Source: Serratia ficaria
GTDB taxonomy: Bacteria; Pseudomonadota; Gammaproteobacteria; Enterobacterales; Enterobacteriaceae
DNA: 64,000 nt
Direction of reading: 5' to 3'
NCBI RefSeq assembly: GCF_900187015.1
Contig: NZ_LT906479.1
Location: forward strand, 2,480,001 to 2,544,000
This document shows, piece by piece, positions 1 through 64,000 of the stretch (within the stretch, counting starts at the first letter, position 1; each line of letters starts with the position of its first letter). The position numbers were made by a program, and so were the translations under genes. Under the pieces are notes generated by a model that saw only the letters and a list, made by a program, of their open reading frames with translations, was not told the origin of the DNA and ran no database searches.

Positions 1-508
1 CGTTGAGGATGAAGATCCAATGCCAGGAGGCGTAGGTGGTAATGAAGCCGCCGACCGGCGGGCCGAGGATCGGCGCCACCAGCGCCGGCCAGGTGATGGT
101 GGCGATGGCCTTGATCAGATCCTGCTTGGCGGCGTTGCGCAGCACGATCAGTCGCCCGACCGGCACCATCAGCGCCCCGGCGATCCCCTGCAGGATGCGC
201 GCGGCGGTGAACAGCGGCAGGCTGGGGCTGAGGGCGCACAGGACCGAGGCGAGGGTGAAGATGGCCACCGCGACGGAAAACACCGTGCGGGCGCCGAAGC
301 GGTTGGCGATCCAGCCGCTGGCCGGAATGAACACCGTCAGCGCCAAAATATAGGCGGTGATGCCGATATTCATGTCTACCGGCTGCACGCCGAACGAAGC
401 CGCCATCTGCGGCATGGCGGTGACGATCACCGTGCCGTCGAGGTTTTCCATAAACATGGCGCCGGCCACCAGCAGCGGCAGCGCGCTGGCGCGGGAAAAC
501 ACGCTCAT
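1..508 (-). CDS. DHA2-family MFS multidrug efflux transporter, partial
   Basis: Reading the minus strand from the ATG at 508 gives 169 codons still open at the window edge, so only the N-terminal third is present. The protein starts MSVFSRASALPLLVAG and continues as alternating hydrophobic helices. Family hallmarks are the helix 1 motif LDGTVIVTAMPQM, a loop motif resembling NRFGARTVF, and the helix 5 antiporter motif C GPPVGGFIT. These are typical of the EmrB/QacA 14-helix drug:H+ antiporters of the inner membrane. It is transcribed in the same direction as fecA upstream but is separated from it by 168 bp with a GC-rich hairpin, so it is probably a separate unit. The substrate cannot be told from this part. 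Confidence 0.85.
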   Translation of the reverse strand, partial: MSVFSRASALPLLVAGAMFMENLDGTVIVTAMPQMAASFGVQPVDMNIGITAYILALTVFIPASGWIANRFGARTVFSVAVAIFTLASVLCALSPSLPLFTAARILQGIAGALMVPVGRLIVLRNAAKQDLIKAIATITWPALVAPILGPPVGGFITTYASWHWIFILN

Positions 509-644
509 AACGGCACGCTCGTGGCGGAACGCAGGCAAATTGCAGGCATAAAAGAAATCCCGTTTCAAAAAAGCTGACGCCGGAGGAGTTTTCGAGCATA
601 GCGCATCGGCGACGGGTTAAAAAGATGTTAATCAAGTGATAATT

Positions 645-669
645 GGCGGGCGCAGGGCCTGCGCCCGCC
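645..669 (-). terminator. GC-rich hairpin after fecA
   Basis: Two perfectly complementary 11-base arms (645-655 and 659-669) with a 3-base loop lie just past the fecA stop codon. On the minus strand the hairpin is followed by AATTATCACTTG rather than a clear T run. It is therefore a weak or Rho-assisted terminator, or an mRNA-stabilising structure. Confidence 0.5.
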
Positions 670-676
670 GGCGGGG

Positions 677-2998
677 TTAGAACTTCACCGAGCCCTGCAG
701 ATAGACAGTGCGCGGCTGGCCGACGTACAGGCCTTTGTTGTTGTCGTCGTAGGCGCGGGTGAAGTAGCGCTGGTCAAACAGGTTTTTCACGCCAACGCCC
801 AGATTGAGGCCGGCCATTTCCGGGCCGAAGTCATAGGCGGCGCGCAGGCCCCACAGCATATAGCCCGGAATGCGGCCGGTGCTGCCGTCGGCGCTTTCCG
901 CCACGGTGTTGGCGTTGTCGGCGAACTGGCTGGACTGGAACTCGCCGTTGAGGTTAAACGCCCAGTTGCCCGGGGTATAGTCCAGCCCCAGGGTGCCTTT
1001 GTGCTTCGGCGAGAACGGCACCTGGTTGCCCTTGTAGGCGCCGTCCTCGCGGATGGTGGCGTTCACGTAGGCGTAGCTGGCGTAAATCGTCATGTCTGCC
1101 AGCCGCGGCGTCAGCGGCGACAGGTCATAGCGCAGGCTGCCCTCCAGCCCGGCGTGGCGGGTCTTGCCGCGCGCGGTGACGCTGTCGGTGACCTGGTTGG
1201 CGTCGTACTGGTTGTTGAAGTTGATCAGGAACAGCCCGATCTCGCCGGTCAGCGCGTCGCCGGCGTAGCGGGTGCCCAGTTCCCAGGTGCGCGCTTTTTC
1301 CGGTTCGATGTTGCCGCTGTCCACCGCCTTGCCGATCTGGCTGTATTGCACCGTGCCGAACGAGCCTTCGGTGTTGGCGTACAGGTTCCAGTATTCGTTC
1401 AGGTGATACATCACGTTAAGCGCCGGCAGGGGGGCGTTATAGCTGACGTCCAGCCGATTGTTTTTGATGTAGTTGTTCTGATACGACCGGATGTGCTCGT
1501 AGCGCATGCCCGGCGTAATGGTCCAGTCGCCGATATCGATGCGGTCATCGATATAGAACGCGTGCGCCTCGGTGCCGGACTGGGTATCGCGGTCGTACGG
1601 GCTGCTGCCGGTGGGCAGTTTGCCGCCGCTGGCCTTGCTGTAGTAACGCAGCTCGTGGGTGGATTCGCTGACGTAGCGGTAGCCTACGCCGACCTCATGC
1701 GCGGAGGATCCCCAGCGGAAGCTTTGGCTGTAGCGCGGTTCCACGCCGCGCACCCAGTATTCGCGCGGCGACAGCGTCAGGTTCTTGCCCTGATCCAGAT
1801 AGCCGCTGCGCAGGGTATAGGTATAGAAGCTCTGCACGTCGAATTTATGCTGCTGGTCAGGCTGATACTGATAGCCGAAGTTCGCCAGCTGGCGGCGGCC
1901 CCAGAACTTGTCGTACGGGCGGGTCGACTGGAACGGGTTGGCGTCGTAGTCTGCCCGGCTCAGGCCGCCCGGCATCTCCGCTTCGCCCTGGTAGTATTGC
2001 AGCAGGCTGTTGAAGCTGTGCACCTGGTTGGGCGCGTAGCGGCTTTTCAGCATCACGTCGTCGATCTTGGTGGCGCTGTGCTCGCGCCAGTCGCTGCCGC
2101 GGGTGCCGGAGTAGAGCAGCGCGGCGCCGAGGCCGTTGTCGGCGGTGCCGCCGATCATCAGGTTGCCGGTGCCTTTCGGGTGATCCTGGCGGGAGGTCGG
2201 GCTGAGCTGGCCCTGCATGCCGGCCTCGATGCCGAAGGTTTGCGGAATGGCGCGGGTGACGAAGTTAACCACGCCGCCGACGCTTTGCGGCCCATAGCGC
2301 ACCGCGCCGCCGCCGCGCACCACGTCGATCGCGTCCATATTGCCGAGCGAGACCGGCGCCAGCGACAGCTGCGGCTGGCCGTAGGGCGCGAAGGGCACCG
2401 GGATGCCGTCCATCAGCACCGTCGAGCGGCTGGCCAGCCGCGGGTTGAGGCCGCGAATGCCGAAGTTCAGCGCCATGTCGTGGCTGCCGGTGCCGTTATT
2501 TTCCGGCGCCACCACGCCCGGCACGCGGTTCAGGGTTTCGCGCAGGGTGGTGGCGCCGGTTTTGGCGAAGGTTTCGCGGCGCACTACGTCGCGGGCGCCG
2601 GGGTGTTCGAACACGTCAATCTGGCGGCCCTCCGCCAGCCAGTCGCCGACCACGGTAACCTCTTCTTCTTTTTTCTGCGGCGCGGGCAGCGTGACCAGCG
2701 TGTAACCCCGATTGCCGAGCGCCCTGGCCTGCAGGCCGCTGCCGGCCAACAGCGCATTCAGGCCGTCGTCGACGCCGTAGTTGCCGCTCAGCCCCGGCGA
2801 GCGTTTGCCGGCGGTCAGCGCGCCGTCGACCGACAGCGCAATGCCGGCCTGGGCGGCGAAGGCGTTCAGCGCGCCATCCAGCTCACCGGCCGGGATGCGA
2901 TAAGCCGCGGCGGCGCTGGCGGCCATCGACGGCGAGGCGAACGCCAGCCCGACGGCGATCGCCAAAGGTGTAACCCGTTTTCCCCAAAAGTGGTGCAT
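677..2998 (-). CDS. fecA: TonB-dependent ferric citrate outer membrane receptor with signalling domain
   Basis: 773 aa, against 774 aa in E. coli FecA. A signal peptide (about residues 1-28, ending MAASA) is followed by an STN signalling domain (about 30-105) that talks to FecR. The TonB box region is around 113-120 (EEVTVVGDW), then a plug domain (about 130-245; NNGTGSHDMALNFGIRGLNP, DAIDVVRGGGAVRYGPQS) and a 22-strand barrel ending in KF. Long stretches match E. coli FecA as I remember it. It imports ferric dicitrate across the outer membrane and signals its presence. The start has a good Shine-Dalgarno (GAGGAGAAGG). It lies 110 bp after fecR; a TGTCC-like segment (3064-3069, minus strand) may belong to a FecI promoter. 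No fecBCDE genes follow. Confidence 0.96.
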   Translation of the reverse strand: MHHFWGKRVTPLAIAVGLAFASPSMAASAAAAYRIPAGELDGALNAFAAQAGIALSVDGALTAGKRSPGLSGNYGVDDGLNALLAGSGLQARALGNRGYTLVTLPAPQKKEEEVTVVGDWLAEGRQIDVFEHPGARDVVRRETFAKTGATTLRETLNRVPGVVAPENNGTGSHDMALNFGIRGLNPRLASRSTVLMDGIPVPFAPYGQPQLSLAPVSLGNMDAIDVVRGGGAVRYGPQSVGGVVNFVTRAIPQTFGIEAGMQGQLSPTSRQDHPKGTGNLMIGGTADNGLGAALLYSGTRGSDWREHSATKIDDVMLKSRYAPNQVHSFNSLLQYYQGEAEMPGGLSRADYDANPFQSTRPYDKFWGRRQLANFGYQYQPDQQHKFDVQSFYTYTLRSGYLDQGKNLTLSPREYWVRGVEPRYSQSFRWGSSAHEVGVGYRYVSESTHELRYYSKASGGKLPTGSSPYDRDTQSGTEAHAFYIDDRIDIGDWTITPGMRYEHIRSYQNNYIKNNRLDVSYNAPLPALNVMYHLNEYWNLYANTEGSFGTVQYSQIGKAVDSGNIEPEKARTWELGTRYAGDALTGEIGLFLINFNNQYDANQVTDSVTARGKTRHAGLEGSLRYDLSPLTPRLADMTIYASYAYVNATIREDGAYKGNQVPFSPKHKGTLGLDYTPGNWAFNLNGEFQSSQFADNANTVAESADGSTGRIPGYMLWGLRAAYDFGPEMAGLNLGVGVKNLFDQRYFTRAYDDNNKGLYVGQPRTVYLQGSVKF

Positions 2999-3108
2999 AC
3001 CTTCTCCTCATCATTTTAATTATTGCTGCGGTGTTTTATCTGGAGTCGGATGAAAAACGGCAAGGGACAATCAAGAATGCGATTTTTTATCATTTTCATT
3101 TGAAAAAT

Positions 3109-4065
3109 TCAGGCGGGGACGATTTGCAGCCAGTAGCGGGTGAAGCTTTGCAGGCGCACCGGCAGCGTCTGGCCGAGCAGGGCCAGGGCGCGATCGGTGT
3201 CGTTGAGCGGGAAGCTGCCGCTGACGCGCAGGCCGGCGACCGCCGGATCGCAGCTCAGGCGGCCGCGGCGGTAGCGTGCCAGTTCGGCAACCACCCGATC
3301 CAGCCGCCACTGGCTGACGCTGAGCACCCCGCGGGTCCAATCGTCGCTTGCCGCCGCGGGCTGTTTCGCAGCGAAGGCCCCGGCGCTGAAGCTAACCTGT
3401 TCACCGGCGTCAATCAGGCGTTTCTCCTGCGGCCGCTGCGCCAGCTGGGCTTCGACCGCATGCTCCAGCACCGTCAGCCGCGTTTCGCCGCCGCTTTCGC
3501 GCACCAGAAAATGGGTGCCGAGCGCGCGCATTGCGCCCTGCGGGCTTGCTACCCACAGCGGCCGGGCGTCGCGGCCGGTAATCAGGCTGATTTCGCCGGC
3601 GTGCAGACGGATCAGCCGTTGCTGCGCATCGTAATGCACGTCGACCGCGCTGGCGGTGTTCAGCACCATCCGCGTGCCGTCGCTGAGCACCACCGGTTTG
3701 ATCTCGCCGGTGGCGGTGCGGTAGTCGGCCCGCAGCTCGCGGCCCAGCGGCGACTGGTAACCCAGCCAGCCGCCGCCCACGCCGAGCAACAGCAGCAGGC
3801 TTTTCAGCAGGGTGCGGCGATCCAGAGCCGCCTGTTTGCCGGCCTGATCGAGCGTGCGATAGCCGAATTTGCCCGGTACGCCCCGCAGCTGGCTTTGCAA
3901 CGCCTCGACGCGCTGCCAGGCCCAGCGGTGAACCTCGTGCTGCTGGTGCCAGGCCTGCCACTGCCGCCGCTGGCGCGCGGTGACGTTTTCGTCGCACAGC
4001 AGGGCGAACCACTGGGCGGCCGTTTTCAGCGCCTGGCGCTGTTCGGGGGTGATCGGGGGGCTCAT
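3109..4065 (-). CDS. fecR: FecR-family anti-sigma/sigma-regulator protein
   Basis: 318 aa. An N-terminal cytoplasmic DUF4880-like segment (about 10-60, rich in Trp and Gln) is followed by one membrane helix (LLKSLLLLLGVGGGWLGY, about 88-105). The periplasmic FecR domain comes next (VVLSDGTRMVLNTASAVDV, GTHFLVRESGGETRLTVLEH). In the Fec paradigm it receives the signal from the FecA STN domain and activates FecI. The ATG at 4065 overlaps the fecI stop as TGATG, so the two are translationally coupled. An in-frame TTG lies one codon upstream but is less likely. Length and domain order match E. coli FecR (317 aa). Confidence 0.95.
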   Translation of the reverse strand: MSPPITPEQRQALKTAAQWFALLCDENVTARQRRQWQAWHQQHEVHRWAWQRVEALQSQLRGVPGKFGYRTLDQAGKQAALDRRTLLKSLLLLLGVGGGWLGYQSPLGRELRADYRTATGEIKPVVLSDGTRMVLNTASAVDVHYDAQQRLIRLHAGEISLITGRDARPLWVASPQGAMRALGTHFLVRESGGETRLTVLEHAVEAQLAQRPQEKRLIDAGEQVSFSAGAFAAKQPAAASDDWTRGVLSVSQWRLDRVVAELARYRRGRLSCDPAVAGLRVSGSFPLNDTDRALALLGQTLPVRLQSFTRYWLQIVPA

Positions 4066-4586
4066 CAAGGTGCGGCGTTTTCGAGGCTGAACAGCAGGCA
4101 GTGTTCAGTGGCCCTGGCCATGTATTTTTTGACCGAGCTGACGGAAACGCCGAGCCGCAGGGCGATCTCGGCGTAGCCCAGGCCTTCCAGCTGCGACAGC
4201 AAAAAAGCCTGTTTCACCTTTGGCCCCAGGCCGTCGAGCATGCTGTCGATCTGCTGCAGGCTTTCCAGCAGGCATTGCCGCTGCTCCGGCGACGGGGCAT
4301 AGGCTGCCGGGATCAGCGCCAGCATCTCCAGGTAGGCGCGTTCCAGCGTCTTGCGGCGGAAGAAATCGACCATCACCCGCTTGGCGACGGTGACCAGAAA
4401 ATCTTTTGGCTCGCGGATCGCGGCGGCCGCATCGCTCTTCAGAATGCGCAGGAAGGTGTCCTGCGCCAGATCGTCGGCGTCGAAGGCACACCCCAGCCGG
4501 CGGCGCAACCATCCCTGCAGCCAGGCGTGATGGGTGGCGTAAAGACGCGACAGGGCGTCATGGGGGGCTGAGGCGGTGGCAGACAT
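4065..4586 (-). CDS. fecI: ECF RNA polymerase sigma factor FecI
   Basis: 173 aa, the same length as E. coli FecI. Sigma region 2 (about 12-75; DADDLAQDTFLRILKS and VAKRVMVDFFRR) is followed by sigma region 4 (about 105-160; LEGLGYAEIALRLGVSVSSVKKY). It directs RNA polymerase to the fecA promoter once activated by FecR. No good Shine-Dalgarno is visible before the ATG, so translation may be weak. A Fur box lies about 43 bp upstream, as expected for iron-repressed fecIR. The reading direction is the same as the sugar ABC operon behind it, from which it is separated by 92 bp. Confidence 0.95.
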   Translation of the reverse strand: MSATASAPHDALSRLYATHHAWLQGWLRRRLGCAFDADDLAQDTFLRILKSDAAAAIREPKDFLVTVAKRVMVDFFRRKTLERAYLEMLALIPAAYAPSPEQRQCLLESLQQIDSMLDGLGPKVKQAFLLSQLEGLGYAEIALRLGVSVSSVKKYMARATEHCLLFSLENAAP

Positions 4587-4628
4587 GATTTTCGCGTTGC
4601 TGGTCAGGAAAGATGCGCGGATAATAAT

Positions 4629-4643
4629 TGAGAATGGTTATCG
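4629..4643 (-). promoter_or_regulatory. Fur box upstream of fecIR
   Basis: The 15 bases TGAGAATGGTTATCG match the 7-1-7 Fur consensus TGATAATNATTATCA at 11 of the 14 defined positions. A flanking GATAAT at 4620-4625 extends the AT-rich core. The site sits 43 bp before the fecI start, the classical place for iron repression. Confidence 0.75.
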
Positions 4644-4678
4644 TTTCAAGTCGAGTGCCGTCCCTGGCGCGCAGACCT

Positions 4679-5758
4679 TCAGCTTTCGCTCAGCCGCTTG
4701 CCGCTGGCGGCGTCGAACAGGTGGACGGCGTCAATCCGGGGCGCCAGCCACAGCGGCTGGCCGGCCGCCGCCTCGATTCGCCCGGCCAGCTGCACGTGCA
4801 GCCGGAAACCGCCCCAGTCGAGGTGCAGCAGGCTGACGTCGCCCGTCACCTCCATCAGGCGCAGCTCGGCCGCCGGCGCTTCGCCGCCGTCCGCCAGACG
4901 AAAGTCATGCGGGCGCAGCCCGAGGATCACCCGGCTGCCCGGCGCCGCCCGTCGCCATTTGTCCGGCAGCGGCAGCCACAGCTCGCCGCAGCTCACGCCG
5001 TGCCGGCCATCGCGCGCGGCGACCACGCCCTCCAGCAGGTTCATCGGCGGCGAACCGATAAAGCGCGCCACGAAGGTGTCGGCGGGGGCATCGTAGATCG
5101 CCAGCGGTTTGCCTTGCTGCACGATGTCGCCGTCCTTCATCACCACGATCTGGTCAGCCAGCGTCATCGCTTCGATTTGATCGTGCGTGACGTACACCGT
5201 GGTGGTATGGAACTGCTGGTGCAGCGCCTTGATTTCGGCGCGCAGCTCCATGCGCAGCTGGGCGTCGAGGTTGGACAGCGGTTCGTCGAACAGAAACACC
5301 TTCGGGTTGCGCACCATGGCGCGGCCCATCGCCACCCGCTGGCGCTGGCCGCCGGACAACTCGCGCGGGTAGCGCTGCAGCAGCGGCTCGATCGCCAGAA
5401 TGCGCGCCGCCTGCAGCACCTTGCTCTGCTGTTCGGCCCTGGCGACCTTCATCACCCGCATGTGAAACGCCAGGTTTTCCGCCACCGTCAGGTGCGGGTA
5501 CAGCGCATAGCTCTGGAACACCATGGCGATATCGCGATCGGCCGGATCCAGGTCGTTGATCTTCTGATTATCCAGCAGGATAGCGCCGCCGGACAGGCTG
5601 TCCAGCCCGGCCAGCAGCCGCAGCAGGGTCGATTTACCGCAGCCGGAGGGGCCGACCAACACGGTAAAGCTGCCGTCCGGAATGGTCAGGTCGATCGGGT
5701 TCAGCACCCGCTGCCGGCCATAGCGTTTGGCCACTTGCACCAGTTCTACGCTTGCCAT
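4679..5758 (-). CDS. Sugar ABC transporter ATP-binding protein (MalK/UgpC family)
   Basis: 359 aa. The nucleotide-binding domain holds Walker A GPSGCGKSTLL (about 36-46), Q-loop VFQSYALYPHLTV, signature LSGGQRQRVAMGRA, Walker B VFLFDEPLSNLD and H-loop YVTHD. The C-terminal third is a TOBE/OB region (LGLRPHDF) as in MalK, UgpC and MsiK. It energises the two permeases encoded upstream on the cytoplasmic face. Its ATG overlaps the kinase stop codon (TGATG), so it is the last gene of the five-gene operon. Substrate is unknown. Confidence 0.92.
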   Translation of the reverse strand: MASVELVQVAKRYGRQRVLNPIDLTIPDGSFTVLVGPSGCGKSTLLRLLAGLDSLSGGAILLDNQKINDLDPADRDIAMVFQSYALYPHLTVAENLAFHMRVMKVARAEQQSKVLQAARILAIEPLLQRYPRELSGGQRQRVAMGRAMVRNPKVFLFDEPLSNLDAQLRMELRAEIKALHQQFHTTTVYVTHDQIEAMTLADQIVVMKDGDIVQQGKPLAIYDAPADTFVARFIGSPPMNLLEGVVAARDGRHGVSCGELWLPLPDKWRRAAPGSRVILGLRPHDFRLADGGEAPAAELRLMEVTGDVSLLHLDWGGFRLHVQLAGRIEAAAGQPLWLAPRIDAVHLFDAASGKRLSES

Positions 5759-6711
5759 CAGATCATCTCCCCGGCGCAGGTTTTCAGGGTCTGCCAGTCC
5801 AGATACTGGCGCGGCGAGCTGCTGATGGCGTGGCTGGCGGCGCGGATGCCCCAGCGCAGCGCCACGGCGGCGGAGTGGCCGTGCAGGCAGGCGGTCAGGA
5901 AGCCGGCGTTGAAGCTGTCGCCGGCGCCGATGGTGTCCACCACGGCGATCGGGTGCGCCGCGGCCTGCAGCTGCCGCTCACCGCACCACAGGCGGGCGCC
6001 GTCCGCGCCGCATTTCACCACGCAGGCGGCGTCGGCCGGCTGTCGGCGGTTGAGCGTGCGGGCGGCGGTGTACAGGTCTTCGCTGCCCGCCATGCCGCAG
6101 GTTTCCACCTCATTGAGCAGCAAAATATCGCAAAACGGCAGCCAGTCGGCGATCTGCGCGCGCAGCGGTTCGCTCCAACCCTGCGGCGGCCAGCCGGTGT
6201 CGACCGCAATGCGATAGCCGCGCTGGCGCAGGGTGTGCAGCAGCGCCGGGTAGTCCGCCAGCAAGGCGGTGCACAGGAAGGTGCCGCACAGCAGCACGGT
6301 GTCGCCGCCGCCGGCGAACAGCGGGATTTGGTGCAGCACGTCGTCCTGGCTCAGGCGGGTGATATGCCCCTGATTGCTGAAGAAGGTGCGTTCGTTGTCC
6401 GGGTGGGTCACGCCGAAGGTCAGCGAGGTTTCGCAGCTGTAGGTCGGCCAGTACGGCGAGCTGTCCGGAAAAAGCTGCGCCAGCCAGGGGCTGAAGTAAT
6501 CGTTGCCCTGATTGGCCACCAGCCGAAAGGGCGTTTCCAGCGCCGCCAGCGCCAGCGCGCAGTTGCCGGCCGAACCGCCCGGGCGCAGCTCGCTGCGGTC
6601 GAGCATCGCTTCGGTGCCTTTCTGCGGCCACTGCTGCAGGGTGCTCATGATCACGTCGACGTTGATATTGCCGACCACGTACAGCGTGGGTCTGGTATTG
6701 GTATTCATCAT
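5758..6711 (-). CDS. PfkB-family carbohydrate kinase
   Basis: 317 aa. N-terminal VVGNINVDVIM and the PfkB signature 1 region LRPGGSAGNCALALAAL (about 43-59) bind the sugar. The C-terminal signature DTIGAGDSFNAGFL (about 253-266) holds the catalytic Asp and anion hole. It should phosphorylate a sugar or sugar-like compound in the cytoplasm. Its position between the permease and ATPase genes of an ABC importer suggests it phosphorylates the imported sugar. That layout is uncommon, since a glycosidase or isomerase is more usual. It cannot be assigned to ribo-, fructo- or ketogluconokinase by eye. Confidence 0.9.
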   Translation of the reverse strand: MMNTNTRPTLYVVGNINVDVIMSTLQQWPQKGTEAMLDRSELRPGGSAGNCALALAALETPFRLVANQGNDYFSPWLAQLFPDSSPYWPTYSCETSLTFGVTHPDNERTFFSNQGHITRLSQDDVLHQIPLFAGGGDTVLLCGTFLCTALLADYPALLHTLRQRGYRIAVDTGWPPQGWSEPLRAQIADWLPFCDILLLNEVETCGMAGSEDLYTAARTLNRRQPADAACVVKCGADGARLWCGERQLQAAAHPIAVVDTIGAGDSFNAGFLTACLHGHSAAVALRWGIRAASHAISSSPRQYLDWQTLKTCAGEMI

Positions 6712-6732
6712 GCGAAAATTCTCCCTTTGAAA

Positions 6733-7572
6733 TCAGCCTTTGCTGCCGCCGCTGGTCAACCCGCTGACCAGCGTCTTTTGCAGCCACAGGGCGATAAACA
6801 GCGGCGGAACGGCGGCCAAAATGCCGACCGCGGCGATCAGCCCGTCGTCGGTGGCGCGCCCGGCGGTAAAACCGGCGATGGTCACCGGCAGCGTCTGCGC
6901 CTGAATATTGCTGGTAAACAGCAGCGCGTAGAAAAATTCGTCCCAGGCCAGCAGCCAGCCGAACAGCGCCGAAGCGCCCAGCGCCGGCTTGGCCAGCGGC
7001 AGGGTAATGCGCAGCAGCACCTGCCACTGGCGCAAGCCATCCAGCCGCGCCGCCTGTTCGATATCGATCGGCAGGGCGTCGAACTGGTTCTTCAGCATCC
7101 AGGTGAGAAACGGCAGGATCAGCGAACAGTAGACCAGCACCAACCCGAGATGGGTATTGAGCAGCGCCAGCTGCTGCAGGATAAAGTACAGCGGCAGCAC
7201 GAAGGCCACCTGCGGCACCATGTAAATCGCCAGGCTGGCGAACAGCCAAGCGTCGCGCCCCGGGTAACGCGAAAAGCCGAACGCCGCCGGGATCGCCAGC
7301 AGCAGCGAGATCAGCGTGGCGCCGCAGGCCACCAGCAGGCTGTTGAACAGCGCATGCAGAAACAGCGCGCCGGGTTGGCCGGGCTGCAGCGACAGCAGGC
7401 TGAGATAGCGCGAGAAATCCCAGCGGCGCGGCAGCCATTCCAGCGGCACCCGGGCCAAATCGGCGGATGAACTGACGCTCATCAGAAACAGCCACAGCAT
7501 CGGCGCCAGAATCGACGCCGCCAGCAGCAGCGCGGCGCCGTAACGCAACAGCCGCCGAATATTACGCTTCAT
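6733..7572 (-). CDS. Sugar ABC transporter permease (MalG-like)
   Basis: 279 aa, about six membrane helices. The EAA loop reads EQAARLDGLRQWQVLLRITLPLAKPAL (about 165-191), the contact point with the ATPase. The family is the CUT1 binding-protein-dependent permeases. It overlaps the upstream permease gene by 11 bp and has a strong Shine-Dalgarno (AAGGAG, 8-base spacing). It pairs with the MalF-like protein to form the channel. Confidence 0.92.
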   Translation of the reverse strand: MKRNIRRLLRYGAALLLAASILAPMLWLFLMSVSSSADLARVPLEWLPRRWDFSRYLSLLSLQPGQPGALFLHALFNSLLVACGATLISLLLAIPAAFGFSRYPGRDAWLFASLAIYMVPQVAFVLPLYFILQQLALLNTHLGLVLVYCSLILPFLTWMLKNQFDALPIDIEQAARLDGLRQWQVLLRITLPLAKPALGASALFGWLLAWDEFFYALLFTSNIQAQTLPVTIAGFTAGRATDDGLIAAVGILAAVPPLFIALWLQKTLVSGLTSGGSKG

Positions 7573-8470
7573 CGTTCAGGCTCCTTCCGCGCTGGCGGAA
7601 CAGCATCAGCAGGTACAGGGCGATCAGCAGGCCGCACAGCAAGGTCATCAGCACCGCGTAGGCGGCGCCGCTGCCGGCGCGCAGGTAGCTGAACGACTCC
7701 TGATAGACGAAGAAGCCGAGGGTTTTGGTGCTGTCCATCGGGCCGCCGCGCGTCATCACGTAAACGATGTCGAACACCTTGAAGGCGTCGATGGTGCGCA
7801 ACACCAGCGCCACCGCCAGCGGCGCCAGGATGGCGGGCAGGGTGATGGCGCGGAATCGCCGCCAGGCCGAGGCGCCGTCCAGCCGCGCCGCTTCATGCAG
7901 ATCGTCCGGGATCGACTGCAGCGCCGCCAGCGTCAGCAGGGTGATCAGCGGGTAGTTCTTCCAGATGTCCGCCAGCATGACCGCGTTCAGCGCCGAGGCC
8001 GGATCGCCGAGCCAGCTGCGATACTGGCCGATCAGCCCCAGCTGGGTCAGCAGGGCGTTGATGCTGCCGTAGTCCGGATTGAAGTTCAGCCGCCACATCG
8101 TGGCGTTGACGATGGTCGGCAGCGCCCAGGGCAAAATCACCAGCGCCCGCAGCAGGTTGCGGCCGTGAAACTGTTGGTTGAGCAGCAGCGCCACCAGCAC
8201 GCCGATGACGCCTTCGAACGCCACCGACACCAGGGTGAAATACAGCGTGCGCCACAGCGCGGCGCGAAAGTCCGGGTCGGTCAGGGCATACAGAAAGTTG
8301 TCCGCGCCGACCCAGGCGGGCGCCACGCCGTCGCCGACCAGCGCGGCGTCGGTAAAGCTCAGCCACAGGGTGCGGCACAGCGGCCAGGCGGTCAGCAGCA
8401 GCATCGTCAGCAGCATGGGCGCCAGCAGCACCCATGCCTGACGCCGCTCACGTTGAGGCAGTGTGAGCAT
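7562..8470 (-). CDS. Sugar ABC transporter permease (MalF-like)
   Basis: 302 aa, six predicted membrane helices, EAA loop HEAARLDGASAWRRFRAITLPAI (about 198-220). The start is set at the second of two close ATGs. GAGGA touches the first ATG (8476) directly but is six bases from the one at 8470, which is the better spacing. It follows the binding-protein gene by 9 bp. CUT1 family; the substrate class is probably an oligosaccharide, polyol or glycoside. Confidence 0.91.
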   Translation of the reverse strand: MLTLPQRERRQAWVLLAPMLLTMLLLTAWPLCRTLWLSFTDAALVGDGVAPAWVGADNFLYALTDPDFRAALWRTLYFTLVSVAFEGVIGVLVALLLNQQFHGRNLLRALVILPWALPTIVNATMWRLNFNPDYGSINALLTQLGLIGQYRSWLGDPASALNAVMLADIWKNYPLITLLTLAALQSIPDDLHEAARLDGASAWRRFRAITLPAILAPLAVALVLRTIDAFKVFDIVYVMTRGGPMDSTKTLGFFVYQESFSYLRAGSGAAYAVLMTLLCGLLIALYLLMLFRQRGRSLNDEA

Positions 8471-8479
8471 GCTCATTCC

Positions 8480-9730
8480 TCAACGCAGCCGCGCGGCGCT
8501 TTCGCTCGCCGCGTCCAGCCCTTCCTGCGGCGTGACCTTGCCCTGCAGGATCTGCTGCAGATTCTGCTGCAGTCCGTTGGACATCCTTGAATAATCGGCG
8601 GTTTCCGGGCGTGACAACATCACGTTTAACGCCTGTTTGGCGGCGGCGATCAGCGGCTCCTGGCCTTTTTGCACCGCCGGATCATCATAGGAAGACTTCC
8701 AGATCGGCAGGCTCAGCCTGGCGTATTTGTCCTGCACCGGCTGCGAGGTCATGTAGCTGATGTACTGCCAGGCCTGATCGGGATGGGCGCTGGCCTTGGC
8801 GATGCCGAGGCCCATCGATCCGTTCACCGCCGCGACCTGGCCGTCGACCGATCCCGGCGCCGGAACGATGCCGATGTCGCCGGCCACTTTGCTCTGTTTC
8901 GGATCGTTGGCCATGTTGTACATATAGGTCCAGTTGAGGGCGAAGGCGGCGTCGCCGTTGGAGAAGGCCTTGCGCACGTCCTCTTCCAGATATTCGCGCG
9001 AGTTCGGGTTGGTCAGTCCCTTGTCCAGCGAGTCTTTCATGTAGTTGACCGCCTGCAGCGAGCCGGGGGAGGAGAAGCTGATTTTCCCCTGCTGAACGAA
9101 CTGCCCCTTGAAGGCCGACACCAGCGTGGTGTAGTCGCAGATCAGCGCTTCGGCCTGCGACCAGCTCCATACCAGCGGGTACTTGACCAGATTTTTCTGC
9201 TTGAGGATTTCCGCCTGCCGCGCCAGCTCCTGCCAGGTTTTCGGCGGGGCGCTGATGCCGGCCTTGGCCAACATCGCTTTGTTGTAATACAGGTATTTGG
9301 TGTCGAGGATCCACGGCATGCCCCAGCGCTTGTCCTTATAGGTGACGGTGGTCATGGCGCCGTCGAAGATCTTGCCGCTGTCGGCGGCGCTGATGCGCGA
9401 GGTGACGTCCTGCAGCAGGCCGAATTTGGTGAATTCGGCCGGCCAGATGGCGTCGAACAGCACCACGTCGTAGCCGTTGCTGCCGGCGCCGCGCGCCGCG
9501 ACGATTTTATCGTGCAGCGCTTCGTAGGGCACGAACTCCAGATTAACGGCGATATCCGGGTGCTGTTTGCTGAAGTCCGCGGTCATGGCGCGGATGTCGT
9601 TTTCGCTGTAGGCCGCCTGGGTCATGAACAGCGCGTTGATGCGCGTCGGGGCGGCGTTGGCGCAGGAAGCGCCGAACGCCAGGGCGGACAGGGTACAGAC
9701 CGCCGTGGCGGCAAGGGGTTGGCTTTTCAT
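8480..9730 (-). CDS. Extracellular solute-binding protein, family 1 (sugar)
   Basis: 416 aa from the ATG at 9730. A further in-frame ATG at 9754 lacks a Shine-Dalgarno and would spoil the signal peptide. Residues 1-28 form a Sec signal (MKSQPLAATAVCTLSALAFG, cleavage near ANA-AP). The mature part is a type 1 sugar-binding protein (VLFDAIWPAEFTKFGLLQDV, WGMPWILDTKYLYYN, GDAAFALNWTYMYN). It delivers substrate in the periplasm to the two permeases. It is the first gene of the operon and lies opposite the ROK regulator. Confidence 0.92.
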   Translation of the reverse strand: MKSQPLAATAVCTLSALAFGASCANAAPTRINALFMTQAAYSENDIRAMTADFSKQHPDIAVNLEFVPYEALHDKIVAARGAGSNGYDVVLFDAIWPAEFTKFGLLQDVTSRISAADSGKIFDGAMTTVTYKDKRWGMPWILDTKYLYYNKAMLAKAGISAPPKTWQELARQAEILKQKNLVKYPLVWSWSQAEALICDYTTLVSAFKGQFVQQGKISFSSPGSLQAVNYMKDSLDKGLTNPNSREYLEEDVRKAFSNGDAAFALNWTYMYNMANDPKQSKVAGDIGIVPAPGSVDGQVAAVNGSMGLGIAKASAHPDQAWQYISYMTSQPVQDKYARLSLPIWKSSYDDPAVQKGQEPLIAAAKQALNVMLSRPETADYSRMSNGLQQNLQQILQGKVTPQEGLDAASESAARLR

Positions 9731-9795
9731 TCGTGCGTTCTCCGGTGTTAACAAGCGTTGAACCGGAACCCTTGGGCAAACCAGGCGCCGGTTAC

Positions 9796-9818
9796 TTAAA
9801 TCAATTTGATTGCTTTAA
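9796..9818. promoter_or_regulatory. Imperfect palindrome, candidate ROK operator
   Basis: A 23-bp imperfect palindrome (arms TTAAAnCAAT and ATTGnTTTAA) sits midway between the binding-protein gene and the ROK regulator gene. It is AT-rich, as NagC and Mlc sites are. It is well placed to repress both divergent promoters. The assignment is by position and symmetry only. Confidence 0.5.
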
Positions 9819-9867
9819 TGGAGGGCACCATACTGCTAAGACGATTTCCCTTTCTGCATAGGCAGTT

Positions 9868-11040
9868 ATGACGACATCCGGCACTAACCTTGAACATGCT
9901 CGCGCACATAACCGGCGCGTAGTGATAGAGGCTATTCGTTTGCACGGCGAGCTGACCCGCGCCGAAATTGCCCGGCTGACGTCACTGACGCCGCAAACCG
10001 TTTCGAATATCGCGACGGAGCTGGAACGGGCCGGCATTCTCTCCTCGCACCTGCCGCGCCGCGCCGGCGGAAGGGGCCAACCGGCGACGCCGCTGACCCT
10101 GAACCCGAACAGCGCGTACTCCATCGGCATCCATCTGGATCACCAGACGCTGTTGATCATCGTCGTCGATTTATCAGGCAGCGTTCGCTTCCACCGGCTG
10201 ATTATGGTGCAAAAGCCCCAGCCTGCCGCCACCTTGAAACTGATTTGTGATGTACTGCAAGAAATGCGCCAGCAGCCGGATCTGGCGTGGGGCAAAATGC
10301 TCGGCATCGGCGTGGTGATGCCGGGGCCGTTTGGCGTGGAGGGGATTTCCTCGGTGGGGCCGACCACGCTCAACGGCTGGGAGAATACCGACGTGGTGGC
10401 CGATCTGGCGGCGCAGAGCGGGCTGCCGGTAACGCTGGAAAACGACGCTACCGTCGCCGCCATCGGCGAGCGTTTGCACGGGGTGGCCAAGCGGCTCAAT
10501 TCCTTTATTTATTTGTATCTCGGCACCGGGTTGGGGGCGGGGATCTTCACCGACGGGCGAATTTACACCGGCCATGCGCACAATGCTGGTGAGGTCGGCC
10601 ACATGATTGTGCAACCGGGCGGCAAAGACTGCTACTGCGGCAACCGGGGCTGCCTGGAGCGTTACGTTTCGCTGCAGGCGGCCTACGAGAGCTGCGGGCT
10701 GGATCCGATGCGCGCCATGCCGCAGGATCTGCTGGCGCTGCCGCAGGAAAAGCTCGATACCTGGCTGGATCTGGCGGCGCCGCCGCTGCGGCAGGCGATC
10801 AACATCATCGAATGCATGTTCGACGCCGAAGCGGTGATTATCGGCGGCCTGATGCCGGAAAGCCTGGTCGGGCAGCTGATTAAACGGCTGACGCCGCTGC
10901 ACCGTTCGGTGCGCAGCAAATACCTCGACGGCCTGCGGGTGCGGCTGGGCACCACCGGCGCCGATACGGCGGCGCTGGGGGCGGCGGCGTTGCCGCTGTT
11001 CGATGAATTCAACCCGCGCTATGAAGTGTTATTGAAATAA
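9868..11040 (+). CDS. ROK-family transcriptional repressor (NagC/Mlc-like)
   Basis: 390 aa. An N-terminal winged helix-turn-helix (about 15-70; LTRAEIARLTSLTPQTVSNIATELERAGIL) is followed by an actin-like ROK sugar-sensing domain. That domain has DxGxT-like DLSGSVRFH, a sugar-site motif (ENDATVAAIGE) and the zinc-binding ROK signature ending CYCGNRGCLERYVS (about 252-265). It is divergent from the ABC sugar operon and most likely represses it until the sugar or its phosphate binds. Start has a modest AGGCAG Shine-Dalgarno. The inducer is unknown. Confidence 0.9.
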   Translation: MTTSGTNLEHARAHNRRVVIEAIRLHGELTRAEIARLTSLTPQTVSNIATELERAGILSSHLPRRAGGRGQPATPLTLNPNSAYSIGIHLDHQTLLIIVVDLSGSVRFHRLIMVQKPQPAATLKLICDVLQEMRQQPDLAWGKMLGIGVVMPGPFGVEGISSVGPTTLNGWENTDVVADLAAQSGLPVTLENDATVAAIGERLHGVAKRLNSFIYLYLGTGLGAGIFTDGRIYTGHAHNAGEVGHMIVQPGGKDCYCGNRGCLERYVSLQAAYESCGLDPMRAMPQDLLALPQEKLDTWLDLAAPPLRQAINIIECMFDAEAVIIGGLMPESLVGQLIKRLTPLHRSVRSKYLDGLRVRLGTTGADTAALGAAALPLFDEFNPRYEVLLK

Positions 11041-11068
11041 CCGCTTTCTGTTCCGGTTGGGCTATTCC

Positions 11069-11085
11069 TGCCCATTATTGGTGCA
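11069..11085 (+). promoter_or_regulatory. NtrC-like upstream activating site
   Basis: The 17-base TGCCCATTATTGGTGCA has a perfect right half TGGTGCA and a partial left half of the NtrC consensus TGCACY-N5-GGTGCA. It lies about 150 bp before the sigma-54 promoter, a normal enhancer distance. Confidence 0.55.
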
Positions 11086-11106
11086 ACCCGCGGATTAAGC
11101 CAATAT

Positions 11107-11122
11107 AAGCAAACGGTTGCTA
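11107..11122. promoter_or_regulatory. PurR-like box 1
   Basis: AAGCAAACGGTTGCTA fits the PurR pattern ANGCAANCGNTTNCNT at all defined positions except the last. Its centre is 21 bp (two helical turns) from box 2. Confidence 0.6.
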
Positions 11123-11127
11123 TTTCA

Positions 11128-11143
11128 AGGCAACCGTTTGCTT
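11128..11143. promoter_or_regulatory. PurR-like box 2
   Basis: AGGCAACCGTTTGCTT matches every defined position of the PurR pattern ANGCAANCGNTTNCNT. Located between the NtrC-like site and the sigma-54 promoter of a purine-degradation operon, which agrees with a purine-sensing LacI-family regulator. Confidence 0.65.
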
Positions 11144-11233
11144 ATATTTCGCTTATTTCTTTCGCCGGACAATATTTTTCGAATAATTAATATCTCATTG
11201 TTTTAAATAAAAAAATTACAATAAAAAACCAAC

Positions 11234-11248
11234 TGGCACGCCGCTTGC
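11234..11248 (+). promoter_or_regulatory. Sigma-54 (-24/-12) promoter of guaD-xdhABC
   Basis: TGGCACGCCGCTTGC is an exact match to the RpoN consensus TGGCACG-N4-TTGC, with correct GG-to-GC spacing. Transcription should start near 11260. It implies control by nitrogen limitation through NtrC. Confidence 0.85.
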
Positions 11249-11353
11249 TATTCTTGAATCAACACCTGCGATCGTTAAAAGACCGCCATATTTCGTCGGG
11301 CTGAGCTCACTCAGCCGGATGCTGTGCGCTGGTCGCCAGAAAAGGAACGGCAA

Positions 11354-12685
11354 ATGAGCATGCAATTCACCACGGCTATCCGTGGCAATTTTTTCGATAT
11401 CGCCGCCTGCGTGGATGAACCGCAGCGGCTGGACGCGCAGCTGCGGCATATTCCCGACGGCCTGCTGTTGCTGAACGAGGGGACGATCGTCTGGCACGGC
11501 AGCTGGCGGCAGGGCGAGGCGCTGTTGCCGCCGGGTTTTGCGGTGACCGATTATCGCGACAAGCTGATCGTGCCGGGGTTTGTCGACAGCCACATTCATT
11601 ATCCGCAAACCGAAATGATAGGCGCTTATGGCGACCAACTGCTGGGGTGGCTGAAAAACTACACCTTCCCGACGGAAAGCCGCTTTGCCTGCGAAAAACA
11701 CGCCGGTGAAATGAGCGCCTTCTTTCTGCGGCAGCTGTTGAGCAACGGCACCACCACCGCGCTGGTGTTCGGCACCGTGCATCCGCAGTCGGTGGATGCG
11801 CTGTTCAGCCAGGCGGCGGCGCTGAACATGCGCCTGATCGCCGGCAAGGTGATGATGGATCGCCATGCGCCGCCGGCGCTGCTGGAGACCCCGGAACAGA
11901 GCTACCGCCAAACGCGGGCGCTGATCGAACGCTGGCACGGCAGGCAACGCCTGAGCTACGCCATTACGCCGCGCTTCGCGCCGACCAGCACGCCGGCCTT
12001 GCTGGCGCAGGTGCAGCGGCTGCGCGAAGAGTTTCCGGACGCGTATCTGCACACCCACCTGAGCGAGAACCCCGATGAAATCGCCTGGGTGAAAGCACTG
12101 TTTCCGGAAAGCCGCAGCTACCTGGACGTTTACCACCGCTACGGGCTGACCGGCGGCAAAAGCGTGTTCGCCCACTGCCTGCATCTGGAGGAACAGGAGT
12201 GGGACTGCCTGTGCCGAACCCGCTCGTCCATCGCCTTTTGCCCCACCTCCAACCTGTTCCTCGGCAGCGGGCTGTTCAACCTGCAAAAGGCCTGGCAGAA
12301 GCGGGTGAAGCTGGGTATCGGTACCGACGTGGGCGCCGGCACCACCTTCAACATGCTGCAGACGCTGGGCGAGGCCTATAAAGTGGGGCAGCTGCAGCGT
12401 TACAAGCTCTCCGCCTGCGAGGCGTTTTACCACGCTACCCTGGGCGGTGCGCGGGCGCTGGCGCTGGACGACAAGATCGGCAATTTCACCCCCGGTAAAG
12501 AGGCGGATTTCGTGGTGCTGGATCCGGCGGTATCGGCGTTGCAGAAGCTGCGGCATGAAAACAGCCCCGCGCTGGCGGACCAGCTGTTCGTGCTGATGAC
12601 GCTGGGGGACGACCGCAACATTTACCGCACCTACGTCGACGGCAAGGTGGTGTATCAGGCGCCTGCGCGCGAGGAGGCGGCATGA
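11354..12685 (+). CDS. guaD: Guanine deaminase
   Basis: 443 aa (E. coli GuaD 439). Amidohydrolase-fold zinc enzyme converting guanine to xanthine and ammonia in the cytoplasm. Metal ligands lie in VDSHIHYPQ (about 74-82), HTHLSEN (about 231-237), FAHCLHL (about 271-277) and the late Asp in GIGTDVGAG (about 319-327). The start at 11354 has AAGGAA seven bases upstream; an in-frame ATG at 11324 has none. The xdhA start overlaps its stop (ATGA), so product xanthine passes to the next enzyme encoded. Confidence 0.95.
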   Translation: MSMQFTTAIRGNFFDIAACVDEPQRLDAQLRHIPDGLLLLNEGTIVWHGSWRQGEALLPPGFAVTDYRDKLIVPGFVDSHIHYPQTEMIGAYGDQLLGWLKNYTFPTESRFACEKHAGEMSAFFLRQLLSNGTTTALVFGTVHPQSVDALFSQAAALNMRLIAGKVMMDRHAPPALLETPEQSYRQTRALIERWHGRQRLSYAITPRFAPTSTPALLAQVQRLREEFPDAYLHTHLSENPDEIAWVKALFPESRSYLDVYHRYGLTGGKSVFAHCLHLEEQEWDCLCRTRSSIAFCPTSNLFLGSGLFNLQKAWQKRVKLGIGTDVGAGTTFNMLQTLGEAYKVGQLQRYKLSACEAFYHATLGGARALALDDKIGNFTPGKEADFVVLDPAVSALQKLRHENSPALADQLFVLMTLGDDRNIYRTYVDGKVVYQAPAREEAA

Positions 12686-14118
12686 TCCGGTTTCTGCTCA
12701 ATAACAGGTTGAAAAGCGAGGCGGCGCTCGACCCGAACACCACGCTGCTCAACTACCTGCGCCGCGATCTGGGGCGTTGCGGCACCAAAGAAGGCTGCGC
12801 TTCGGGCGACTGCGGCGCCTGCACCGTGGTGTTGGCGGAGCCGCATGACGGCGAGTTGCGCTACCGCAGCGTCAACGCCTGCCTGACGCTGGTCAGCGCG
12901 CTGCACGGCAGGCAGCTGATTACCGTGGAAGATTTGAAACAAAACGGCCGGCTGCACGGCGTGCAGCAGGCGATGGTGGACTGCCACGGCTCGCAGTGCG
13001 GGTTTTGTACGCCGGGCTTCGTAATGTCGATGTTCTGCCTGCAAAAAAATAGCGCCGATTATCGGCGCGAAGCGGCGCAGCAGGCGCTGGCCGGCAACCT
13101 GTGCCGCTGCACCGGCTATCGCCCCATTTTGGCGGCGGCGCAGCAGGCCTGTGAACGGCAAACCCCCGACGGCTTCGACCTGGAACGGCAACGGACGCTG
13201 CGGCAGCTGCAGGCTATCGAGCCCGCCAAATCGCAGGAGGCGGCCGGCAAGCGCTGCCTGATGCCGCAGACCCTCGACGAGCTGGCGGCGCTGTATCGGC
13301 AACACCCCCAGGCCAAACTGCTGGCGGGCGGCACCGATTTGGCGCTGGAAATCACCCAGCGCCATCAGGATCTGCCGCTGTTGATCGCGCTGGGCCAGGT
13401 GGCCGAGCTGAAGCGGACGCAGCGCGCGGACGGCAGGCTGACGATCGGCGCCGGGGCGACGCTGAGCGACCTGTACCCGCTGCTGGAGGGTTACCATCCG
13501 GCCTTTGGCGAGCTGCTGGCGCGCTTCGCCTCGCAGCAGATCCGCAATCAGGGCACGCTGGGCGGCAATATCGCCAACGCTTCGCCGATCGGCGACGGCG
13601 CGCCGCTGCTGCTGGCGCTGGATGCGCAGCTGATGCTGCGCTGCGGCGAACGGCGGCGCGCGCTGCCGCTGCGCCAGTTCTTCCTCGGCTATCGGCAAAC
13701 CGCGCTGCAGCCCGGCGAATTTATCGAAAGCATCTCGCTGCCGGCCGACGCGCCGGCGGACTTCCGCGCCTGGAAAGTGTCCAAACGACGGGAGGATGAC
13801 ATCTCCGCGGTGTGCGGCGCATTCAATCTGACCATCGAACAGGGGGTGGTGCGCGAGGCGCGGGTGGCGTTCGGCGGCATGGCGGCCACGCCGCAGCGCG
13901 CGCTGCGCTGCGAACAACGGCTGGTGGGCCAACCCTGGCGCAGGGCCACGGTGGAGCTGGCGGCGCAGGCCTTGGCGCAGGACTTCACCCCGCTGAGCGA
14001 TTTCCGCGCCAGCAGCGCTTACCGGCTGTTGGTGGCGCAAAACCTGCTGCGCCGTTATTTTATCGCGCTGACGGCGCCGCAAACGGCAATCGAGGTGACC
14101 GCCCATGAGCCACGCTAA
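12682..14118 (+). CDS. xdhA: Xanthine dehydrogenase small subunit (2Fe-2S and FAD)
   Basis: 478 aa. Plant-type 2Fe-2S domain with GCASGDCGACTV (about 39-50), a second 2Fe-2S helical domain with CGFCTPGF and LCRCTGYRPI (about 110-155), then the FAD domain (about 190-360; LLAGGTDLALE, QIRNQGTLGGNIANASPIGD) and CO dehydrogenase flavoprotein C-domain. It carries electrons from the molybdenum subunit to NAD+. It overlaps guaD by 4 bp and xdhB by 14 bp. Confidence 0.95.
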   Translation: MIRFLLNNRLKSEAALDPNTTLLNYLRRDLGRCGTKEGCASGDCGACTVVLAEPHDGELRYRSVNACLTLVSALHGRQLITVEDLKQNGRLHGVQQAMVDCHGSQCGFCTPGFVMSMFCLQKNSADYRREAAQQALAGNLCRCTGYRPILAAAQQACERQTPDGFDLERQRTLRQLQAIEPAKSQEAAGKRCLMPQTLDELAALYRQHPQAKLLAGGTDLALEITQRHQDLPLLIALGQVAELKRTQRADGRLTIGAGATLSDLYPLLEGYHPAFGELLARFASQQIRNQGTLGGNIANASPIGDGAPLLLALDAQLMLRCGERRRALPLRQFFLGYRQTALQPGEFIESISLPADAPADFRAWKVSKRREDDISAVCGAFNLTIEQGVVREARVAFGGMAATPQRALRCEQRLVGQPWRRATVELAAQALAQDFTPLSDFRASSAYRLLVAQNLLRRYFIALTAPQTAIEVTAHEPR

Positions 14119-16480
14119 ACGCATCGAGTACAGCCAGCAACAGCTGGCCGCGCTTTTCCACCAGGGCTTGAGCAGCGGCGCAGGCCGCAGCCGCAAGCAT
14201 GAAAGCGCCGACAAACACGTCAGCGGCGAGGCGCACTACATTGACGATCGGCTGGAGTTCCCCAATCAGCTGCACCTGGCGGCGAAGCTGAGCGAGCGGG
14301 CGCATGCGCGGATCGAAAAACTGGACGTTTCCGCCTGTGCGGCTTTCCCCGGCGTGGTGCGGGTCATTACCTGGCGAGACGTACCGGGCGAGCTGGATAT
14401 CGCGCCGCTGACCCAGGGCGACCCGCTGCTGGCGAAAGATGAGGTGGAGTACCTCGGCCAGGTGATTGCGGTGGTGGCGGCCGAGGATCCGGAAATCGCC
14501 TGGCGCGCCGCACAGGCGATCCGGGTGGAGTATCAGGATCTGCCGGCGCAGCTGGACGTCACCCGGTCATTGCGCGAAGGCTATCTGGTACAGGAAGCGC
14601 ACCGCCATCAGCGCGGCGACGCCGATGCCGCGCTGGCGCAGGCGCAGCACCGCCTGCAGGGCGAGCTGCACGTCGGGGGCCAGGAACACTTTTATCTGGA
14701 AACCCAAATCGCCTCGGTGCTGCCGACCGAGGACGGCGGCATGCTGGTCTATTCATCGACCCAAAACCCGACCGAAATCCAGAAGCTGGTAGCCTCGGTG
14801 CTCAATCTGCCGATGCACCGGGTGACCGTCGACATGCGCCGCATGGGCGGCGGCTTTGGCGGCAAGGAGACCCAGGCGGGCGGCGCGGCCTGCCTGTGTG
14901 CCGTCGTCGCGCATCTTACCGGCCGGCCGGTCAAAATGCGCCTCAACCGCCGCGACGACATGCTGATCACCGGCAAACGTCACCCGTTTTATATTCGCTA
15001 CGACGTCGGTTTCAACGACGAGGGCCTGCTGAACGGGGTGAAAATCGATCTGGCGGGCAACTGCGGTTACTCGCTCGATCTCTCGGGCTCGATCGTCGAC
15101 CGCGCGATGTTCCATGCCGACAACGCCTATTTTCTGCAGGACGTGCTGATCGTCGGCCACCGCTGCAAGACCCACATCGCCTCCAACACCGCCTACCGCG
15201 GCTTCGGCGGGCCGCAGGGCATGATGGCCATCGAAGAAATCATGGATTGCATCGCCCGCTATCTGGCGCGCGATCCGCTGGCGGTGCGTAAAATCAATTA
15301 CTACGGCAAAGACCGGCGCAACGTCACCCATTACCATCAGCCGGTGGAGCAAAACCTGCTGCAGGAGATCACCGCCGAGCTGGAGCAGAGCGCCGACTAT
15401 CGGGCGCGCCGCGCCGCGATCCGCGATTTCAACGCGCAGAACCCGATCCTGAAGAAAGGGCTGGCGCTGACGCCGGTCAAATTCGGCATTTCCTTTACCG
15501 CCAGCTTCCTGAACCAGGCCGGCGCGCTGGTGCTGGTGTATACCGACGGCAGCATCCAGCTCAACCACGGCGGCACCGAAATGGGCCAGGGGCTGAACAC
15601 CAAGGTGGCGCAGATTGTCGCCGCGGTGTTTCAGGTGGATATCGCGCGCATTCAGATCACCGCCACCGACACCGGCAAAGTGCCCAATACCTCGCCGACC
15701 GCCGCCTCGTCCGGCACCGATCTGAACGGCAAGGCGGCGGAAAACGCCGCGCAGATCATCAAACGGCGGTTGGTGGACATGCTGGTCAAACAGCATGCCG
15801 TCAGCGCCGACCAGGTGGCGTTCAGCAATGGCCAGGTGCGGGTCGGCGAGCGCTACTTCAGCTTTGAGCAGGTGGTCGAGCAGGCCTATTTCAATCAGGT
15901 TTCGCTGGCCAGCACCGGTTACTACCGCACGCCGAAAATTTTCTACGATCGCGACCAAGCCAGCGGCCATCCGTTTTACTACTTCGCCTATGGCGCGGCC
16001 TGCGCGGAGGTGGTGATCGACACGCTGACCGGCGAATACCGGCTGCTGCGCGCCGACATCCTGCACGACGTCGGCGATTCGCTGAACCCGGCGATCGACA
16101 TCGGCCAGGTGGAGGGCGGTTTTGTGCAGGGCATGGGGTGGCTGACCAGCGAAGAGCTGGTGTGGGATGAGCAGGGCAAGCTGCTGACCAACGGCCCGGC
16201 CAGCTACAAAATCCCGGCGATTGGCGACGTGCCGGCCGATTTGCGCGTTCGGCTGCTGGAAAACCGCCAAAACCCGGAAGACACGGTATTTCATTCCAAG
16301 GCGGTGGGCGAACCGCCGTTTATGCTGGGCATCTCGGTGTGGTGCGCCATCAAGGACGCGGTGGCCAGCCTGGCGGACTATCGCCGGCAGCCCGCCATCG
16401 ACGCGCCGGCCACGCCGGAACGGGTGCTGTGGGGCGTACAGCAGATGCTGACCGCGGTGCGGGAGAACGGAGATGGATGA
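14105..16480 (+). CDS. xdhB: Xanthine dehydrogenase molybdopterin-binding subunit
   Basis: 791 aa, the usual XdhB length. Domains: aldehyde oxidase/xanthine dehydrogenase a/b hammerhead (about 35-145), then the two molybdopterin-binding domains. Motifs seen include GGQEHFYLE, GGGFGGKE (Moco contact), TAYRGFGGPQ with the substrate-stacking Arg, and GTEMGQGL. The active-site Glu region AVGEPPFMLG lies near the C-terminus. It oxidises hypoxanthine and xanthine to urate. Cytoplasmic, with no signal peptide. Translationally coupled to xdhA and xdhC. Confidence 0.95.
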   Translation: MSHAKRIEYSQQQLAALFHQGLSSGAGRSRKHESADKHVSGEAHYIDDRLEFPNQLHLAAKLSERAHARIEKLDVSACAAFPGVVRVITWRDVPGELDIAPLTQGDPLLAKDEVEYLGQVIAVVAAEDPEIAWRAAQAIRVEYQDLPAQLDVTRSLREGYLVQEAHRHQRGDADAALAQAQHRLQGELHVGGQEHFYLETQIASVLPTEDGGMLVYSSTQNPTEIQKLVASVLNLPMHRVTVDMRRMGGGFGGKETQAGGAACLCAVVAHLTGRPVKMRLNRRDDMLITGKRHPFYIRYDVGFNDEGLLNGVKIDLAGNCGYSLDLSGSIVDRAMFHADNAYFLQDVLIVGHRCKTHIASNTAYRGFGGPQGMMAIEEIMDCIARYLARDPLAVRKINYYGKDRRNVTHYHQPVEQNLLQEITAELEQSADYRARRAAIRDFNAQNPILKKGLALTPVKFGISFTASFLNQAGALVLVYTDGSIQLNHGGTEMGQGLNTKVAQIVAAVFQVDIARIQITATDTGKVPNTSPTAASSGTDLNGKAAENAAQIIKRRLVDMLVKQHAVSADQVAFSNGQVRVGERYFSFEQVVEQAYFNQVSLASTGYYRTPKIFYDRDQASGHPFYYFAYGAACAEVVIDTLTGEYRLLRADILHDVGDSLNPAIDIGQVEGGFVQGMGWLTSEELVWDEQGKLLTNGPASYKIPAIGDVPADLRVRLLENRQNPEDTVFHSKAVGEPPFMLGISVWCAIKDAVASLADYRRQPAIDAPATPERVLWGVQQMLTAVRENGDG

Positions 16481-17261
16481 ATGGATTGAGGCGCTGGCCG
16501 CGCTGCGGCAACGCGGCGAACCCTGCGTGCTGGTCACGCTGGTGGATGAGCTTGGCTCCACGCCGCGCAACCGCGGCACCAAAATGCTGGTGACCGCCGA
16601 AGGGGCGGTCGATACCATCGGCGGCGGCCACCTGGAGTTTCAGGCGCTGGCGATCGCGCGCGACATGCTGCGGCAGGGCGTCAGCCGCCTGCGGCTGGAG
16701 CGTTTCCCGCTGGCGGCCCGGCTCGGCCAGTGCTGCGGCGGCGCCACCCGCGTGCTGTTCGAACCGCTGATCCCGCCGCGCCCGCAGATTGCGCTGTTCG
16801 GCGCCGGCCATGTCGGGCGCGCGCTGGTGAACATTCTCGCCACGCTGCCGTGCCGGGTGCGCTGGATAGACGCCCGCGCGGAGCAATTCCCGGCGCAAAT
16901 TCCCGCCGGGGTCAGCCGCATCGTCAGCGAAGATCCGCTCGAGGAGGTCGACGCCATGCCGGCGGGCGGTTATTTCATCGTGATGACCCACGACCACGCG
17001 CTGGATCTGGCGCTGGCGGAACGCATCCTGCGGCGCGGCGACGCCGGCTATTTCGGCCTGATCGGCTCGTTGACCAAGCGCAAACGCTTCGAATATAAGC
17101 TTGCCCAGCGCGGTCTCGGCGAAACGGCGATCGCCGCCATGCGCTGCCCGCTCGGCCTGCCGGACGTAAAAGGCAAGCTGCCGGCGGAAATCGCGGTGGC
17201 GGTGGCCGGAGAGATTGTGGCCTGCTATGGGCATAAATCAAGGTCTGGCTCGGATGTTTGA
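16473..17261 (+). CDS. xdhC: Xanthine dehydrogenase accessory protein (Moco sulfuration/insertion)
   Basis: 262 aa. N-terminal XdhC/CoxI domain (about 10-75; VTLVDELGSTPRNRGTKML, TIGGGHLE) and C-terminal Rossmann domain (about 103-250; IALFGAGHVGRAL, FGLIGSLTKRKRF). It binds molybdenum cofactor and promotes its sulfuration and insertion into XdhB. It overlaps xdhB by 8 bp. It is the only XdhC homologue in the window, although two more molybdenum hydroxylases are encoded here. Confidence 0.94.
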   Translation: MDEWIEALAALRQRGEPCVLVTLVDELGSTPRNRGTKMLVTAEGAVDTIGGGHLEFQALAIARDMLRQGVSRLRLERFPLAARLGQCCGGATRVLFEPLIPPRPQIALFGAGHVGRALVNILATLPCRVRWIDARAEQFPAQIPAGVSRIVSEDPLEEVDAMPAGGYFIVMTHDHALDLALAERILRRGDAGYFGLIGSLTKRKRFEYKLAQRGLGETAIAAMRCPLGLPDVKGKLPAEIAVAVAGEIVACYGHKSRSGSDV

Positions 17262-17377
17262 CTTCTAATCACTTGTTTTTGCTCAAACTGATAACTGCGC
17301 CTAAGCTAGGATGTGACTCGGCGGGGGCGTCCGCTCCCCGCGAACTTATTCTGTGAACATGGAGGAGTTTCGATTTG

Positions 17378-19579
17378 ATGCGTTTATCGACATTGGTGCT
17401 GGCGATCGGCATGGCGCTGGGCACGCAGGCTCAGGCGGCAGAAACCCACCCGCACGCCGACCACAGCGCACTGCCCAGCGGCCAGGCGAAGGAGGCTAAC
17501 GTGACCGGTGAAGCCAATCAGCACGAGAATAAAAAGAACGCCAATCCGTTCTTCTATCAGAGCCGCCTGCCGTTCCAGGCGCCGCCGTTCAACCTGATCA
17601 AAGAAAGCGACTATGCGCCGGCCATCGACGCGGGCATCAGGCAAAAGCGGGAAGAGGTGGAAAAAATCGCCAATAACCCGGCCAGGCCCAACTTCAAGAA
17701 TACCTTTATCGCGCTGGAGCAGTCCGGCGCGCTGCTGACGCGGGTGATGAACGTGTTCGGCGCCATGACCTCGGCCAACACCAGCGACGCGCTGCAAAAG
17801 CTGGATGAGGAAAGCTCGCCGAAGCTGGCGGCGCTGAACGACGATATCATGCTGAACGGCAAACTGTTCGCGCGCATCAAGGCCATCTATCAGCAGCGCG
17901 ACGCGCTGAAGCTGGATGCGGAGTCGCGCCGCCTGGTGGAGGTGACTTACAAGAACTTCGAACTGGCCGGCGCCAATCTGTCCGATGCCGATAAGGTCAA
18001 GCTGAAGGCGCTGAATCAGGAAGCGGCGACGCTGAGCACCCAATTCACCAACAAACTGCTGGCGGCGAGCAAAAACGGCGCGCTGGCGGTCACCGACCAG
18101 GCTAAGCTCGCCGGGCTGTCCGAGGGCGAACTGGCCGCGGCGGCGCAGGCCGCCGGCGAACGCAAGCTGGACAAGCAGTGGCTGCTGGTATTGCAGAACA
18201 CCACCCAGCAGCCGGACCTGCAGAGCCTGAAAGATCGCGAGACGCGCAAGGCGCTGTTCGACGCCTCCTGGACGCGGGCGGAAAAGGGCGACGGCAACGA
18301 TACTCGCCAGACGATCTCTCGCCTGGCCAAGGTGCGCGCCGAGCAGGCCAGGCTGCTGGGTTTCCCGAACTACGCCGCCTGGAAACTGCAAAACCAGATG
18401 GCCAAAACGCCGGATGCGGCGCTGAGCTTTATGCGCAACATCGTGCCGGCGGCCACCGCGCGCGCCGGGCGCGAGGCCAAAGACATTCAGGCGGTGATCG
18501 ACCGGCAGAAAGGCGGCTTCAAGGTCGAGGCCTGGGATTGGCAGTTCTACGCCGAGCAGGTGCGCAAGGCCAGGTACGATCTGGATGAGTCGCAGATCAA
18601 GCCTTACTTCGAGCTGGATAACGTGCTGAACAACGGCGTGTTCTACGCCGCCAACCTGCTGTACGGCATCAGCTTCAAGCAGCGCAAGGACATCCCGGTT
18701 TATCAGCCGGACGTCAAGGTTTATGAGGTGTTCGATAAAGACGGCAAATCGTTGGCGCTGTTCTATACCGACTACTTTAAGCGCGACAACAAGGGCGGCG
18801 GCGCCTGGATGAGCAACTTCGTCGAACAGTCGAAGCTCAACGGCACCCGGCCGGTGATTTACAACGTCGCCAATTTCACCAAGCCGGCGCCGGGCCAGCC
18901 CGCGCTGCTGTCTTATGACGACGTGATCACCCTGTTCCACGAGTTCGGCCATGCGCTGCACGGCATGTTCGCCGATCAGGAATACCCGAGCCTGTCCGGC
19001 ACCAACACCGCGCGCGACTTCGTCGAGTTCCCGTCGCAGTTCAACGAGCACTGGGCCAGCGATCCGAAAGTGTTCGCGCACTTCGCCAGGCATTACCAAA
19101 CCGGCGAAGCGATGCCGCAGGCACTGGTCGACAAAATCAAGAAGGCCGACAAGTTCAACAAGGGCTATGACATGACCGAACTGCTGTCCGCCGCCTTGCT
19201 GGACATGCACTGGCATATGCTGACCGCCGACCAGCCGCAGCAGGACGTCGACAAGTTCGAAGCCGAGTCGCTGCAGAAAGACAAGGTCGACCTCAGCTAT
19301 GTGCCGCCGCGTTACCGTTCCAGCTACTTCCAGCATATCTGGGGCAACGGCTACGCCGCCGGTTACTACGCCTATCTGTGGACCGAAATGCTGGCGGACG
19401 ACGCCTTCCAGTGGTTCAGCGAGCACGGCGGCCTGACGGCGGAAAACGGCCAGCGCTTCCGCGACATGGTGCTGTCGCGCGGCAACAGCCAGGATCTGGA
19501 GAAGCTGTACGTCGACTGGCGCGGCAAAGAGCCGAGCATCGAACCCATGCTGATCAACCGCGGGCTGAAAGACGAGTAA
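17378..19579 (+). CDS. dcp: M3-family peptidyl-dipeptidase with signal peptide
   Basis: 733 aa. A Sec signal peptide (MRLSTLVLAIGMALGTQAQA) is followed by a His-rich low-complexity linker (about 22-55), then the M3 metallopeptidase fold. The zinc site HEFGHALHGM lies at about residues 523-532, with the downstream Glu in GTNTARDFVEFPSQFNEHW. It releases C-terminal dipeptides, here in the periplasm. ATG at 17378 is chosen over the TTG one codon earlier; GGAGGAG lies upstream. A small GC hairpin at about 17321-17342 sits in the leader. It is monocistronic with a strong terminator. Confidence 0.9.
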   Translation: MRLSTLVLAIGMALGTQAQAAETHPHADHSALPSGQAKEANVTGEANQHENKKNANPFFYQSRLPFQAPPFNLIKESDYAPAIDAGIRQKREEVEKIANNPARPNFKNTFIALEQSGALLTRVMNVFGAMTSANTSDALQKLDEESSPKLAALNDDIMLNGKLFARIKAIYQQRDALKLDAESRRLVEVTYKNFELAGANLSDADKVKLKALNQEAATLSTQFTNKLLAASKNGALAVTDQAKLAGLSEGELAAAAQAAGERKLDKQWLLVLQNTTQQPDLQSLKDRETRKALFDASWTRAEKGDGNDTRQTISRLAKVRAEQARLLGFPNYAAWKLQNQMAKTPDAALSFMRNIVPAATARAGREAKDIQAVIDRQKGGFKVEAWDWQFYAEQVRKARYDLDESQIKPYFELDNVLNNGVFYAANLLYGISFKQRKDIPVYQPDVKVYEVFDKDGKSLALFYTDYFKRDNKGGGAWMSNFVEQSKLNGTRPVIYNVANFTKPAPGQPALLSYDDVITLFHEFGHALHGMFADQEYPSLSGTNTARDFVEFPSQFNEHWASDPKVFAHFARHYQTGEAMPQALVDKIKKADKFNKGYDMTELLSAALLDMHWHMLTADQPQQDVDKFEAESLQKDKVDLSYVPPRYRSSYFQHIWGNGYAAGYYAYLWTEMLADDAFQWFSEHGGLTAENGQRFRDMVLSRGNSQDLEKLYVDWRGKEPSIEPMLINRGLKDE

Positions 19580-19596
19580 TCGCCTGCGATAGCCGC

Positions 19597-19630
19597 AAAA
19601 CCGGAGCCGCCGCGGCTCCGGTTTTTTTTT
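19597..19630 (+). terminator. Intrinsic terminator of dcp
   Basis: Perfect 13-bp stem (19597-19609 with 19613-19625), 3-base loop, followed by T9 counting the stem end. It would also serve the convergent nicT side weakly. Confidence 0.9.
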
Positions 19631-19755
19631 GCCTCGCAGACAACGCTGAGCGGGATGCCGACAAAACACCAGCAATTCCACCGGCTCCCGTCGGCAATGC
19701 CGCAATGCAGGCTATTCACCACTTCCGCGATGGCTTCGCCCGTCAGTGGCCGGGA

Positions 19756-21066
19756 TCAGCGATTCACCACCTTGGCCGGCAGGGCGACCACCAGCAGCGA
19801 GCTGAGCAGCAGGCAGCCGGCGAAGGCCCACAGCGCGCCGCCGCTTTTGCCGGTCAGATCCAGCGCCAGCCCCATCAGCGAATTGCTCACCAGCCCGGCG
19901 ATGTTGGCCAGCGAACAGGCCAGCGCGAAGCCGGTGGCCGCCGCGGTGCCGCGCAGGAAGGTGGCCGGCAGGCTGAAAAATACCGGCACCGCGCCGATGA
20001 TCGCCGCCTGGGCGACGGAAAACAGCAGCACCGTGGCCACCAGATTATGGGTGAAGAAGGTGCTGCCGGCCATCGCCATCGCGCCGACGATAAAGGGCAC
20101 GATAATGTGCCAGCGCCGTTCGCGCAGCCGATCCGAACTGCTGCCGATCAACAGCATGCCCAACAGGGCGGCCACGCTCGGTATGGCGGTGAGGTAGCCG
20201 ATGGTGGTGATGTCGGTCACGCCGGCGGTTTTGATAAAGGTCGGCATCCAAAAGCCCATGGCGTAGGCGCTGAGCAAAATGGCGAAGTCGATGCCGCCCA
20301 GCATCCACACCTTCAGGTTAAAGAAACCGTCGCGGAAGCTGTGCTTGCTGTGGCTGGCTTCGGCGTCGTCGCGCGCCAGATCCTCGGCGATGCGGCCTTT
20401 TTCTTCCTGCGTCAGCCATTTGGCCTGCTGGTAGGTGTTCGGCAGCACCCAGAAGGTCAGCACGCCCAGCAACACGCTGGGAATGCCCTCCAGCAGAAAC
20501 AGCCACTGCCAGCCGTGCAGCCCGTGGCGCATGTCGAAGTGGCCCATGATCCAGCCGGAAATCGGCCCGCCCAGCACGCTAGACAGCGGCAGGCCAATCA
20601 TGAACAGCGCGATGATGCGGCCGCGGCGGTAGGTGGGGAACCACAGCGTCAGGTAATACAGCACCCCCGGCAGGAAGCCGGCCTCCGCCACGCCGAGCAG
20701 GAAACGGATGGCGTAAAACTGGTTGGGGGTGGTGACGAACATGGTGGCGGCGGACAGCAGCCCCCAGGTGATCATGATGCGGGCGATCCACACCTTGGCG
20801 CCGACGCGCTGCAGGATCAGGTTGCTCGGCACCTCGAACAGGATATAACCGACGAAAAACAGCCCGGCGCCCAGGCCGAAGGCCGCTTCGCTCAGCTGCA
20901 GCGCGTCGGTCATCTGCAGCTTGGCCAGCCCGACGTTGATGCGGTCAAGGTAGGCCGCCAGATAACACAGGCAGAGGAACGGGATCAGCTTCCAGGTGAT
21001 TTTGCGGTACAGCAGCAGCGATTCTGCGCCCGCTTTCCCCGCTGACGGGGTGTCAACAATGGCCAT
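19756..21066 (-). CDS. nicT: MFS transporter, probable nicotinate/6-hydroxynicotinate uptake
   Basis: 436 aa, 12 membrane helices, anion:cation symporter (ACS) family. Motifs: CYLAAYLDRINVGLAKLQM in helix 1 (about 32-50), GVAEAGFLPGVLYYLTLWFP, and GLHGWQWLFLLEGIPSVLLG. It is the last gene of the nicC-D-E-F-T unit, separated from nicF by 135 bp that contain a short hairpin and could hold its own promoter. The assignment as NicT rests on the neighbouring genes plus the ACS family, which matches the P. putida nic cluster; transport specificity itself is inferred. Confidence 0.82.
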   Translation of the reverse strand: MAIVDTPSAGKAGAESLLLYRKITWKLIPFLCLCYLAAYLDRINVGLAKLQMTDALQLSEAAFGLGAGLFFVGYILFEVPSNLILQRVGAKVWIARIMITWGLLSAATMFVTTPNQFYAIRFLLGVAEAGFLPGVLYYLTLWFPTYRRGRIIALFMIGLPLSSVLGGPISGWIMGHFDMRHGLHGWQWLFLLEGIPSVLLGVLTFWVLPNTYQQAKWLTQEEKGRIAEDLARDDAEASHSKHSFRDGFFNLKVWMLGGIDFAILLSAYAMGFWMPTFIKTAGVTDITTIGYLTAIPSVAALLGMLLIGSSSDRLRERRWHIIVPFIVGAMAMAGSTFFTHNLVATVLLFSVAQAAIIGAVPVFFSLPATFLRGTAAATGFALACSLANIAGLVSNSLMGLALDLTGKSGGALWAFAGCLLLSSLLVVALPAKVVNR

Positions 21067-21154
21067 GATGATGTCTCCAGGTGGTGCGTTGTGGCCTCCG
21101 GAGGAGGTGCCTGTTGTGTTTGCGTTGCGCCGGCCTGTTTCGGGCGGTCGCGTG

Positions 21155-21171
21155 AGGCGCTTTTCGCGCCT
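21155..21171. other. Small hairpin between nicF and nicT
   Basis: AGGCGC and GCGCCT arms around a 5-base loop in the 135-bp gap. No T tract follows on the minus strand. It may attenuate or protect the transcript. Confidence 0.35.
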
Positions 21172-21201
21172 TCGTTATTGTTGTTGCAGGTGAAGCCCGG
21201 T

Positions 21202-21831
21202 TCAGCGCCGTTTCAGGTAATCGATCGCCTCCCGTTTGCTCACCACGTCGCCGTACTTGCTGTCGATGTCGAACAGGTTGGCCTCATGCGGGCCGGGGTG
21301 GCGATCGCCGACGCACTCGCGCACCACGATGGTGCGAAAGCCGTGCTGTACCGCATCCACCGCGCTGGCGCGGATGCAGCCGCTGGTGGAGCAGCCGATC
21401 AACAGCAAGGTGTCGATCCCTTGCGCCACCAGCAGCGGCGCCAGCGCGGTGCCGAAAAAGGCGCTGGCGTACCGCTTGCTCAGCACCACTTCATCGGCCA
21501 GCGGCGCCACCGGCGGACAGAACGCCGCCAACGGATTGCCTTCGACCATGTCTTTCATTACCGGCGCTTTTTTGACCCACATGCCGCCATCGGCAAAATG
21601 GCCTGCATGATAGCGGATATTGGTGTGGATCACCGGAATTCCCGCCTGGCGCGCGCAGGCCAGCAGCGCCACGCTTTCGTCGACCGCGCTGACCACGCCG
21701 GGCGCGAACAGCGGCGCGCCCGGCGTGGTGTAGCCCTGCATGAAGTCGATCGCCAGCAGCGCCGGGCGTTGGCCGAAACCGATGCGCCGGCCCCAGACGC
21801 CGCTGTAGTTATCGGCAAGCGATTCGCTCAT
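21202..21831 (-). CDS. nicF: Maleamate amidohydrolase
   Basis: 209 aa, isochorismatase/nicotinamidase-like cysteine hydrolase. The catalytic triad is visible as Asp in LLAIDFMQGY (about 26-35), Lys in VLSKRYASAFFGT (about 116-128) and the nucleophilic Cys in LIGCSTSGCIRAS (about 142-154). It hydrolyses maleamate to maleate and ammonia. This is the step that frees the ring nitrogen. Strong Shine-Dalgarno GGAGGCACC. It sits 9 bp after nicE. Confidence 0.92.
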   Translation of the reverse strand: MSESLADNYSGVWGRRIGFGQRPALLAIDFMQGYTTPGAPLFAPGVVSAVDESVALLACARQAGIPVIHTNIRYHAGHFADGGMWVKKAPVMKDMVEGNPLAAFCPPVAPLADEVVLSKRYASAFFGTALAPLLVAQGIDTLLLIGCSTSGCIRASAVDAVQHGFRTIVVRECVGDRHPGPHEANLFDIDSKYGDVVSKREAIDYLKRR

Positions 21832-21840
21832 GGTGCCTCC

Positions 21841-22593
21841 TCAGTAAGCGCCGGAAAGCAGGGCGCCCGCGCCTGGCACGATCGGCTCCAGCTCCAGCGC
21901 GGTCAGCATTGCGTAGGTGGTGGCGATGGCGGCGGTGAGCACCGGTTTGCCGGTTTGCGCCTCAACCGCCGGCACCGCCGGCAGCGAAGGCATCTGCACG
22001 CAGGCCGAAAGCACGATGGCGTCGACGTCGCTCAGGTCCATCTCCGCGACGATGCCCGGCAGCCTGGCCGGATCGTGGCGGCCGACCTCGAGGTTGTCGG
22101 CGATCTCCAGCGCGCGCCACACCTTGACCTCGATGCCTTCGTGCTGGATGTAGTCCACCACCATCTGGGTGAGCGGCTTCATATAGGGCGCCACCAGCGC
22201 GATGCGTTTGGCGCCCAGCACCTTCAGGCCGTTGACCAACGCGCCGGCGCTGCTGACAACCGGCGCGGCGGCGTTGTTGTTTTGCGTCACCTGCGCCAGC
22301 CTGGCCTGCGATTCGCGATGGTAGCCCAGGCCCATCGACATGATGGCCACCAGGCAGGCGTAACCGAGCACGTCGACCCGGGCGTCGGAAAGCTCCAGCG
22401 CGCAGCGATCGGATTCGGCGTCCATCGCCGCCAGTTCCTCTTTGTTGACGTGCTTCATGCGCATGCGGCTGGAGTGGAAGGTGAAACGTTCCGGGCGGAT
22501 CAGCTGGCGCGCGGTCAGCATCGCCGGGATCTCGGTTTCCATGGTGGTGTTGGAGCTGGGCACTATCTGGCCGATACGGTAGTTGTTGCTCAT
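21841..22593 (-). CDS. nicE: Maleate cis-trans isomerase
   Basis: 250 aa from the ATG at 22593, equal to P. putida NicE. The ATG at 22602 touches its Shine-Dalgarno and is unlikely. Asp/Glu racemase superfamily: N-terminal IGQIVPSSNTTMETEIP holds the substrate-binding loop, and the two catalytic cysteines are in LGYACLVAIMS (about residue 80) and VLSACVQMPSL (about 198). It converts maleate to fumarate, which enters the TCA cycle. The nicD stop is 16 bp upstream of this start. Confidence 0.93.
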   Translation of the reverse strand: MSNNYRIGQIVPSSNTTMETEIPAMLTARQLIRPERFTFHSSRMRMKHVNKEELAAMDAESDRCALELSDARVDVLGYACLVAIMSMGLGYHRESQARLAQVTQNNNAAAPVVSSAGALVNGLKVLGAKRIALVAPYMKPLTQMVVDYIQHEGIEVKVWRALEIADNLEVGRHDPARLPGIVAEMDLSDVDAIVLSACVQMPSLPAVPAVEAQTGKPVLTAAIATTYAMLTALELEPIVPGAGALLSGAY

Positions 22594-22609
22594 GATTGGC
22601 ATTCCTCAA

Positions 22610-24651
<2,042 letters not shown>

Positions 24652-24798
24652 TTAAATTAGATCTTGCTCACGCTAATTGGCGGTTAACTTCTGTTAATCT
24701 CAGGGTAATCACAGGATTGATGGGGCGTGAAATAGGACTTTCTTATGGATGCGAGCGACGTCTTGCTTCCCGTTGAATTTTGGTCTTATATGATAAAA

Positions 24799-24812
24799 GA
24801 GTGTGTTCGCTT
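24799..24812. promoter_or_regulatory. Candidate NicR operator before nicX
   Basis: GAGTGTGTTCGCTT shares AGTGT and CGCT at the same spacing with the nicC-side palindrome. It lies 70 bp upstream of nicX. Weaker symmetry than the first copy. Confidence 0.4.
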
Positions 24813-24881
24813 TAATTCGTGCAAAATATCGCCGACCGCCCGTGGGCCGTCGGTCACCCTTGACGCAACAGGAGATACATC

Positions 24882-25940
24882 ATGGCGGTCAATGATAGTC
24901 AGCTGGTTCAACTGTTCGAACAGGTGCTAACGCTGTCGAAGGTCGATGCTTCGCAGAGCGTGGCGATCCTGAAAAGCCACTATTCCGATGCGCGCACGGT
25001 GCGCGCCGCCACCGATGCCGCGCTGCGGCTCGGCGCCAAGGTGTATGCGGTGGAGCTGCCGTCGTTCAACCACCCGCGGGCGATGGGCAACGACATGACC
25101 GCCTACTGCGGCGACACCGCGTTGACCGGCAACCCTGCGGCGCAGCGCGCGCTGGAGGCCGCCGATCTGATCGTCGACACCATGATGCTGCTGCATTCGC
25201 CGGAGCAGGAACAGATCCTGAAAACCGGCACGCGCATTTTGCTGGCAGTCGAACCGCCGGAGGTATTGGCACGGATGTTGCCTGATGCTGAGGACAAGGC
25301 GCGGGTGCTGGCCGCCGCGGCGGTGCTGGAGCAGGCGCAGCTGATGCAGGTGAAATCCGCCGCCGGCAGCGATTTTCGCGCGCCTTTGGGGCAGTACCCG
25401 ACGGTGACCGAATACGGCTATGCCGATGAACCGGGGCGCTGGGACCACTGGCCGAGCGGTTTCCTGTTCACCTGGCCTAACGAAGAGCAGGCGGAAGGGG
25501 TGCTGGTGCTGGAGGTGGGCGACATTCTGTTGCCGTTCAAGAGCTATGCGCGCGAACGCATCACCCTGGAGATCGAAAAAGGCTTCGTGACCCGCATTCA
25601 CGGCGGCTTCGAGGCGGAGTATCTGCGGGAATACATGAAGTATTTCAACGATCCGGAGGTGTACGGCATCTCGCACATCGGCTGGGGGCTGCAGCCGCGC
25701 GCCCAGTGGACGGCGATGGGCCTGCACGATAAAAACGACGGCATGTGTATGGATGCGCGCGCGTTTTACGGCAATTTCCTGTTCTCCACCGGGCCGAATA
25801 CCGAAGTCGGCGGCACGCGCAAAACGCCTTGCCATATGGACATTGCGCTGCGCCGCTGCGATATCGCGCTCGACGGCCAGACGGTGGTGGCGGACGGCGA
25901 GGTGGTGGCGCCGGCGGCGTCGCGGGTGCGCCAGGGTTAA
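24882..25940 (+). CDS. nicX: 2,5-dihydroxypyridine 5,6-dioxygenase
   Basis: 352 aa (P. putida NicX 350). Extradiol-like Fe(II) dioxygenase that opens the pyridine ring to N-formylmaleamate. The metal ligands known for P. putida NicX (His265, His318, Asp320, from memory) fall on the same numbers here: SHIGWG at 264-269 and CHMD at 317-320. Strong AGGAGATACATC Shine-Dalgarno. It is followed by nicR after 67 bp. Confidence 0.95.
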   Translation: MAVNDSQLVQLFEQVLTLSKVDASQSVAILKSHYSDARTVRAATDAALRLGAKVYAVELPSFNHPRAMGNDMTAYCGDTALTGNPAAQRALEAADLIVDTMMLLHSPEQEQILKTGTRILLAVEPPEVLARMLPDAEDKARVLAAAAVLEQAQLMQVKSAAGSDFRAPLGQYPTVTEYGYADEPGRWDHWPSGFLFTWPNEEQAEGVLVLEVGDILLPFKSYARERITLEIEKGFVTRIHGGFEAEYLREYMKYFNDPEVYGISHIGWGLQPRAQWTAMGLHDKNDGMCMDARAFYGNFLFSTGPNTEVGGTRKTPCHMDIALRRCDIALDGQTVVADGEVVAPAASRVRQG

Positions 25941-26007
25941 CCGTTGCTGTTAACCGCGGGGGTTTGTACTATTCTCGGTGAATTCCATAGACGGTGAGAG
26001 TAACGCA

Positions 26008-26481
26008 ATGACGCCCCCCGAATACCCGGCTGCAGAGAGCGGCAAGCCTGAAAACTATCACTTTACCGAACAGGTCGGGCACCTGCTGCGCAAGGTTTAT
26101 CAGCGCCACGTGGCTATTTTTCAGCACAACGTCGGCGATTCGCAGCTGACCGCGGTGCAGTTCATCACCCTGTGCGCGGTGCGCGACATGGGGCCGAGTT
26201 CGCTGACCGAGCTGGTGCAGGTGACGGCGGTCGATCAGGCCACCATTCGCGGCATCGTCGAGCGGTTGAAGGCGCGCGAGCTGATCACCGTCATGCCGGA
26301 TCCGATCGACCGGCGCAAGGTGGTGGTCGGGCTGACCGACGCCGGCGCGGCATTGCTGGCTGAAACGCTGCCGCATGCGGCGAAGATCACAGAACTGACC
26401 TTTGGCACCCTGAATCCGGCCGAACGTATAGCGCTGATATTCCTGCTCAATAAAATGCTGGAGGATCCGCAGCCCGGCTGA
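26008..26481 (+). CDS. nicR: MarR-family repressor of nicotinate degradation
   Basis: 157 aa from the ATG at 26008; an upstream in-frame GTG (25978) is possible but has no good Shine-Dalgarno. Winged helix: LTAVQFITLCAVRDMG, SSLTELVQVTAVDQATIRGIVERLKAR (recognition helix, about 60-85) and wing DPIDRRKVVVGLTDAG. In P. putida the orthologue NicR represses the lower pathway and is released by 6-hydroxynicotinate. Here it lies between nicX and nicA, so it may control both. Confidence 0.88.
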   Translation: MTPPEYPAAESGKPENYHFTEQVGHLLRKVYQRHVAIFQHNVGDSQLTAVQFITLCAVRDMGPSSLTELVQVTAVDQATIRGIVERLKARELITVMPDPIDRRKVVVGLTDAGAALLAETLPHAAKITELTFGTLNPAERIALIFLLNKMLEDPQPG

Positions 26482-26498
26482 CTCGCCATCGCAACTTC

Positions 26499-26546
26499 GG
26501 TTGTCTGGCGGTCGGCGGCGCGGTTCTCGGCCCACAAAAGACAACC
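26499..26546. promoter_or_regulatory. Inverted repeat upstream of nicA
   Basis: GGTTGTCT (26499-26506) and AGACAACC (26539-26546) are exact complements separated by 32 bases, in the 87-bp gap between nicR and nicA. It could be an operator pair for a nicAB regulator or a structured leader. Confidence 0.4.
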
Positions 26547-26568
26547 AGAGCGCAGGCGGAGACGCGAC

Positions 26569-27111
26569 ATGGCGATATCTGAAGTGCAATCGTCCAGGGA
26601 GGGCGCGATAAAAACGCTGACGGAGCATCCGCTGATGCTGTCGGTGAACGGCGAAAACATCCATACCCGGGTAATGGCGGACACGCCGCTGTTGCTGGTG
26701 CTGCGCAACGATCTGGCGCTCAACGGCCCCAAGTACGGCTGCGGCCTGGGCGAGTGTGGCGCCTGTACGGTGCTGATTGACGGCGTGGCGGCGCGCGCCT
26801 GCGTGATCCCGGCGCTGGGCATTGCCGGCCGCGCGGTCGTCACGCTGGAAGGGCTGGGCGACCGGGAACACCCGCACCCGGTGCAGCGCGCCTTTATCGA
26901 AGAACAGGCGGCCCAGTGCGGCTACTGCCTGAACGGCATGATCATGACCACCAAGGCCCTGCTGGATCGCAACCCGTCGCCGAGCGACGCGGAGATCCGC
27001 CAGGCGCTGTCCGGCAATCTGTGCCGCTGCGGCACCCATATCGAAATTCTGCGTGCGGTTCAGCGCGCCATCATTCTCTGCCGCGATGAGGAAACCCAGC
27101 CCGATGACTGA
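26569..27111 (+). CDS. nicA: Nicotinate dehydrogenase small (2Fe-2S) subunit
   Basis: 180 aa. First 2Fe-2S cluster CGLGECGACTVLIDG (about 57-71), second cluster CGYCLNGM and LCRCGTH (about 116-155). There is an N-terminal extension of about 20 residues compared with P. putida NicA. It passes electrons from the molybdenum centre of NicB to the NicB haems during hydroxylation of nicotinate at C6. The nicB ATG overlaps its end by 8 bp. Confidence 0.94.
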   Translation: MAISEVQSSREGAIKTLTEHPLMLSVNGENIHTRVMADTPLLLVLRNDLALNGPKYGCGLGECGACTVLIDGVAARACVIPALGIAGRAVVTLEGLGDREHPHPVQRAFIEEQAAQCGYCLNGMIMTTKALLDRNPSPSDAEIRQALSGNLCRCGTHIEILRAVQRAIILCRDEETQPDD

Positions 27112-30100
27112 CGCCCATTCCCCATTGCCGACCCAGGCCGAGCTGCTGCAGCGCGACGGCGTGCTGCTGATTATCGACAGCATTCAACCGCCGCCGGGCC
27201 TGGTGCCGAAAGGCCAAACGCCGACGCTGAAACCCAAAGAGCAGGGGCTGTTCATCGCCCTGTGCGACAGCGGCGAAATCTACGCCTTCAACGGCCATGT
27301 CGATCTCGGGACCGGCGTACGCACCGCGCTGGGGCAGATAGTCGCCGAAGAGCTGTATCTGCGCATGGATCAGGTGCGCATGGTGCTGGGCGATACCGAG
27401 CGCGCGCCGAATCAGGGCGCCACCATCGCCAGCGCCACGCTGCAGATTTCCGCCGTGCCGCTGCGCAACGCCGCCGCCGAAGCGCGCCGCTGGCTGTTGC
27501 AGCGGGCGGCGCAGCGCTTTGGCCTGCCGGCAGAGCAGCTGACGCTGGAAGAGGGACGGATCCGCAACCCGCAGGGGCAGGCGCTCGGCTACGCCGAGCT
27601 GGTGGCGGGCGGGCACGTCGAGCTGGCGATTTCCGGCGATGCGCCGCTCAAACCTCAGGCCGAATACCGGTTGGTGGGCACCAGCGCCGCGCGGGTCGAT
27701 ATTCCGGCCAAGGCCACCGGCGAATCCACCTACGTGCACGACATGCGCCTGCCGAACATGCTGCATGGCCGGGTGGTGCGCCCGCCGTACGCCGGTTACG
27801 ACAGCGGCGAATTCGTCGGCACCAGCCTGCTGGCGGTGGATGAAGCTTCGATCGCCCATATTCCCGGCATCGTCAAGCTGGTGACGATCGGCGATTTCAT
27901 CGGCATCGTCGCCGAGCGCGAAGAGCAGGCGATCAAGGCGGCGCAGGCGTTGCAGGTCAGCTGGAAGGACTGGCGGCGCAATCTGCCGCAGCTGGCCGAC
28001 GTGGCGCAGGCGCTGCGCGACAATCCGCGCTCGACCCGGGTGGTGCACGACACCGGCGACGTCGATGCGGCGCTGGCGGCGGCCGACCGGCGCTTGACCC
28101 GCAGCTACCTGTGGCCGTATCAGCTGCATGCCTCGATCGGGCCTTCCTGCGCACTGGCGGACTATCGACCGGAGCGGCTGCAGGTGTGGTCCGGCAGCCA
28201 GAACCCGCATCTGCTGCGCGCCGATCTGGCCTGGCTGCTGGAGTACCCCGAGCAACAGATAGAAATTATTCGCATGGAGGCCGCCGGCTGCTATGGCCGC
28301 AACTGCGCCGATGACGTCTGCGCCGACGCGGCGCTGCTGTCGCGCGCGGTGGGGCGGCCGGTGCGGGTGCAGCTCACGCGCGAGCAGGAGCACCTGTGGG
28401 AGCCGAAGGGCACCGCGCAGCTGATGGAGGTGGACGGCGGGCTGGACGCCGCCGGCCATCCGGTGGGTTACGATTTCCGCACCTATTACCCCTCCAACGG
28501 CGCGCCGACGCTGGCGCTGCTGCTGACCGGCCGGGTAGAGCCGCTGCCGGTGGCCTATGAGATGGGCGACCGCACCTCGGTGCCGCCGTACGACTATCCG
28601 GCGCTGCGCGTCAGCATCGAAGACATGGCGCCGATCGTGCGTGCCTCCTGGATGCGCGGGGTTTCCGCGCTGCCGAACACCTTCGCGCACGAATCTTACA
28701 TCGACGAACTGGCGCATGCCGCCGGCGTCGATCCGCTGGAGTATCGGCTGCGCTATATCAGCGACGAGCGCGCCAGCGAACTGATGCGCAGCACCGCCGA
28801 ACGCGCCGGCTGGACGCCGCACACCGAACCGATGCAGACCCCGGCGGAAGACGGGGTGCTGCGCGGGCGCGGCTTTGCCTATGCGCGCTATATCCACAGC
28901 AAGTTCCCCGGTTTCGGCGCCGCCTGGGCGGCCTGGGTGGCCGACGTGGCGATCGACAAAGCCAGCGGCGAAGTGGCGGTAACGCGCATCGTGGTGGGGC
29001 ATGACGCCGGCATGATGGTGAATCCCGACGGCGTGCGCCACCAGATCCACGGCAACGTGCTCCAGTCCACCAGCCGGGTGCTGAAGGAGCGGGTGACCTT
29101 CGAAGAGTCGACGGTGTCCAGCAAGGAATGGGGCGCCTATCCGATCCTGACTTTCCCCGAGGTGCCGGAAGTCGACGTGGTGATGATGCCGCGCCCGTAC
29201 GATCCGCCGCTGGGCGCCGGTGAATCGGCCTCGGTGCCGAGCGCGGCGGCCATCGCCAATGCGGTGTTCGACGCCACCGGCATCCGGTTTCGCGAGCTGC
29301 CGATCACCTCGGATCGCCTGCGTGAGGCGCTGAACGGCCCGGACAGCGCCCGGCAGGCGCCGCCGCCGGCCAAATCCCGGCGCAGCAAATGGTGGTTCGG
29401 CGGCGCGGCCGGCCTGTTCGGCGCGGTGTTGGGCATCGCCGGCGCCGCGCTGCCTTGGCGCGCCGAAATCGCGCCGGTCGCCACGCCGGGCGCGGGCACC
29501 TGGTCAGCCGCCACGCTGGAGCGCGGCCGTCAGCTGGCCGCCGCCGGGGATTGCGCGGTGTGCCACACCGCCGCCGAGGGGGCGACCAACGCCGGCGGGC
29601 TGGCGATGGAAACGCCGTTCGGCACCCTGTACAGCACCAATATCACGCCGGACGTCGAAACCGGCATCGGCAACTGGTCGTTTACCGCCTTTGAGCGGGC
29701 GATGCGGCAGGGCATCAGCCGCGACGGCCGCCATCTGTACCCGGCGTTTCCTTATACCGCGTTCAGTAAAATGACCGACGGCGACATGCAGGCGCTGTAC
29801 GCCTATATGATGTCGCAGCCCGCGGTATCGCAAAGCAACCCGGCCAATCAGATGCGTTTTCCGTTCAACATGCGGCCGCTGATGGCCGGTTGGAACGCGC
29901 TGTTTCTGCGGCAGGGCGAGTTTCAGCCCGACCCCGCCCAGACCGCGCAGTGGAACCGGGGCTCCTATCTGGTCAACGGCCTCGGCCACTGCGCAGCCTG
30001 CCACTCGCCGCGCAATCTGCTGGGCGCTGAAAAGGGCGGCGCGGGTTTTCTGGCGGGCGCGATGGTCGACGGTTGGGAAGCGCCGGCGCTGAATCAGTTG

Positions 30101-30676
30101 GCCAATGCGGATAAACCCTGGAGCGAAGAACAGCTGTTCCAGTACCTGCGCAGCGGGCACTCGAGCGAACACGGCGTGGCGGCCGGGCCGATGGGGCCGG
30201 TGGTCGGCGAGCTGGCGACGCTGCCCGAATCCGACGTGCGGGCGATGGCCAACTATCTGATTTCACTGAGCGACCCGGCGCCGTTGAATGTGGAGCCGCA
30301 GGCGCAGCTGGCCGCCCGCGTTAAGCCGGCGTTTTCGCAGCAGGCCGGCGAGCGGCTGTTTCAGGGCGCCTGTCAGGCCTGCCACAGCGCCGCCGCCGGC
30401 GGGCCGCAGCTGTTCGGCGTCAGCCCGGATCTGGCCGCCAACACCAATATCTTCAGTGAGCGGCCGGATAACCTGATCAACGTGATCCTGCAGGGGATCT
30501 CCAAGCCGGCCACCGCCGAGCTGGGCTTTATGCCGGGTTTTAAAGACAGCTTCTCGGATCGGCAGGTGACCGATCTGGTGAACTATCTGCGCCAGCGCTA
30601 CGCCGGCGACAAACCGGCCTGGCGTGATGTGGAGGCGCAGGTGGCGCGGCTGCGCGCCAACCCGGGCAGCCATTAA
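27104..30676 (+). CDS. nicB: Nicotinate dehydrogenase large subunit: molybdopterin domain fused to triheme cytochrome c
   Basis: 1190 aa (P. putida NicB 1187). Residues about 1-750 form a xanthine-oxidase-type molybdopterin subunit (GHVDLGTGVRTALGQ, GCYGRNCADDVCADA, LGAGESASVPSAAAIANAV). A membrane-like helix follows at about 764-785 (WWFGGAAGLFGAVLGIAGAA). Three c-type haem sites are C817-H821, C963-H967 and C1090-H1094 (all CxxCH). Electrons go to the respiratory chain rather than NAD. ATG 27104 is chosen because it overlaps nicA in the usual coupled manner; an upstream ATG at 27053 lies inside nicA. Confidence 0.95.
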   Translation: MTDAHSPLPTQAELLQRDGVLLIIDSIQPPPGLVPKGQTPTLKPKEQGLFIALCDSGEIYAFNGHVDLGTGVRTALGQIVAEELYLRMDQVRMVLGDTERAPNQGATIASATLQISAVPLRNAAAEARRWLLQRAAQRFGLPAEQLTLEEGRIRNPQGQALGYAELVAGGHVELAISGDAPLKPQAEYRLVGTSAARVDIPAKATGESTYVHDMRLPNMLHGRVVRPPYAGYDSGEFVGTSLLAVDEASIAHIPGIVKLVTIGDFIGIVAEREEQAIKAAQALQVSWKDWRRNLPQLADVAQALRDNPRSTRVVHDTGDVDAALAAADRRLTRSYLWPYQLHASIGPSCALADYRPERLQVWSGSQNPHLLRADLAWLLEYPEQQIEIIRMEAAGCYGRNCADDVCADAALLSRAVGRPVRVQLTREQEHLWEPKGTAQLMEVDGGLDAAGHPVGYDFRTYYPSNGAPTLALLLTGRVEPLPVAYEMGDRTSVPPYDYPALRVSIEDMAPIVRASWMRGVSALPNTFAHESYIDELAHAAGVDPLEYRLRYISDERASELMRSTAERAGWTPHTEPMQTPAEDGVLRGRGFAYARYIHSKFPGFGAAWAAWVADVAIDKASGEVAVTRIVVGHDAGMMVNPDGVRHQIHGNVLQSTSRVLKERVTFEESTVSSKEWGAYPILTFPEVPEVDVVMMPRPYDPPLGAGESASVPSAAAIANAVFDATGIRFRELPITSDRLREALNGPDSARQAPPPAKSRRSKWWFGGAAGLFGAVLGIAGAALPWRAEIAPVATPGAGTWSAATLERGRQLAAAGDCAVCHTAAEGATNAGGLAMETPFGTLYSTNITPDVETGIGNWSFTAFERAMRQGISRDGRHLYPAFPYTAFSKMTDGDMQALYAYMMSQPAVSQSNPANQMRFPFNMRPLMAGWNALFLRQGEFQPDPAQTAQWNRGSYLVNGLGHCAACHSPRNLLGAEKGGAGFLAGAMVDGWEAPALNQLANADKPWSEEQLFQYLRSGHSSEHGVAAGPMGPVVGELATLPESDVRAMANYLISLSDPAPLNVEPQAQLAARVKPAFSQQAGERLFQGACQACHSAAAGGPQLFGVSPDLAANTNIFSERPDNLINVILQGISKPATAELGFMPGFKDSFSDRQVTDLVNYLRQRYAGDKPAWRDVEAQVARLRANPGSH

Positions 30677-30681
30677 CGGCG

Positions 30682-31563
30682 TTACGGTCGCTGCAGGAAC
30701 GCCACCAGCCGCTGCGCCGGCAGCGGCAACTGCGCCAGCTTGCGCACCGCGATCGACAGCCGGCGCGTGGCCCAGTCGTCTTCCAGCGCGATAACCTGCT
30801 GCCGAATGCCCGGCAGTTGCCGGGCCAGCTCTTCGGGCACCACGGCGATGCCGGCGCCGCGCATGACCATGCGGCAAATCACCTCAAAGCTGCCGGCCTG
30901 CGCCCGCAGCCGCATTGAGCCGCCGCTGCGCATGGCCAACTGCTCCAGATGCCGCTGCAGCGCGCTGTCCGCGGATAAACCGATGAATTCATAACGCAGG
31001 CTTTCCGCAAAGCCGACGCTGGCGCGGCCGCACAGGTCATGGCCCGGCGGCAGCGCCAGCACCAGGCGGTCGGCCCGAAACGGATAACTTTCCAACCCGC
31101 GCAGGTCGGCGTGATCGGCAACGATGCCGATATCCGCCGTTTGTTCGACCAGCGCCTGGGCGATGGCGGTGCTGGGCAGCTCCTCCAGCGCAATGTCGGT
31201 ATAGGGGTGTTGCACCAGAAAGTCCGCCAGCAGCTCCGGCAGGAAGGCCTCGGCGGCGACGGTGTTGGCGATTATGCGCAGCCGGCTGCGTTGTCCGGGC
31301 GCAAACTCGGCCATTTCGCCGCGCAGCCGTTCGCGCTGTCGCAGCAGCCGGCGCGCATGCGGCAGCAGCCGTTCACCGGCCGGCGTCGGCCGCACGCCGC
31401 GCGCACCGCGCGCCAGCAGTTGCACGCCCGCCTGCTGTTCCAGCCCGCGGATGCGCGCACTGGCCGAAGGCAGCGACAGACCGGTGCGTTCGGCGCCGGC
31501 GGTGATGCTGCCGGCTTCGATCACCGCCACCAGCAGCCGCAGATCGGTAAAATCAAAATGCAT
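30682..31563 (-). CDS. LysR-family transcriptional regulator
   Basis: 293 aa from ATG 31563, preceded by AGAGGGAAAAGG. N-terminal HTH: FTDLRLLVAVIEAGSITAGAERTGLSLPSASARIRGLEQQ (about 4-43). The C-terminal effector domain is of the periplasmic-binding fold. The stop codon lies 6 bp from nicB in convergent orientation. It is divergent from the TSUP permease gene (112-bp gap), its most likely target. It is not a clear counterpart of the TetR-type NicS that controls nicAB in Pseudomonas. Confidence 0.88.
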   Translation of the reverse strand: MHFDFTDLRLLVAVIEAGSITAGAERTGLSLPSASARIRGLEQQAGVQLLARGARGVRPTPAGERLLPHARRLLRQRERLRGEMAEFAPGQRSRLRIIANTVAAEAFLPELLADFLVQHPYTDIALEELPSTAIAQALVEQTADIGIVADHADLRGLESYPFRADRLVLALPPGHDLCGRASVGFAESLRYEFIGLSADSALQRHLEQLAMRSGGSMRLRAQAGSFEVICRMVMRGAGIAVVPEELARQLPGIRQQVIALEDDWATRRLSIAVRKLAQLPLPAQRLVAFLQRP

Positions 31564-31674
31564 CCTTTTCCCTCTGTCTTTGCCACAGGCCGGCTCAGCC
31601 ATTGCCGCATTGTGCGGCCGGCCAGGGCTGCGCACAATCAGGCCACTGATTCGCAATGAAGGAATGATAGACGC

Positions 31675-32418
31675 ATGACGCCAACGTTACCTGAAGTTTT
31701 CGCCCTGGCGGGTATCTTTGTCCTTGCGGGCGCGGTAAAAGGCGCGATTGGCCTCGGTCTGCCCACGGTGTCGATGGGGTTGCTGAGCCTGCTGATGCCG
31801 CCGGGGCAGGCGGCGGCCTTGCTGCTGATTCCCTCGCTGATCACCAACCTGTGGCAGCTGATGTGCGGGCCGCAGTGGCGGGCGCTGTGCCGCAGGCTGT
31901 GGTTGATGATGCTGTCGATCGCCGCAGGCACCTTGGTGAGCGCCGGAACGCTTTCCGGCGGCGGCCATTGGGCGCCGTTGGCGCTGGGTATTTGCCTTAT
32001 CCTTTACGCGCTGCTGGGATCCAGCCGTTTTGACTGGCGCGCAGCACCGGCGGCCGAGCGCTGGCTGGGGCCGCTGTGTGGCTTGCTGACCGGGCTGGTG
32101 ACTGGCGCCACCGGGGTATTCGTTATTCCTGCGGTGCCTTATTTGAACGCGCTGGGACTGGCGCGCGACGATCTGGTGCAGGCCCTGGGGCTGTCGTTTA
32201 CCGTTTCCACGCTGGCGTTGGCGGCGGGGCTGGCGTGGCACCAGGCGTTGCCGGGGGCGGCGCTGGGCAGCTCATTGCTGGCGCTGGTACCGGCGTTGGC
32301 CGGCATGTGGCTGGGGAGCATCGCGCGCCGCCATTGCCGCCCGCAGCTGTTTCGCCGCCTTTTCTTTATCGGGTTATTCATCCTGGGCGTTGAGCTTGCC
32401 TGGCGTTCAATTAGCTAA
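31675..32418 (+). CDS. TSUP (TauE/SafE) family membrane permease
   Basis: 247 aa, about eight membrane helices. The family signature GAVKGAIGLGLPTVSMGLLSLLMPPGQA (about 18-45) and its second half GLVTGATGVFVIPAVPYLNALGL (about 140-162) show the internal repeat of TSUP transporters. These export or import sulfite, sulfoacetate or other organic anions. Divergent LysR gene upstream. The substrate is unknown. After its stop the DNA turns AT-rich. Confidence 0.88.
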   Translation: MTPTLPEVFALAGIFVLAGAVKGAIGLGLPTVSMGLLSLLMPPGQAAALLLIPSLITNLWQLMCGPQWRALCRRLWLMMLSIAAGTLVSAGTLSGGGHWAPLALGICLILYALLGSSRFDWRAAPAAERWLGPLCGLLTGLVTGATGVFVIPAVPYLNALGLARDDLVQALGLSFTVSTLALAAGLAWHQALPGAALGSSLLALVPALAGMWLGSIARRHCRPQLFRRLFFIGLFILGVELAWRSIS

Positions 32419-32715
32419 ATCGATAGCATCTACATGTAATTAGAGTAGGTATATTATTCTGGGTTTTATTCCAATATGATGGGTTGCCATATTGAAAATA
32501 CGCTTTTATTGTTTTATTGCATTAATGAGTGCAAGAAAGTGATGGACTATTGTCAGTATGTTTTACTTTTGCCGTCACAGTGATTTCCAAAAAAACACAA
32601 TAAATCCATGGAATAATATTGATGGAGTGAATTTTAAACGACCAATTGGCTGCGGTGTCGGGTGGCTGGCAGGATCGGGATAGGCCAGAAAATTCGTGCT
32701 TTTATGGAGTATGCG
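32419..32715. other. AT-rich gap with no confident gene
   Basis: 297 bp at clearly lower GC than the flanks. It contains a 35-codon ORF at 32476-32583 encoding four Cys, but with no Shine-Dalgarno. No double-glycine leader was found in any frame. The promoter of the next small gene must lie here. Confidence 0.6.
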
Positions 32716-32982
32716 ATGAATAGATATGTTGTTTTTATAAAGAGTGGCGCTTCCAGGGTGGTGAAAAAAGAAGGGGTTACACGGGAGGTAATCAAGGAGC
32801 TGAAGCTGCGGGGGTTTAGAAAGCACCATGTGGAAGTGGAGGCTGAAAATGAAAATCAAGCCGTTGATATACTGAATGAAAATAGCAATTCTTATTTGGG
32901 CTCGTTAAAGGATTTTTCCGGTGACGCATTACTCTGTTCTATTTGTGTTATTGTTATGGCAATAGTCTTTTTTTTAGGCTAA
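32716..32982 (+). CDS. Small membrane protein of unknown function next to a peptide exporter
   Basis: 88 aa from ATG 32716, with GGAG seven bases upstream; the longer ORF start at 32662 has no such site. Residues 1-55 are hydrophilic and basic with a beta-alpha-beta look (MNRYVVFIKSG, TREVIKELKLRGF, HHVEVEAENENQAV). Residues about 70-88 form one C-terminal membrane helix (DALLCSICVIVMAIVFFLG). I do not recognise a family. GC is low, unlike its neighbours, which suggests recent transfer. Being just upstream of an HlyD/C39 exporter, it could be an immunity or regulatory protein; there is no GG leader, so it is not an obvious substrate. Confidence 0.65.
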   Translation: MNRYVVFIKSGASRVVKKEGVTREVIKELKLRGFRKHHVEVEAENENQAVDILNENSNSYLGSLKDFSGDALLCSICVIVMAIVFFLG

Positions 32983-33331
32983 GCCGTAATCTAAAAGCAA
33001 GTCATTATAATTTTATGATGGCTTAAGTGGTTGTTGAATGTTTGAGTTTAATTTATAAACTTCAGGTGATCATTGGCTTGAAATATAGTTGATTTCGTAT
33101 GGCTTGGTGATTTAACCCTAAGTGGCCATTTTTAATGCGGCTTGGTCTTCGTGGTTGTCTGTTTTTTCTGGCGCATTGAAAAACGAAAGTATGGTTATAT
33201 TATTATGTTCCGCGTGTCGGCAGGCATAGTCGCTACAATAACATGCCTTTATGTTGCGCCACGTTGGTGTATCCGTGCGGGGAAAGGAAAATAACCGCCG
33301 GTTTATAAACCGGCCTTAAGGTGTCATTGCC
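32983..33331. other. AT-rich gap before the exporter genes (349 bp)
   Basis: No ORF longer than 29 codons on either strand and no GG-leader peptide. The only ORFs (33135-33179, 33205-33294, 33243-33308) lack ribosome sites. A perfect 18-bp palindrome lies at its end. Confidence 0.6.
33297..33314. promoter_or_regulatory. Perfect 18-bp palindrome before the exporter operon
   Basis: GCCGGTTTATAAACCGGC is its own reverse complement. It ends 2 bases before the AAGG Shine-Dalgarno of the HlyD-type gene and contains a TATAA core. It could be an operator over the promoter or leader, or an RNA hairpin that limits translation. Confidence 0.6.
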
Positions 33332-34600
33332 ATGACAGGACGTCCGCCGCAGCTTTACCGAGAGGGATATTTCGCTGCACAGGCCAGCAATGCCGAAGGC
33401 GAGGTGATTATTCCCCCCAGCCTCAGCTTAACCGCCTACGCCTGCGCCAGCGTGGCGCTGTTGCTGGCCATCGCGGCGTTCCTGCTGCTGGGCCAGTACA
33501 CCCGCAAGGCGCGGCTGGAGGGGGTGGTGATGCCTTCTACCGGGCTGATCAAGGTGATGGCCCGCAGCGGCGGGCAGGTTAGCGCCGGGCTGGCGGCGGA
33601 GGGCGAGTCGGTAAAGGCCGGCCAGCCGCTGTATCGTCTCAGCGGCGAGCATTTCAACGGGCGCGGCGCGGGCGCGCTGGCCGCTGTCTCGGCATCGTTA
33701 AACCAGCAATACCGGATGCTGGAGCAGCAGCAGGCGCAGGAGCGTTCCGCCGGCGCCTCGCAGCAGGCCGGCATTCGGCGCCGTATGTCGCAGCTGGAAG
33801 ACGAGTTGGGCAGCGCCGCTTCCGCCTTGGCGCTGTCGCAACAACAGGCGAAGCTGTCGCGTTCGGTGATGGACCGCTACCGGCTGCTGAGTGCCAAAAA
33901 GTACGTTTCCGCGATCGAACTGCAGCAAAAACGGATCGAACTCTCCGCCGCGCTGGAGCGGGTGGAAATCCAGCGGCAGGTACAGCTGCGGCTAAGACGC
34001 GATCTCTCCGCCGCGGCTTCGGAGCTGCAGGCAATGCGAGAACAGCTGCAGGGGCGGGATGCCGAACTGGCGCGCCAGCTGCACGGCCTGCACCAGCAGC
34101 AGATTGAACTGGCCGCCCAGGCGGAAAATACCCTGACCGCGCCGGTGGACGGGCAGATAGTTGCGGTGCTGGCCCGCGTCGGGCAAACGGTCAAACAGCA
34201 CGATGCCTTATTGATGATGGTCGCTGAAGGTGCGCGTCTGCAGGTGGAGCTTTATGCGCCGAGCAAGGCGGCGGGATTTATCAAACCGCAGCAGCGCGTC
34301 GGCCTGCGATTCGCCGCGTTTCCCTACGAAAAGTTTGGCGTGCAGTACGGCCATATCCAGGCCATCACTCGCGCCAGCCTGAGCGCGGCCGACGCCATGC
34401 CGCAAAACCCGATGGTTTGGAAAGAAAACGAAGGGCACTACCGGGTAACGGTGGCGCTCGATAAAATCGCCATTACCGCCTATGGCCGCCAGGAGCCGCT
34501 GCGCATCGGTATGGCGGTGGCGGCGGACGTCGAGCTGGACAGCCGCCGCCTGTATGAATGGCTATTGGAACCCTTGTGGAGCCTGAAGGGGAGAATGTGA
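33332..34600 (+). CDS. HlyD-family periplasmic adaptor of a peptide/bacteriocin exporter
   Basis: 422 aa. Cytoplasmic tail (1-30), one membrane helix (about 35-55; ACASVALLLAIAAFLLLG), biotinyl-lipoyl motif (GLIKVMARSGGQVSAGLAAEGESVKAGQPL), long Gln/Ala/Leu coiled-coil hairpin (about 115-265), second lipoyl half (TLTAPVDGQIVAVLARVGQTVKQ) and beta-barrel. It resembles CvaA/MchE-type adaptors that join an inner membrane exporter to TolC. The exporter ATG overlaps its stop (TGATG). Confidence 0.9.
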   Translation: MTGRPPQLYREGYFAAQASNAEGEVIIPPSLSLTAYACASVALLLAIAAFLLLGQYTRKARLEGVVMPSTGLIKVMARSGGQVSAGLAAEGESVKAGQPLYRLSGEHFNGRGAGALAAVSASLNQQYRMLEQQQAQERSAGASQQAGIRRRMSQLEDELGSAASALALSQQQAKLSRSVMDRYRLLSAKKYVSAIELQQKRIELSAALERVEIQRQVQLRLRRDLSAAASELQAMREQLQGRDAELARQLHGLHQQQIELAAQAENTLTAPVDGQIVAVLARVGQTVKQHDALLMMVAEGARLQVELYAPSKAAGFIKPQQRVGLRFAAFPYEKFGVQYGHIQAITRASLSAADAMPQNPMVWKENEGHYRVTVALDKIAITAYGRQEPLRIGMAVAADVELDSRRLYEWLLEPLWSLKGRM

Positions 34601-36708
34601 TGCGCCACGACAAGGAAAGTCTTAACTGGGCATGGCGCAAGCGCCTGCCGCTGATCCGCCAGACCGAAGCGGCGGAGTGCGGCGTGGCCTGCCTGGCGAT
34701 GATTGCCGGCTGGTATGGGCACCGGGTCGATTTAGCCACGCTGCGCCAGCAGCTTAACGCCTCGCAGCTCGGCATGACCTTTACGCAGCTGACCGGCTGC
34801 GCCGAACGGCTGAACCTGGCCGGCCGCGCGGTGCGGCTGGAGCTGGAGGAACTGCGGCTGCTGGCGACGCCCTGCATTCTGTATTGGGACATGAACCATT
34901 TTGTGGTGCTGAAGCGGGTGCGCGGCACCCGCATCGAGCTGCACGATCCGGCCCGCGGCCTGGTGAAAATGAGCCTGCGGGAGGCGAACCGTCATTTTAC
35001 CGGCGTGGCGCTGGAGCTGACGCCCACCCACCAATTCGACATCCGCGATCGCCGGCGAAAGGTTCGCCTGACGGCGTTGATCGGCCAAACTCAGGGGCTG
35101 AAGGCGGCGCTGGCGAGGATTTTCTGTTTTGCGCTGGCGCTGGAGGCGTTCGCGCTGCTTGGCCCGTTGATCAACCAACTGGTGATCGACGAAGTGCTGG
35201 TAGCGCTCGACGCCAATCTGCTGAGCCTGATCGTCATCGCCATGCTGCTGCTGGCGGTGATGCAGATGCTGTTGGAGCTGGCGCGCCAGTGGGCGACCCT
35301 CAGCATGGCGGTCAATTTCAACCTGCAGTGGACGGCCAACGTTTTTCATCACTTGCTGCGTTTGCCGATCGGCTGGTTCGAGGCGCGCAATATGGGCGAC
35401 ATCAGCGCCAAGTTCGACGCCGTCGACACCATCCAGGAAACCCTCACCACCACGCTGCTGGAGGCCTTTCTCGATCTGCTGCTGGTGGTCGGCACGCTGA
35501 GCATGATGCTGTTATACAGCGCGAAGCTTACCGCCATCGCGCTGGGGGCCGCCCTGATTTACGGTCTGCTGCGGCTATGCTGGTTCAGCACGCTGCGCAA
35601 GGCGGCGGAAGACAGCTGGAGCGCCGATACCCAGGAGTCGAGTCACTTTCTGGAAAGCCTGCGCGGGGTGCTGAGCCTGCGGGTGAACGGGGCGCTGGCG
35701 CGGCGGGAATCGGCGTGGCGCAACCTGAACGTCGCCCGGCGCAACGCCCACCTGCGCGAAAGCAAACTGATGATGGTGTATGGCATCATGCATACCTCGT
35801 TCGGCAGCCTGGTGGGCGCAGCGGTGCTGTGGCAGGGCGCCGGCGCGGTGCTGGCCGGGCAGTTTTCGGTGGGCATGCTGGTGGCCTACCTGTCTTTTCA
35901 GGGGCGATTTTCCGCCAGCATCAACGGGCTGATAGACAACGTGTTCGCCTATCGGATGCTCGACGTCTACAACCAGCGGCTGGCCGATATCGTGCTGACC
36001 GCCCGCGAGGATGCGGCGGCGGGCGGGGATGAGCGCGCGCCCGCGCCCTCGGCCGACCGCGCCGTTTTGCGGCTGGATCGGGTGAGTTTCAGCTATGCCG
36101 CGGGGGAGCGGGAGATCCTGTCGCAGGTCTCGCTGCAGGTCATGCCCGGCGAGGTGGTGGCGCTGGTGGGGCCGTCCGGCGGCGGAAAAACCACGCTGGC
36201 CAAGCTGGTGCTGGGGCTCTACCGGCCTACCGCCGGCGTGCTGAGCCTGTTGGGGGTGGCGCATCATCAGCCGGGCTATCCGGCGCTGCGGCGGGAGATC
36301 GGCGTGGTGCTGCAGGAAGACCAGCTGTTTCGCGGTTCGATAGCCGACAACCTGACCCTGTTCGCGCCGCAGGCAGACATGGCGCTGCTTGCCGAATGCG
36401 CACGCCTGGCGCAGCTGAGCGATGAGATCGCGCGGCTGCCGATGGGCTATCAAACCTTGGTCGGCGAGATGGGCGGCACCCTGTCCGCCGGCCAAAAGCA
36501 GCGGCTGTTGCTGGCGCGGGCGCTTTACAAGCGGCCGAAGCTGCTGCTCCTGGACGAAGCGACCAGCCATCTGGACGTGACCAATGAAATGCGGGTCAGC
36601 GCCGCATTGCGCCAGCTTGGCCTGCCGATTTTACTGATCGCCCACCGGCCGGAAACCATCGCCTCTGCCGACCGGGTTATCGAACTGCGCGCGGGGCGGA
36701 TTGCATAA
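34600..36708 (+). CDS. ABC exporter with N-terminal C39 peptidase domain (CvaB/MchF type)
   Basis: 702 aa from ATG 34600. The C39 domain (about 12-140) has the catalytic Cys in QTEAAECGVACLAMI (C25), His in MNHFVVLKRV (about 105) and Asp in LHDPARG (about 122), so it should be an active leader peptidase. The membrane domain (about 165-440) is followed by the ATPase: Walker A VGPSGGGKTTLAKL, signature TLSAGQKQRLLLARAL, Walker B LLLLDEATSHLD and H-loop LIAHRPE. This class cuts after double-glycine leaders and exports class II bacteriocins or microcins. No precursor is seen nearby. Confidence 0.92.
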   Translation: MRHDKESLNWAWRKRLPLIRQTEAAECGVACLAMIAGWYGHRVDLATLRQQLNASQLGMTFTQLTGCAERLNLAGRAVRLELEELRLLATPCILYWDMNHFVVLKRVRGTRIELHDPARGLVKMSLREANRHFTGVALELTPTHQFDIRDRRRKVRLTALIGQTQGLKAALARIFCFALALEAFALLGPLINQLVIDEVLVALDANLLSLIVIAMLLLAVMQMLLELARQWATLSMAVNFNLQWTANVFHHLLRLPIGWFEARNMGDISAKFDAVDTIQETLTTTLLEAFLDLLLVVGTLSMMLLYSAKLTAIALGAALIYGLLRLCWFSTLRKAAEDSWSADTQESSHFLESLRGVLSLRVNGALARRESAWRNLNVARRNAHLRESKLMMVYGIMHTSFGSLVGAAVLWQGAGAVLAGQFSVGMLVAYLSFQGRFSASINGLIDNVFAYRMLDVYNQRLADIVLTAREDAAAGGDERAPAPSADRAVLRLDRVSFSYAAGEREILSQVSLQVMPGEVVALVGPSGGGKTTLAKLVLGLYRPTAGVLSLLGVAHHQPGYPALRREIGVVLQEDQLFRGSIADNLTLFAPQADMALLAECARLAQLSDEIARLPMGYQTLVGEMGGTLSAGQKQRLLLARALYKRPKLLLLDEATSHLDVTNEMRVSAALRQLGLPILLIAHRPETIASADRVIELRAGRIA

Positions 36709-36721
36709 CCGCACGGCAGGC

Positions 36722-37879
36722 TCAGGCCAGCGGCCCGCCCAAAATGGTTTCCTGCATGCCGGCGAGAATGCGTTCGCCGGTTTCGGTTTTCAGTTCTTCA
36801 TACCAGCTGCGGGTGATCGCCATTTCTTTGCCGTGCGTCACGTCGCAGCGCTTGCGCGCTTTCAGCACCAGATCCTTCACCCGATAGCTGCGTTTATCCT
36901 GGTAGCGCAGCAGGGCGTCTTCAATGCCCAGCGAGTTGGTCTGCAGCGCGATCGCCAGCACTACCGCATCTTCCATCGCCGCGCAGCCGCCCTGGCCGAT
37001 ATCCGGGGTGGTGCTGTGACCGGCGTCGCCCAACAGCGCCACGCGGCCGCGCACCAGCTGTTCGAAGGGCTCGATATCGTGGATCTCAATGCGGTTGACG
37101 CTGGCGGGATCGAGCGCCGCGATCAGCTTCTGCACCGGGTCGGCCCAGCCGGCGAAGTAGCGCTGCAGGTCGGCGCGCACCGTGCTGCGGTCTTCCGCCA
37201 GCCCGGTCGGCAACGGCACATCGAAGAAGAAATAAAAACGGTTGTCGGCCACCGGCATCAGCGATACCCGCTTGCCTTCGCCGACAAAGGTGGTCCACTG
37301 GTCGGCCGGCGCGATGGATTCGTCGATGGTCACCAGCCCGTTCCAGTTGACATAGCCGGCGTAGCGGCGCTCCACCGCGTGGCCCAGCACGTAAGGGCGC
37401 ACCGCCGAGTGGGTGCCGTCGGCGGCGATCAGGAAATCGCCGCTGGCCTGGCTGCCGTCTTCAAACCAGGCGGTCACGCCGTCCGGCGTTTCTTCTATGC
37501 CGCACACCCGTTTGCCGAAACGTACCCGATCACGGCCGTAGGTATCCAGCAGCATGGCCTGCAGCTCGGCGCGGGCCACCGGGTAGGGGCGTTCGCCGAC
37601 GCCGGCGATCAGCGGATCCAGGCTGAAACGCGTCAGGGTCCGGCCGTGCAGGTATTCCTGATAAGCCATGTAGCGCATCGGGCCGCCCAGCCGGCGCAGC
37701 GGCTCTTTCATGCCCAGGTAGTTCAGGCACTTCACGCCGTTCGGCCAGATGGAAATGGCCGCGCCAACCGGCCGAATGTCCTTCACCGCCTCATACACTT
37801 CGCTGTCGATACCGGCCCGCTGCAGGGCGATGGCGGCACACAGGCCGCCGATGCCGCCGCCAATGACGATTGCTTTCAT
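36722..37879 (-). CDS. hpxO: FAD-dependent urate hydroxylase
   Basis: 385 aa (Klebsiella HpxO 384). ATG 37879 has AGGAGAACAACC upstream; the longer ORF adds a Pro-rich tail. FAD motif IVIGGGIGGLCAAIALQRAG (about 4-23), middle DG motif FLIAADGTHSAVRPYVLG, second FAD motif VALLGDAGHSTTPDIGQGG (about 278-296). It oxidises urate to 5-hydroxyisourate with NADH, the step after xanthine dehydrogenase. It stands alone here, 20 kb from xdhABC. A sigma-54-like promoter lies 35-49 bp upstream. Confidence 0.93.
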   Translation of the reverse strand: MKAIVIGGGIGGLCAAIALQRAGIDSEVYEAVKDIRPVGAAISIWPNGVKCLNYLGMKEPLRRLGGPMRYMAYQEYLHGRTLTRFSLDPLIAGVGERPYPVARAELQAMLLDTYGRDRVRFGKRVCGIEETPDGVTAWFEDGSQASGDFLIAADGTHSAVRPYVLGHAVERRYAGYVNWNGLVTIDESIAPADQWTTFVGEGKRVSLMPVADNRFYFFFDVPLPTGLAEDRSTVRADLQRYFAGWADPVQKLIAALDPASVNRIEIHDIEPFEQLVRGRVALLGDAGHSTTPDIGQGGCAAMEDAVVLAIALQTNSLGIEDALLRYQDKRSYRVKDLVLKARKRCDVTHGKEMAITRSWYEELKTETGERILAGMQETILGGPLA

Positions 37880-37913
37880 TTGGTTGTTCTCCTGATGGCT
37901 ATTACCGGAAGCA

Positions 37914-37928
37914 GCAATTTCCGTACCA
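37914..37928 (-). promoter_or_regulatory. Sigma-54-like promoter of hpxO
   Basis: On the minus strand TGGTACGGAAATTGC fits TGGCACG-N4-TTGC with one mismatch and exact spacing. Transcription would start near 37902, giving a leader of about 23 bases. Confidence 0.7.
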
Positions 37929-37968
37929 ACCTGCCGGCGCGGCGGCGGGCGGGGTGAAGGCGGCGGGC

Positions 37969-37985
37969 TGACGCAAATTGGTGCA
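37969..37985. promoter_or_regulatory. NtrC-like half site upstream of hpxO
   Basis: TGACGCAAATTGGTGCA has a perfect TGGTGCA half and a poor second half. The 12-mer ATTGGTGCAACC (37977-37988) is shared exactly with the guaD control region (11077-11088). It lies about 50 bp upstream of the -24 element. Confidence 0.45.
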
Positions 37986-38103
37986 ACCGCTGAGCCGTGA
38001 CGGGGCAAGGTTATTTTTCTCGCCGCCCGCGGCTTTCAATTTACGGCGCGCGGCATTGCGCGATATTCTGGCGCCATACTGGGTCATGCCTGAGGAGGGA
38101 ACC

Positions 38104-39168
38104 ATGACAGACAGCCATGCGTTTGAACGACAGGGCCTGGAGAATCTGCTGGGCTACTGGCGGCGACACCGCCGCCTGCCGGGCGCGCGTTATCCGGCCG
38201 GCCCGACCGACAGCCTGAGCGACGTGGCCGGGGTGAGCGTGGGGCATCATACCCTGAACGAAGGCGACTGCCAGACCGGGGTCACCGCCATCATGCCGCC
38301 GGGTGAGCTGTTCGGCCAGCCGCTGCCCTGCGGCAGCGCCGTGCTCAACGGCTTCGCCAAGCCGCTGGGGCTGGTGCAGCTCAATGAGCTGGGGGTGCTG
38401 CAAACGCCGATCCTGCTGAGCAATACCTTCGCCGTCGGCACGCTGTTCAACGCCATGGTGCGGCGCAGCTGCCAACGTTATCCGCAGATTGGCCGCGGCG
38501 GCGCCACCCTCAATCCGCTGGTGCTGGAGTGCAACGACGGTTATCTGAACGACATTCAGGCCATGGCGGTGCGCGAAGAGCACGTGTTCAGCGCGCTGGA
38601 TAATCTCTCGAGCCGTTTTGATCGCGGCAGCGTCGGCGCCGGGCGCGGCATGAGCAGTTTTGGCCTGAAGGGCGGCATCGGCACCGCCTCGCGCTACTGC
38701 CCGGGGCTGGGGGCGACGCTGGGGGTGCTGGTGCTGGCCAACTTCGGCACCCTCGACTCGCTCACGCTGAGCGGCGTGCGGGTGGGGCCGGCGCTGGCCG
38801 CCGAGTTGGCGGATCCGCCGCCGCAGGTGGACGCCGGGTCGATCATCATCATTATCGCCTGCGATCGGGTGCTGGACAGCCGGCAACTGGGCCGCATCGC
38901 CAAGCGCGCCGGCGCGGGGCTGGGCCGGGTCGGCAGCCATTGGGGGCACGGCTCCGGCGATATCGCGCTGGCGTTTTCCACCCGGCTGCAGGGCGCGGCG
39001 CTGCCGGATGAACGGCTGGAGCCGCTGTTCGCCGCCGCCGCGGACGCCACCGAATACGCGGTGCTGGACGCGCTGCTGAGCGCCGAGAGCGTCAGCGGTT
39101 TCCAGCAGCATTCGCGCGCGGCGTTGTGGCCGCTGCTCGATCGTTTGGCCGATCGCGGCCCGCATTAA
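38104..39168 (+). CDS. P1-family (DmpA/BapA-type) self-processing aminopeptidase
   Basis: 354 aa from ATG 38104 with GAGGAGGG upstream. N-terminal nucleophile hydrolase family S58/P1: DSLSDVAGVSVGHHTL (about 38-53), FAVGTLFNAMV, GSVGAGRGMSSFGLKGGIGTAS (about 177-198; the region of self-cleavage), and IIIIACDRVLDSRQLGRIAKRA. Members release N-terminal D- or L-amino acids or beta-amino acids from peptides. No signal peptide is apparent. It is divergent from hpxO; no functional link is evident. Confidence 0.88.
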   Translation: MTDSHAFERQGLENLLGYWRRHRRLPGARYPAGPTDSLSDVAGVSVGHHTLNEGDCQTGVTAIMPPGELFGQPLPCGSAVLNGFAKPLGLVQLNELGVLQTPILLSNTFAVGTLFNAMVRRSCQRYPQIGRGGATLNPLVLECNDGYLNDIQAMAVREEHVFSALDNLSSRFDRGSVGAGRGMSSFGLKGGIGTASRYCPGLGATLGVLVLANFGTLDSLTLSGVRVGPALAAELADPPPQVDAGSIIIIIACDRVLDSRQLGRIAKRAGAGLGRVGSHWGHGSGDIALAFSTRLQGAALPDERLEPLFAAAADATEYAVLDALLSAESVSGFQQHSRAALWPLLDRLADRGPH

Positions 39169-39377
39169 CCGGCGCCGGATCGCTTCGACGACGATCCGGC
39201 ACAGCACGATCCCACAACGGAAAATTCCCTCCTGACATTAATCTGCCTGAATAATAGGCTACGCTAACTATTAACCTGTTGCTCAATGTTCACCCGCGAG
39301 CGCAGCCGACGATTCCCATAAAAAAATGATTCTCGCCGTACGCATTGACGCAGTGCGGCATTTTGGAGCTATGAGCA

Positions 39378-41585
39378 ATGACAATATCGCAAGTCCCGCT
39401 TTCGCGGCGGCGGTTTATCGTCGGCGCCGGAGCGTTGGTGATCGGCGCGTATCTGCCGTCCACCGGCGCGCTGGCCAGAACGAGCGCCGCAGCTGCGCCA
39501 GGCGCCCCGGCGCTGGACGCCAACGCCTTCGTGCAGGTCGGCGCCGACGGCATCGTCACCGTGATCAGTAAACACACCGAAGTGGGCCAGGGGGTCTACA
39601 CCGGCATGGCGACGCTGGTCGCCGAAGAGCTCGACGCCGACTGGGCGCAGGTGCGCGTCGTCGCCGCGCCGGTGGACACCAGCGTCTACAAGAACCTGTC
39701 GTTCGGCTTCCAGGGCACCGGCGGCTCCAGTTCGGTGGCCAACGCCTATGAGCAGATGCGCCGCATGGGCGCCATGGCGCGCGCGCTGCTGGTGCAGGCC
39801 GCCGCGCAAAGTTGGAAAACCTCGGCGCAGGAAATCACCGTGCAGGCGGGCAGGATCCGCCACGCCGCCAGCGGCCGGGAAGCGGGCTTCGGCGAATTCG
39901 CCGCGCTGGCCGCCACGCTGCCGCCGCCCGATCCCGCCAGCCTGCCGCTGAAGGACCCGGCCAATTTCACCCTGATCGGCAAGGCCGGCGGGCTGCACCG
40001 CGTCGACTCGCTGGCGAAAACCAACGGCAGCGCGCAGTTCTCGCAGGACATCCACGAGCCGGGCATGCTGACCGTCACCATCAAGAAATCGCCGCGTTTT
40101 GGCGGCCGGGTGGCGTCGTTTGACGCCAGCCGCGCGCTGGCGGTGCCGGGCGTGGTGGCGGTGAAGCAGACCGACACCGGGGTGGCGGTGTACGCCAAAA
40201 ATACCTGGGCGGCGATCCAGGGCCGCGATCGGCTGCGGGTGGAGTGGGATGACGCGCAGGCCGAGCGGCGCAACACCGGGGAAATCTACGCCGAGTTCCG
40301 CCGGGTGGCGCAAAAAACCGGCGTGCTGGCGAAGAGCCATGGCAAACCGGACGAGATCTTCGATAAGGCCGACAGGGTGATCGAAGCCGAATATACCTTC
40401 CCGTATGTGGCGCATGCGCCGATGGAGCCGCTGGACGGTTACCTGTTCTGGGACGGCGAAAGCGTCAGGGCGCGCTACGGCTGCCAGATCCAGACTCTCG
40501 ACCACAAGCAGCTGTGCGATCTGTTCCAGCTGCCGCCGGAAAAAGTGCAAATCGACACCATTCTGGCCGGCGGCAGCTTCGGCCGACGCATCGATCTGGG
40601 CAACCCGACGCTGGGGCCGGATCTGGCGGCGGACATGGCGGCGGCGGCCAAGGCTATCGGCCCCGGGCACGGGGTGAAGGTGGTATGGACGCGCGAGGAC
40701 GACATCCGCAACGGCTGGTACCGGCCGATGATCCTGCACCGGCTGCGCGGCGCCATTCGCGGCGGCAAAGTGGTGGGCTGGACCGATACCGTGGTGGGGC
40801 ATTCCTGGACGCTCAACAGTGCGATGACCGCGCTGGTGGTCAACGGCCTCGATCTGATGATGGTCGAGGGCGCCAGCGAGCTGCCTTATACCTTCGAAGC
40901 CTTCCGTTGCGACGCGCACATCGTGCCGGGCAAGGTGCCGACCACCTCGCTGCGTTCCGTCGCCAGCACCCATACCGGCCATGCGGTGGAGAGCTTCATC
41001 GATCAGCTGCTGCAGGAGACCGGGCAGGATCCGGTCGAGGGTCGGCTGGCGCTGATGGGCGACGCGCCGCGCGAAGCCGGGGTATTGCGGGCGGTGGCCA
41101 AGGCCGCCAACTGGCAGGGCGCCAGGGTAGTGGACGGCCGCGCGCGCGGGGTGGGCGTCGCCAAGGCGTTCGACACCCGGGTGGCGCAGATAGCGGAAGT
41201 GTCTATCGGCGAAGGCGGCATTCCGCGGGTGCACAAGGTGTGGTGCGCGGTGGACTGCGGCGTGGCGGTGAATCCCGACGTGATCCGCGCGCAGATTGAA
41301 GGCGGCATCGGCTACGGCCTGAGCATGGCGCTGTACGGCAACATCACGCTGAAAGACGGGGTGATCGAGCAATCCAACTTCAACGATTTCCGCCCGCTGC
41401 GCATCGATGAAATGCCGGAGATCGAGGTGATTATCGTGCCCTCGAGCGAGAAGCCGACCGGGGTCGGCGAACTGGGCGTGCCGACCATCGCGCCGGCGGT
41501 CGGCAATGCGCTGGCGCTGCTCGGGCGGCCGCGCACCTCGCTCAGCCTGCCGTTACATCAACCCAACCGCGACGCCGGCGTCTGA
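39378..41585 (+). CDS. Xanthine-oxidase-family molybdopterin subunit, Tat-exported (IorB-like)
   Basis: 735 aa. A twin-arginine signal (PLSRRRFIVGAGALVIGAYL, about 7-26) sends the folded enzyme to the periplasm. Molybdopterin domains follow: SKHTEVGQGVYTGMATLVAEE, GGSSSVANAYEQM, AGGSFGRRIDLGN, TSLRSVASTHTGHAVESF and the C-terminal GVGELGVPTIAPAVGNAL carrying the conserved Glu. It resembles isoquinoline 1-oxidoreductase or cytochrome-linked aldehyde dehydrogenase large subunits. The next two genes supply the 2Fe-2S and haem partners; no FAD subunit is present. The substrate, an aldehyde or an N-heterocycle, is not evident. Confidence 0.9.
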   Translation: MTISQVPLSRRRFIVGAGALVIGAYLPSTGALARTSAAAAPGAPALDANAFVQVGADGIVTVISKHTEVGQGVYTGMATLVAEELDADWAQVRVVAAPVDTSVYKNLSFGFQGTGGSSSVANAYEQMRRMGAMARALLVQAAAQSWKTSAQEITVQAGRIRHAASGREAGFGEFAALAATLPPPDPASLPLKDPANFTLIGKAGGLHRVDSLAKTNGSAQFSQDIHEPGMLTVTIKKSPRFGGRVASFDASRALAVPGVVAVKQTDTGVAVYAKNTWAAIQGRDRLRVEWDDAQAERRNTGEIYAEFRRVAQKTGVLAKSHGKPDEIFDKADRVIEAEYTFPYVAHAPMEPLDGYLFWDGESVRARYGCQIQTLDHKQLCDLFQLPPEKVQIDTILAGGSFGRRIDLGNPTLGPDLAADMAAAAKAIGPGHGVKVVWTREDDIRNGWYRPMILHRLRGAIRGGKVVGWTDTVVGHSWTLNSAMTALVVNGLDLMMVEGASELPYTFEAFRCDAHIVPGKVPTTSLRSVASTHTGHAVESFIDQLLQETGQDPVEGRLALMGDAPREAGVLRAVAKAANWQGARVVDGRARGVGVAKAFDTRVAQIAEVSIGEGGIPRVHKVWCAVDCGVAVNPDVIRAQIEGGIGYGLSMALYGNITLKDGVIEQSNFNDFRPLRIDEMPEIEVIIVPSSEKPTGVGELGVPTIAPAVGNALALLGRPRTSLSLPLHQPNRDAGV

Positions 41586-41600
41586 CAAGGAGAGAACCGC

Positions 41601-42059
41601 ATGATGACCTTAACCGTAAACGACCAGCCGCTGAGCTTCGACGGCGATCCCCATATGCCGCTGCTGTGGTTCTTGCGCGATGAAGCCGGGCTGACCGGCA
41701 CCAAATTCGGCTGCGGCATCGCCATGTGCGGCGCCTGCACCGTGCATCTGGACGGGGTGCCGGTGCGCTCGTGCATGACGCCGGTTTCCGCCGCGGTCGG
41801 CAAGAAAATCACCACCATCGAAGCCATAGGCGCAACGCCGGCGGGCAAGGCGGTGCAGGAGGCCTGGGTCGATCTGGACGTGGTGCAGTGCGGCTACTGT
41901 CAGTCCGGACAGATCATGAGCGCCAGCGCGCTGCTGGCGCAAAGCAAAAATCCGAGCGATGCGGACATTGACGCGGCGATGAGCGGCAACGTGTGCCGCT
42001 GCGCGACCTACGTGCGCATTCGCGCCGCCATCCATCAAGCCGCCAAGGCGCTGGACTAG
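41601..42059 (+). CDS. 2Fe-2S subunit of the molybdenum hydroxylase (IorA-like)
   Basis: 152 aa. Two 2Fe-2S motifs: [15 protein letters not shown] (about 41-55) and CGYCQSGQ with [10 protein letters not shown] (about 99-141). No signal peptide, so it should ride out with the Tat-borne large subunit. GGAG lies eight bases before the ATG; 15 bp after the large-subunit gene and 11 bp before the cytochrome gene. Confidence 0.92.
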
Positions 42060-42070
42060 GGAGAGATGCG

Positions 42071-43375
42071 ATGAGCAACGCCTTGAAAGGGCTGTTATGG
42101 CTGATTGTCGCGGTGGTGGTGATCGCGGGCGGTTATGCGCTCTACACCCTGCTGCGGCCGACCGGCCCGGAGCCTGCGGCGCCGATCGCCGGCGCGCCGG
42201 CCGGCATTACCGATAAGCTGGCGCGCGGCGAATACCTGGCGCGCGCCGCCGACTGCGTGGCCTGCCACACCGCACCGGGCGGCACGCCGTTTGCCGGCGG
42301 CTTCGCCTTCAAGCTGCCGTTCGGCACGATCTACGGCACCAACATCACCGCCGACCCGGAGACCGGCATCGGCAACTGGAGCGACGAGCAGTTCGTGCGT
42401 GCGGTGCGCGAGGGGGTTGGCCCGCAGGGCAACCTGTACCCGGCGATGCCTTACACGTCGTATACCGGCCTGAGCCGCGACGACGTGCTGGCGATCAAGG
42501 CCTATCTGTTCAGCCTGCCGCCGGTGAAACAGGCCAATCCGCACAACGATCTGCCGTTCCCGTTCAACCAGCGTTGGGGCATGAAGTTCTGGAACCTGGC
42601 GTTCTTCGATGAAAAACGCTTCGAACCGGATCTCAACAAGGATGAACAGTGGAATCGCGGCGCCTATCTGGCGACGGCGCTGGGCCACTGCAGCGAATGC
42701 CACACGCCGCGCAACCTGGCGTTTGGCATCAACCAGAGCAAGCACCTCAGCGGCGAGGTGATCCAGGGCTGGTTCGCCGCCAACATCACCCCGGACAAAC
42801 AGACCGGCATCGGCGGCTGGAGCGAACAGCAGCTGTCGCAGTATCTGGCGACCGGGCATGCCGAAGGGCGCAGCAGCGCCGCCGGGCCGATGGCGGAAGC
42901 GGTGGAGAACAGCCTGCAGTTCCTGACGCCGGAGGATAACCTGGCGCTGGTGAAATACCTGCGCGATATCGAACCGATCGCCGGCGACAGCGCCGCCGCG
43001 GTCAACCTGCAGCCGAAGGGCGCCCTGGGCTCCAGCCCGGTGTTGCCGGGCGGGCAGGATCGGTCTCTCGGCCGCCGGCTGTTCGCCGGAGACTGCAGCG
43101 GCTGCCACCAGTGGAACGGCCCGGGCCGCCAGAGCAAATATGCGTCGCTGGTCGGCAGCACCGCGGTGAACGATCCGCAGGGCCGCAGCGTGGTGCAGGC
43201 CATTCTCAAAGGCACGCGCATCAGCATTGGCGAACAGCATGAGGTGATGCCGCAGTTCGGCAACGCTTACTCTGACGAGGAAGTGGCGGCGGTCGCCAAC
43301 TTTGTGGTCGGCCACTTTGGCGACAAGCAGGGGACGGTCACCGCCGGGCAGGTGGCTGAACAGCGCAAACAGTAA
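42071..43375 (+). CDS. Membrane-anchored triheme cytochrome c subunit
   Basis: 434 aa from ATG 42071. N-terminal helix ALKGLLWLIVAVVVIAGGYALYTL (about 4-27) anchors it with the haem domains in the periplasm. CxxCH sites start at C62 (CVACH), C207 (CSECH) and C342 (CSGCH). It is the same architecture as alcohol/aldehyde dehydrogenase cytochrome subunits and as the C-terminal third of NicB. It passes electrons from the 2Fe-2S subunit to the respiratory chain. Last gene of the three-gene operon. Confidence 0.92.
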   Translation: MSNALKGLLWLIVAVVVIAGGYALYTLLRPTGPEPAAPIAGAPAGITDKLARGEYLARAADCVACHTAPGGTPFAGGFAFKLPFGTIYGTNITADPETGIGNWSDEQFVRAVREGVGPQGNLYPAMPYTSYTGLSRDDVLAIKAYLFSLPPVKQANPHNDLPFPFNQRWGMKFWNLAFFDEKRFEPDLNKDEQWNRGAYLATALGHCSECHTPRNLAFGINQSKHLSGEVIQGWFAANITPDKQTGIGGWSEQQLSQYLATGHAEGRSSAAGPMAEAVENSLQFLTPEDNLALVKYLRDIEPIAGDSAAAVNLQPKGALGSSPVLPGGQDRSLGRRLFAGDCSGCHQWNGPGRQSKYASLVGSTAVNDPQGRSVVQAILKGTRISIGEQHEVMPQFGNAYSDEEVAAVANFVVGHFGDKQGTVTAGQVAEQRKQ

Positions 43376-43381
43376 CGGCAC

Positions 43382-43408
43382 GGCGAGGGGGCGGCAGGCC
43401 CCCTCGCC
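43382..43408. terminator. GC-rich hairpin between convergent genes
   Basis: Perfect 11-bp stem (43382-43392 with 43398-43408) and a 5-base loop, between the cytochrome c gene and the bicupin gene, which converge here. No T tract follows on either side, so it is probably a Rho-aided two-way stop or an mRNA end protector. Confidence 0.55.
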
Positions 43409-43415
43409 AGCGGGA

Positions 43416-44585
43416 TCAGCTGCGACGTCGCGACATCACCAGCTTGTCTTTCGGCCGATCCCGCCAGTCGTCAGGCCGATTGTTGAAGTTGTCCGCCAGC
43501 AGATAGGCCGGGGTTTTCGCCAGCCAGTCGGATAACGAGATGTCCTGGTAAATGCCGTTATCCAACACGATCAGCACTTTCAGATCCTCATCGCCGATAT
43601 TCTCGATATAATGCCCGAAGCCCTGCGGCACATAGCCGACGTCGGTTGGCGCATATTCCTCGGTCTGCACATGGCCGTGCGAACTGAATACCGTCATGCG
43701 GCCCTTGCCGGAAATATAATATTGCCATTCGTTGGCGTTCGGGTGCCAGTGCAATTCACGCACCGCGCCGGGCTTAACGATTTCGATAATGCCGGTGATG
43801 GTGGTGGAAATCGGGAATTCCTTCGAAGAAACCAAATGCACGCTGCCGGCGTCATTTTCAAAGAAGGGCTTTTTCTTCATTAATTCATAGCGGTGAGTCA
43901 GCGGGGAATTATTCAGGCCGCCGTCGTTGGCGGGCAGCGGCAATGCAGGCGGCACCGCGCCGCCGACAATATAGGCCTCGCCCTGTTTGGCTTTGGAAAA
44001 TACCGCCGCCGGCATGTTCACGCTTTTTTCCAATACCTCTTTCGGCATATGCGCCACCCAATCGGTAATGCTGAAGGTGCCGAATTCAGAGAAGTGGCCG
44101 TTATCGAAGGTCAGGACGAAATGCGCGCCGTCCGCCAACGCCTGGATGGAGTGGCCATAGCCCTTGGGGAAGTACCAGACGTCGCCGGGGCCGAAATCCG
44201 CCACCTCGCAGTTGCCCTGCGGATCGATAATGGTGATGCGCGCGTGCCCCTCCAGCATAAATGCCCATTCGGCGGCGATGGCGTGCCAGTGCAACTCGCG
44301 CACGCCGCCCGGCTCCAGCGTCATGTCTACGCCGGCTACGCCCTCGGAGATCGGAAATTGCTCGACGGTGGCCTCGCGCGCCCAGCCGCTGGGCAGGCTG
44401 CGTTTTTTGCTGTCGGTGAACTTGTATTTATAGAGATGCTGCGCATCGGCAGGCGGCTGATAGCCGCTGGGGGGCACGATATTGCGATGGTCGTCGGCGG
44501 CGGCGGATTTAATCATGCTGCCCATAACGCCTGCGGCCGCCGCGCTCACGGCGGAGACCTTTAATATATCACGACGCGATAACAT
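43416..44585 (-). CDS. Tat-exported bicupin, oxalate decarboxylase family
   Basis: 389 aa. Twin-arginine-like signal (LSRRDILKVSAVSAAAAGVM, cleavage near SAAA). There are two cupin domains, each with the manganese motif HWH...E: GGVRELHWHAIAAEW (about 92-106) and GAVRELHWHPNANEW (about 265-279), plus the later His of each cupin (FPKGYGHSI, VPQGFGHYI). The lid segment FSEFGTF (about 165-171) keeps a Glu at the place of the Glu in the SENST lid of Bacillus OxdC. It probably converts oxalate to formate and CO2 in the periplasm. Single gene, facing the molybdenum-hydroxylase operon. Confidence 0.87.
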   Translation of the reverse strand: MLSRRDILKVSAVSAAAAGVMGSMIKSAAADDHRNIVPPSGYQPPADAQHLYKYKFTDSKKRSLPSGWAREATVEQFPISEGVAGVDMTLEPGGVRELHWHAIAAEWAFMLEGHARITIIDPQGNCEVADFGPGDVWYFPKGYGHSIQALADGAHFVLTFDNGHFSEFGTFSITDWVAHMPKEVLEKSVNMPAAVFSKAKQGEAYIVGGAVPPALPLPANDGGLNNSPLTHRYELMKKKPFFENDAGSVHLVSSKEFPISTTITGIIEIVKPGAVRELHWHPNANEWQYYISGKGRMTVFSSHGHVQTEEYAPTDVGYVPQGFGHYIENIGDEDLKVLIVLDNGIYQDISLSDWLAKTPAYLLADNFNNRPDDWRDRPKDKLVMSRRRS

Positions 44586-44958
44586 ATCTCTTTTCTCCAG
44601 TATAATACCGAACGTCCGCCAAAGGCAGACGGCAGGGACGGTTTGATTTTAATTAAAATGATTTTCGTTACCGACACTCATGGCGGCGACCATTAAATCC
44701 TAGTGATTAATTTTTATCTCGGCAGATTTTATTTGTTTGCTTTCGTTGCTGGTTTAACGATGGTTTAATTATTGGCTGGAATTTAAATTAATCACGGCGA
44801 TCAATTAAAATAATCGCCATTAAAAATAAATGAACAATCAACGCAGCTCATTTTTATGCGGTGCGGTGGTTATTTTTATTGTTATATTTTTCGGTTGGCA
44901 ATAGGGCATTGCGCCAAAACGGGGCGCGCGGCCACATTGCAGTGCGTTTTCGTTAAAG

Positions 44959-44974
44959 CGTGATGACATTCACA
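44959..44974 (+). promoter_or_regulatory. CRP binding site
   Basis: CGTGATGACATTCACA matches TGTGA-N6-TCACA except for the first base. Its centre is about 42 bp before a start site predicted from GAATAT at 44997-45002, the usual class II distance. It implies catabolite repression of the beta-glucoside operon. Confidence 0.7.
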
Positions 44975-45061
44975 AAGCTGGCTTAAGGCTATTGCTGAAT
45001 ATTGGCGAGTATGGCGATACTTTTGCCGCGGCCAGCCAGGCCGCACAACCATTTTTATTGC

Positions 45062-45090
45062 GGCGTGTTACTGCTCAGGCAGGCAAGACC
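45062..45090 (+). promoter_or_regulatory. RAT, antiterminator binding site
   Basis: The 29 bases follow the ribonucleic antiterminator pattern of the BglG/LicT/SacY family (core TGTTACTGC, then GCAGGCAAGACC). Its 3' end overlaps the 5' arm of the terminator, so protein binding would block terminator folding. Confidence 0.85.
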
Positions 45091-45157
45091 AAAATAGGAA
45101 TGCACTTCTCCTTGTGACGAGGCGCATTTCCATTTTGGTCTTTTTTTTTGTTTTTTT
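45085..45157 (+). terminator. Regulated terminator in the bgl leader
   Basis: A 19-bp stem (45085-45103 with 45124-45142) has two mismatches. It is followed by a run of nine T, a G and seven T. It ends 13 bp before the EIIBCA start codon and would stop transcription unless the antiterminator binds the RAT. Confidence 0.92.
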
Positions 45158-45170
45158 ACCGGGGAAAACG

Positions 45171-47027
45171 ATGGATTACCAACAACTTGGCTTGGAAATA
45201 CTGGCGCGTGTCGGCGGCAAGGGCAACGTCAGCAAACTGACGCACTGCGCGACCCGACTGCGCATGGAATTCAACGACGACGGCAAGGTAGAGGCGAAGG
45301 CGATCGAAGCCTTGCCGGGCGTGATCAGCGTGGTGGAGCGCGGCGGCCAGTTCCAGATAGTGGTCGGCAACAATGTGCAGCAAACCTTCCGCGCGCTGCA
45401 AAAAGAGCTCGGCGAGCCACCGGCGGGCCGCCGGCAACCGCGGCCGAAAGGCGGGGTTGTTTCGCGGATTATCAGCGTGATCTCCACCACCTTCACCCCG
45501 GTGATACCGGCGATCACCGGGGCGGGGATGATCAAGGCGCTGCTGGCGATCCTCAAGCTGACCGGGGCGATAGATCCCGCCAGCCCGACTTACCGCCTGC
45601 TGGATACCGTCGCCGACGCGGCCTTTTTCTTCCTGCCGGTGCTGCTGGCCTACGGCGCCTCGATCAAGTTCGAATGCAATCCGATTTTGGCGATGACCAT
45701 CGCCGGCGCCTTGCTGCACCCCAATTTGGCGCAGATGCTGGCGGCGGGCGCGGCGATTGACTTTATCGGCATTCCGGTGCGGCTGGCGGACTATGCCGGC
45801 TCGGTGCTGCCGATAATCTTCACCGTGTGGCTGATGTCCTATATCGAACGATTCGCCGAGAAGGTCTCGCCGACGATGATAAAATTCTTCACCAAGCCGA
45901 TGATCATCCTGCTGGTCACCGCGCCGCTGGCGCTGGTGGTGGTCGGGCCGTTCGGCATTTTCCTCAACGATTTGGTGGCCGCCGGCGCGGCGATCATCGA
46001 CGGCAAGGCCAGCTGGCTGATCCCGATGCTGATGGGCGGGCTGCAACCGTTCCTGGTGATCACCGGTACCGCCTGGGCGATGACGCCGATCGCCACCGGG
46101 CAATTGACCCGGAACGGCTTCGAGATGATTAACGGGCCGGGCATGCTGGCGTCCAACATCGCGCAGGGCGCGGCGACGCTGTGCGTGGCGTTGCGCACCA
46201 GGAATAAAAATCTGCGTCAGCTGGCGTCTTCCGCCGGGTTTACCGCGCTGTTGGGCATCACCGAGCCCTCGCTGTACGGGGTGACGCTGAAACTGCGCAA
46301 ACCGTTGATCGCCGCGATGATCGGCGGCGGCTGCGCCGGCATTTATGCCGGGCTGAGCGGCCTGGTGCGCTACGCGTTCGTTTCTCCGGGGTTGGCGGCG
46401 CTGCCGGCGTTTATCGGCGAGAACCCGATGAACATCGTCCACGCGTTGATTACCTGCGCCATCGCTATCGTCGTGACCTTCGCCCTGACCTGGATCCTCG
46501 GCTTTGAGGATCCGCAGGAGGAGGGCGACGCGATGCCGCAGGCGGCGGAGCGGGCAGGCGAAGCCGCGATCTTCAGCCCGCTGACCGGCCAACTGGTGGC
46601 GCTGGAGCAGGTCAACGACGACGTGTTTTCTCAGGGATTATTAGGTCAGGGCGTGGCTGTGGTGCCGCGGGAAGGCGTGTTGCGCGCACCGTTGGACGGC
46701 GAAGTGGTGACCTTCCTGCCATCGAAACACGCGGTGGGCATCAAGGGCGACAACGGCGTCGAACTGCTGCTGCATATCGGCATCGACACCGTCAACCTCG
46801 GCGGGCGGCACTTCGAATCCGGGCTGCAGATCGGCGATCGGGTCAAGGTGGGCGATGAGCTGGTGCGCTTCGATATCGCGGCGATCGCCAAATTGGGTTA
46901 CGACCTGACGACGCCGGTGCTGGTGGTCAACAGCGACGAGTTCCCGCGGCAGAAGCTACATAAGCCGGGCGCGGTCGGCGCGGGCGACCTGATTATTACC
47001 CTGAATACGCACAAGGAGCAGGCATGA
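45171..47027 (+). CDS. bglF: Beta-glucoside-specific PTS enzyme EIIBCA
   Basis: 618 aa from ATG 45171 (GGGGAAAACG before it). EIIB domain (about 1-90) has the phosphocysteine in LTHCATRLRM (C26). EIIC membrane domain spans about 105-455 (ITGAGMIKALLAIL, GITEPSLYGVTLKLRKP). EIIA domain (about 480-610) has the phosphohistidine in VELLLHIGIDTVNLGG (near residue 541). It imports and phosphorylates aryl-beta-glucosides or cellobiose-type sugars, and it also controls the antiterminator by phosphorylation. The next gene overlaps by 4 bp. Confidence 0.94.
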   Translation: MDYQQLGLEILARVGGKGNVSKLTHCATRLRMEFNDDGKVEAKAIEALPGVISVVERGGQFQIVVGNNVQQTFRALQKELGEPPAGRRQPRPKGGVVSRIISVISTTFTPVIPAITGAGMIKALLAILKLTGAIDPASPTYRLLDTVADAAFFFLPVLLAYGASIKFECNPILAMTIAGALLHPNLAQMLAAGAAIDFIGIPVRLADYAGSVLPIIFTVWLMSYIERFAEKVSPTMIKFFTKPMIILLVTAPLALVVVGPFGIFLNDLVAAGAAIIDGKASWLIPMLMGGLQPFLVITGTAWAMTPIATGQLTRNGFEMINGPGMLASNIAQGAATLCVALRTRNKNLRQLASSAGFTALLGITEPSLYGVTLKLRKPLIAAMIGGGCAGIYAGLSGLVRYAFVSPGLAALPAFIGENPMNIVHALITCAIAIVVTFALTWILGFEDPQEEGDAMPQAAERAGEAAIFSPLTGQLVALEQVNDDVFSQGLLGQGVAVVPREGVLRAPLDGEVVTFLPSKHAVGIKGDNGVELLLHIGIDTVNLGGRHFESGLQIGDRVKVGDELVRFDIAAIAKLGYDLTTPVLVVNSDEFPRQKLHKPGAVGAGDLIITLNTHKEQA

Positions 47028-48439
47028 TTTATCAACGGCTGAACGATTTCCCCGCCGATTTTTTGTGGGGCGCCTCGACCTCCGCCTATCAGGTGGAAGG
47101 GGCTTGGGATGAAGACGGCAAAAGTCCGTCGATAGTTGATATGCTCGATCACCCGCAGGGGACGGCGGATTTTCAGGTCGCCAGCGATCACTATCACCGC
47201 TTTCGCGAAGACGTGGCGCTGTTCGCCGAACTGGGGCTGAAGGCCTACCGCTTCTCGGTCGCCTGGACCCGCGTGCTGCCGGCGGGCACCGGCGAGGTCA
47301 ACCCGGCCGGGCTGGCGTTTTACCGCCAGCTGATCGATGCGCTGCTGGCGCATGGCATAGAGCCGGTGGTGACGCTGTACCATTTCGATCTGCCTTACGT
47401 GCTGGAGCAACAGGGCGGCTGGTCGAATCGCGCCACCATCGACGCTTTCGTCGCCTACGCCGGCGTGCTGTTCGACGCCTTCGGCGACCGGGTGAAATAC
47501 TGGCTGACCATCAATGAACAGAACACCATGATCCTGCACCCCGGGGCCATCGGCATGCCCAAGGGCGGCGCGCTGCCCGCCAAACGGGTGCTGTATCAGC
47601 AGAGTCACCATATGCTGGTGGCCCAGGCCCGGGTGATGGCCCTGTGCCATCAGCGCTGCCCCGGCGGGAAAATCGGCCCGGCGATCAACACCACCTCGAT
47701 GTATCAGGAAACCTGCCATCCGCTGGACGCCATCGCCGCCCACAACTGGGAAACGCTGCGCTGTTGGAGCTTTCTCGACGTGGCGGTGCACGGCCGTTAC
47801 AACCCGCTGGCCTGGCGCTATCTGCAGGATCGCGGCCTGGCGCCGGAGATGGCGCCGGCAGATGCGGCGCTGTTGCAGGCGGGAAAGCCGGATTATGTGG
47901 CGATCAATTACTATTCCACCGCCACCATCGCCGCCAGCCGCGGCGACGGCTCGGACGTGAGCGCGCGCGCCGGCGATCAGCAAATCATGCTGGGTGAACC
48001 GGGCGTGTATCGCGCGGCGGAGAATCCGTTTGTCGGCAAAACACGCTACGGCTGGGTGATCGACCCGGTCGGGCTGCGGCTGACGCTGCGCAAAACCTAT
48101 GAACGCTATCATTTGCCGATATTAATCACCGAAAACGGCATCGGCGCGCCGGATGAGTTGCAGGCCGATGGTACAATCGACGACGATTATCGCATCGAGT
48201 TTATGCGCCGGCATGTCGAACAGATGCTGCTGGCGATCAACGACGGCGTGGACTTGCTCGGTTACTGCCCGTGGGCGGCTATCGACGTGGTCAGCACGCA
48301 TCAGGGGTACGCCAAGCGTTACGGGTTCATCTACGTGAACCGCGGAGAGCAGGATCTGAAGGATTTGCGGCGCATCAGGAAACGCAGTTTTGGCTGGTAT
48401 CAGCGGCTGATTGCCGCCAATGGCCGGCTTGACCGATAA
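47024..48439 (+). CDS. 6-phospho-beta-glucosidase (GH1)
   Basis: 471 aa. Glycoside hydrolase family 1: N-terminal FLWGASTSAYQVEGAWDEDGK (about 14-34), general acid Glu in LTINEQNT (near 167), nucleophile Glu in ILITENGIG (near 371), and the late phosphate-site segment YGFIYVN (about 430-436). It cleaves the 6-phospho-beta-glucosides delivered by EIIBCA. The function matches E. coli BglB/AscB/BglA. Confidence 0.93.
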   Translation: MIYQRLNDFPADFLWGASTSAYQVEGAWDEDGKSPSIVDMLDHPQGTADFQVASDHYHRFREDVALFAELGLKAYRFSVAWTRVLPAGTGEVNPAGLAFYRQLIDALLAHGIEPVVTLYHFDLPYVLEQQGGWSNRATIDAFVAYAGVLFDAFGDRVKYWLTINEQNTMILHPGAIGMPKGGALPAKRVLYQQSHHMLVAQARVMALCHQRCPGGKIGPAINTTSMYQETCHPLDAIAAHNWETLRCWSFLDVAVHGRYNPLAWRYLQDRGLAPEMAPADAALLQAGKPDYVAINYYSTATIAASRGDGSDVSARAGDQQIMLGEPGVYRAAENPFVGKTRYGWVIDPVGLRLTLRKTYERYHLPILITENGIGAPDELQADGTIDDDYRIEFMRRHVEQMLLAINDGVDLLGYCPWAAIDVVSTHQGYAKRYGFIYVNRGEQDLKDLRRIRKRSFGWYQRLIAANGRLDR

Positions 48440-48462
48440 AACAGAGGGTTGCGGCGGAGACG

Positions 48463-49302
48463 ATGAAAGTCATTAAGGTGCTCAATAACAGTCTGGTGTT
48501 AACGGCGGACGACGATAACCGCGAAGCTATCGTGATGGGTAAGGGTATCGGCTTTAACAGCAAAGCGGGTGACGTTCTCGATTCGGCCGTTATTGAGAAA
48601 ATTTATGTGGTGCAGGACGGCCAAAAGGGCCGCGATTATCTGCGGCTGATTGAAAGCGCGCCGGAAGAGCACATCGAGATCGTGCAGATGATCCTCAATG
48701 AAGCCAACCGGCAGCTTAACGGCAGAATCAACGAACAGATTTTCTTCACCCTGGCGGACCATATCAGCTTCGCCATCGAGCGCTATCACAAGGGCATCGC
48801 CATTCAAAATCGGCTGCTGTTCGAGGTTAAACGCTTCTATCCGCAGGAGTTTGCGGTGGGGCTGCGGGCGCTGGCGCACATCAACCGGCGCCTGAAGATC
48901 ACCCTGCCGGAAGAAGAGGCGGGCAATATCGCCTTTCATCTGGTTAACGGCCAGACCGACGTGCAAAACATGGAGCATACGCTGCTGGCGGTGAAGATGC
49001 TGAAAGACATTTTCAACATCATCAAGTATCACTTTCGCATCGATATCGATACGGATTCCCTGAACTACGCGCGCTTTTTGCTGCATATGCAGTTTTTCAT
49101 TCAACGCATGATCGAAGGCCAGCAGGTGCGCTCGAAAGACGACTTTATCTTCTCTCAGGTGACCGCGGAGTACCCGCATGCCTATCGCGGGGCGTTATTG
49201 ATCCGCGATTACGTGAAGAATTTGCTGCAGATGGAGATGTCGAACGACGAACTGCTGTATCTGGTGATCCACCTGACGCGCATCGCCAGTCAGGCGGAGT
49301 AA
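48463..49302 (+). CDS. bglG: BglG/LicT-family transcription antiterminator
   Basis: 279 aa. The RNA-binding CAT domain is about 1-56 (MKVIKVLNNSLVLTADDDNR, MGKGIGFNSKAGD). PRD1 spans about 65-165 (ADHISFAIERY with its conserved His, GNIAFHLVN) and PRD2 about 170-279 (LLYLVIHLTRIASQ). When sugar is present BglF dephosphorylates it and it binds the RAT. It is the last gene of the operon, unlike E. coli bgl where it is first. Its end overlaps the convergent LysR gene by 13 bp. Confidence 0.93.
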   Translation: MKVIKVLNNSLVLTADDDNREAIVMGKGIGFNSKAGDVLDSAVIEKIYVVQDGQKGRDYLRLIESAPEEHIEIVQMILNEANRQLNGRINEQIFFTLADHISFAIERYHKGIAIQNRLLFEVKRFYPQEFAVGLRALAHINRRLKITLPEEEAGNIAFHLVNGQTDVQNMEHTLLAVKMLKDIFNIIKYHFRIDIDTDSLNYARFLLHMQFFIQRMIEGQQVRSKDDFIFSQVTAEYPHAYRGALLIRDYVKNLLQMEMSNDELLYLVIHLTRIASQAE

Positions 49303-50210
49303 TCGGCCAGCGCCGTCTCGGCCACCAATTGGCGAAAGCGTTCAACCATGGCCGAGGTCTGGTTGCTGCGCAGCGCCAGATACAGCGGGGCGCTGAGCTG
49401 CGCATCTGCGGCAATGGCGCGGTAAACGATGCCGTCGCCGCTTAACCGGCGCATGGAGGCCGGTACGATCGACAGGCCCAAACCGGCGCCGACCAGGCTG
49501 AGGGTGGCCGGCAGGCGCGGCGCTTCCTGCACGATGCGCGGGCTGAAACCGGCGCGGTGACAGGCGGCCAGAATGGCGTCGTACAGCCCCTGGCCGGCCG
49601 GGCGACGGTAGAGAATAAAGGCTTCGTGGGCCAGCGCATCCAGCGGCAGCGGCGCCGGGCTTTCCACCGCCAGCCGATGGCCCACCGGCAGGGCGGCGAT
49701 CATCGGTTCGCTGAGCACCGGCTCGACGGTCAATCCGGGAATGCCGCTGGCCGGCGAGCGCACGAAGGCGACGTCGAGCCGCTGATCCACCAGGGCGTCC
49801 ATCAATTCACCGCTGCCGGCCTCTTCCAGCTGGGTGGCGATGCCCGGCAAAATGTCGCGGTAGCGGCGCAGCAGGTTGGGCACGAACGGATGCAGCGCGG
49901 CGGAGCTGGTGAAGCCGATGGCGATATGCCCCTGTTCACCGCGCGCGGCGCGGCGCACCGCCTCGGTGAGATGTTCCGCGCGGGCCAGCAGGGCGCGCGC
50001 TTCGTCAAACAGCACCTTGCCCGCTTCGGTAACGCGCACCCCGCGCGGCAGCCGCTGCAGCAGCTTGACCTCCAGCTCGTCTTCCAGCCCCTGCAGCAAG
50101 CGGGTCAGCGGCGGCTGCTGAATAAACAGCCGCTCGGCGGCGCGGGTGATGTTGCCTTCTTCCACTACGGTAACGAACGCCCGCAGGCGCCGCAGTTCAA
50201 TGGCTGCCAT
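49290..50210 (-). CDS. LysR-family transcriptional regulator
   Basis: 306 aa from ATG 50210 (GAAGG just upstream). HTH: IELRRLRAFVTVVEEGNITRAAERLFIQQPPLTRLLQGLEDEL (about 4-46), then the effector domain (HIAIGFTSSAALHPFVP). It resembles BenM/CatR/CbbR-type regulators. It is divergent from the chromate transporter pair (99-bp gap), the likely target. The 3' end runs 13 bp into bglG on the other strand. Confidence 0.9.
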   Translation of the reverse strand: MAAIELRRLRAFVTVVEEGNITRAAERLFIQQPPLTRLLQGLEDELEVKLLQRLPRGVRVTEAGKVLFDEARALLARAEHLTEAVRRAARGEQGHIAIGFTSSAALHPFVPNLLRRYRDILPGIATQLEEAGSGELMDALVDQRLDVAFVRSPASGIPGLTVEPVLSEPMIAALPVGHRLAVESPAPLPLDALAHEAFILYRRPAGQGLYDAILAACHRAGFSPRIVQEAPRLPATLSLVGAGLGLSIVPASMRRLSGDGIVYRAIAADAQLSAPLYLALRSNQTSAMVERFRQLVAETALADYSA

Positions 50211-50309
50211 ACCTTCAGGGTATCCTTGGTTTATCTGAAATGCATTAGACATCATGGCATGGCGGCGCGCATGATACCAGCCATCAAAAATAAGCGATGT
50301 GGAACTGCA

Positions 50310-50876
50310 ATGTCTGATGCGAATGCGTTAAACAACCGCCCGCAGGGCAAGCCGGGCAACGGCGAGCTGTTTTTGGGTTTTTTGTGGCTGGGCCTGATTG
50401 GCTTTGGCGGCGTGCTGCCGCTGGCGCGCAGCATGCTGGTGGAGCAACGGCGCTGGCTGAGCGGCGAACAGTTTACCGAGCTGCTCGGGCTGTGCCAGTT
50501 TCTGCCCGGCGGCAATGTGATCAACCTGTCGGTGGCGGTGGGCATGGAGTTCCGCGGCCTGCGCGGCGCGCTGTGCGCCTTGCTCGGGCTGATCAGCGCG
50601 CCGACGGCGATCGTGGTGGGGTTGGGCATGGTGTACGCCCGCTTTCAGGACGACCCGCATGTCCAGCACGTTTTTGCCGGCTTGGCGGCGGCGGCGGCCG
50701 GGCTGCTGCTGTCCACCGGGCTGAAAATGCTGCTGCCGCTGCGCGGTAAATGGCCGGCGTTGGCGGTTGTCGCGCTGGCATTGGTCGCCATCGCCTGGCT
50801 GCGCTTGCCGCTGCTGCCGACCATGCTGGTGCTGGCGCCGCTGAGCATTCTGCTGATGTGGCGGATGCCGTCATGA
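50310..50876 (+). CDS. Chromate transporter family protein, first half-size subunit
   Basis: 188 aa from ATG 50310; the longer open frame is out of family before that point. One CHR domain: FLGFLWLGLIGFGGVLPLAR (about 20-40), LLGLCQFLPGGNVINLSVAVGMEFRGLRGAL (about 58-88), five or six helices. It overlaps the second subunit by 4 bp (ATGA). Such short-chain CHR pairs together form a ChrA-like transporter for chromate or another oxyanion. Confidence 0.88.
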   Translation: MSDANALNNRPQGKPGNGELFLGFLWLGLIGFGGVLPLARSMLVEQRRWLSGEQFTELLGLCQFLPGGNVINLSVAVGMEFRGLRGALCALLGLISAPTAIVVGLGMVYARFQDDPHVQHVFAGLAAAAAGLLLSTGLKMLLPLRGKWPALAVVALALVAIAWLRLPLLPTMLVLAPLSILLMWRMPS

Positions 50877-51394
50877 TCGGCGTACTGATCGCGCTGGCGA
50901 TGATTTTCACCGAGCTTTCGCTGCTGGCGTTCGGCGGCGGCATGACCATACTGCCGGAGATGCAGCGGCAGGTGGTGGAGGTGCATCAGTGGATGAGCGC
51001 CCGGGAGTTCAGCGCGCTGTTCGCCATGGCGCAGGCCGTGCCGGGGCCGAACATGATGATCGTGCCGCTGGTCGGCTGGCACGTCGCCGGTTGGGCGGGG
51101 CTGCTGGTGTCTTCAGTCGCCAAATTCGGGCCGTCTTCGATCGTCACGCTGTTGGTGATGGGCGCCTGGCGGCGCTTCAAGGATCGGCCGTGGCGGCGCA
51201 TCGTACAGGCCGGGCTGGTGCCGCTGACCGTTGGGCTGGTGGCGGCCAGCGGGGTGTTGATCGCCGAAGCCTCGGCGCCCAACTGGCCGCTGGCGGCGAT
51301 CGTTGCGCTGGCCACCGCGCTGAGCATGAGCAAGCGCATTCACCCGCTGTGGGTGTTGGCCGGCGGCGCCGCGCTCGGGCTGCTGATGGCCTGA
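50873..51394 (+). CDS. Chromate transporter family protein, second half-size subunit
   Basis: 173 aa. Second CHR domain: IFTELSLLAFGGGMTILPEMQR (about 11-32), LFAMAQAVPGPNMMIVPLVGWHVAGWAGLL (about 48-77). The G-x-G motifs match those of the first subunit, as expected for the inverted-topology partner. ATG 50873 is set by overlap with the first gene. Its stop is 6 bp from the convergent inh gene. Confidence 0.88.
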   Translation: MIGVLIALAMIFTELSLLAFGGGMTILPEMQRQVVEVHQWMSAREFSALFAMAQAVPGPNMMIVPLVGWHVAGWAGLLVSSVAKFGPSSIVTLLVMGAWRRFKDRPWRRIVQAGLVPLTVGLVAASGVLIAEASAPNWPLAAIVALATALSMSKRIHPLWVLAGGAALGLLMA

Positions 51395-51400
51395 GCGCCG

Positions 51401-51811
51401 TTAGCGCGGGGTCAGCATAAAGCGTGAAGGGCCGTTGCGGTCGACCAATTCATAGCGTTTTGGCGCGGTCAGCGCCAGAAACGCCACCATGCCGCCGTCG
51501 GCGTTGGTCAGCGTCATGCCGTCCGGCGTCGGCCGCCAGGCGACCGGCGCTTCTTTCAGCGCCAGCGGCTGCAGGCACTGCGGCGAAGCGCTGAAGCGAT
51601 AGGCGTTGGTGTCCGCCACTTTTTCGTCGCTCAGCTCGACGTCGCAGGCTACGCCGCCGCCGTCGATGGCGCTCAGCCGCCAATGGCCTTTCAGCGCGGA
51701 AGGTTCCGGCAACGGCAGTGAACTGCCCAGCGCACTGCTGCACAATAAGCTCATAACGACTCCTGTCAGGGTGGCGCGGCGTAACGCGCGCGCAGGGAAA
51801 AAGGTCGGCAT
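51401..51811 (-). CDS. inh: Metalloprotease inhibitor Inh (family I38)
   Basis: 136 aa. Sec signal peptide (basic start, then ATLTGVVMSLLCSSALG, cleavage near residue 28-30) and a mature lipocalin-like barrel of about 105 residues. It has the two cysteines of the family (GGGVACDVELSDE and ASPQCLQPLAL) and the inhibitory N-terminal tail beginning SSLPLPEPSALKGHW. It blocks serralysin-type proteases in the periplasm. Two starts have good Shine-Dalgarno sites (51811 and 51754); the longer gives a more normal signal peptide. Divergent from the protease gene. Confidence 0.87.
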   Translation of the reverse strand: MPTFFPARALRRATLTGVVMSLLCSSALGSSLPLPEPSALKGHWRLSAIDGGGVACDVELSDEKVADTNAYRFSASPQCLQPLALKEAPVAWRPTPDGMTLTNADGGMVAFLALTAPKRYELVDRNGPSRFMLTPR

Positions 51812-52159
51812 CGGTCACTCCTTTCGGCTATCCGTACACACCTTAGCACGTTACCGGGGCGCCGGTGAGCGAAGGGCAGGCCATTTTAAACCTCGTTTAT
51901 TCTGAGTGAACATTGAGAAAACGCGGCTGAAAAACGAGCCATTATCAGATTTTTGTTAATGTACTCTTATTAATTCATTGTCGTGTCGGCAGTTTATTTC
52001 GAGCCGGCCAGCGAATTTTAACCTTGTACTCCCGGCGCTGCAGCCGCATTTCCTGGCCCGCTGACTATACTGGACATCCGTAAGCGCAAGCTTGCATTAG
52101 AGGTACTGATGAATAGTCTTACCGATCCCGTGGGTTCCGTTGTGTACAAGGAGAATGCA
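51812..52159. other. inh-serralysin divergent promoter region (348 bp)
   Basis: AT-rich central part, no convincing gene. A TATACT at 52066-52071 can serve as -10 for the protease (start near 52078), but no good -35 is at the right distance, suggesting an activator. If the protease starts at 52109 the gap is 297 bp. Confidence 0.55.
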
Positions 52160-53776
52160 ATGAGCCGTAACCAGCATGACATTTTGCAAGATGATGATGA
52201 GTTCACCAGCCTGGCCGCCACATCCCCCGACGATCATAACGATCGGTTCTACTATCACCAGCCCGGCAGCATCTACGACGGCTTCGGCTACGGCGCGGTG
52301 CTGACGCTGGGCAACGCCAACCTTTACAGCAACCAGCGCGGCGGCGAACCGATCGCTAACCTCGGCAAAAACCGCGACAACTACGGTTTCGACCGCGCCG
52401 CCGATCAGCTGACGCGCAGCGGCCTGACGCATAACGGCGATCGGGTTGATCACCAGTCGGTGGATTTGACCTACTCGTTTCTGACGCAAAGCGCGCTAGA
52501 CCGCATCGGCCAGACCGGCGACGGCGACAAGGGGCTACAGCCGTTGACCCAGGCGGCGCAGGCGCAGGCGCTGAAATCGATGCAGGCCTGGGCCGACGTG
52601 GCGAACGTCACCTTTACCGAAGCGCCGTCGACCGATCTCAATCACCGGGCGGACATCACCTTCGCCTACTTTACCCTGCGCGCCGACGGCAGCGTGGCGG
52701 CAGGCAGCGGTGAGAAAGCCATCAACGCCTATGCCTACTATCCGCCCACTTCACGGCCCGGCGCGGATAACAGCGACGCCGGCACGGTGTGGTTCAACAA
52801 GAACTTCGCCACCCACCAGGCACCGGTTTCCGGCGACTTCAGCAGCCAGACGTTTACCCACGAACTGGGGCATGCGCTGGGGTTGTCGCACCCGGGGGCC
52901 TACGACGCAGCGCGGGGCAACCCGAGTTACCAACATGACGCCGAGTACTACCAGGACTCGCTGCAGTACTCGATCATGAGCTATTTCGACGCCTCCTACA
53001 CCGGCGCGGACGCCAAAGGGGTCTACGGCTACGGCCCGATGGTCGATGACATCGCCGCCATCCAGAAACTGTACGGCGCCAATATGAGCACCCGCACCGG
53101 CGATACCGTCTATGGCTTCAATTCCAACACCGGGCGCGATTTTCTGACGGCGACGGCGGATAACGGCCAGCCGGTCAACTTTGCGGTGTGGGACGCCGGC
53201 GGCAACGACACGCTGGATTTCTCCGGCTACGGCCAACAGCAGACGATCAATCTGAACGACGGCGCCTTTTCCAGCGTGGGCGGCGGTGAGCAGAACGTGG
53301 CCATCGCCCGCGGCGCGATCGTCGAGAACGCCATTGGCGGCAGCGGCCGCGACGTGATTATCGGCAACGATCAGGACAACCTGCTGGCGGGCAACGCCGG
53401 TTCCGACGTGCTGTACGGCGGGCTGGGCGCCGATCATTTGTGGGGCGGCAAAGACGCCAATAACTTCACCGATTATTTTGTTTATCTCAGCGCCAAAGAG
53501 TCCACCCCGACGGCGTTCGACGTGATTGAGGATTTCGAACACGGCATCGACAAGATCGATCTCTCCGGTCTGCGCTTCAACGATAGCCTGAGCGAGCTGC
53601 GCTTTATCGACGCCGACAGCGGATTCAGCGGCCGGTCAGGGGAGATCCAGCTCAACTTCGACGCCTTCAGCGGCACCACCGATCTGCTGCTGAACACCCA
53701 AAACCACGGCTATGCCGCCGACTTCAAGATCCAGGTGGTCGGGCAGGTGGAGCAGAGCGATATTTTGTTTGCCTGA
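52160..53776 (+). CDS. Serralysin-family zinc metalloprotease, type I secreted
   Basis: 538 aa from ATG 52160, preceded by AAGGAG; an in-frame ATG at 52109 with GAGG is also possible (555 aa). Short N-terminal propeptide, then the metzincin domain with HELGHALGLSHP (234-245) and the Met-turn SIMSYFDAS. RTX calcium repeats (GGSGRDVIIGNDQDNLLAG, GSDVLYGGLGADHLWGG) and a C-terminal secretion signal ending DILFA, of the hydrophobic type read by PrtDEF/LipBCD exporters. It is longer and more diverged at the N-terminus than classical serralysin, so a paralogue. No exporter genes are adjacent; Inh is divergent. Confidence 0.92.
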   Translation: MSRNQHDILQDDDEFTSLAATSPDDHNDRFYYHQPGSIYDGFGYGAVLTLGNANLYSNQRGGEPIANLGKNRDNYGFDRAADQLTRSGLTHNGDRVDHQSVDLTYSFLTQSALDRIGQTGDGDKGLQPLTQAAQAQALKSMQAWADVANVTFTEAPSTDLNHRADITFAYFTLRADGSVAAGSGEKAINAYAYYPPTSRPGADNSDAGTVWFNKNFATHQAPVSGDFSSQTFTHELGHALGLSHPGAYDAARGNPSYQHDAEYYQDSLQYSIMSYFDASYTGADAKGVYGYGPMVDDIAAIQKLYGANMSTRTGDTVYGFNSNTGRDFLTATADNGQPVNFAVWDAGGNDTLDFSGYGQQQTINLNDGAFSSVGGGEQNVAIARGAIVENAIGGSGRDVIIGNDQDNLLAGNAGSDVLYGGLGADHLWGGKDANNFTDYFVYLSAKESTPTAFDVIEDFEHGIDKIDLSGLRFNDSLSELRFIDADSGFSGRSGEIQLNFDAFSGTTDLLLNTQNHGYAADFKIQVVGQVEQSDILFA

Positions 53777-53795
53777 TCGGCTGATAAGAATCAGA

Positions 53796-53817
53796 AAAAG
53801 GGCCATTCGGCCCTTTT
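53796..53817 (+). terminator. Terminator after the serralysin gene
   Basis: Perfect 9-bp stem AAAAGGGCC/GGCCCTTTT with a 4-base loop. Symmetric A and T ends make it work in both directions, serving also the convergent reductase gene. Confidence 0.85.
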
Positions 53818-53823
53818 GTCACT

Positions 53824-54486
53824 TCACTGTTCAACCTCTGCGGTTTCCAGCGCAAAGGAGCCGGTGGCGACATCGCCGTCGCGCCGATAGTGCGCGAGGA
53901 TCACGCCGGTGGGCGAGACGATGGAGCGGGCCAGCCTGAAGGCCGCCGGCGCCGCGTCGTCGCCAAACAGCCGCTTGCCGCCGCCGAGCATCAGCGGGTA
54001 GGTCAGCAGGCGCAGCTCGTCCACCAGATCGTGCGCCAGCAACAGCTGGACCAGCTCGCTGCTGCCCTGAACCAACAACGCCGGCCCCTGGCCGTTTTTC
54101 AGCTCGTGCAGGCGGGCGACGATGTCCCGCCCCAGCCACTGGCTGTTTTGCCACCCCAGCGTCTCGCCGTGATGGGTGGCGACGTATTTGGTCGCCTGAT
54201 TGAAGGTCCTGGCGATATCGGCGGTGAGCCGCTCGAAGCCTTCCGCGTCGGGCTCGGTGGCGATATGCGGCCAGTAGGCGGCGAAAATGTCGTAGGTGCG
54301 GCGGCCCAACAGCAAATCGAAGGGCTGGGCAAAGGTCTCGCCCATGGCTTCGGCGATGGCGTCGTCCCAATAGGGCACCGTCCAGCCGCCGAAGCGGAAA
54401 CCGCCGGTGAGGTCTTCTTCCGGTCCGCCCGGCGCCTGCATAACTCCGTCAAGGCTGATGAACGCGCCGACGATAATGTGTCGCAT
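53824..54486 (-). CDS. Dihydrofolate reductase-like protein (RibD C-terminal family)
   Basis: 220 aa. N-terminal IIVGAFISLDGVMQAPGG (about 4-21), LLLGRRTYDIFAAYWP (about 58-73), VQGSSELVQLLLAHDLVDELRLLTYPLMLGGGKRLF (about 138-173). These are the NADPH-binding features of the RibD C-terminal reductase fold. Such small stand-alone members are common and mostly uncharacterised. Monocistronic. Confidence 0.85.
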   Translation of the reverse strand: MRHIIVGAFISLDGVMQAPGGPEEDLTGGFRFGGWTVPYWDDAIAEAMGETFAQPFDLLLGRRTYDIFAAYWPHIATEPDAEGFERLTADIARTFNQATKYVATHHGETLGWQNSQWLGRDIVARLHELKNGQGPALLVQGSSELVQLLLAHDLVDELRLLTYPLMLGGGKRLFGDDAAPAAFRLARSIVSPTGVILAHYRRDGDVATGSFALETAEVEQ

Positions 54487-54555
54487 GGCTGTCTCCTGCA
54501 GTGCAATCGCTGCTCAAAGTTTAGCCGCGGCGGGCCGGCATCGCCAATCCGTCGG

Positions 54556-55563
54556 CTAAGGCCGCAGCGCCTTGAGCAGCGCCTGGTTAAACCGCTCGGG
54601 TTGTTCCATCTGCGGCGCATGGCCCAGCCCCGGGAACTCGACCAGCGTGGCGTGCGGGATCAGCTTCGCCGCCTGTTTGCCCAGCACCTCGTAGTGGCCG
54701 AGCGTCGCCTTGACCGCCGGCGGGGCGACGTCGCTGCCGATGGCGGTGGTGTCGGCGGTGCCGATCATCAGGGTGGTCGGGGTTTGCAGATCTTTGAATT
54801 CGTAGTACACCGGCTGGGTGAAGATCATGTCGTAGATCAGCGCCGAATTCCAGGCCACCAGCCGGTGCCCCGGCCCGTTGTTCAACCCGGCCAGCATGTC
54901 CACCCAGCGATCGTACTCCGGTTTCCAGCGCCCGACGTAATAGGTCTTCAGCTCATAGCTGCGAATGCCTTCGGCAGAGGTTTTCAGCTCGCGCTCGAAC
55001 CATTGATCGACGCTGCGCCACGGCACGCCTTTGGCCTTCCAGTCTTCCAGCCCGATCGGGTTGACCATCACCAGCCGTTCGACCGCCTGCGGGTACATCA
55101 GGCTGTAGCGCGTCGCCAGCATGCCGCCGGTGGAATGGCCGACGATTATCGCCTTGCCGATTTTGAGGTTTTGCAACAGGTCGCGGGTGTTTTGCGCCAG
55201 CTGCTGGAAGCTGTACTGATAATGCTGCGGCTTGGTGGAGGAGCAAAAGCCGATCTGATCCGGCGCAATGACCCGGTAACCGGCCTTGCTCAGCGCCTTG
55301 ATGCTGTCCTGCCAGGTGGCGGCGCAGAAGTTTTTGCCGTGCATCAGCACCGCGGTGCGGCCGTTGGCTTCCCCCTCCGGCGGCACGTCCATGTAACCCA
55401 TCTTCAACTGCTGCCCCTGCGAGCTGAAGCTGAATTGCTGCAGCGGGTAAGGGTAGTGGAAGCCCTGCAGCTCGGGGCCGTACTTCGGCGTTTGGTCGGC
55501 GGCCGCGGCGGTGAACGCGGCCAGCGCGCCGAACAGCAGCGCGCAGCGGGTCAATTTCAGCAT
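54556..55563 (-). CDS. Exported alpha/beta hydrolase
   Basis: 335 aa from ATG 55563 (AGGAGTTAAGG before it). Sec signal MLKLTRCALLFGALAAFTAAAA. Alpha/beta hydrolase: HGKNFCAATWQD oxyanion region, nucleophile elbow IVGHSTGGMLATR (Ser near 144), Asp near IGTADTTAIG and His in PGLGHAPQMEQP (near 319). Resembles haloalkane-dehalogenase/epoxide-hydrolase-like esterases. Periplasmic or secreted; the substrate is unknown. Confidence 0.87.
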   Translation of the reverse strand: MLKLTRCALLFGALAAFTAAAADQTPKYGPELQGFHYPYPLQQFSFSSQGQQLKMGYMDVPPEGEANGRTAVLMHGKNFCAATWQDSIKALSKAGYRVIAPDQIGFCSSTKPQHYQYSFQQLAQNTRDLLQNLKIGKAIIVGHSTGGMLATRYSLMYPQAVERLVMVNPIGLEDWKAKGVPWRSVDQWFERELKTSAEGIRSYELKTYYVGRWKPEYDRWVDMLAGLNNGPGHRLVAWNSALIYDMIFTQPVYYEFKDLQTPTTLMIGTADTTAIGSDVAPPAVKATLGHYEVLGKQAAKLIPHATLVEFPGLGHAPQMEQPERFNQALLKALRP

Positions 55564-55644
55564 CCTTAACTCCTGATGAAAACGGACAAGAGCCGAGTAT
55601 AGCCGCAATAGCGCCGCCGCCGAAAGCCAGACGACGGCGCGGCG

Positions 55645-56802
55645 TCAGGCGCTGCGCAGCTGCCGTTGCCGCTCGAGCTGCTGCGTGAACTGCGGCGCGT
55701 CCCAGTCTTCGTCCAGCGCCTGCAGCAACAGCTGCTGCTGGGTCTGCGGCGCCAGCCCGCCGATCGGCGGATCGCTGTCGAGGTTGGTGGGGAAGGAATA
55801 CCCGTCGGCGGCGGCGGCCACCAGCGCCGCCAGCCCGGCTTCGCCCAGGCCTCCCTGCCGATGGCGCTGCCGCAGCGCCGGGTAGATGGCCTGCAGCAGG
55901 CGCAGCCGGTTAACGGTCTCCATTGGTTTGCCGAATGCCGACGAGATCTGCAGCAGGTTGGCGATGCGCATCCGATCGGCGGTGAGGTTGTCGCCGGCGG
56001 CGTGGAACAGCGCCGGGTTGAAAAACAGCGCGTCGCCTTGTTCCAGCGGCAGCTGGATCGCATGACGCTGGAAATAGTCGATAAACGCCGGTTGGCGCCA
56101 GGCCAGGTAACCGCCCGCATAGCGCTGCGAGAACGGCAGCAGCTGGGTTGGGCCGGACTCCAGCGGCATCGCCGAATGCGCTACCGCGCCCTGCAGCGTC
56201 AGATATTGCGACAGCTGCTGCAGCGGCAGCGGGAAACGCTGCACGTCGCGGTTTTCCTGAAAGCCCAGGTGATAATCGCGGTGCGGCTGCTGCGCTTTGC
56301 CGCCGGGGCGCACGACGTTGACCTGCGCCGTCATCTGGTACCAGGGGCCAAGCCAGGCCTCGCTCACCAGCGCCAGCGTCGGGTTGGCGTAGTAGTCGAT
56401 AAAGGCGTCCGCATCCTGTTCCGCCGCTTTCTGCAGCGAGTTCCAGATGCGGCCGTTGCTGCCGGCGGCGGCGAAGTGATCGCCACCGCCGCCGTTGGCG
56501 GATTCCGCCTGAAAAATCGCCTCGAACACCCGGTTATGGCGCGCAATCACCGCCAGATCCGGGTAGGCGTTTTTAATCACCAGCACGCCGGGGCCGCTGG
56601 ACAATGCGCGGTGCAGTTCGCTGAATACCGCGACTTTGTCGGTTTGGGCGCTGTCGAGCAGCGTCTGAGCGCGGTAAATCAGCACCTTTTTCTGCGCATC
56701 GGCGGCCAGCGGATAATCGCTTAATGTTAGCTGTTGCTCACATAACGCCGCAAACTCGCTGACCGACAGCCGATCCGGGTGCAAAAACAGCGTGTTATTC
56801 AT
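55645..56802 (-). CDS. Phytanoyl-CoA dioxygenase (PhyH)-like Fe(II)/2-oxoglutarate oxygenase
   Basis: 385 aa. A double-stranded beta-helix core has the metal triad: His and Asp in QQPHRDYHLGFQ (about 172-183) and distal His in ALFHAAGDN (about 265-273), followed by an Arg in DRMRIANLL that can hold 2-oxoglutarate. The N-terminal part (1-110) is helical. Cytoplasmic. It forms a pair with the SDR gene 13 bp upstream. The substrate is unknown; an oxidised small molecule later handled by the SDR is a reasonable guess. Confidence 0.8.
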   Translation of the reverse strand: MNNTLFLHPDRLSVSEFAALCEQQLTLSDYPLAADAQKKVLIYRAQTLLDSAQTDKVAVFSELHRALSSGPGVLVIKNAYPDLAVIARHNRVFEAIFQAESANGGGGDHFAAAGSNGRIWNSLQKAAEQDADAFIDYYANPTLALVSEAWLGPWYQMTAQVNVVRPGGKAQQPHRDYHLGFQENRDVQRFPLPLQQLSQYLTLQGAVAHSAMPLESGPTQLLPFSQRYAGGYLAWRQPAFIDYFQRHAIQLPLEQGDALFFNPALFHAAGDNLTADRMRIANLLQISSAFGKPMETVNRLRLLQAIYPALRQRHRQGGLGEAGLAALVAAAADGYSFPTNLDSDPPIGGLAPQTQQQLLLQALDEDWDAPQFTQQLERQRQLRSA

Positions 56803-56815
56803 GGTGGTCCCCCCG

Positions 56816-57646
56816 TTACAGGCTCAGCGGCCGTTCTGGTTTCGGTGAGCCGCCGTCGCCGCAGCCGATCACCCCCTGGTCAAAATCGACGACGGCGCCG
56901 GTCATCATGCCGGACTCTTCAGACAGCATAAACGCCACCGCTCGCGCCACCTCCCGCGGTTTCAACAACCGGCCGAACGGTTGTTCCCGCTCGGCCTGCG
57001 CCAGCCAGTCGTCATTGGCGTCATGGTATTGACGCTGAATTTCATTTTCGTGCGGCGTATCCATCCAACCGATATTGAGGCCGTTGACCCGGATGCGATT
57101 GCGCATCGCGCTGAAGGCGACGTTTTTGGTCAGGGTGATCAGCGCGCCCTTCGAGGCGGCGTACGGCGCGAGGAACGACTGGCCGCCGTGCGCGGTAATG
57201 GTGACGATGTTAACGATCGCTCCGGCCACCCGATGTTTGATCATCACTTTGATCGCTTCCTGCATCAGGAAGAAGGGCGCGCGGATGTTAACGGCGAAGA
57301 TGGCGTCGAACAGCTCCGGGGTGGTGTCGAGGATGGTGCCGCGGTCGGACATGCCGGCGCAGTTCACCAGGCCGTGCAAGGTGCCGAAGCTGCGCTCCGC
57401 CTCGGCGATCACCTTGCGGCAGGCCGCCGGATCGGCGATGTCCGCCGCAATAAAGTGGGCGTTGCAGCCGAGCGCGCGCAGCTTATCCACCTGAGCCGCG
57501 CCGGCCTGCCGGTTACGCCCGCACAGCATCAGCCCGGCGGCGCCGCGCTCCGCCAGCAGCTGCGCCACCGCCGCGCCCAGCCCCTGGGTGCCGCCGGTCA
57601 CGACGTAATAGTTACCGGAAAACATTTTATTTACATCTTCACTCAT
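56816..57646 (-). CDS. Short-chain dehydrogenase/reductase
   Basis: 276 aa. Classical SDR: cofactor motif VVTGGTQGLGAAVAQLL (about 15-31), NCAGMSDRGT (NNAG equivalent, about 95), catalytic Ser/Tyr/Lys with YAASKGALITLTKNV (about 160-174). The Arg in LCGRNRQ after beta-2 favours NADP(H). First gene of the two-gene unit with the PhyH-like oxygenase and divergent from the LacI regulator. Shine-Dalgarno GGAGG. Confidence 0.9.
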   Translation of the reverse strand: MSEDVNKMFSGNYYVVTGGTQGLGAAVAQLLAERGAAGLMLCGRNRQAGAAQVDKLRALGCNAHFIAADIADPAACRKVIAEAERSFGTLHGLVNCAGMSDRGTILDTTPELFDAIFAVNIRAPFFLMQEAIKVMIKHRVAGAIVNIVTITAHGGQSFLAPYAASKGALITLTKNVAFSAMRNRIRVNGLNIGWMDTPHENEIQRQYHDANDDWLAQAEREQPFGRLLKPREVARAVAFMLSEESGMMTGAVVDFDQGVIGCGDGGSPKPERPLSL

Positions 57647-57660
57647 CGCATTAGCCTCCG

Positions 57661-57684
57661 TTGATTTTTAATTTTAAAAATCAA
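57661..57684. promoter_or_regulatory. 24-bp AT palindrome before the SDR gene
   Basis: Two perfect 11-base arms around a 2-base centre, directly upstream of the SDR Shine-Dalgarno. It could be an operator or, as RNA, a hairpin in the leader. Confidence 0.5.
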
Positions 57685-57710
57685 TTGGTTGTTTTTGTGT
57701 GTGGTCTTGC

Positions 57711-57718
57711 TATCGATA
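57711..57718. promoter_or_regulatory. Candidate LacI-family operator core
   Basis: TATCGATA within GCTATCGATAACC has the central CG and symmetry typical of LacI/GalR operators. It is placed between the divergent SDR and LacI genes. Short, so low certainty. Confidence 0.4.
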
Positions 57719-57786
57719 ACCCTAGCATCTACATTTGGTTAACAAAACCTCACTAAAACCTCAAAAAGACCTCATGCGGAGGCGCA

Positions 57787-58806
57787 ATGAAATTCTCTAT
57801 CAAGCAGATCGCCGCGCAGGCCGGCGTCAGCAAAGCGACGGTGGATCGCGCGCTGCACCAGCGCGGCAAGGTGCACCCGCAAACGCTGCGGCGCATCGAG
57901 CAGGCGCTGCAGGATTTGGAAAGCCAGCAGCGCAGCCTGTTGGCCAGCGGCCGCACCCTGACGATCGACGTGGTGCTGCATACGCCGCAGCGTTTCAGCC
58001 AGCTGGTGAGCGACGCGCTTTGCAGCCAGCTAGGCGGCTTTGCGCCGTTTCGCGTTACGCTGCGCTTTCATATTTTCGAGCAGGCGAGCACCGAAGAACT
58101 GGCGAATACGCTGGAGCGCTGCCGCACGCTGGGCTCTTACGGCGTGATCCTCAAGGTGAGCGATGAGCAGCGGCTGAACGACGCCGTCGACCGGCTTTGG
58201 CAGCAGGGCATTCCGGTGGTGACGCTGGTGACCGACCTGCCGCAAAGCCGGCGCATCAGCTATATCGGCATGGACAACCGCGCCGCCGGGCGCACCGCGG
58301 CCTATCTGCTGGCGCGCTGGCTGCCGCCGGAGCCGCAGCGGGTGGCGGTGGTGCTCAGCAGCCAGGGTTTTCGCGGCGAAGAGGAGCGCGAGAGCGGCTT
58401 TCGGCAATGGTTGCGGGAGCGAGCGCCGCAGCTGCGGGTGCTGGAGATCAGCGGCGGACTGGGAGTGCACGCGCCAACGCTGGAGCGGGTGACGGATACC
58501 CTGCGGCGTTACCCGGATATCCACGCCGTCTACAGCGTCGGCGGCGGCAATTCCGCCATCGTGGCGGCGTTCGAACGGCTGCGGCGGCCGTTAAAGGTGT
58601 TTATCGGCCACGATCTGGATCGCGAGAATCGCCAGCTGCTGGCGCAGGAGAAAATCGACGCGGTAATCGACCATGATTTACAGCGAGATGCGCGCAGTAC
58701 CTTTCAGATAATTCTGCAATACCACGGGTTTATTTCGGGCGAAGTCGCCGGACCGGCATTCTCAAGGGTGAACGTGGTCACGCCGTTCAATATTGGCATG
58801 GCATGA
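57787..58806 (+). CDS. LacI-family transcriptional regulator
   Basis: 339 aa. HTH with hinge: SIKQIAAQAGVSKATVDRALHQRGKVHPQTLRRIEQAL (about 4-41). The C-terminal periplasmic-binding-like domain has RISYIGMDNRAAGRTAAYLL, VYSVGGGNSAIVAAF and VFIGHDLDRENR, like sugar-responsive members related to the ribose/xylose class. It probably controls the divergent SDR-PhyH pair in response to a sugar-like ligand. Confidence 0.9.
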   Translation: MKFSIKQIAAQAGVSKATVDRALHQRGKVHPQTLRRIEQALQDLESQQRSLLASGRTLTIDVVLHTPQRFSQLVSDALCSQLGGFAPFRVTLRFHIFEQASTEELANTLERCRTLGSYGVILKVSDEQRLNDAVDRLWQQGIPVVTLVTDLPQSRRISYIGMDNRAAGRTAAYLLARWLPPEPQRVAVVLSSQGFRGEEERESGFRQWLRERAPQLRVLEISGGLGVHAPTLERVTDTLRRYPDIHAVYSVGGGNSAIVAAFERLRRPLKVFIGHDLDRENRQLLAQEKIDAVIDHDLQRDARSTFQIILQYHGFISGEVAGPAFSRVNVVTPFNIGMA

Positions 58807-58869
58807 CGGTTTTATTTCAGGGCTAAGTTATGCGATGCTTAAGCATTATTTATGCAAAAGGATCCTCGC

Positions 58870-59301
58870 ATGTCCGATCTCTCCCGCTGCGCTTTTACCG
58901 AGGGCAGCGTTGCCTTGCCGGAAGGCTATGCCGACCGCACCGTCAACGTGCTATTGGCCGGCGATGACGTTTCCCCCTCGATCAATATTTCCCGCGATGC
59001 GTTGCAACCGGCGGAAGCCCTCGACGGCTACGTCAGCCGTCAGCTGGCAGCGCTGGGCCAAAGCCTGAAGGGCTGGGCGTTCAAGAGCCGCGAACCGGCG
59101 ATGCTGGGCGGTGACCTGCTGGCCGGAGAATGGGTGCGCGCCAGCTACCTGCGCGACGGCAAACGCATCTGGCAAAGCCAGGCGGTATTTGCGCAGGCGG
59201 ATGGCCGGGTGCTGGTGTTTACCCTGGCGATGGCGCGCAAGCTGACGCCGCAGGACGACGCGCTGCTGCAGCACGTGCTGAACAGCTATCGGGCGGCCTG
59301 A
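58870..59301 (+). CDS. Eag-type (DUF1795) chaperone for the Rhs effector
   Basis: 143 aa from ATG 58870 with AAGGA upstream. DcrB/DUF1795 fold: FTEGSVALPEGYADRTVNVLLAG, SINISRDAL, then WVRASYLRDGKRIWQSQAVF and LVFTLAMARKLT. Eag chaperones hold the N-terminal membrane helices of PAAR-Rhs effectors before loading on VgrG. It lies 32 bp before the rhs gene, whose product has exactly such helices. Confidence 0.88.
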   Translation: MSDLSRCAFTEGSVALPEGYADRTVNVLLAGDDVSPSINISRDALQPAEALDGYVSRQLAALGQSLKGWAFKSREPAMLGGDLLAGEWVRASYLRDGKRIWQSQAVFAQADGRVLVFTLAMARKLTPQDDALLQHVLNSYRAA

Positions 59302-59333
59302 ATCATGATGACCCTGCGTAAAAGGAACTTACC

Positions 59334-62300
59334 ATGACCGAAGCGGCGCGCGTCGGCGATACCATCGGGCATTCGCACGCCCTGGCCGGGATGATCGCCG
59401 GCACCCTCGTCGGCGGCCTGATCGCCGCCGCCGGCGCGGTGGCGGCGGGCGCGCTGTTCGTCGCCGGCCTGGCGGCATCCTGCGTGGGCGTGGGCGTGCT
59501 GTTGATCGGCGCCAGCCTGGCGGTGGGCTATCTCACCGGCGAGGCGGCCACCGCGGCGCGTGACGGCATTGCCGACGCCGGGGCCGGCAGCCTGACGCCG
59601 AAGGGCAAGATTGTCACCGGTTCGCCCAACGTCTTCATCAACGGCAAACCGGCGGCCATCGCCACCGTCAGCCAGGTGGCGTGCAGCGACGACGGCCCGA
59701 GCATGCAGATGGCGCAGGGCTCCGACAAGGTCAGCATCAACGGCCAGCCGGCCGCGCGAGTGGGGGATAAAACCAACTGCGACGCGCAGGTGATGGAAGG
59801 CTCGCCCAACGTGTTCATCGGCGGCGGCACGGTGACCACGCTGCCGATTAAACCCGAAGTGCCGGACTGGCTGTACAAGGCTTCCGACCTGACGCTGCTG
59901 TTCGCCGGCCTGGTGGGCGGCGTGGGCGGCGCCGTCGGCAAGCTGGGCGCATTGGGCAAGATGCTCGGCAAGCTGCCCGGCATCAACAAGCTGGGGCGCG
60001 TCGCCTGCCGTTTTGGCACCTTGATGACCGCCACCGCCGCGGCCGGCATCATCGCCCGGCCGGTGGATATCGTCAGCGGCCAAAAATTCCTCGACGGCGA
60101 GGACGAACTCGATTTCGTGCTGCCGTCGCGCCTGCCGGTGGCCTGGCAACGTTACTGGCGCAGCGGCAACCCCGGCGACAGCGTGCTGGGGCGCGGCTGG
60201 AGCCTGTTCTGGGAGAGCAGCCTGCAGACCTGGCAGGACGGCCTGGTGTGGCGCGCGCCTTCCGGTGACTATGTTGCCTTCCCGATGGTAGCGCGCGGGC
60301 ACAAAACCTACTGCGAAGCCGAAAAGTGCTGGCTGATGCACAACGCCGACGGCAGCTGGCAGCTGTTTGACGTCGGCGAACAGATTTATCACTACCCGCC
60401 GCTGGCGGGCGACCAGCCCAGCCGCCTCAGCATGGTCACCGACGCCATCGGCAACGCCAGCTCGTTGTTTTACGACGACGACGGCCGGCTGCTCGAACTG
60501 GTGGACAGCGGCGGGCAACGCCTGGCGTGCCGCTACCTGAACGGTCGCCTGAGCGAGGTGGCGCTGCAAACCGCCGAAGGCGAGCTGCCGCTGGCGCACT
60601 ATGGCTACGATGAGCATGGCCAACTGGTGACGGTGAGCAACCGCGCCGGCGAGGTGACGCGGCGTTTCAGCTGGCGCGACGGCCTGATGGCCAGCCACCA
60701 GGACGCCGCCGGGCTGCTGAACGAATACCTGTGGCAGGAGATTGAGGGTGTGCCGCGGGTGGTGGCGTATCGCAACAGCGCCGGCGAACGGCTGGACTTC
60801 AGCTACGATTTCGCCGGTGGCCGCCGCAGCGCCACCCGCGAAGACGGCAAGCGGGCGGACTGGCAGCTGGATGACGACGACAACGTGGCGCAGTTCACCG
60901 ACTTCGACCAGCGGCGCTACGGTTTTATCTATCAAAACGGCGAGCTGTGCAGCGTGCTGCTGCCCGGCGGCGCCCAGCGCCAGAGCGAATGGGACGCCTA
61001 CGGCCGCCTGCTGAGTGAAACCGACCCGCTCGGCCGCAAAACGACCTATCAGTATTCCCGCAACAGCGGCCGGTTGTTCTCCGTCACCTATCCCGACGGC
61101 AGCCGCGAATGCCAGCACTGGGATACGCTGGGCCGGCCGACCCGCTATGTGGACGCGCTGGACAACGCCACGCTCTATCACTACCCGGATGACGAAGAGA
61201 GCCTGCCGAGCCGGGTGATCGATGCGCTGGGCGGCGAAGTGAAGCTGGAGTGGAACGCGCGCGGGCTGCTGACGCGCTATACCGACTGTTCCGGCAGCGT
61301 GACCGCCTACGCCTATGACTCTCAGGGCCAGCTGAGCGCGCAGACCGATGCCGAAGGCCACGTGACCCGCTACCAATGGGACCACGGCGGGCGGCTGCAT
61401 AGCCTGATCCAGCCGGACGGCAGCGAAGAGCGCTTCAACTGGAATGAGCGCGGCCAGCTGGCCGAGCATCAGGATGCGTTGGGCAGCCTGACCCGCTGGC
61501 AATACAACGCGCTGGGCCTGCCGAGCAGCGTGACCGACCGCATCGGCCGCACCCGCCGTTACCACTACAGCCCGCAGGGCTGGCTGACGCGGTTGGAAAA
61601 CGGCAACGGCGGCGAATATCGATTCAGCTACGACGCCGTGGGCCGCGTGCTGGCCGAACAGCGGCCGGACCAGGTCAGCAATTATTATCGCTACGGCGCG
61701 GCGGGATTGCTGGAAGAACATCGCGAGGTCGGCCTGCCTGACGGCGCCGGCGAACTGACGCAGCGCGTGCAGCGCTTCCGCTTCGACGAAGCCGGGCAGC
61801 TGGCGTGGCGCGGCAACGCCAGCGCGGAATGGCATTATCGCTTTGACGCCATGGGGCGGCTGAGCCGGCTGAGCCGCACCCCGACGGCGCTTGGGGTGAC
61901 GCAGGGCATCGAGGAAGACAGCGTCAGCATGCGCTACGACGCGGCCGGGCGGCTGCTCAGCGAACAGGGCGTAAACGGCGAGCTGCAGTACCAGTGGGAT
62001 GCGCTGGCCAACCTGCAGGCGCTGACCCTGCCGCAGGGCGATCGCCTGCAGTGGCTGTATTACGGTTCCGGCCACGCCAGCGCCATCAAATTCAACCAGC
62101 AGGTGGTGAGCGAGTTCACCCGCGATCGCCTGCACCGGGAAACCGGCCGCAGCCAGGGCGCGCTGCAGCAACAGCGGCGCTATGACGAAATGGGGCGCCG
62201 CAGCTGGCAAAGCAGCGCCTTCGGCCACGACAAGCTGACCCGGCCGGAAGACGGCGCGCTGTGGCGGGCATTCCGCTATACCGGGCGCGGCGAGCTGGCC

Positions 62301-63596
62301 GGCGTTAGCGATGCGCTGCGCGGCGAGGTGCACTACGGCTACGACGCCGAAGGCCGCCTGCTGCAGCATCGCGAACCCGCGCAGGGCAAGCCGGGCAGCC
62401 GGTTGGTGTACGACATGGCGGATAACCTGCTGGGGGAAAAAGGCCCCAACGGCGACGTGGAAACGCACCTGCCGCTGGCGCCTGTCGCCGACAACCGCCT
62501 GACGCATTGGCAGAAGTTGTTCTACCGTTACGACGCCTGGGGCAACCTGATCAGCCGGCGCAACGGCATTTATGAGCAGCACTATCGCTACGACGCCGAT
62601 AACCGGCTGATACAGGCGCGCGGCCGCGGGCCGCAGGGCGAGTTCGACGCGCAGTATCACTACGACGCGCTGGGGCGCCGCACGCGCAAGACGGTCAGCT
62701 ACAAGGGGAAAGCGGCGCAGACAACGCGCTTTGTGTGGCAGGGTTACCGGCTGCTGCAGGAGCAGCGGGCAGACGGCAGCCGCCGCAGCTGGAGCTACGA
62801 TCCGGCCAGCCCGTGGAGCCCGTTGGCGGCGCTGGAGCAGGCGGGCGACAGCCGTTCGGCGGAGATATATTGGTACCACACGGATCTGAACAGCGCGCCG
62901 CTGGAGGTGAGCGATGCGGCGGGCAACCTGCGCTGGTCCGGGCAATACGACACCTTCGGCAAGCTGCAGGGGCAAACGGTAGAGGGCGCGGCCAGGCGCA
63001 ATGGCGCGCAGTACGATCAACCGCTGCGCTACGCCGGGCAGTACCAGGACGACGAAAGCGGCCTGCACTATAATCTGTTCCGTTACTACGAGCCGGAGGT
63101 GGGGCGCTTTACCACCCAGGATCCGATCGGGCTGCGCGGCGGGTTGAACCTGTATCAGTATGCGCCGAATCCATATGGATGGATTGACCCGTTTGGGTTA
63201 TCTGGAACTCGAATTCCGAGGACAAATGGCCATTGGGACGGCGTCCCTGGTGAAAGTAATTGGTATTCTTATAAGCCAGCGGTAAATGCCGTTACAAATA
63301 ATCAGCCAATACCATTCTCTAATGGGCGGCCAGATTTTTCTCCATGGTCAAAAGGAAGCATAACTTTTGAAAATAATGTTCTGGATGGCACTGAAAAGGA
63401 TTTTCCTAAGGTATACAAAGCAATAGCTAAAGAAAAGGGAATTACGCAAAGTGCTGCACAAAAATTATTGCGTAAAAATAAACTAACGCCACACCATCTT
63501 AGTAATACAGAGATAATACTGGTACCTCGTGGATTGCATGGGAACGTACCACATATAGGGTCTGCATCAGATATGAGGAATGGAAAAAAATGTTGA
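59334..63596 (+). CDS. PAAR-Rhs type VI secretion effector with HNH-like nuclease tip
   Basis: 1420 aa. Residues 1-12 carry the prePAAR motif (AARVGDTIGH). Two hydrophobic helices follow (about 17-65), then a PAAR domain (about 85-170; VTGSPNVFINGKPAA, VSINGQPAARVGDKTNC). Then come the Rhs shell with many YD repeats (about 230-1270; for example YDEHGQLVTVSNRAGEVTRRF) and the core end RFTTQDPIGLRGGLNLYQYAPNP with the self-cleavage motif WIDPFGL (1285-1289). The last 131 residues (1290-1420) are a variable toxin with LTPHHLSNTEIILVP (HH at 1387-1388) and LHGNVPHIG, like WHH/LHH nucleases of the HNH/endonuclease VII group. GC drops sharply at the tip. The immunity gene overlaps its end. Confidence 0.92.
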   Translation: MTEAARVGDTIGHSHALAGMIAGTLVGGLIAAAGAVAAGALFVAGLAASCVGVGVLLIGASLAVGYLTGEAATAARDGIADAGAGSLTPKGKIVTGSPNVFINGKPAAIATVSQVACSDDGPSMQMAQGSDKVSINGQPAARVGDKTNCDAQVMEGSPNVFIGGGTVTTLPIKPEVPDWLYKASDLTLLFAGLVGGVGGAVGKLGALGKMLGKLPGINKLGRVACRFGTLMTATAAAGIIARPVDIVSGQKFLDGEDELDFVLPSRLPVAWQRYWRSGNPGDSVLGRGWSLFWESSLQTWQDGLVWRAPSGDYVAFPMVARGHKTYCEAEKCWLMHNADGSWQLFDVGEQIYHYPPLAGDQPSRLSMVTDAIGNASSLFYDDDGRLLELVDSGGQRLACRYLNGRLSEVALQTAEGELPLAHYGYDEHGQLVTVSNRAGEVTRRFSWRDGLMASHQDAAGLLNEYLWQEIEGVPRVVAYRNSAGERLDFSYDFAGGRRSATREDGKRADWQLDDDDNVAQFTDFDQRRYGFIYQNGELCSVLLPGGAQRQSEWDAYGRLLSETDPLGRKTTYQYSRNSGRLFSVTYPDGSRECQHWDTLGRPTRYVDALDNATLYHYPDDEESLPSRVIDALGGEVKLEWNARGLLTRYTDCSGSVTAYAYDSQGQLSAQTDAEGHVTRYQWDHGGRLHSLIQPDGSEERFNWNERGQLAEHQDALGSLTRWQYNALGLPSSVTDRIGRTRRYHYSPQGWLTRLENGNGGEYRFSYDAVGRVLAEQRPDQVSNYYRYGAAGLLEEHREVGLPDGAGELTQRVQRFRFDEAGQLAWRGNASAEWHYRFDAMGRLSRLSRTPTALGVTQGIEEDSVSMRYDAAGRLLSEQGVNGELQYQWDALANLQALTLPQGDRLQWLYYGSGHASAIKFNQQVVSEFTRDRLHRETGRSQGALQQQRRYDEMGRRSWQSSAFGHDKLTRPEDGALWRAFRYTGRGELAGVSDALRGEVHYGYDAEGRLLQHREPAQGKPGSRLVYDMADNLLGEKGPNGDVETHLPLAPVADNRLTHWQKLFYRYDAWGNLISRRNGIYEQHYRYDADNRLIQARGRGPQGEFDAQYHYDALGRRTRKTVSYKGKAAQTTRFVWQGYRLLQEQRADGSRRSWSYDPASPWSPLAALEQAGDSRSAEIYWYHTDLNSAPLEVSDAAGNLRWSGQYDTFGKLQGQTVEGAARRNGAQYDQPLRYAGQYQDDESGLHYNLFRYYEPEVGRFTTQDPIGLRGGLNLYQYAPNPYGWIDPFGLSGTRIPRTNGHWDGVPGESNWYSYKPAVNAVTNNQPIPFSNGRPDFSPWSKGSITFENNVLDGTEKDFPKVYKAIAKEKGITQSAAQKLLRKNKLTPHHLSNTEIILVPRGLHGNVPHIGSASDMRNGKKC

Positions 63597-64000
63597 AAAA
63601 GCTAGAGAAACTTGGTGTTGCTCTGAGTAAGCTACCGAATGGGGTAGACAATCCTTTATTAAAAAGACTTGAAGGGTACTCAGGTATTTTGCCGAAGGAA
63701 TATTGTGATTTTCTGGCTAACTTTAGCCAAGGGGCTGAGTTTGACTCTTTAATCGTTTATAAAGGAATTGAAGCGTCTCCATGGGCAAGTAAAGATGGAT
63801 ATGATTCACTGGAATACTTTTATGGATTAAGTAACTCAGAGGGGGGGGGAGGGGATATCTTTGAGTTCATTGAAATGTATAAGGATGATCTTAGAGAACA
63901 ATGGCTGCCTATAGCATCATCAGATGGCGGCAATCAAATATGTCTTTGCCTAACTGGGAAAATGGTTGGGCAAATTTGGTTCTGGGATCATGAAGCAGAT
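63590..64000 (+). CDS. SMI1/KNR4 (SUKH) immunity protein, partial
   Basis: 137 codons to the window end, still open. It overlaps the rhs stop by 7 bp. SUKH features: LEKLGVALSKLPNG, LPKEYCDFLANFSQGAEF (about 36-53), LPIASSDGGNQICLCL and the Trp-rich QIWFWDHEAD. These are the signature segments of toxin-neutralising SUKH proteins. It should protect the producer against the Rhs tip nuclease. AT-rich like the tip. A run of nine G (63841-63849) is read through in frame as Glu-Gly-Gly-Gly-Gly. The C-terminus lies outside the window. Confidence 0.88.
   Translation, partial: MLKKLEKLGVALSKLPNGVDNPLLKRLEGYSGILPKEYCDFLANFSQGAEFDSLIVYKGIEASPWASKDGYDSLEYFYGLSNSEGGGGDIFEFIEMYKDDLREQWLPIASSDGGNQICLCLTGKMVGQIWFWDHEAD

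Follow-up and report, generated by a model that had tools for sequence, protein, structure and literature searches.

The guaD-xdhABC locus of Serratia ficaria

The analysed stretch of DNA (the window) is 64 kb long and corresponds to positions 2,480,001-2,544,000 of the 5.21-Mb single-contig genome of Serratia ficaria. On its forward strand it carries guaD (guanine deaminase, 11354..12685; TIGR02967, 589 bits against a cut-off of 375.4), followed by the genes for the xanthine dehydrogenase small subunit, xdhA (12682..14118; TIGR02963, 652.9 bits, cut-off 467), the molybdopterin subunit, xdhB (14105..16480; TIGR02965, 1267.6 bits, cut-off 849.5) and the accessory protein, xdhC (16473..17261; TIGR02964, 307.7 bits, cut-off 161.6). 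All four genes exceed the curated NCBIfam cut-offs, and each xdh gene overlaps the gene before it. The guaD start was set, by our choice, at the ATG at 11354. The closest named guaD records are from Serratia, and in the 26 other genus genomes that gave a match guaD is 84-95% identical to this one. The upstream neighbour, also on the forward strand, is a ROK-family regulator gene (9868..11040; PF00480), which lies outside the conserved module described below.

Before guaD, read 5' to 3', stand an NtrC-like site, twin LacI-type boxes and a sigma-54 promoter. This arrangement had been observed in an earlier note made from the sequence alone; the observation was confirmed here and then extended to relatives. 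The -24/-12 element TGGCACGCCGCTTGCT (11234..11249, forward strand) matches TGGCACGNNNNTTGCW exactly, as the note had claimed, and is the only exact sigma-54 match within the window. When one mismatch is allowed, 3 matches are found in the window; shuffled sequences gave a mean of 1.63 and at least 3 matches in 25 out of 100 cases, so the match number itself is not unusual.

The NtrC-like enhancer site TGCCCATTATTGGTGCA is a forward-strand 17-mer (11069..11085) with two mismatches to TGCACCNNNNNGGTGCA. It had been placed 150 bp upstream of the promoter: the site stood, while that figure approximates the gap between the two elements, the start-to-start distance to the -24 element being 165 bp. 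NtrC-activated sigma-54 promoters usually have two upstream NtrC sites. Only a single NtrC-like match (up to 3 mismatches) is present at this locus; pairs spaced 18-34 bp were seen in 36 of 84 loci. The genome encodes NtrC (TIGR01818, 813.7 bits, cut-off 558.6), and rpoN is expected in these bacteria.

Elsewhere in the window, hpxO (FAD urate hydroxylase, NF033623; 36725-37928, reverse strand) may represent a second nitrogen-controlled purine step: a sigma-54-like element with one mismatch lies at 37928-37913, accompanied by two NtrC-like matches with 3 mismatches each. No PurR-type core with up to 2 mismatches was found in the 351 bp scanned. On the same strand, genes for isochorismatase-domain, Amdase-family, alpha/beta-hydrolase and FAD-monooxygenase proteins follow one another in a row (21202-24648), presumably a nicotinate-breakdown cluster.

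Match and rarity of the PurR-type boxes

The PurR operator consensus is a 16-bp palindrome of the form ANGCAANCGNTTNCNT. Box 1, AAGCAAACGGTTGCTA (11107..11122, forward strand; core GCAANCGNTTGC), has one mismatch to it and box 2, AGGCAACCGTTTGCTT (11128..11143, forward strand), has none; the box centres are 21 bp apart. The twin PurR-pattern 16-mers reported earlier were thus found with the reported spacing.

In the 5.2-Mb genome the full consensus is found 9 times, versus 0 for the reversed control and a chance number of about 2.5 by a plain uniform-base estimate. One of these is guaD box 2. The eight others are at purEK, pyrD, purB, tsx, cvpA-purF, purL, an amino-acid-permease-like gene and a nucleosidase-like gene, all named by reading the translations; the last of these matches TIGR01704 with 75.9 bits (cut-off 73.8), in a match confined to residues 33-122. 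The looser core GCAANCGNTTGC is found at 10 places, versus 13 for its control, and was rejected as proof when taken alone. Since it is not rarer than its control, the significance of the boxes rests on the full consensus, their pairing and their conservation.

A position weight matrix (PWM) was built from 11 other PurR-type sites (guaD excluded), which score 18.0-22.5. Box 2 scores 20.2, inside this range, and box 1 scores 16.8, below it; as high a score is reached by 3 and 38, respectively, of 643,506 background positions, a background that itself includes other guaD boxes. The boxes of other guaD loci score 10.2-21.5. Across all boxes GCAA..CG..TTGC is nearly invariant and the inner positions vary.

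Candidate binding proteins

Judged by these sequences, PurR is the best candidate binder of the guaD boxes. The genome encodes it (L150; NF007979, 702.9 bits, cut-off 501), and among the 28 LacI-type helix-turn-helix (HTH) proteins of the genome the recognition helix VSHVIN is found only in PurR and RbsR. RbsR was rejected: its operator core CGAAACGTTTCG, present twice at the genome's own rbs-like operon, differs from the guaD GCAANCGNTTGC. CytR is a less likely candidate, as its half-sites vary in spacing whereas the central CG and the spacing are kept in the guaD boxes.

It is improbable that the boxes are bound by another LacI-family protein, such as a dedicated repressor released by a purine. 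The available text of PMC4052901 does list HpxR, a LacI-family regulator, among the regulators of nucleoside use, and of the 28 LacI-type HTH proteins only PurR and RbsR had their operators compared. In addition, twin cores adjoin local LacI-family genes in four genomes of other families. Against such a protein, no PurR-like gene (E ≤1e-5) was found in the 1.5-3 kb flanks of 107 guaD loci, only PurR and RbsR share the VSHVIN helix while the RbsR operator is CGAAACGTTTCG, and both boxes agree with the PWM built on the 11 other PurR-type sites. In the K. pneumoniae locus L097, which lacks the boxes, one distant LacI-like ORF was seen by eye about 3 kb downstream.

Across the order, the exact twin core was found in 14 of 394 genomes, 8 times before guaD. 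Four of the six other cases (L120, L121, L122, L131) are those of other families and lie, in our reading, between a TonB-type receptor gene and a LacI-family gene; twin cores are therefore not PurR-specific. The remaining two are one before a purL-like gene (L132, in another family) and one inside an ORF adjoining a pyrD-like gene. The purL-like case suggests that PurR itself can use twin boxes. PurR-type cores were also noted near a xanthine-permease-family gene in L119 (TIGR03173, 414.3 bits, cut-off 414.15) and just upstream of an amino-acid-permease-like ORF in L112.

Conservation of the arrangement

At the threshold used, guaD was found in 27 of 30 genus genomes. At 26 of these 27 loci one or two boxes occur together with a sigma-54 element (at most 2 mismatches) and an NtrC-like match (at most 3); 13 of the 26 have twin boxes and 13 a single box, and L029 has none of the three. 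Box 1 is retained in twin-box and single-box relatives alike. The layout is thus kept in relatives, the check that the earlier note had proposed for its reading. Some loci recur in the numbering: L030-L034 partly duplicate genomes among L004-L029, and L130 is the Serratia ficaria locus again.

Among 107 guaD upstream regions, the layout extends beyond the genus to Erwinia, Pantoea, Buttiauxella, Mangrovibacter, one Citrobacter sp. and others. It was not found in the Klebsiella, Escherichia, Aeromonas, Photobacterium and Acinetobacter loci of this set, nor in several Enterobacter and two other Citrobacter loci. Boxes and sigma-54 element occur together at 55 of the 107 loci, 37 with twin boxes (three of them, L056, L067 and L093, with core mismatches) and 18 with a single box. 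At each of the 55, the 140 bp before box 1 contain an NtrC-like match (up to 3 mismatches). In the 18 single-box loci no second core (up to 2 mismatches, within 30 bp) was found except in L076 and L082. Perfect inverted repeats there do not exceed 8 bp.

In the family, the exact twin core was found in 30 of 392 genomes, at one place in each, versus 0 for the reversed control. All but one (L197) of these 30 lie before guaD. A sigma-54 element (up to 2 mismatches) is present in 28 of the 29 exact-twin guaD loci, and so is an NtrC-like match (reversed NtrC control: 0/29); L183 lacks both.

Two other elements were seen upstream of guaD. In Ewingella, Rouxiella and Serratia sp. M24T3 (L035, L040, L042) there are no PurR-type boxes, and a palindrome YTGACCRATYGGTCAA, presumably RutR-like, adjoins the -24 element directly upstream of the sigma-54 element. 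In L040 a gene read by us as TetR-type lies between guaD and xdhA. A regulator swap is possible at these three loci. The sequence GTTGCGCA stands 62-67 bp upstream of the -24 element, at a near-constant promoter distance, in 11 loci (L041, L048, L055, L056, L062, L067, L068, L077, L079, L088, L092), and L068, L077 and L079 have a second copy at 78 bp.

The inverted repeat and the ROK gene

Both boxes are held in a perfect inverted repeat (11102..11148, forward strand) with arms at 11102-11120 and 11130-11148. The arms are 19 nt each and 100% complementary, as had been noticed earlier, with a 9-nt spacer. Absent from the earlier note is the RNA hairpin that this repeat would form (-29.2 kcal/mol, z -6.7). 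Its stem is very stable and its tail TCGCTTATTT is an interrupted T run; it was called terminator-like, with 3 such matches in the region against 2.4 in shuffles.

The repeat could in principle be nothing other than the intrinsic terminator of the ROK gene, with an incidental likeness to PurR operators. The strength of the terminator-like hairpin fits this, and so does the distribution of ROK genes in the genus: one lies within 1.5 kb upstream in 13 of 27 loci, and within that distance a co-directional ROK gene is present at 13/13 twin-box loci and 0/13 single-box loci. Full complementarity of the cores is also commoner among the distinct twin sequences of L001-L034 (11/13) than elsewhere (8/21). 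Even outside L001-L034 inner positions pair in 21/42 cases versus 0.35 expected when boxes of different loci are paired, a modest excess.

The boxes, however, are kept without the hairpin. The 18 single-box loci retain a box and have no two-box hairpin, the genus loci among the single-box ones keep it 38-40 bp from the NtrC-like start, and outside L001-L034 the cores are fully complementary in 8 of 21 twin sequences. In most Erwinia, Pantoea and Buttiauxella loci examined the neighbouring gene upstream runs in the opposite direction, which makes a terminator unnecessary there, yet the boxes persist. Furthermore, the inner box positions vary around the nearly invariant GCAA..CG..TTGC, and the boxes are phased to the NtrC sites (see below). 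A terminator as the sole meaning of the repeat is therefore very improbable and was rejected as the main function; in this genus the hairpin may have a second use as terminator of the upstream ROK gene. The ROK regulator as the box binder is not supported either, because the box persists in relatives without a ROK gene.

Helical register of NtrC-like sites and boxes

In twin-box loci the distance from the NtrC-like start to the box-1 start is mostly 39-40, 50-51, 61-62, 70-74, 82-83, 91-95 or 101-104 bp, that is, it changes in steps of about one DNA turn. Over 52 distances the phase concentration R is 0.92, with a best period of 10.6 bp. Related loci were then merged (83 loci into 26 clusters at 85% guaD identity), with the nearest NtrC-like match and a period of 10.5 bp. 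This set omits NtrC matches beyond 110 bp, the 27-bp matches with 3 mismatches and L183, and includes single-box loci. Across the 26 clusters R is 0.82 from NtrC site to box 1, a value reached by none of 20,000 random sets; the sets have uniform distances, and kinship enters through the clustering only, without a phylogenetic model. The box-to-promoter distance has an R of 0.32 (1,251 of 20,000 random sets as high) and the NtrC-to-promoter distance is weakly phased (R 0.40; 290 of 20,000). Loci gathered after the register idea arose (L181 onward) have an R of 0.81 over 35 distances.

A register is thus kept between the NtrC sites and the PurR-type boxes, and none is clear between the boxes and the promoter. 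In L093 the NtrC-box spacing is kept and the boxes are about 48 bp nearer to the promoter, and in L186 and L187, where 147 bp separate box 1 from the promoter, an NtrC-like match is found at 51 bp. Some loci depart from the register. Single-box L076 and L082 are displaced by about half a turn, and in single-box L005/L030 the matches, at 38 and 59 bp, deviate slightly. Seven genus loci (L012, L019, L021, L023, L024, L025, L028) have an extra 3-mismatch NtrC match at 27 bp, and L187 has distant ones at 132 and 138 bp, all off phase. In Serratia and its relatives, NtrC-like sites and probable PurR sites usually stand at a fixed rotational angle to one another.

In most twin loci about 0.6 turn separates the centre of box 1 from those of the NtrC sites (2.5 bp subtracted from the start distances), an offset that by itself does not tell the inside from the outside of a loop. 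In the 17 loci with an NtrC pair 30-34 bp apart the box is near integer turns from the middle of the pair, and in the 19 loci with a pair 18-23 bp apart it is mostly near half-integer turns. In our reading the box is on one face in both groups, given its similar angle to each NtrC site. The phase definition in the available text of PMC4740811, which takes the middle of the NtrC pair as the reference point, splits them.

Possible role of PurR at the promoter

Computation shows that the sites exist and are conserved, that the boxes have a PurR-type motif and are phased to the NtrC sites at 10.5 bp, and that PurR and NtrC genes are present. The leading reading of them, a plausible one, is loop blocking by a protein between enhancer and promoter. 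Phosphorylated NtrC, bound upstream, would drive the guaD-xdhABC sigma-54 promoter. PurR loaded with hypoxanthine or guanine would bind the twin boxes inside the enhancer-promoter loop and, held at a fixed rotational angle to NtrC, would hinder loop formation, acting as a purine-sensing brake on a nitrogen-hunger promoter. That NtrC and PurR occupy their sites, act through the loop and do so with a negative PurR effect is inferred. With both kinds of site at one promoter, the cell is probably able to balance its need for nitrogen against the purine supply. The account as a whole, an NtrC-driven guaD promoter with a PurR brake inside the NtrC-promoter loop, is given nearly even chances.

The closest experimental guide is the set of synthetic NtrC/sigma-54 enhancers in PMC4740811, cited here from its available text. 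There, LacI, TetR or TraR in the loop represses, TetR and TraR repression depends on the phase to the activator, and in-phase tandem TraR sites repress more strongly. The simulated effect of a protein at a fixed position does not oscillate with loop length, and indels of about one turn are expected to be tolerated. The guaD loci resemble these enhancers (PMC4740811, same text): the boxes keep a register to the activator and no clear one to the promoter, the 17 loci with a 30-34 bp NtrC pair are at the quenching phase, and twin boxes lie 19-22 bp apart. LacI in the loop lowered expression to about 50-70% of that without bound protein at the tested positions of that study. PurR is otherwise known mainly as a repressor, and at E. 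coli carAB it can act from -128.5 (accessible part of PMC6245113).

Several points stand against a brake. PurR needs a purine ligand and would therefore brake when substrate is plentiful. With guanine or hypoxanthine as its ligands, PurR would be an odd choice for simply repressing purine breakdown, and it may instead activate. By the literal definition in the available text of PMC4740811, the 19 loci with an 18-23 bp pair are out of phase, and further off-phase cases are L076, L082, L187 and the seven genus loci with a 27-bp match. The phase dependence of LacI was barely detectable in that study, and in its simulation a bending-dominated protein raises looping at in-phase positions (PMC4740811, in part), while PurR bends DNA strongly. 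At E. coli carAB, according to the accessible part of PMC6245113, PurR bends the DNA by about 97 degrees, needs PepA and cannot repress P1 alone. Given the ligand logic and the LacI and bending results of PMC4740811, the brake is favoured only tentatively.

In the rival reading holo-PurR bends the DNA or aids NtrC, and full expression of the operon requires both a shortage of nitrogen and the presence of purine. This reading is rather doubtful, and so is the guaD-xdhABC AND gate that it would imply, with holo-PurR co-activating together with NtrC at a fixed rotational angle. ArgR at astC reportedly superinduces, which would be a parallel. PurR also binds in the presence of guanine or hypoxanthine, the very condition that makes a breakdown operon worth expressing, and a fixed angle to NtrC fits cooperation as well. 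The bend of about 97 degrees in the accessible part of PMC6245113 and the simulation in that of PMC4740811, where a bending-dominated protein raises looping at in-phase positions, point the same way. At 47 of 55 loci, among them the Serratia ficaria locus, no exact IHF-like site lies between the promoter-proximal box and the promoter, and a bend from another source could be of help there. The other 8 of the 55 (L017, L038, L041, L044, L045, L048, L058, L059) combine box(es) with such a site, however, against 0.64 expected (with up to one mismatch, 21/55 against 12.0), and PurR is not needed as a bender there; that PurR simply replaces IHF is weakened by these loci. A bend that brings NtrC to the promoter should also be phased to both, yet the box-to-promoter R is 0.32. 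Finally, PurR is known mainly as a repressor, normally of purine synthesis genes.

The interpretation offered in the earlier note held up in part, for the elements, the boxes between them and the conservation, with PurR and NtrC genes present in the genome. Its statement that no such case had been described did not, in view of the regulators reported between enhancer and promoter at nac (Nac) and astC (ArgR) and of the synthetic looping repression in the available text of PMC4740811. The helical register is new here, while the parts are of known kinds. PurR-type boxes in the NtrC register at a purine-breakdown sigma-54 promoter were not found in the open-licence literature searched (supplements excepted), and an earlier listing, for example in a regulon database, is possible. 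The accessible portion of PMC10673613, on PurR in Yersinia pestis, makes no mention of xanthine, guaD or xdh, and those of PMC8743547 and PMC3844500, on sigma-54 targets, make none of PurR.

If the brake reading is true, a purine-synthesis repressor sits inside the loop of a nitrogen-control promoter and two global signals are joined at one operon. If instead PurR is a co-activator, this would be a sigma-54 promoter activated by PurR, with a natural regulator kept in helical register with the enhancer across genera. The sign of the PurR effect decides between these two clear models. The operon also offers a natural system for direct tests of looping models derived from synthetic enhancers.

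Comparison with known systems

In the hpx purine-use system of Klebsiella, purine breakdown is under nitrogen control. The K. pneumoniae guaD locus (L097) resembles the one described here in having a one-mismatch sigma-54-like element. It differs in having no exact core upstream of guaD; a 1-mismatch core is found at -306, inside the upstream ORF.

Two natural NtrC/sigma-54 promoters are close in logic. At the E. coli astC promoter, ArgR is said to superinduce, in work by Kiupakis and Reitzer from 2002. As in the proposed guaD case, a biosynthetic repressor with an end-product ligand acts on the NtrC/sigma-54 promoter of the matching breakdown operon. The protein family, the pathway and the site layout are different, and ArgR superinduces, whereas the sign at guaD is inferred. 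At the Klebsiella nac promoter, Nac reportedly hinders activation from between the NtrC enhancer and the sigma-54 promoter (Feng and coworkers, 1995), the same position as that of the guaD boxes. Nac differs in being LysR-type and autoregulatory, and is not known to have a purine ligand.

For PurR itself, the nearest case is carAB P1 (accessible part of PMC6245113), where PurR with guanine or hypoxanthine acts at a far-upstream box and bends the DNA strongly. That promoter has a single box, is of another kind, serves another pathway and needs PepA. The synthetic enhancers of PMC4740811 are engineered, and the natural example in the available text concerns qrr loop lengths and sequences, with no phased regulator. 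They nevertheless share with the proposed guaD brake a protein that represses from within the loop, and tandem in-phase sites that do so more strongly.
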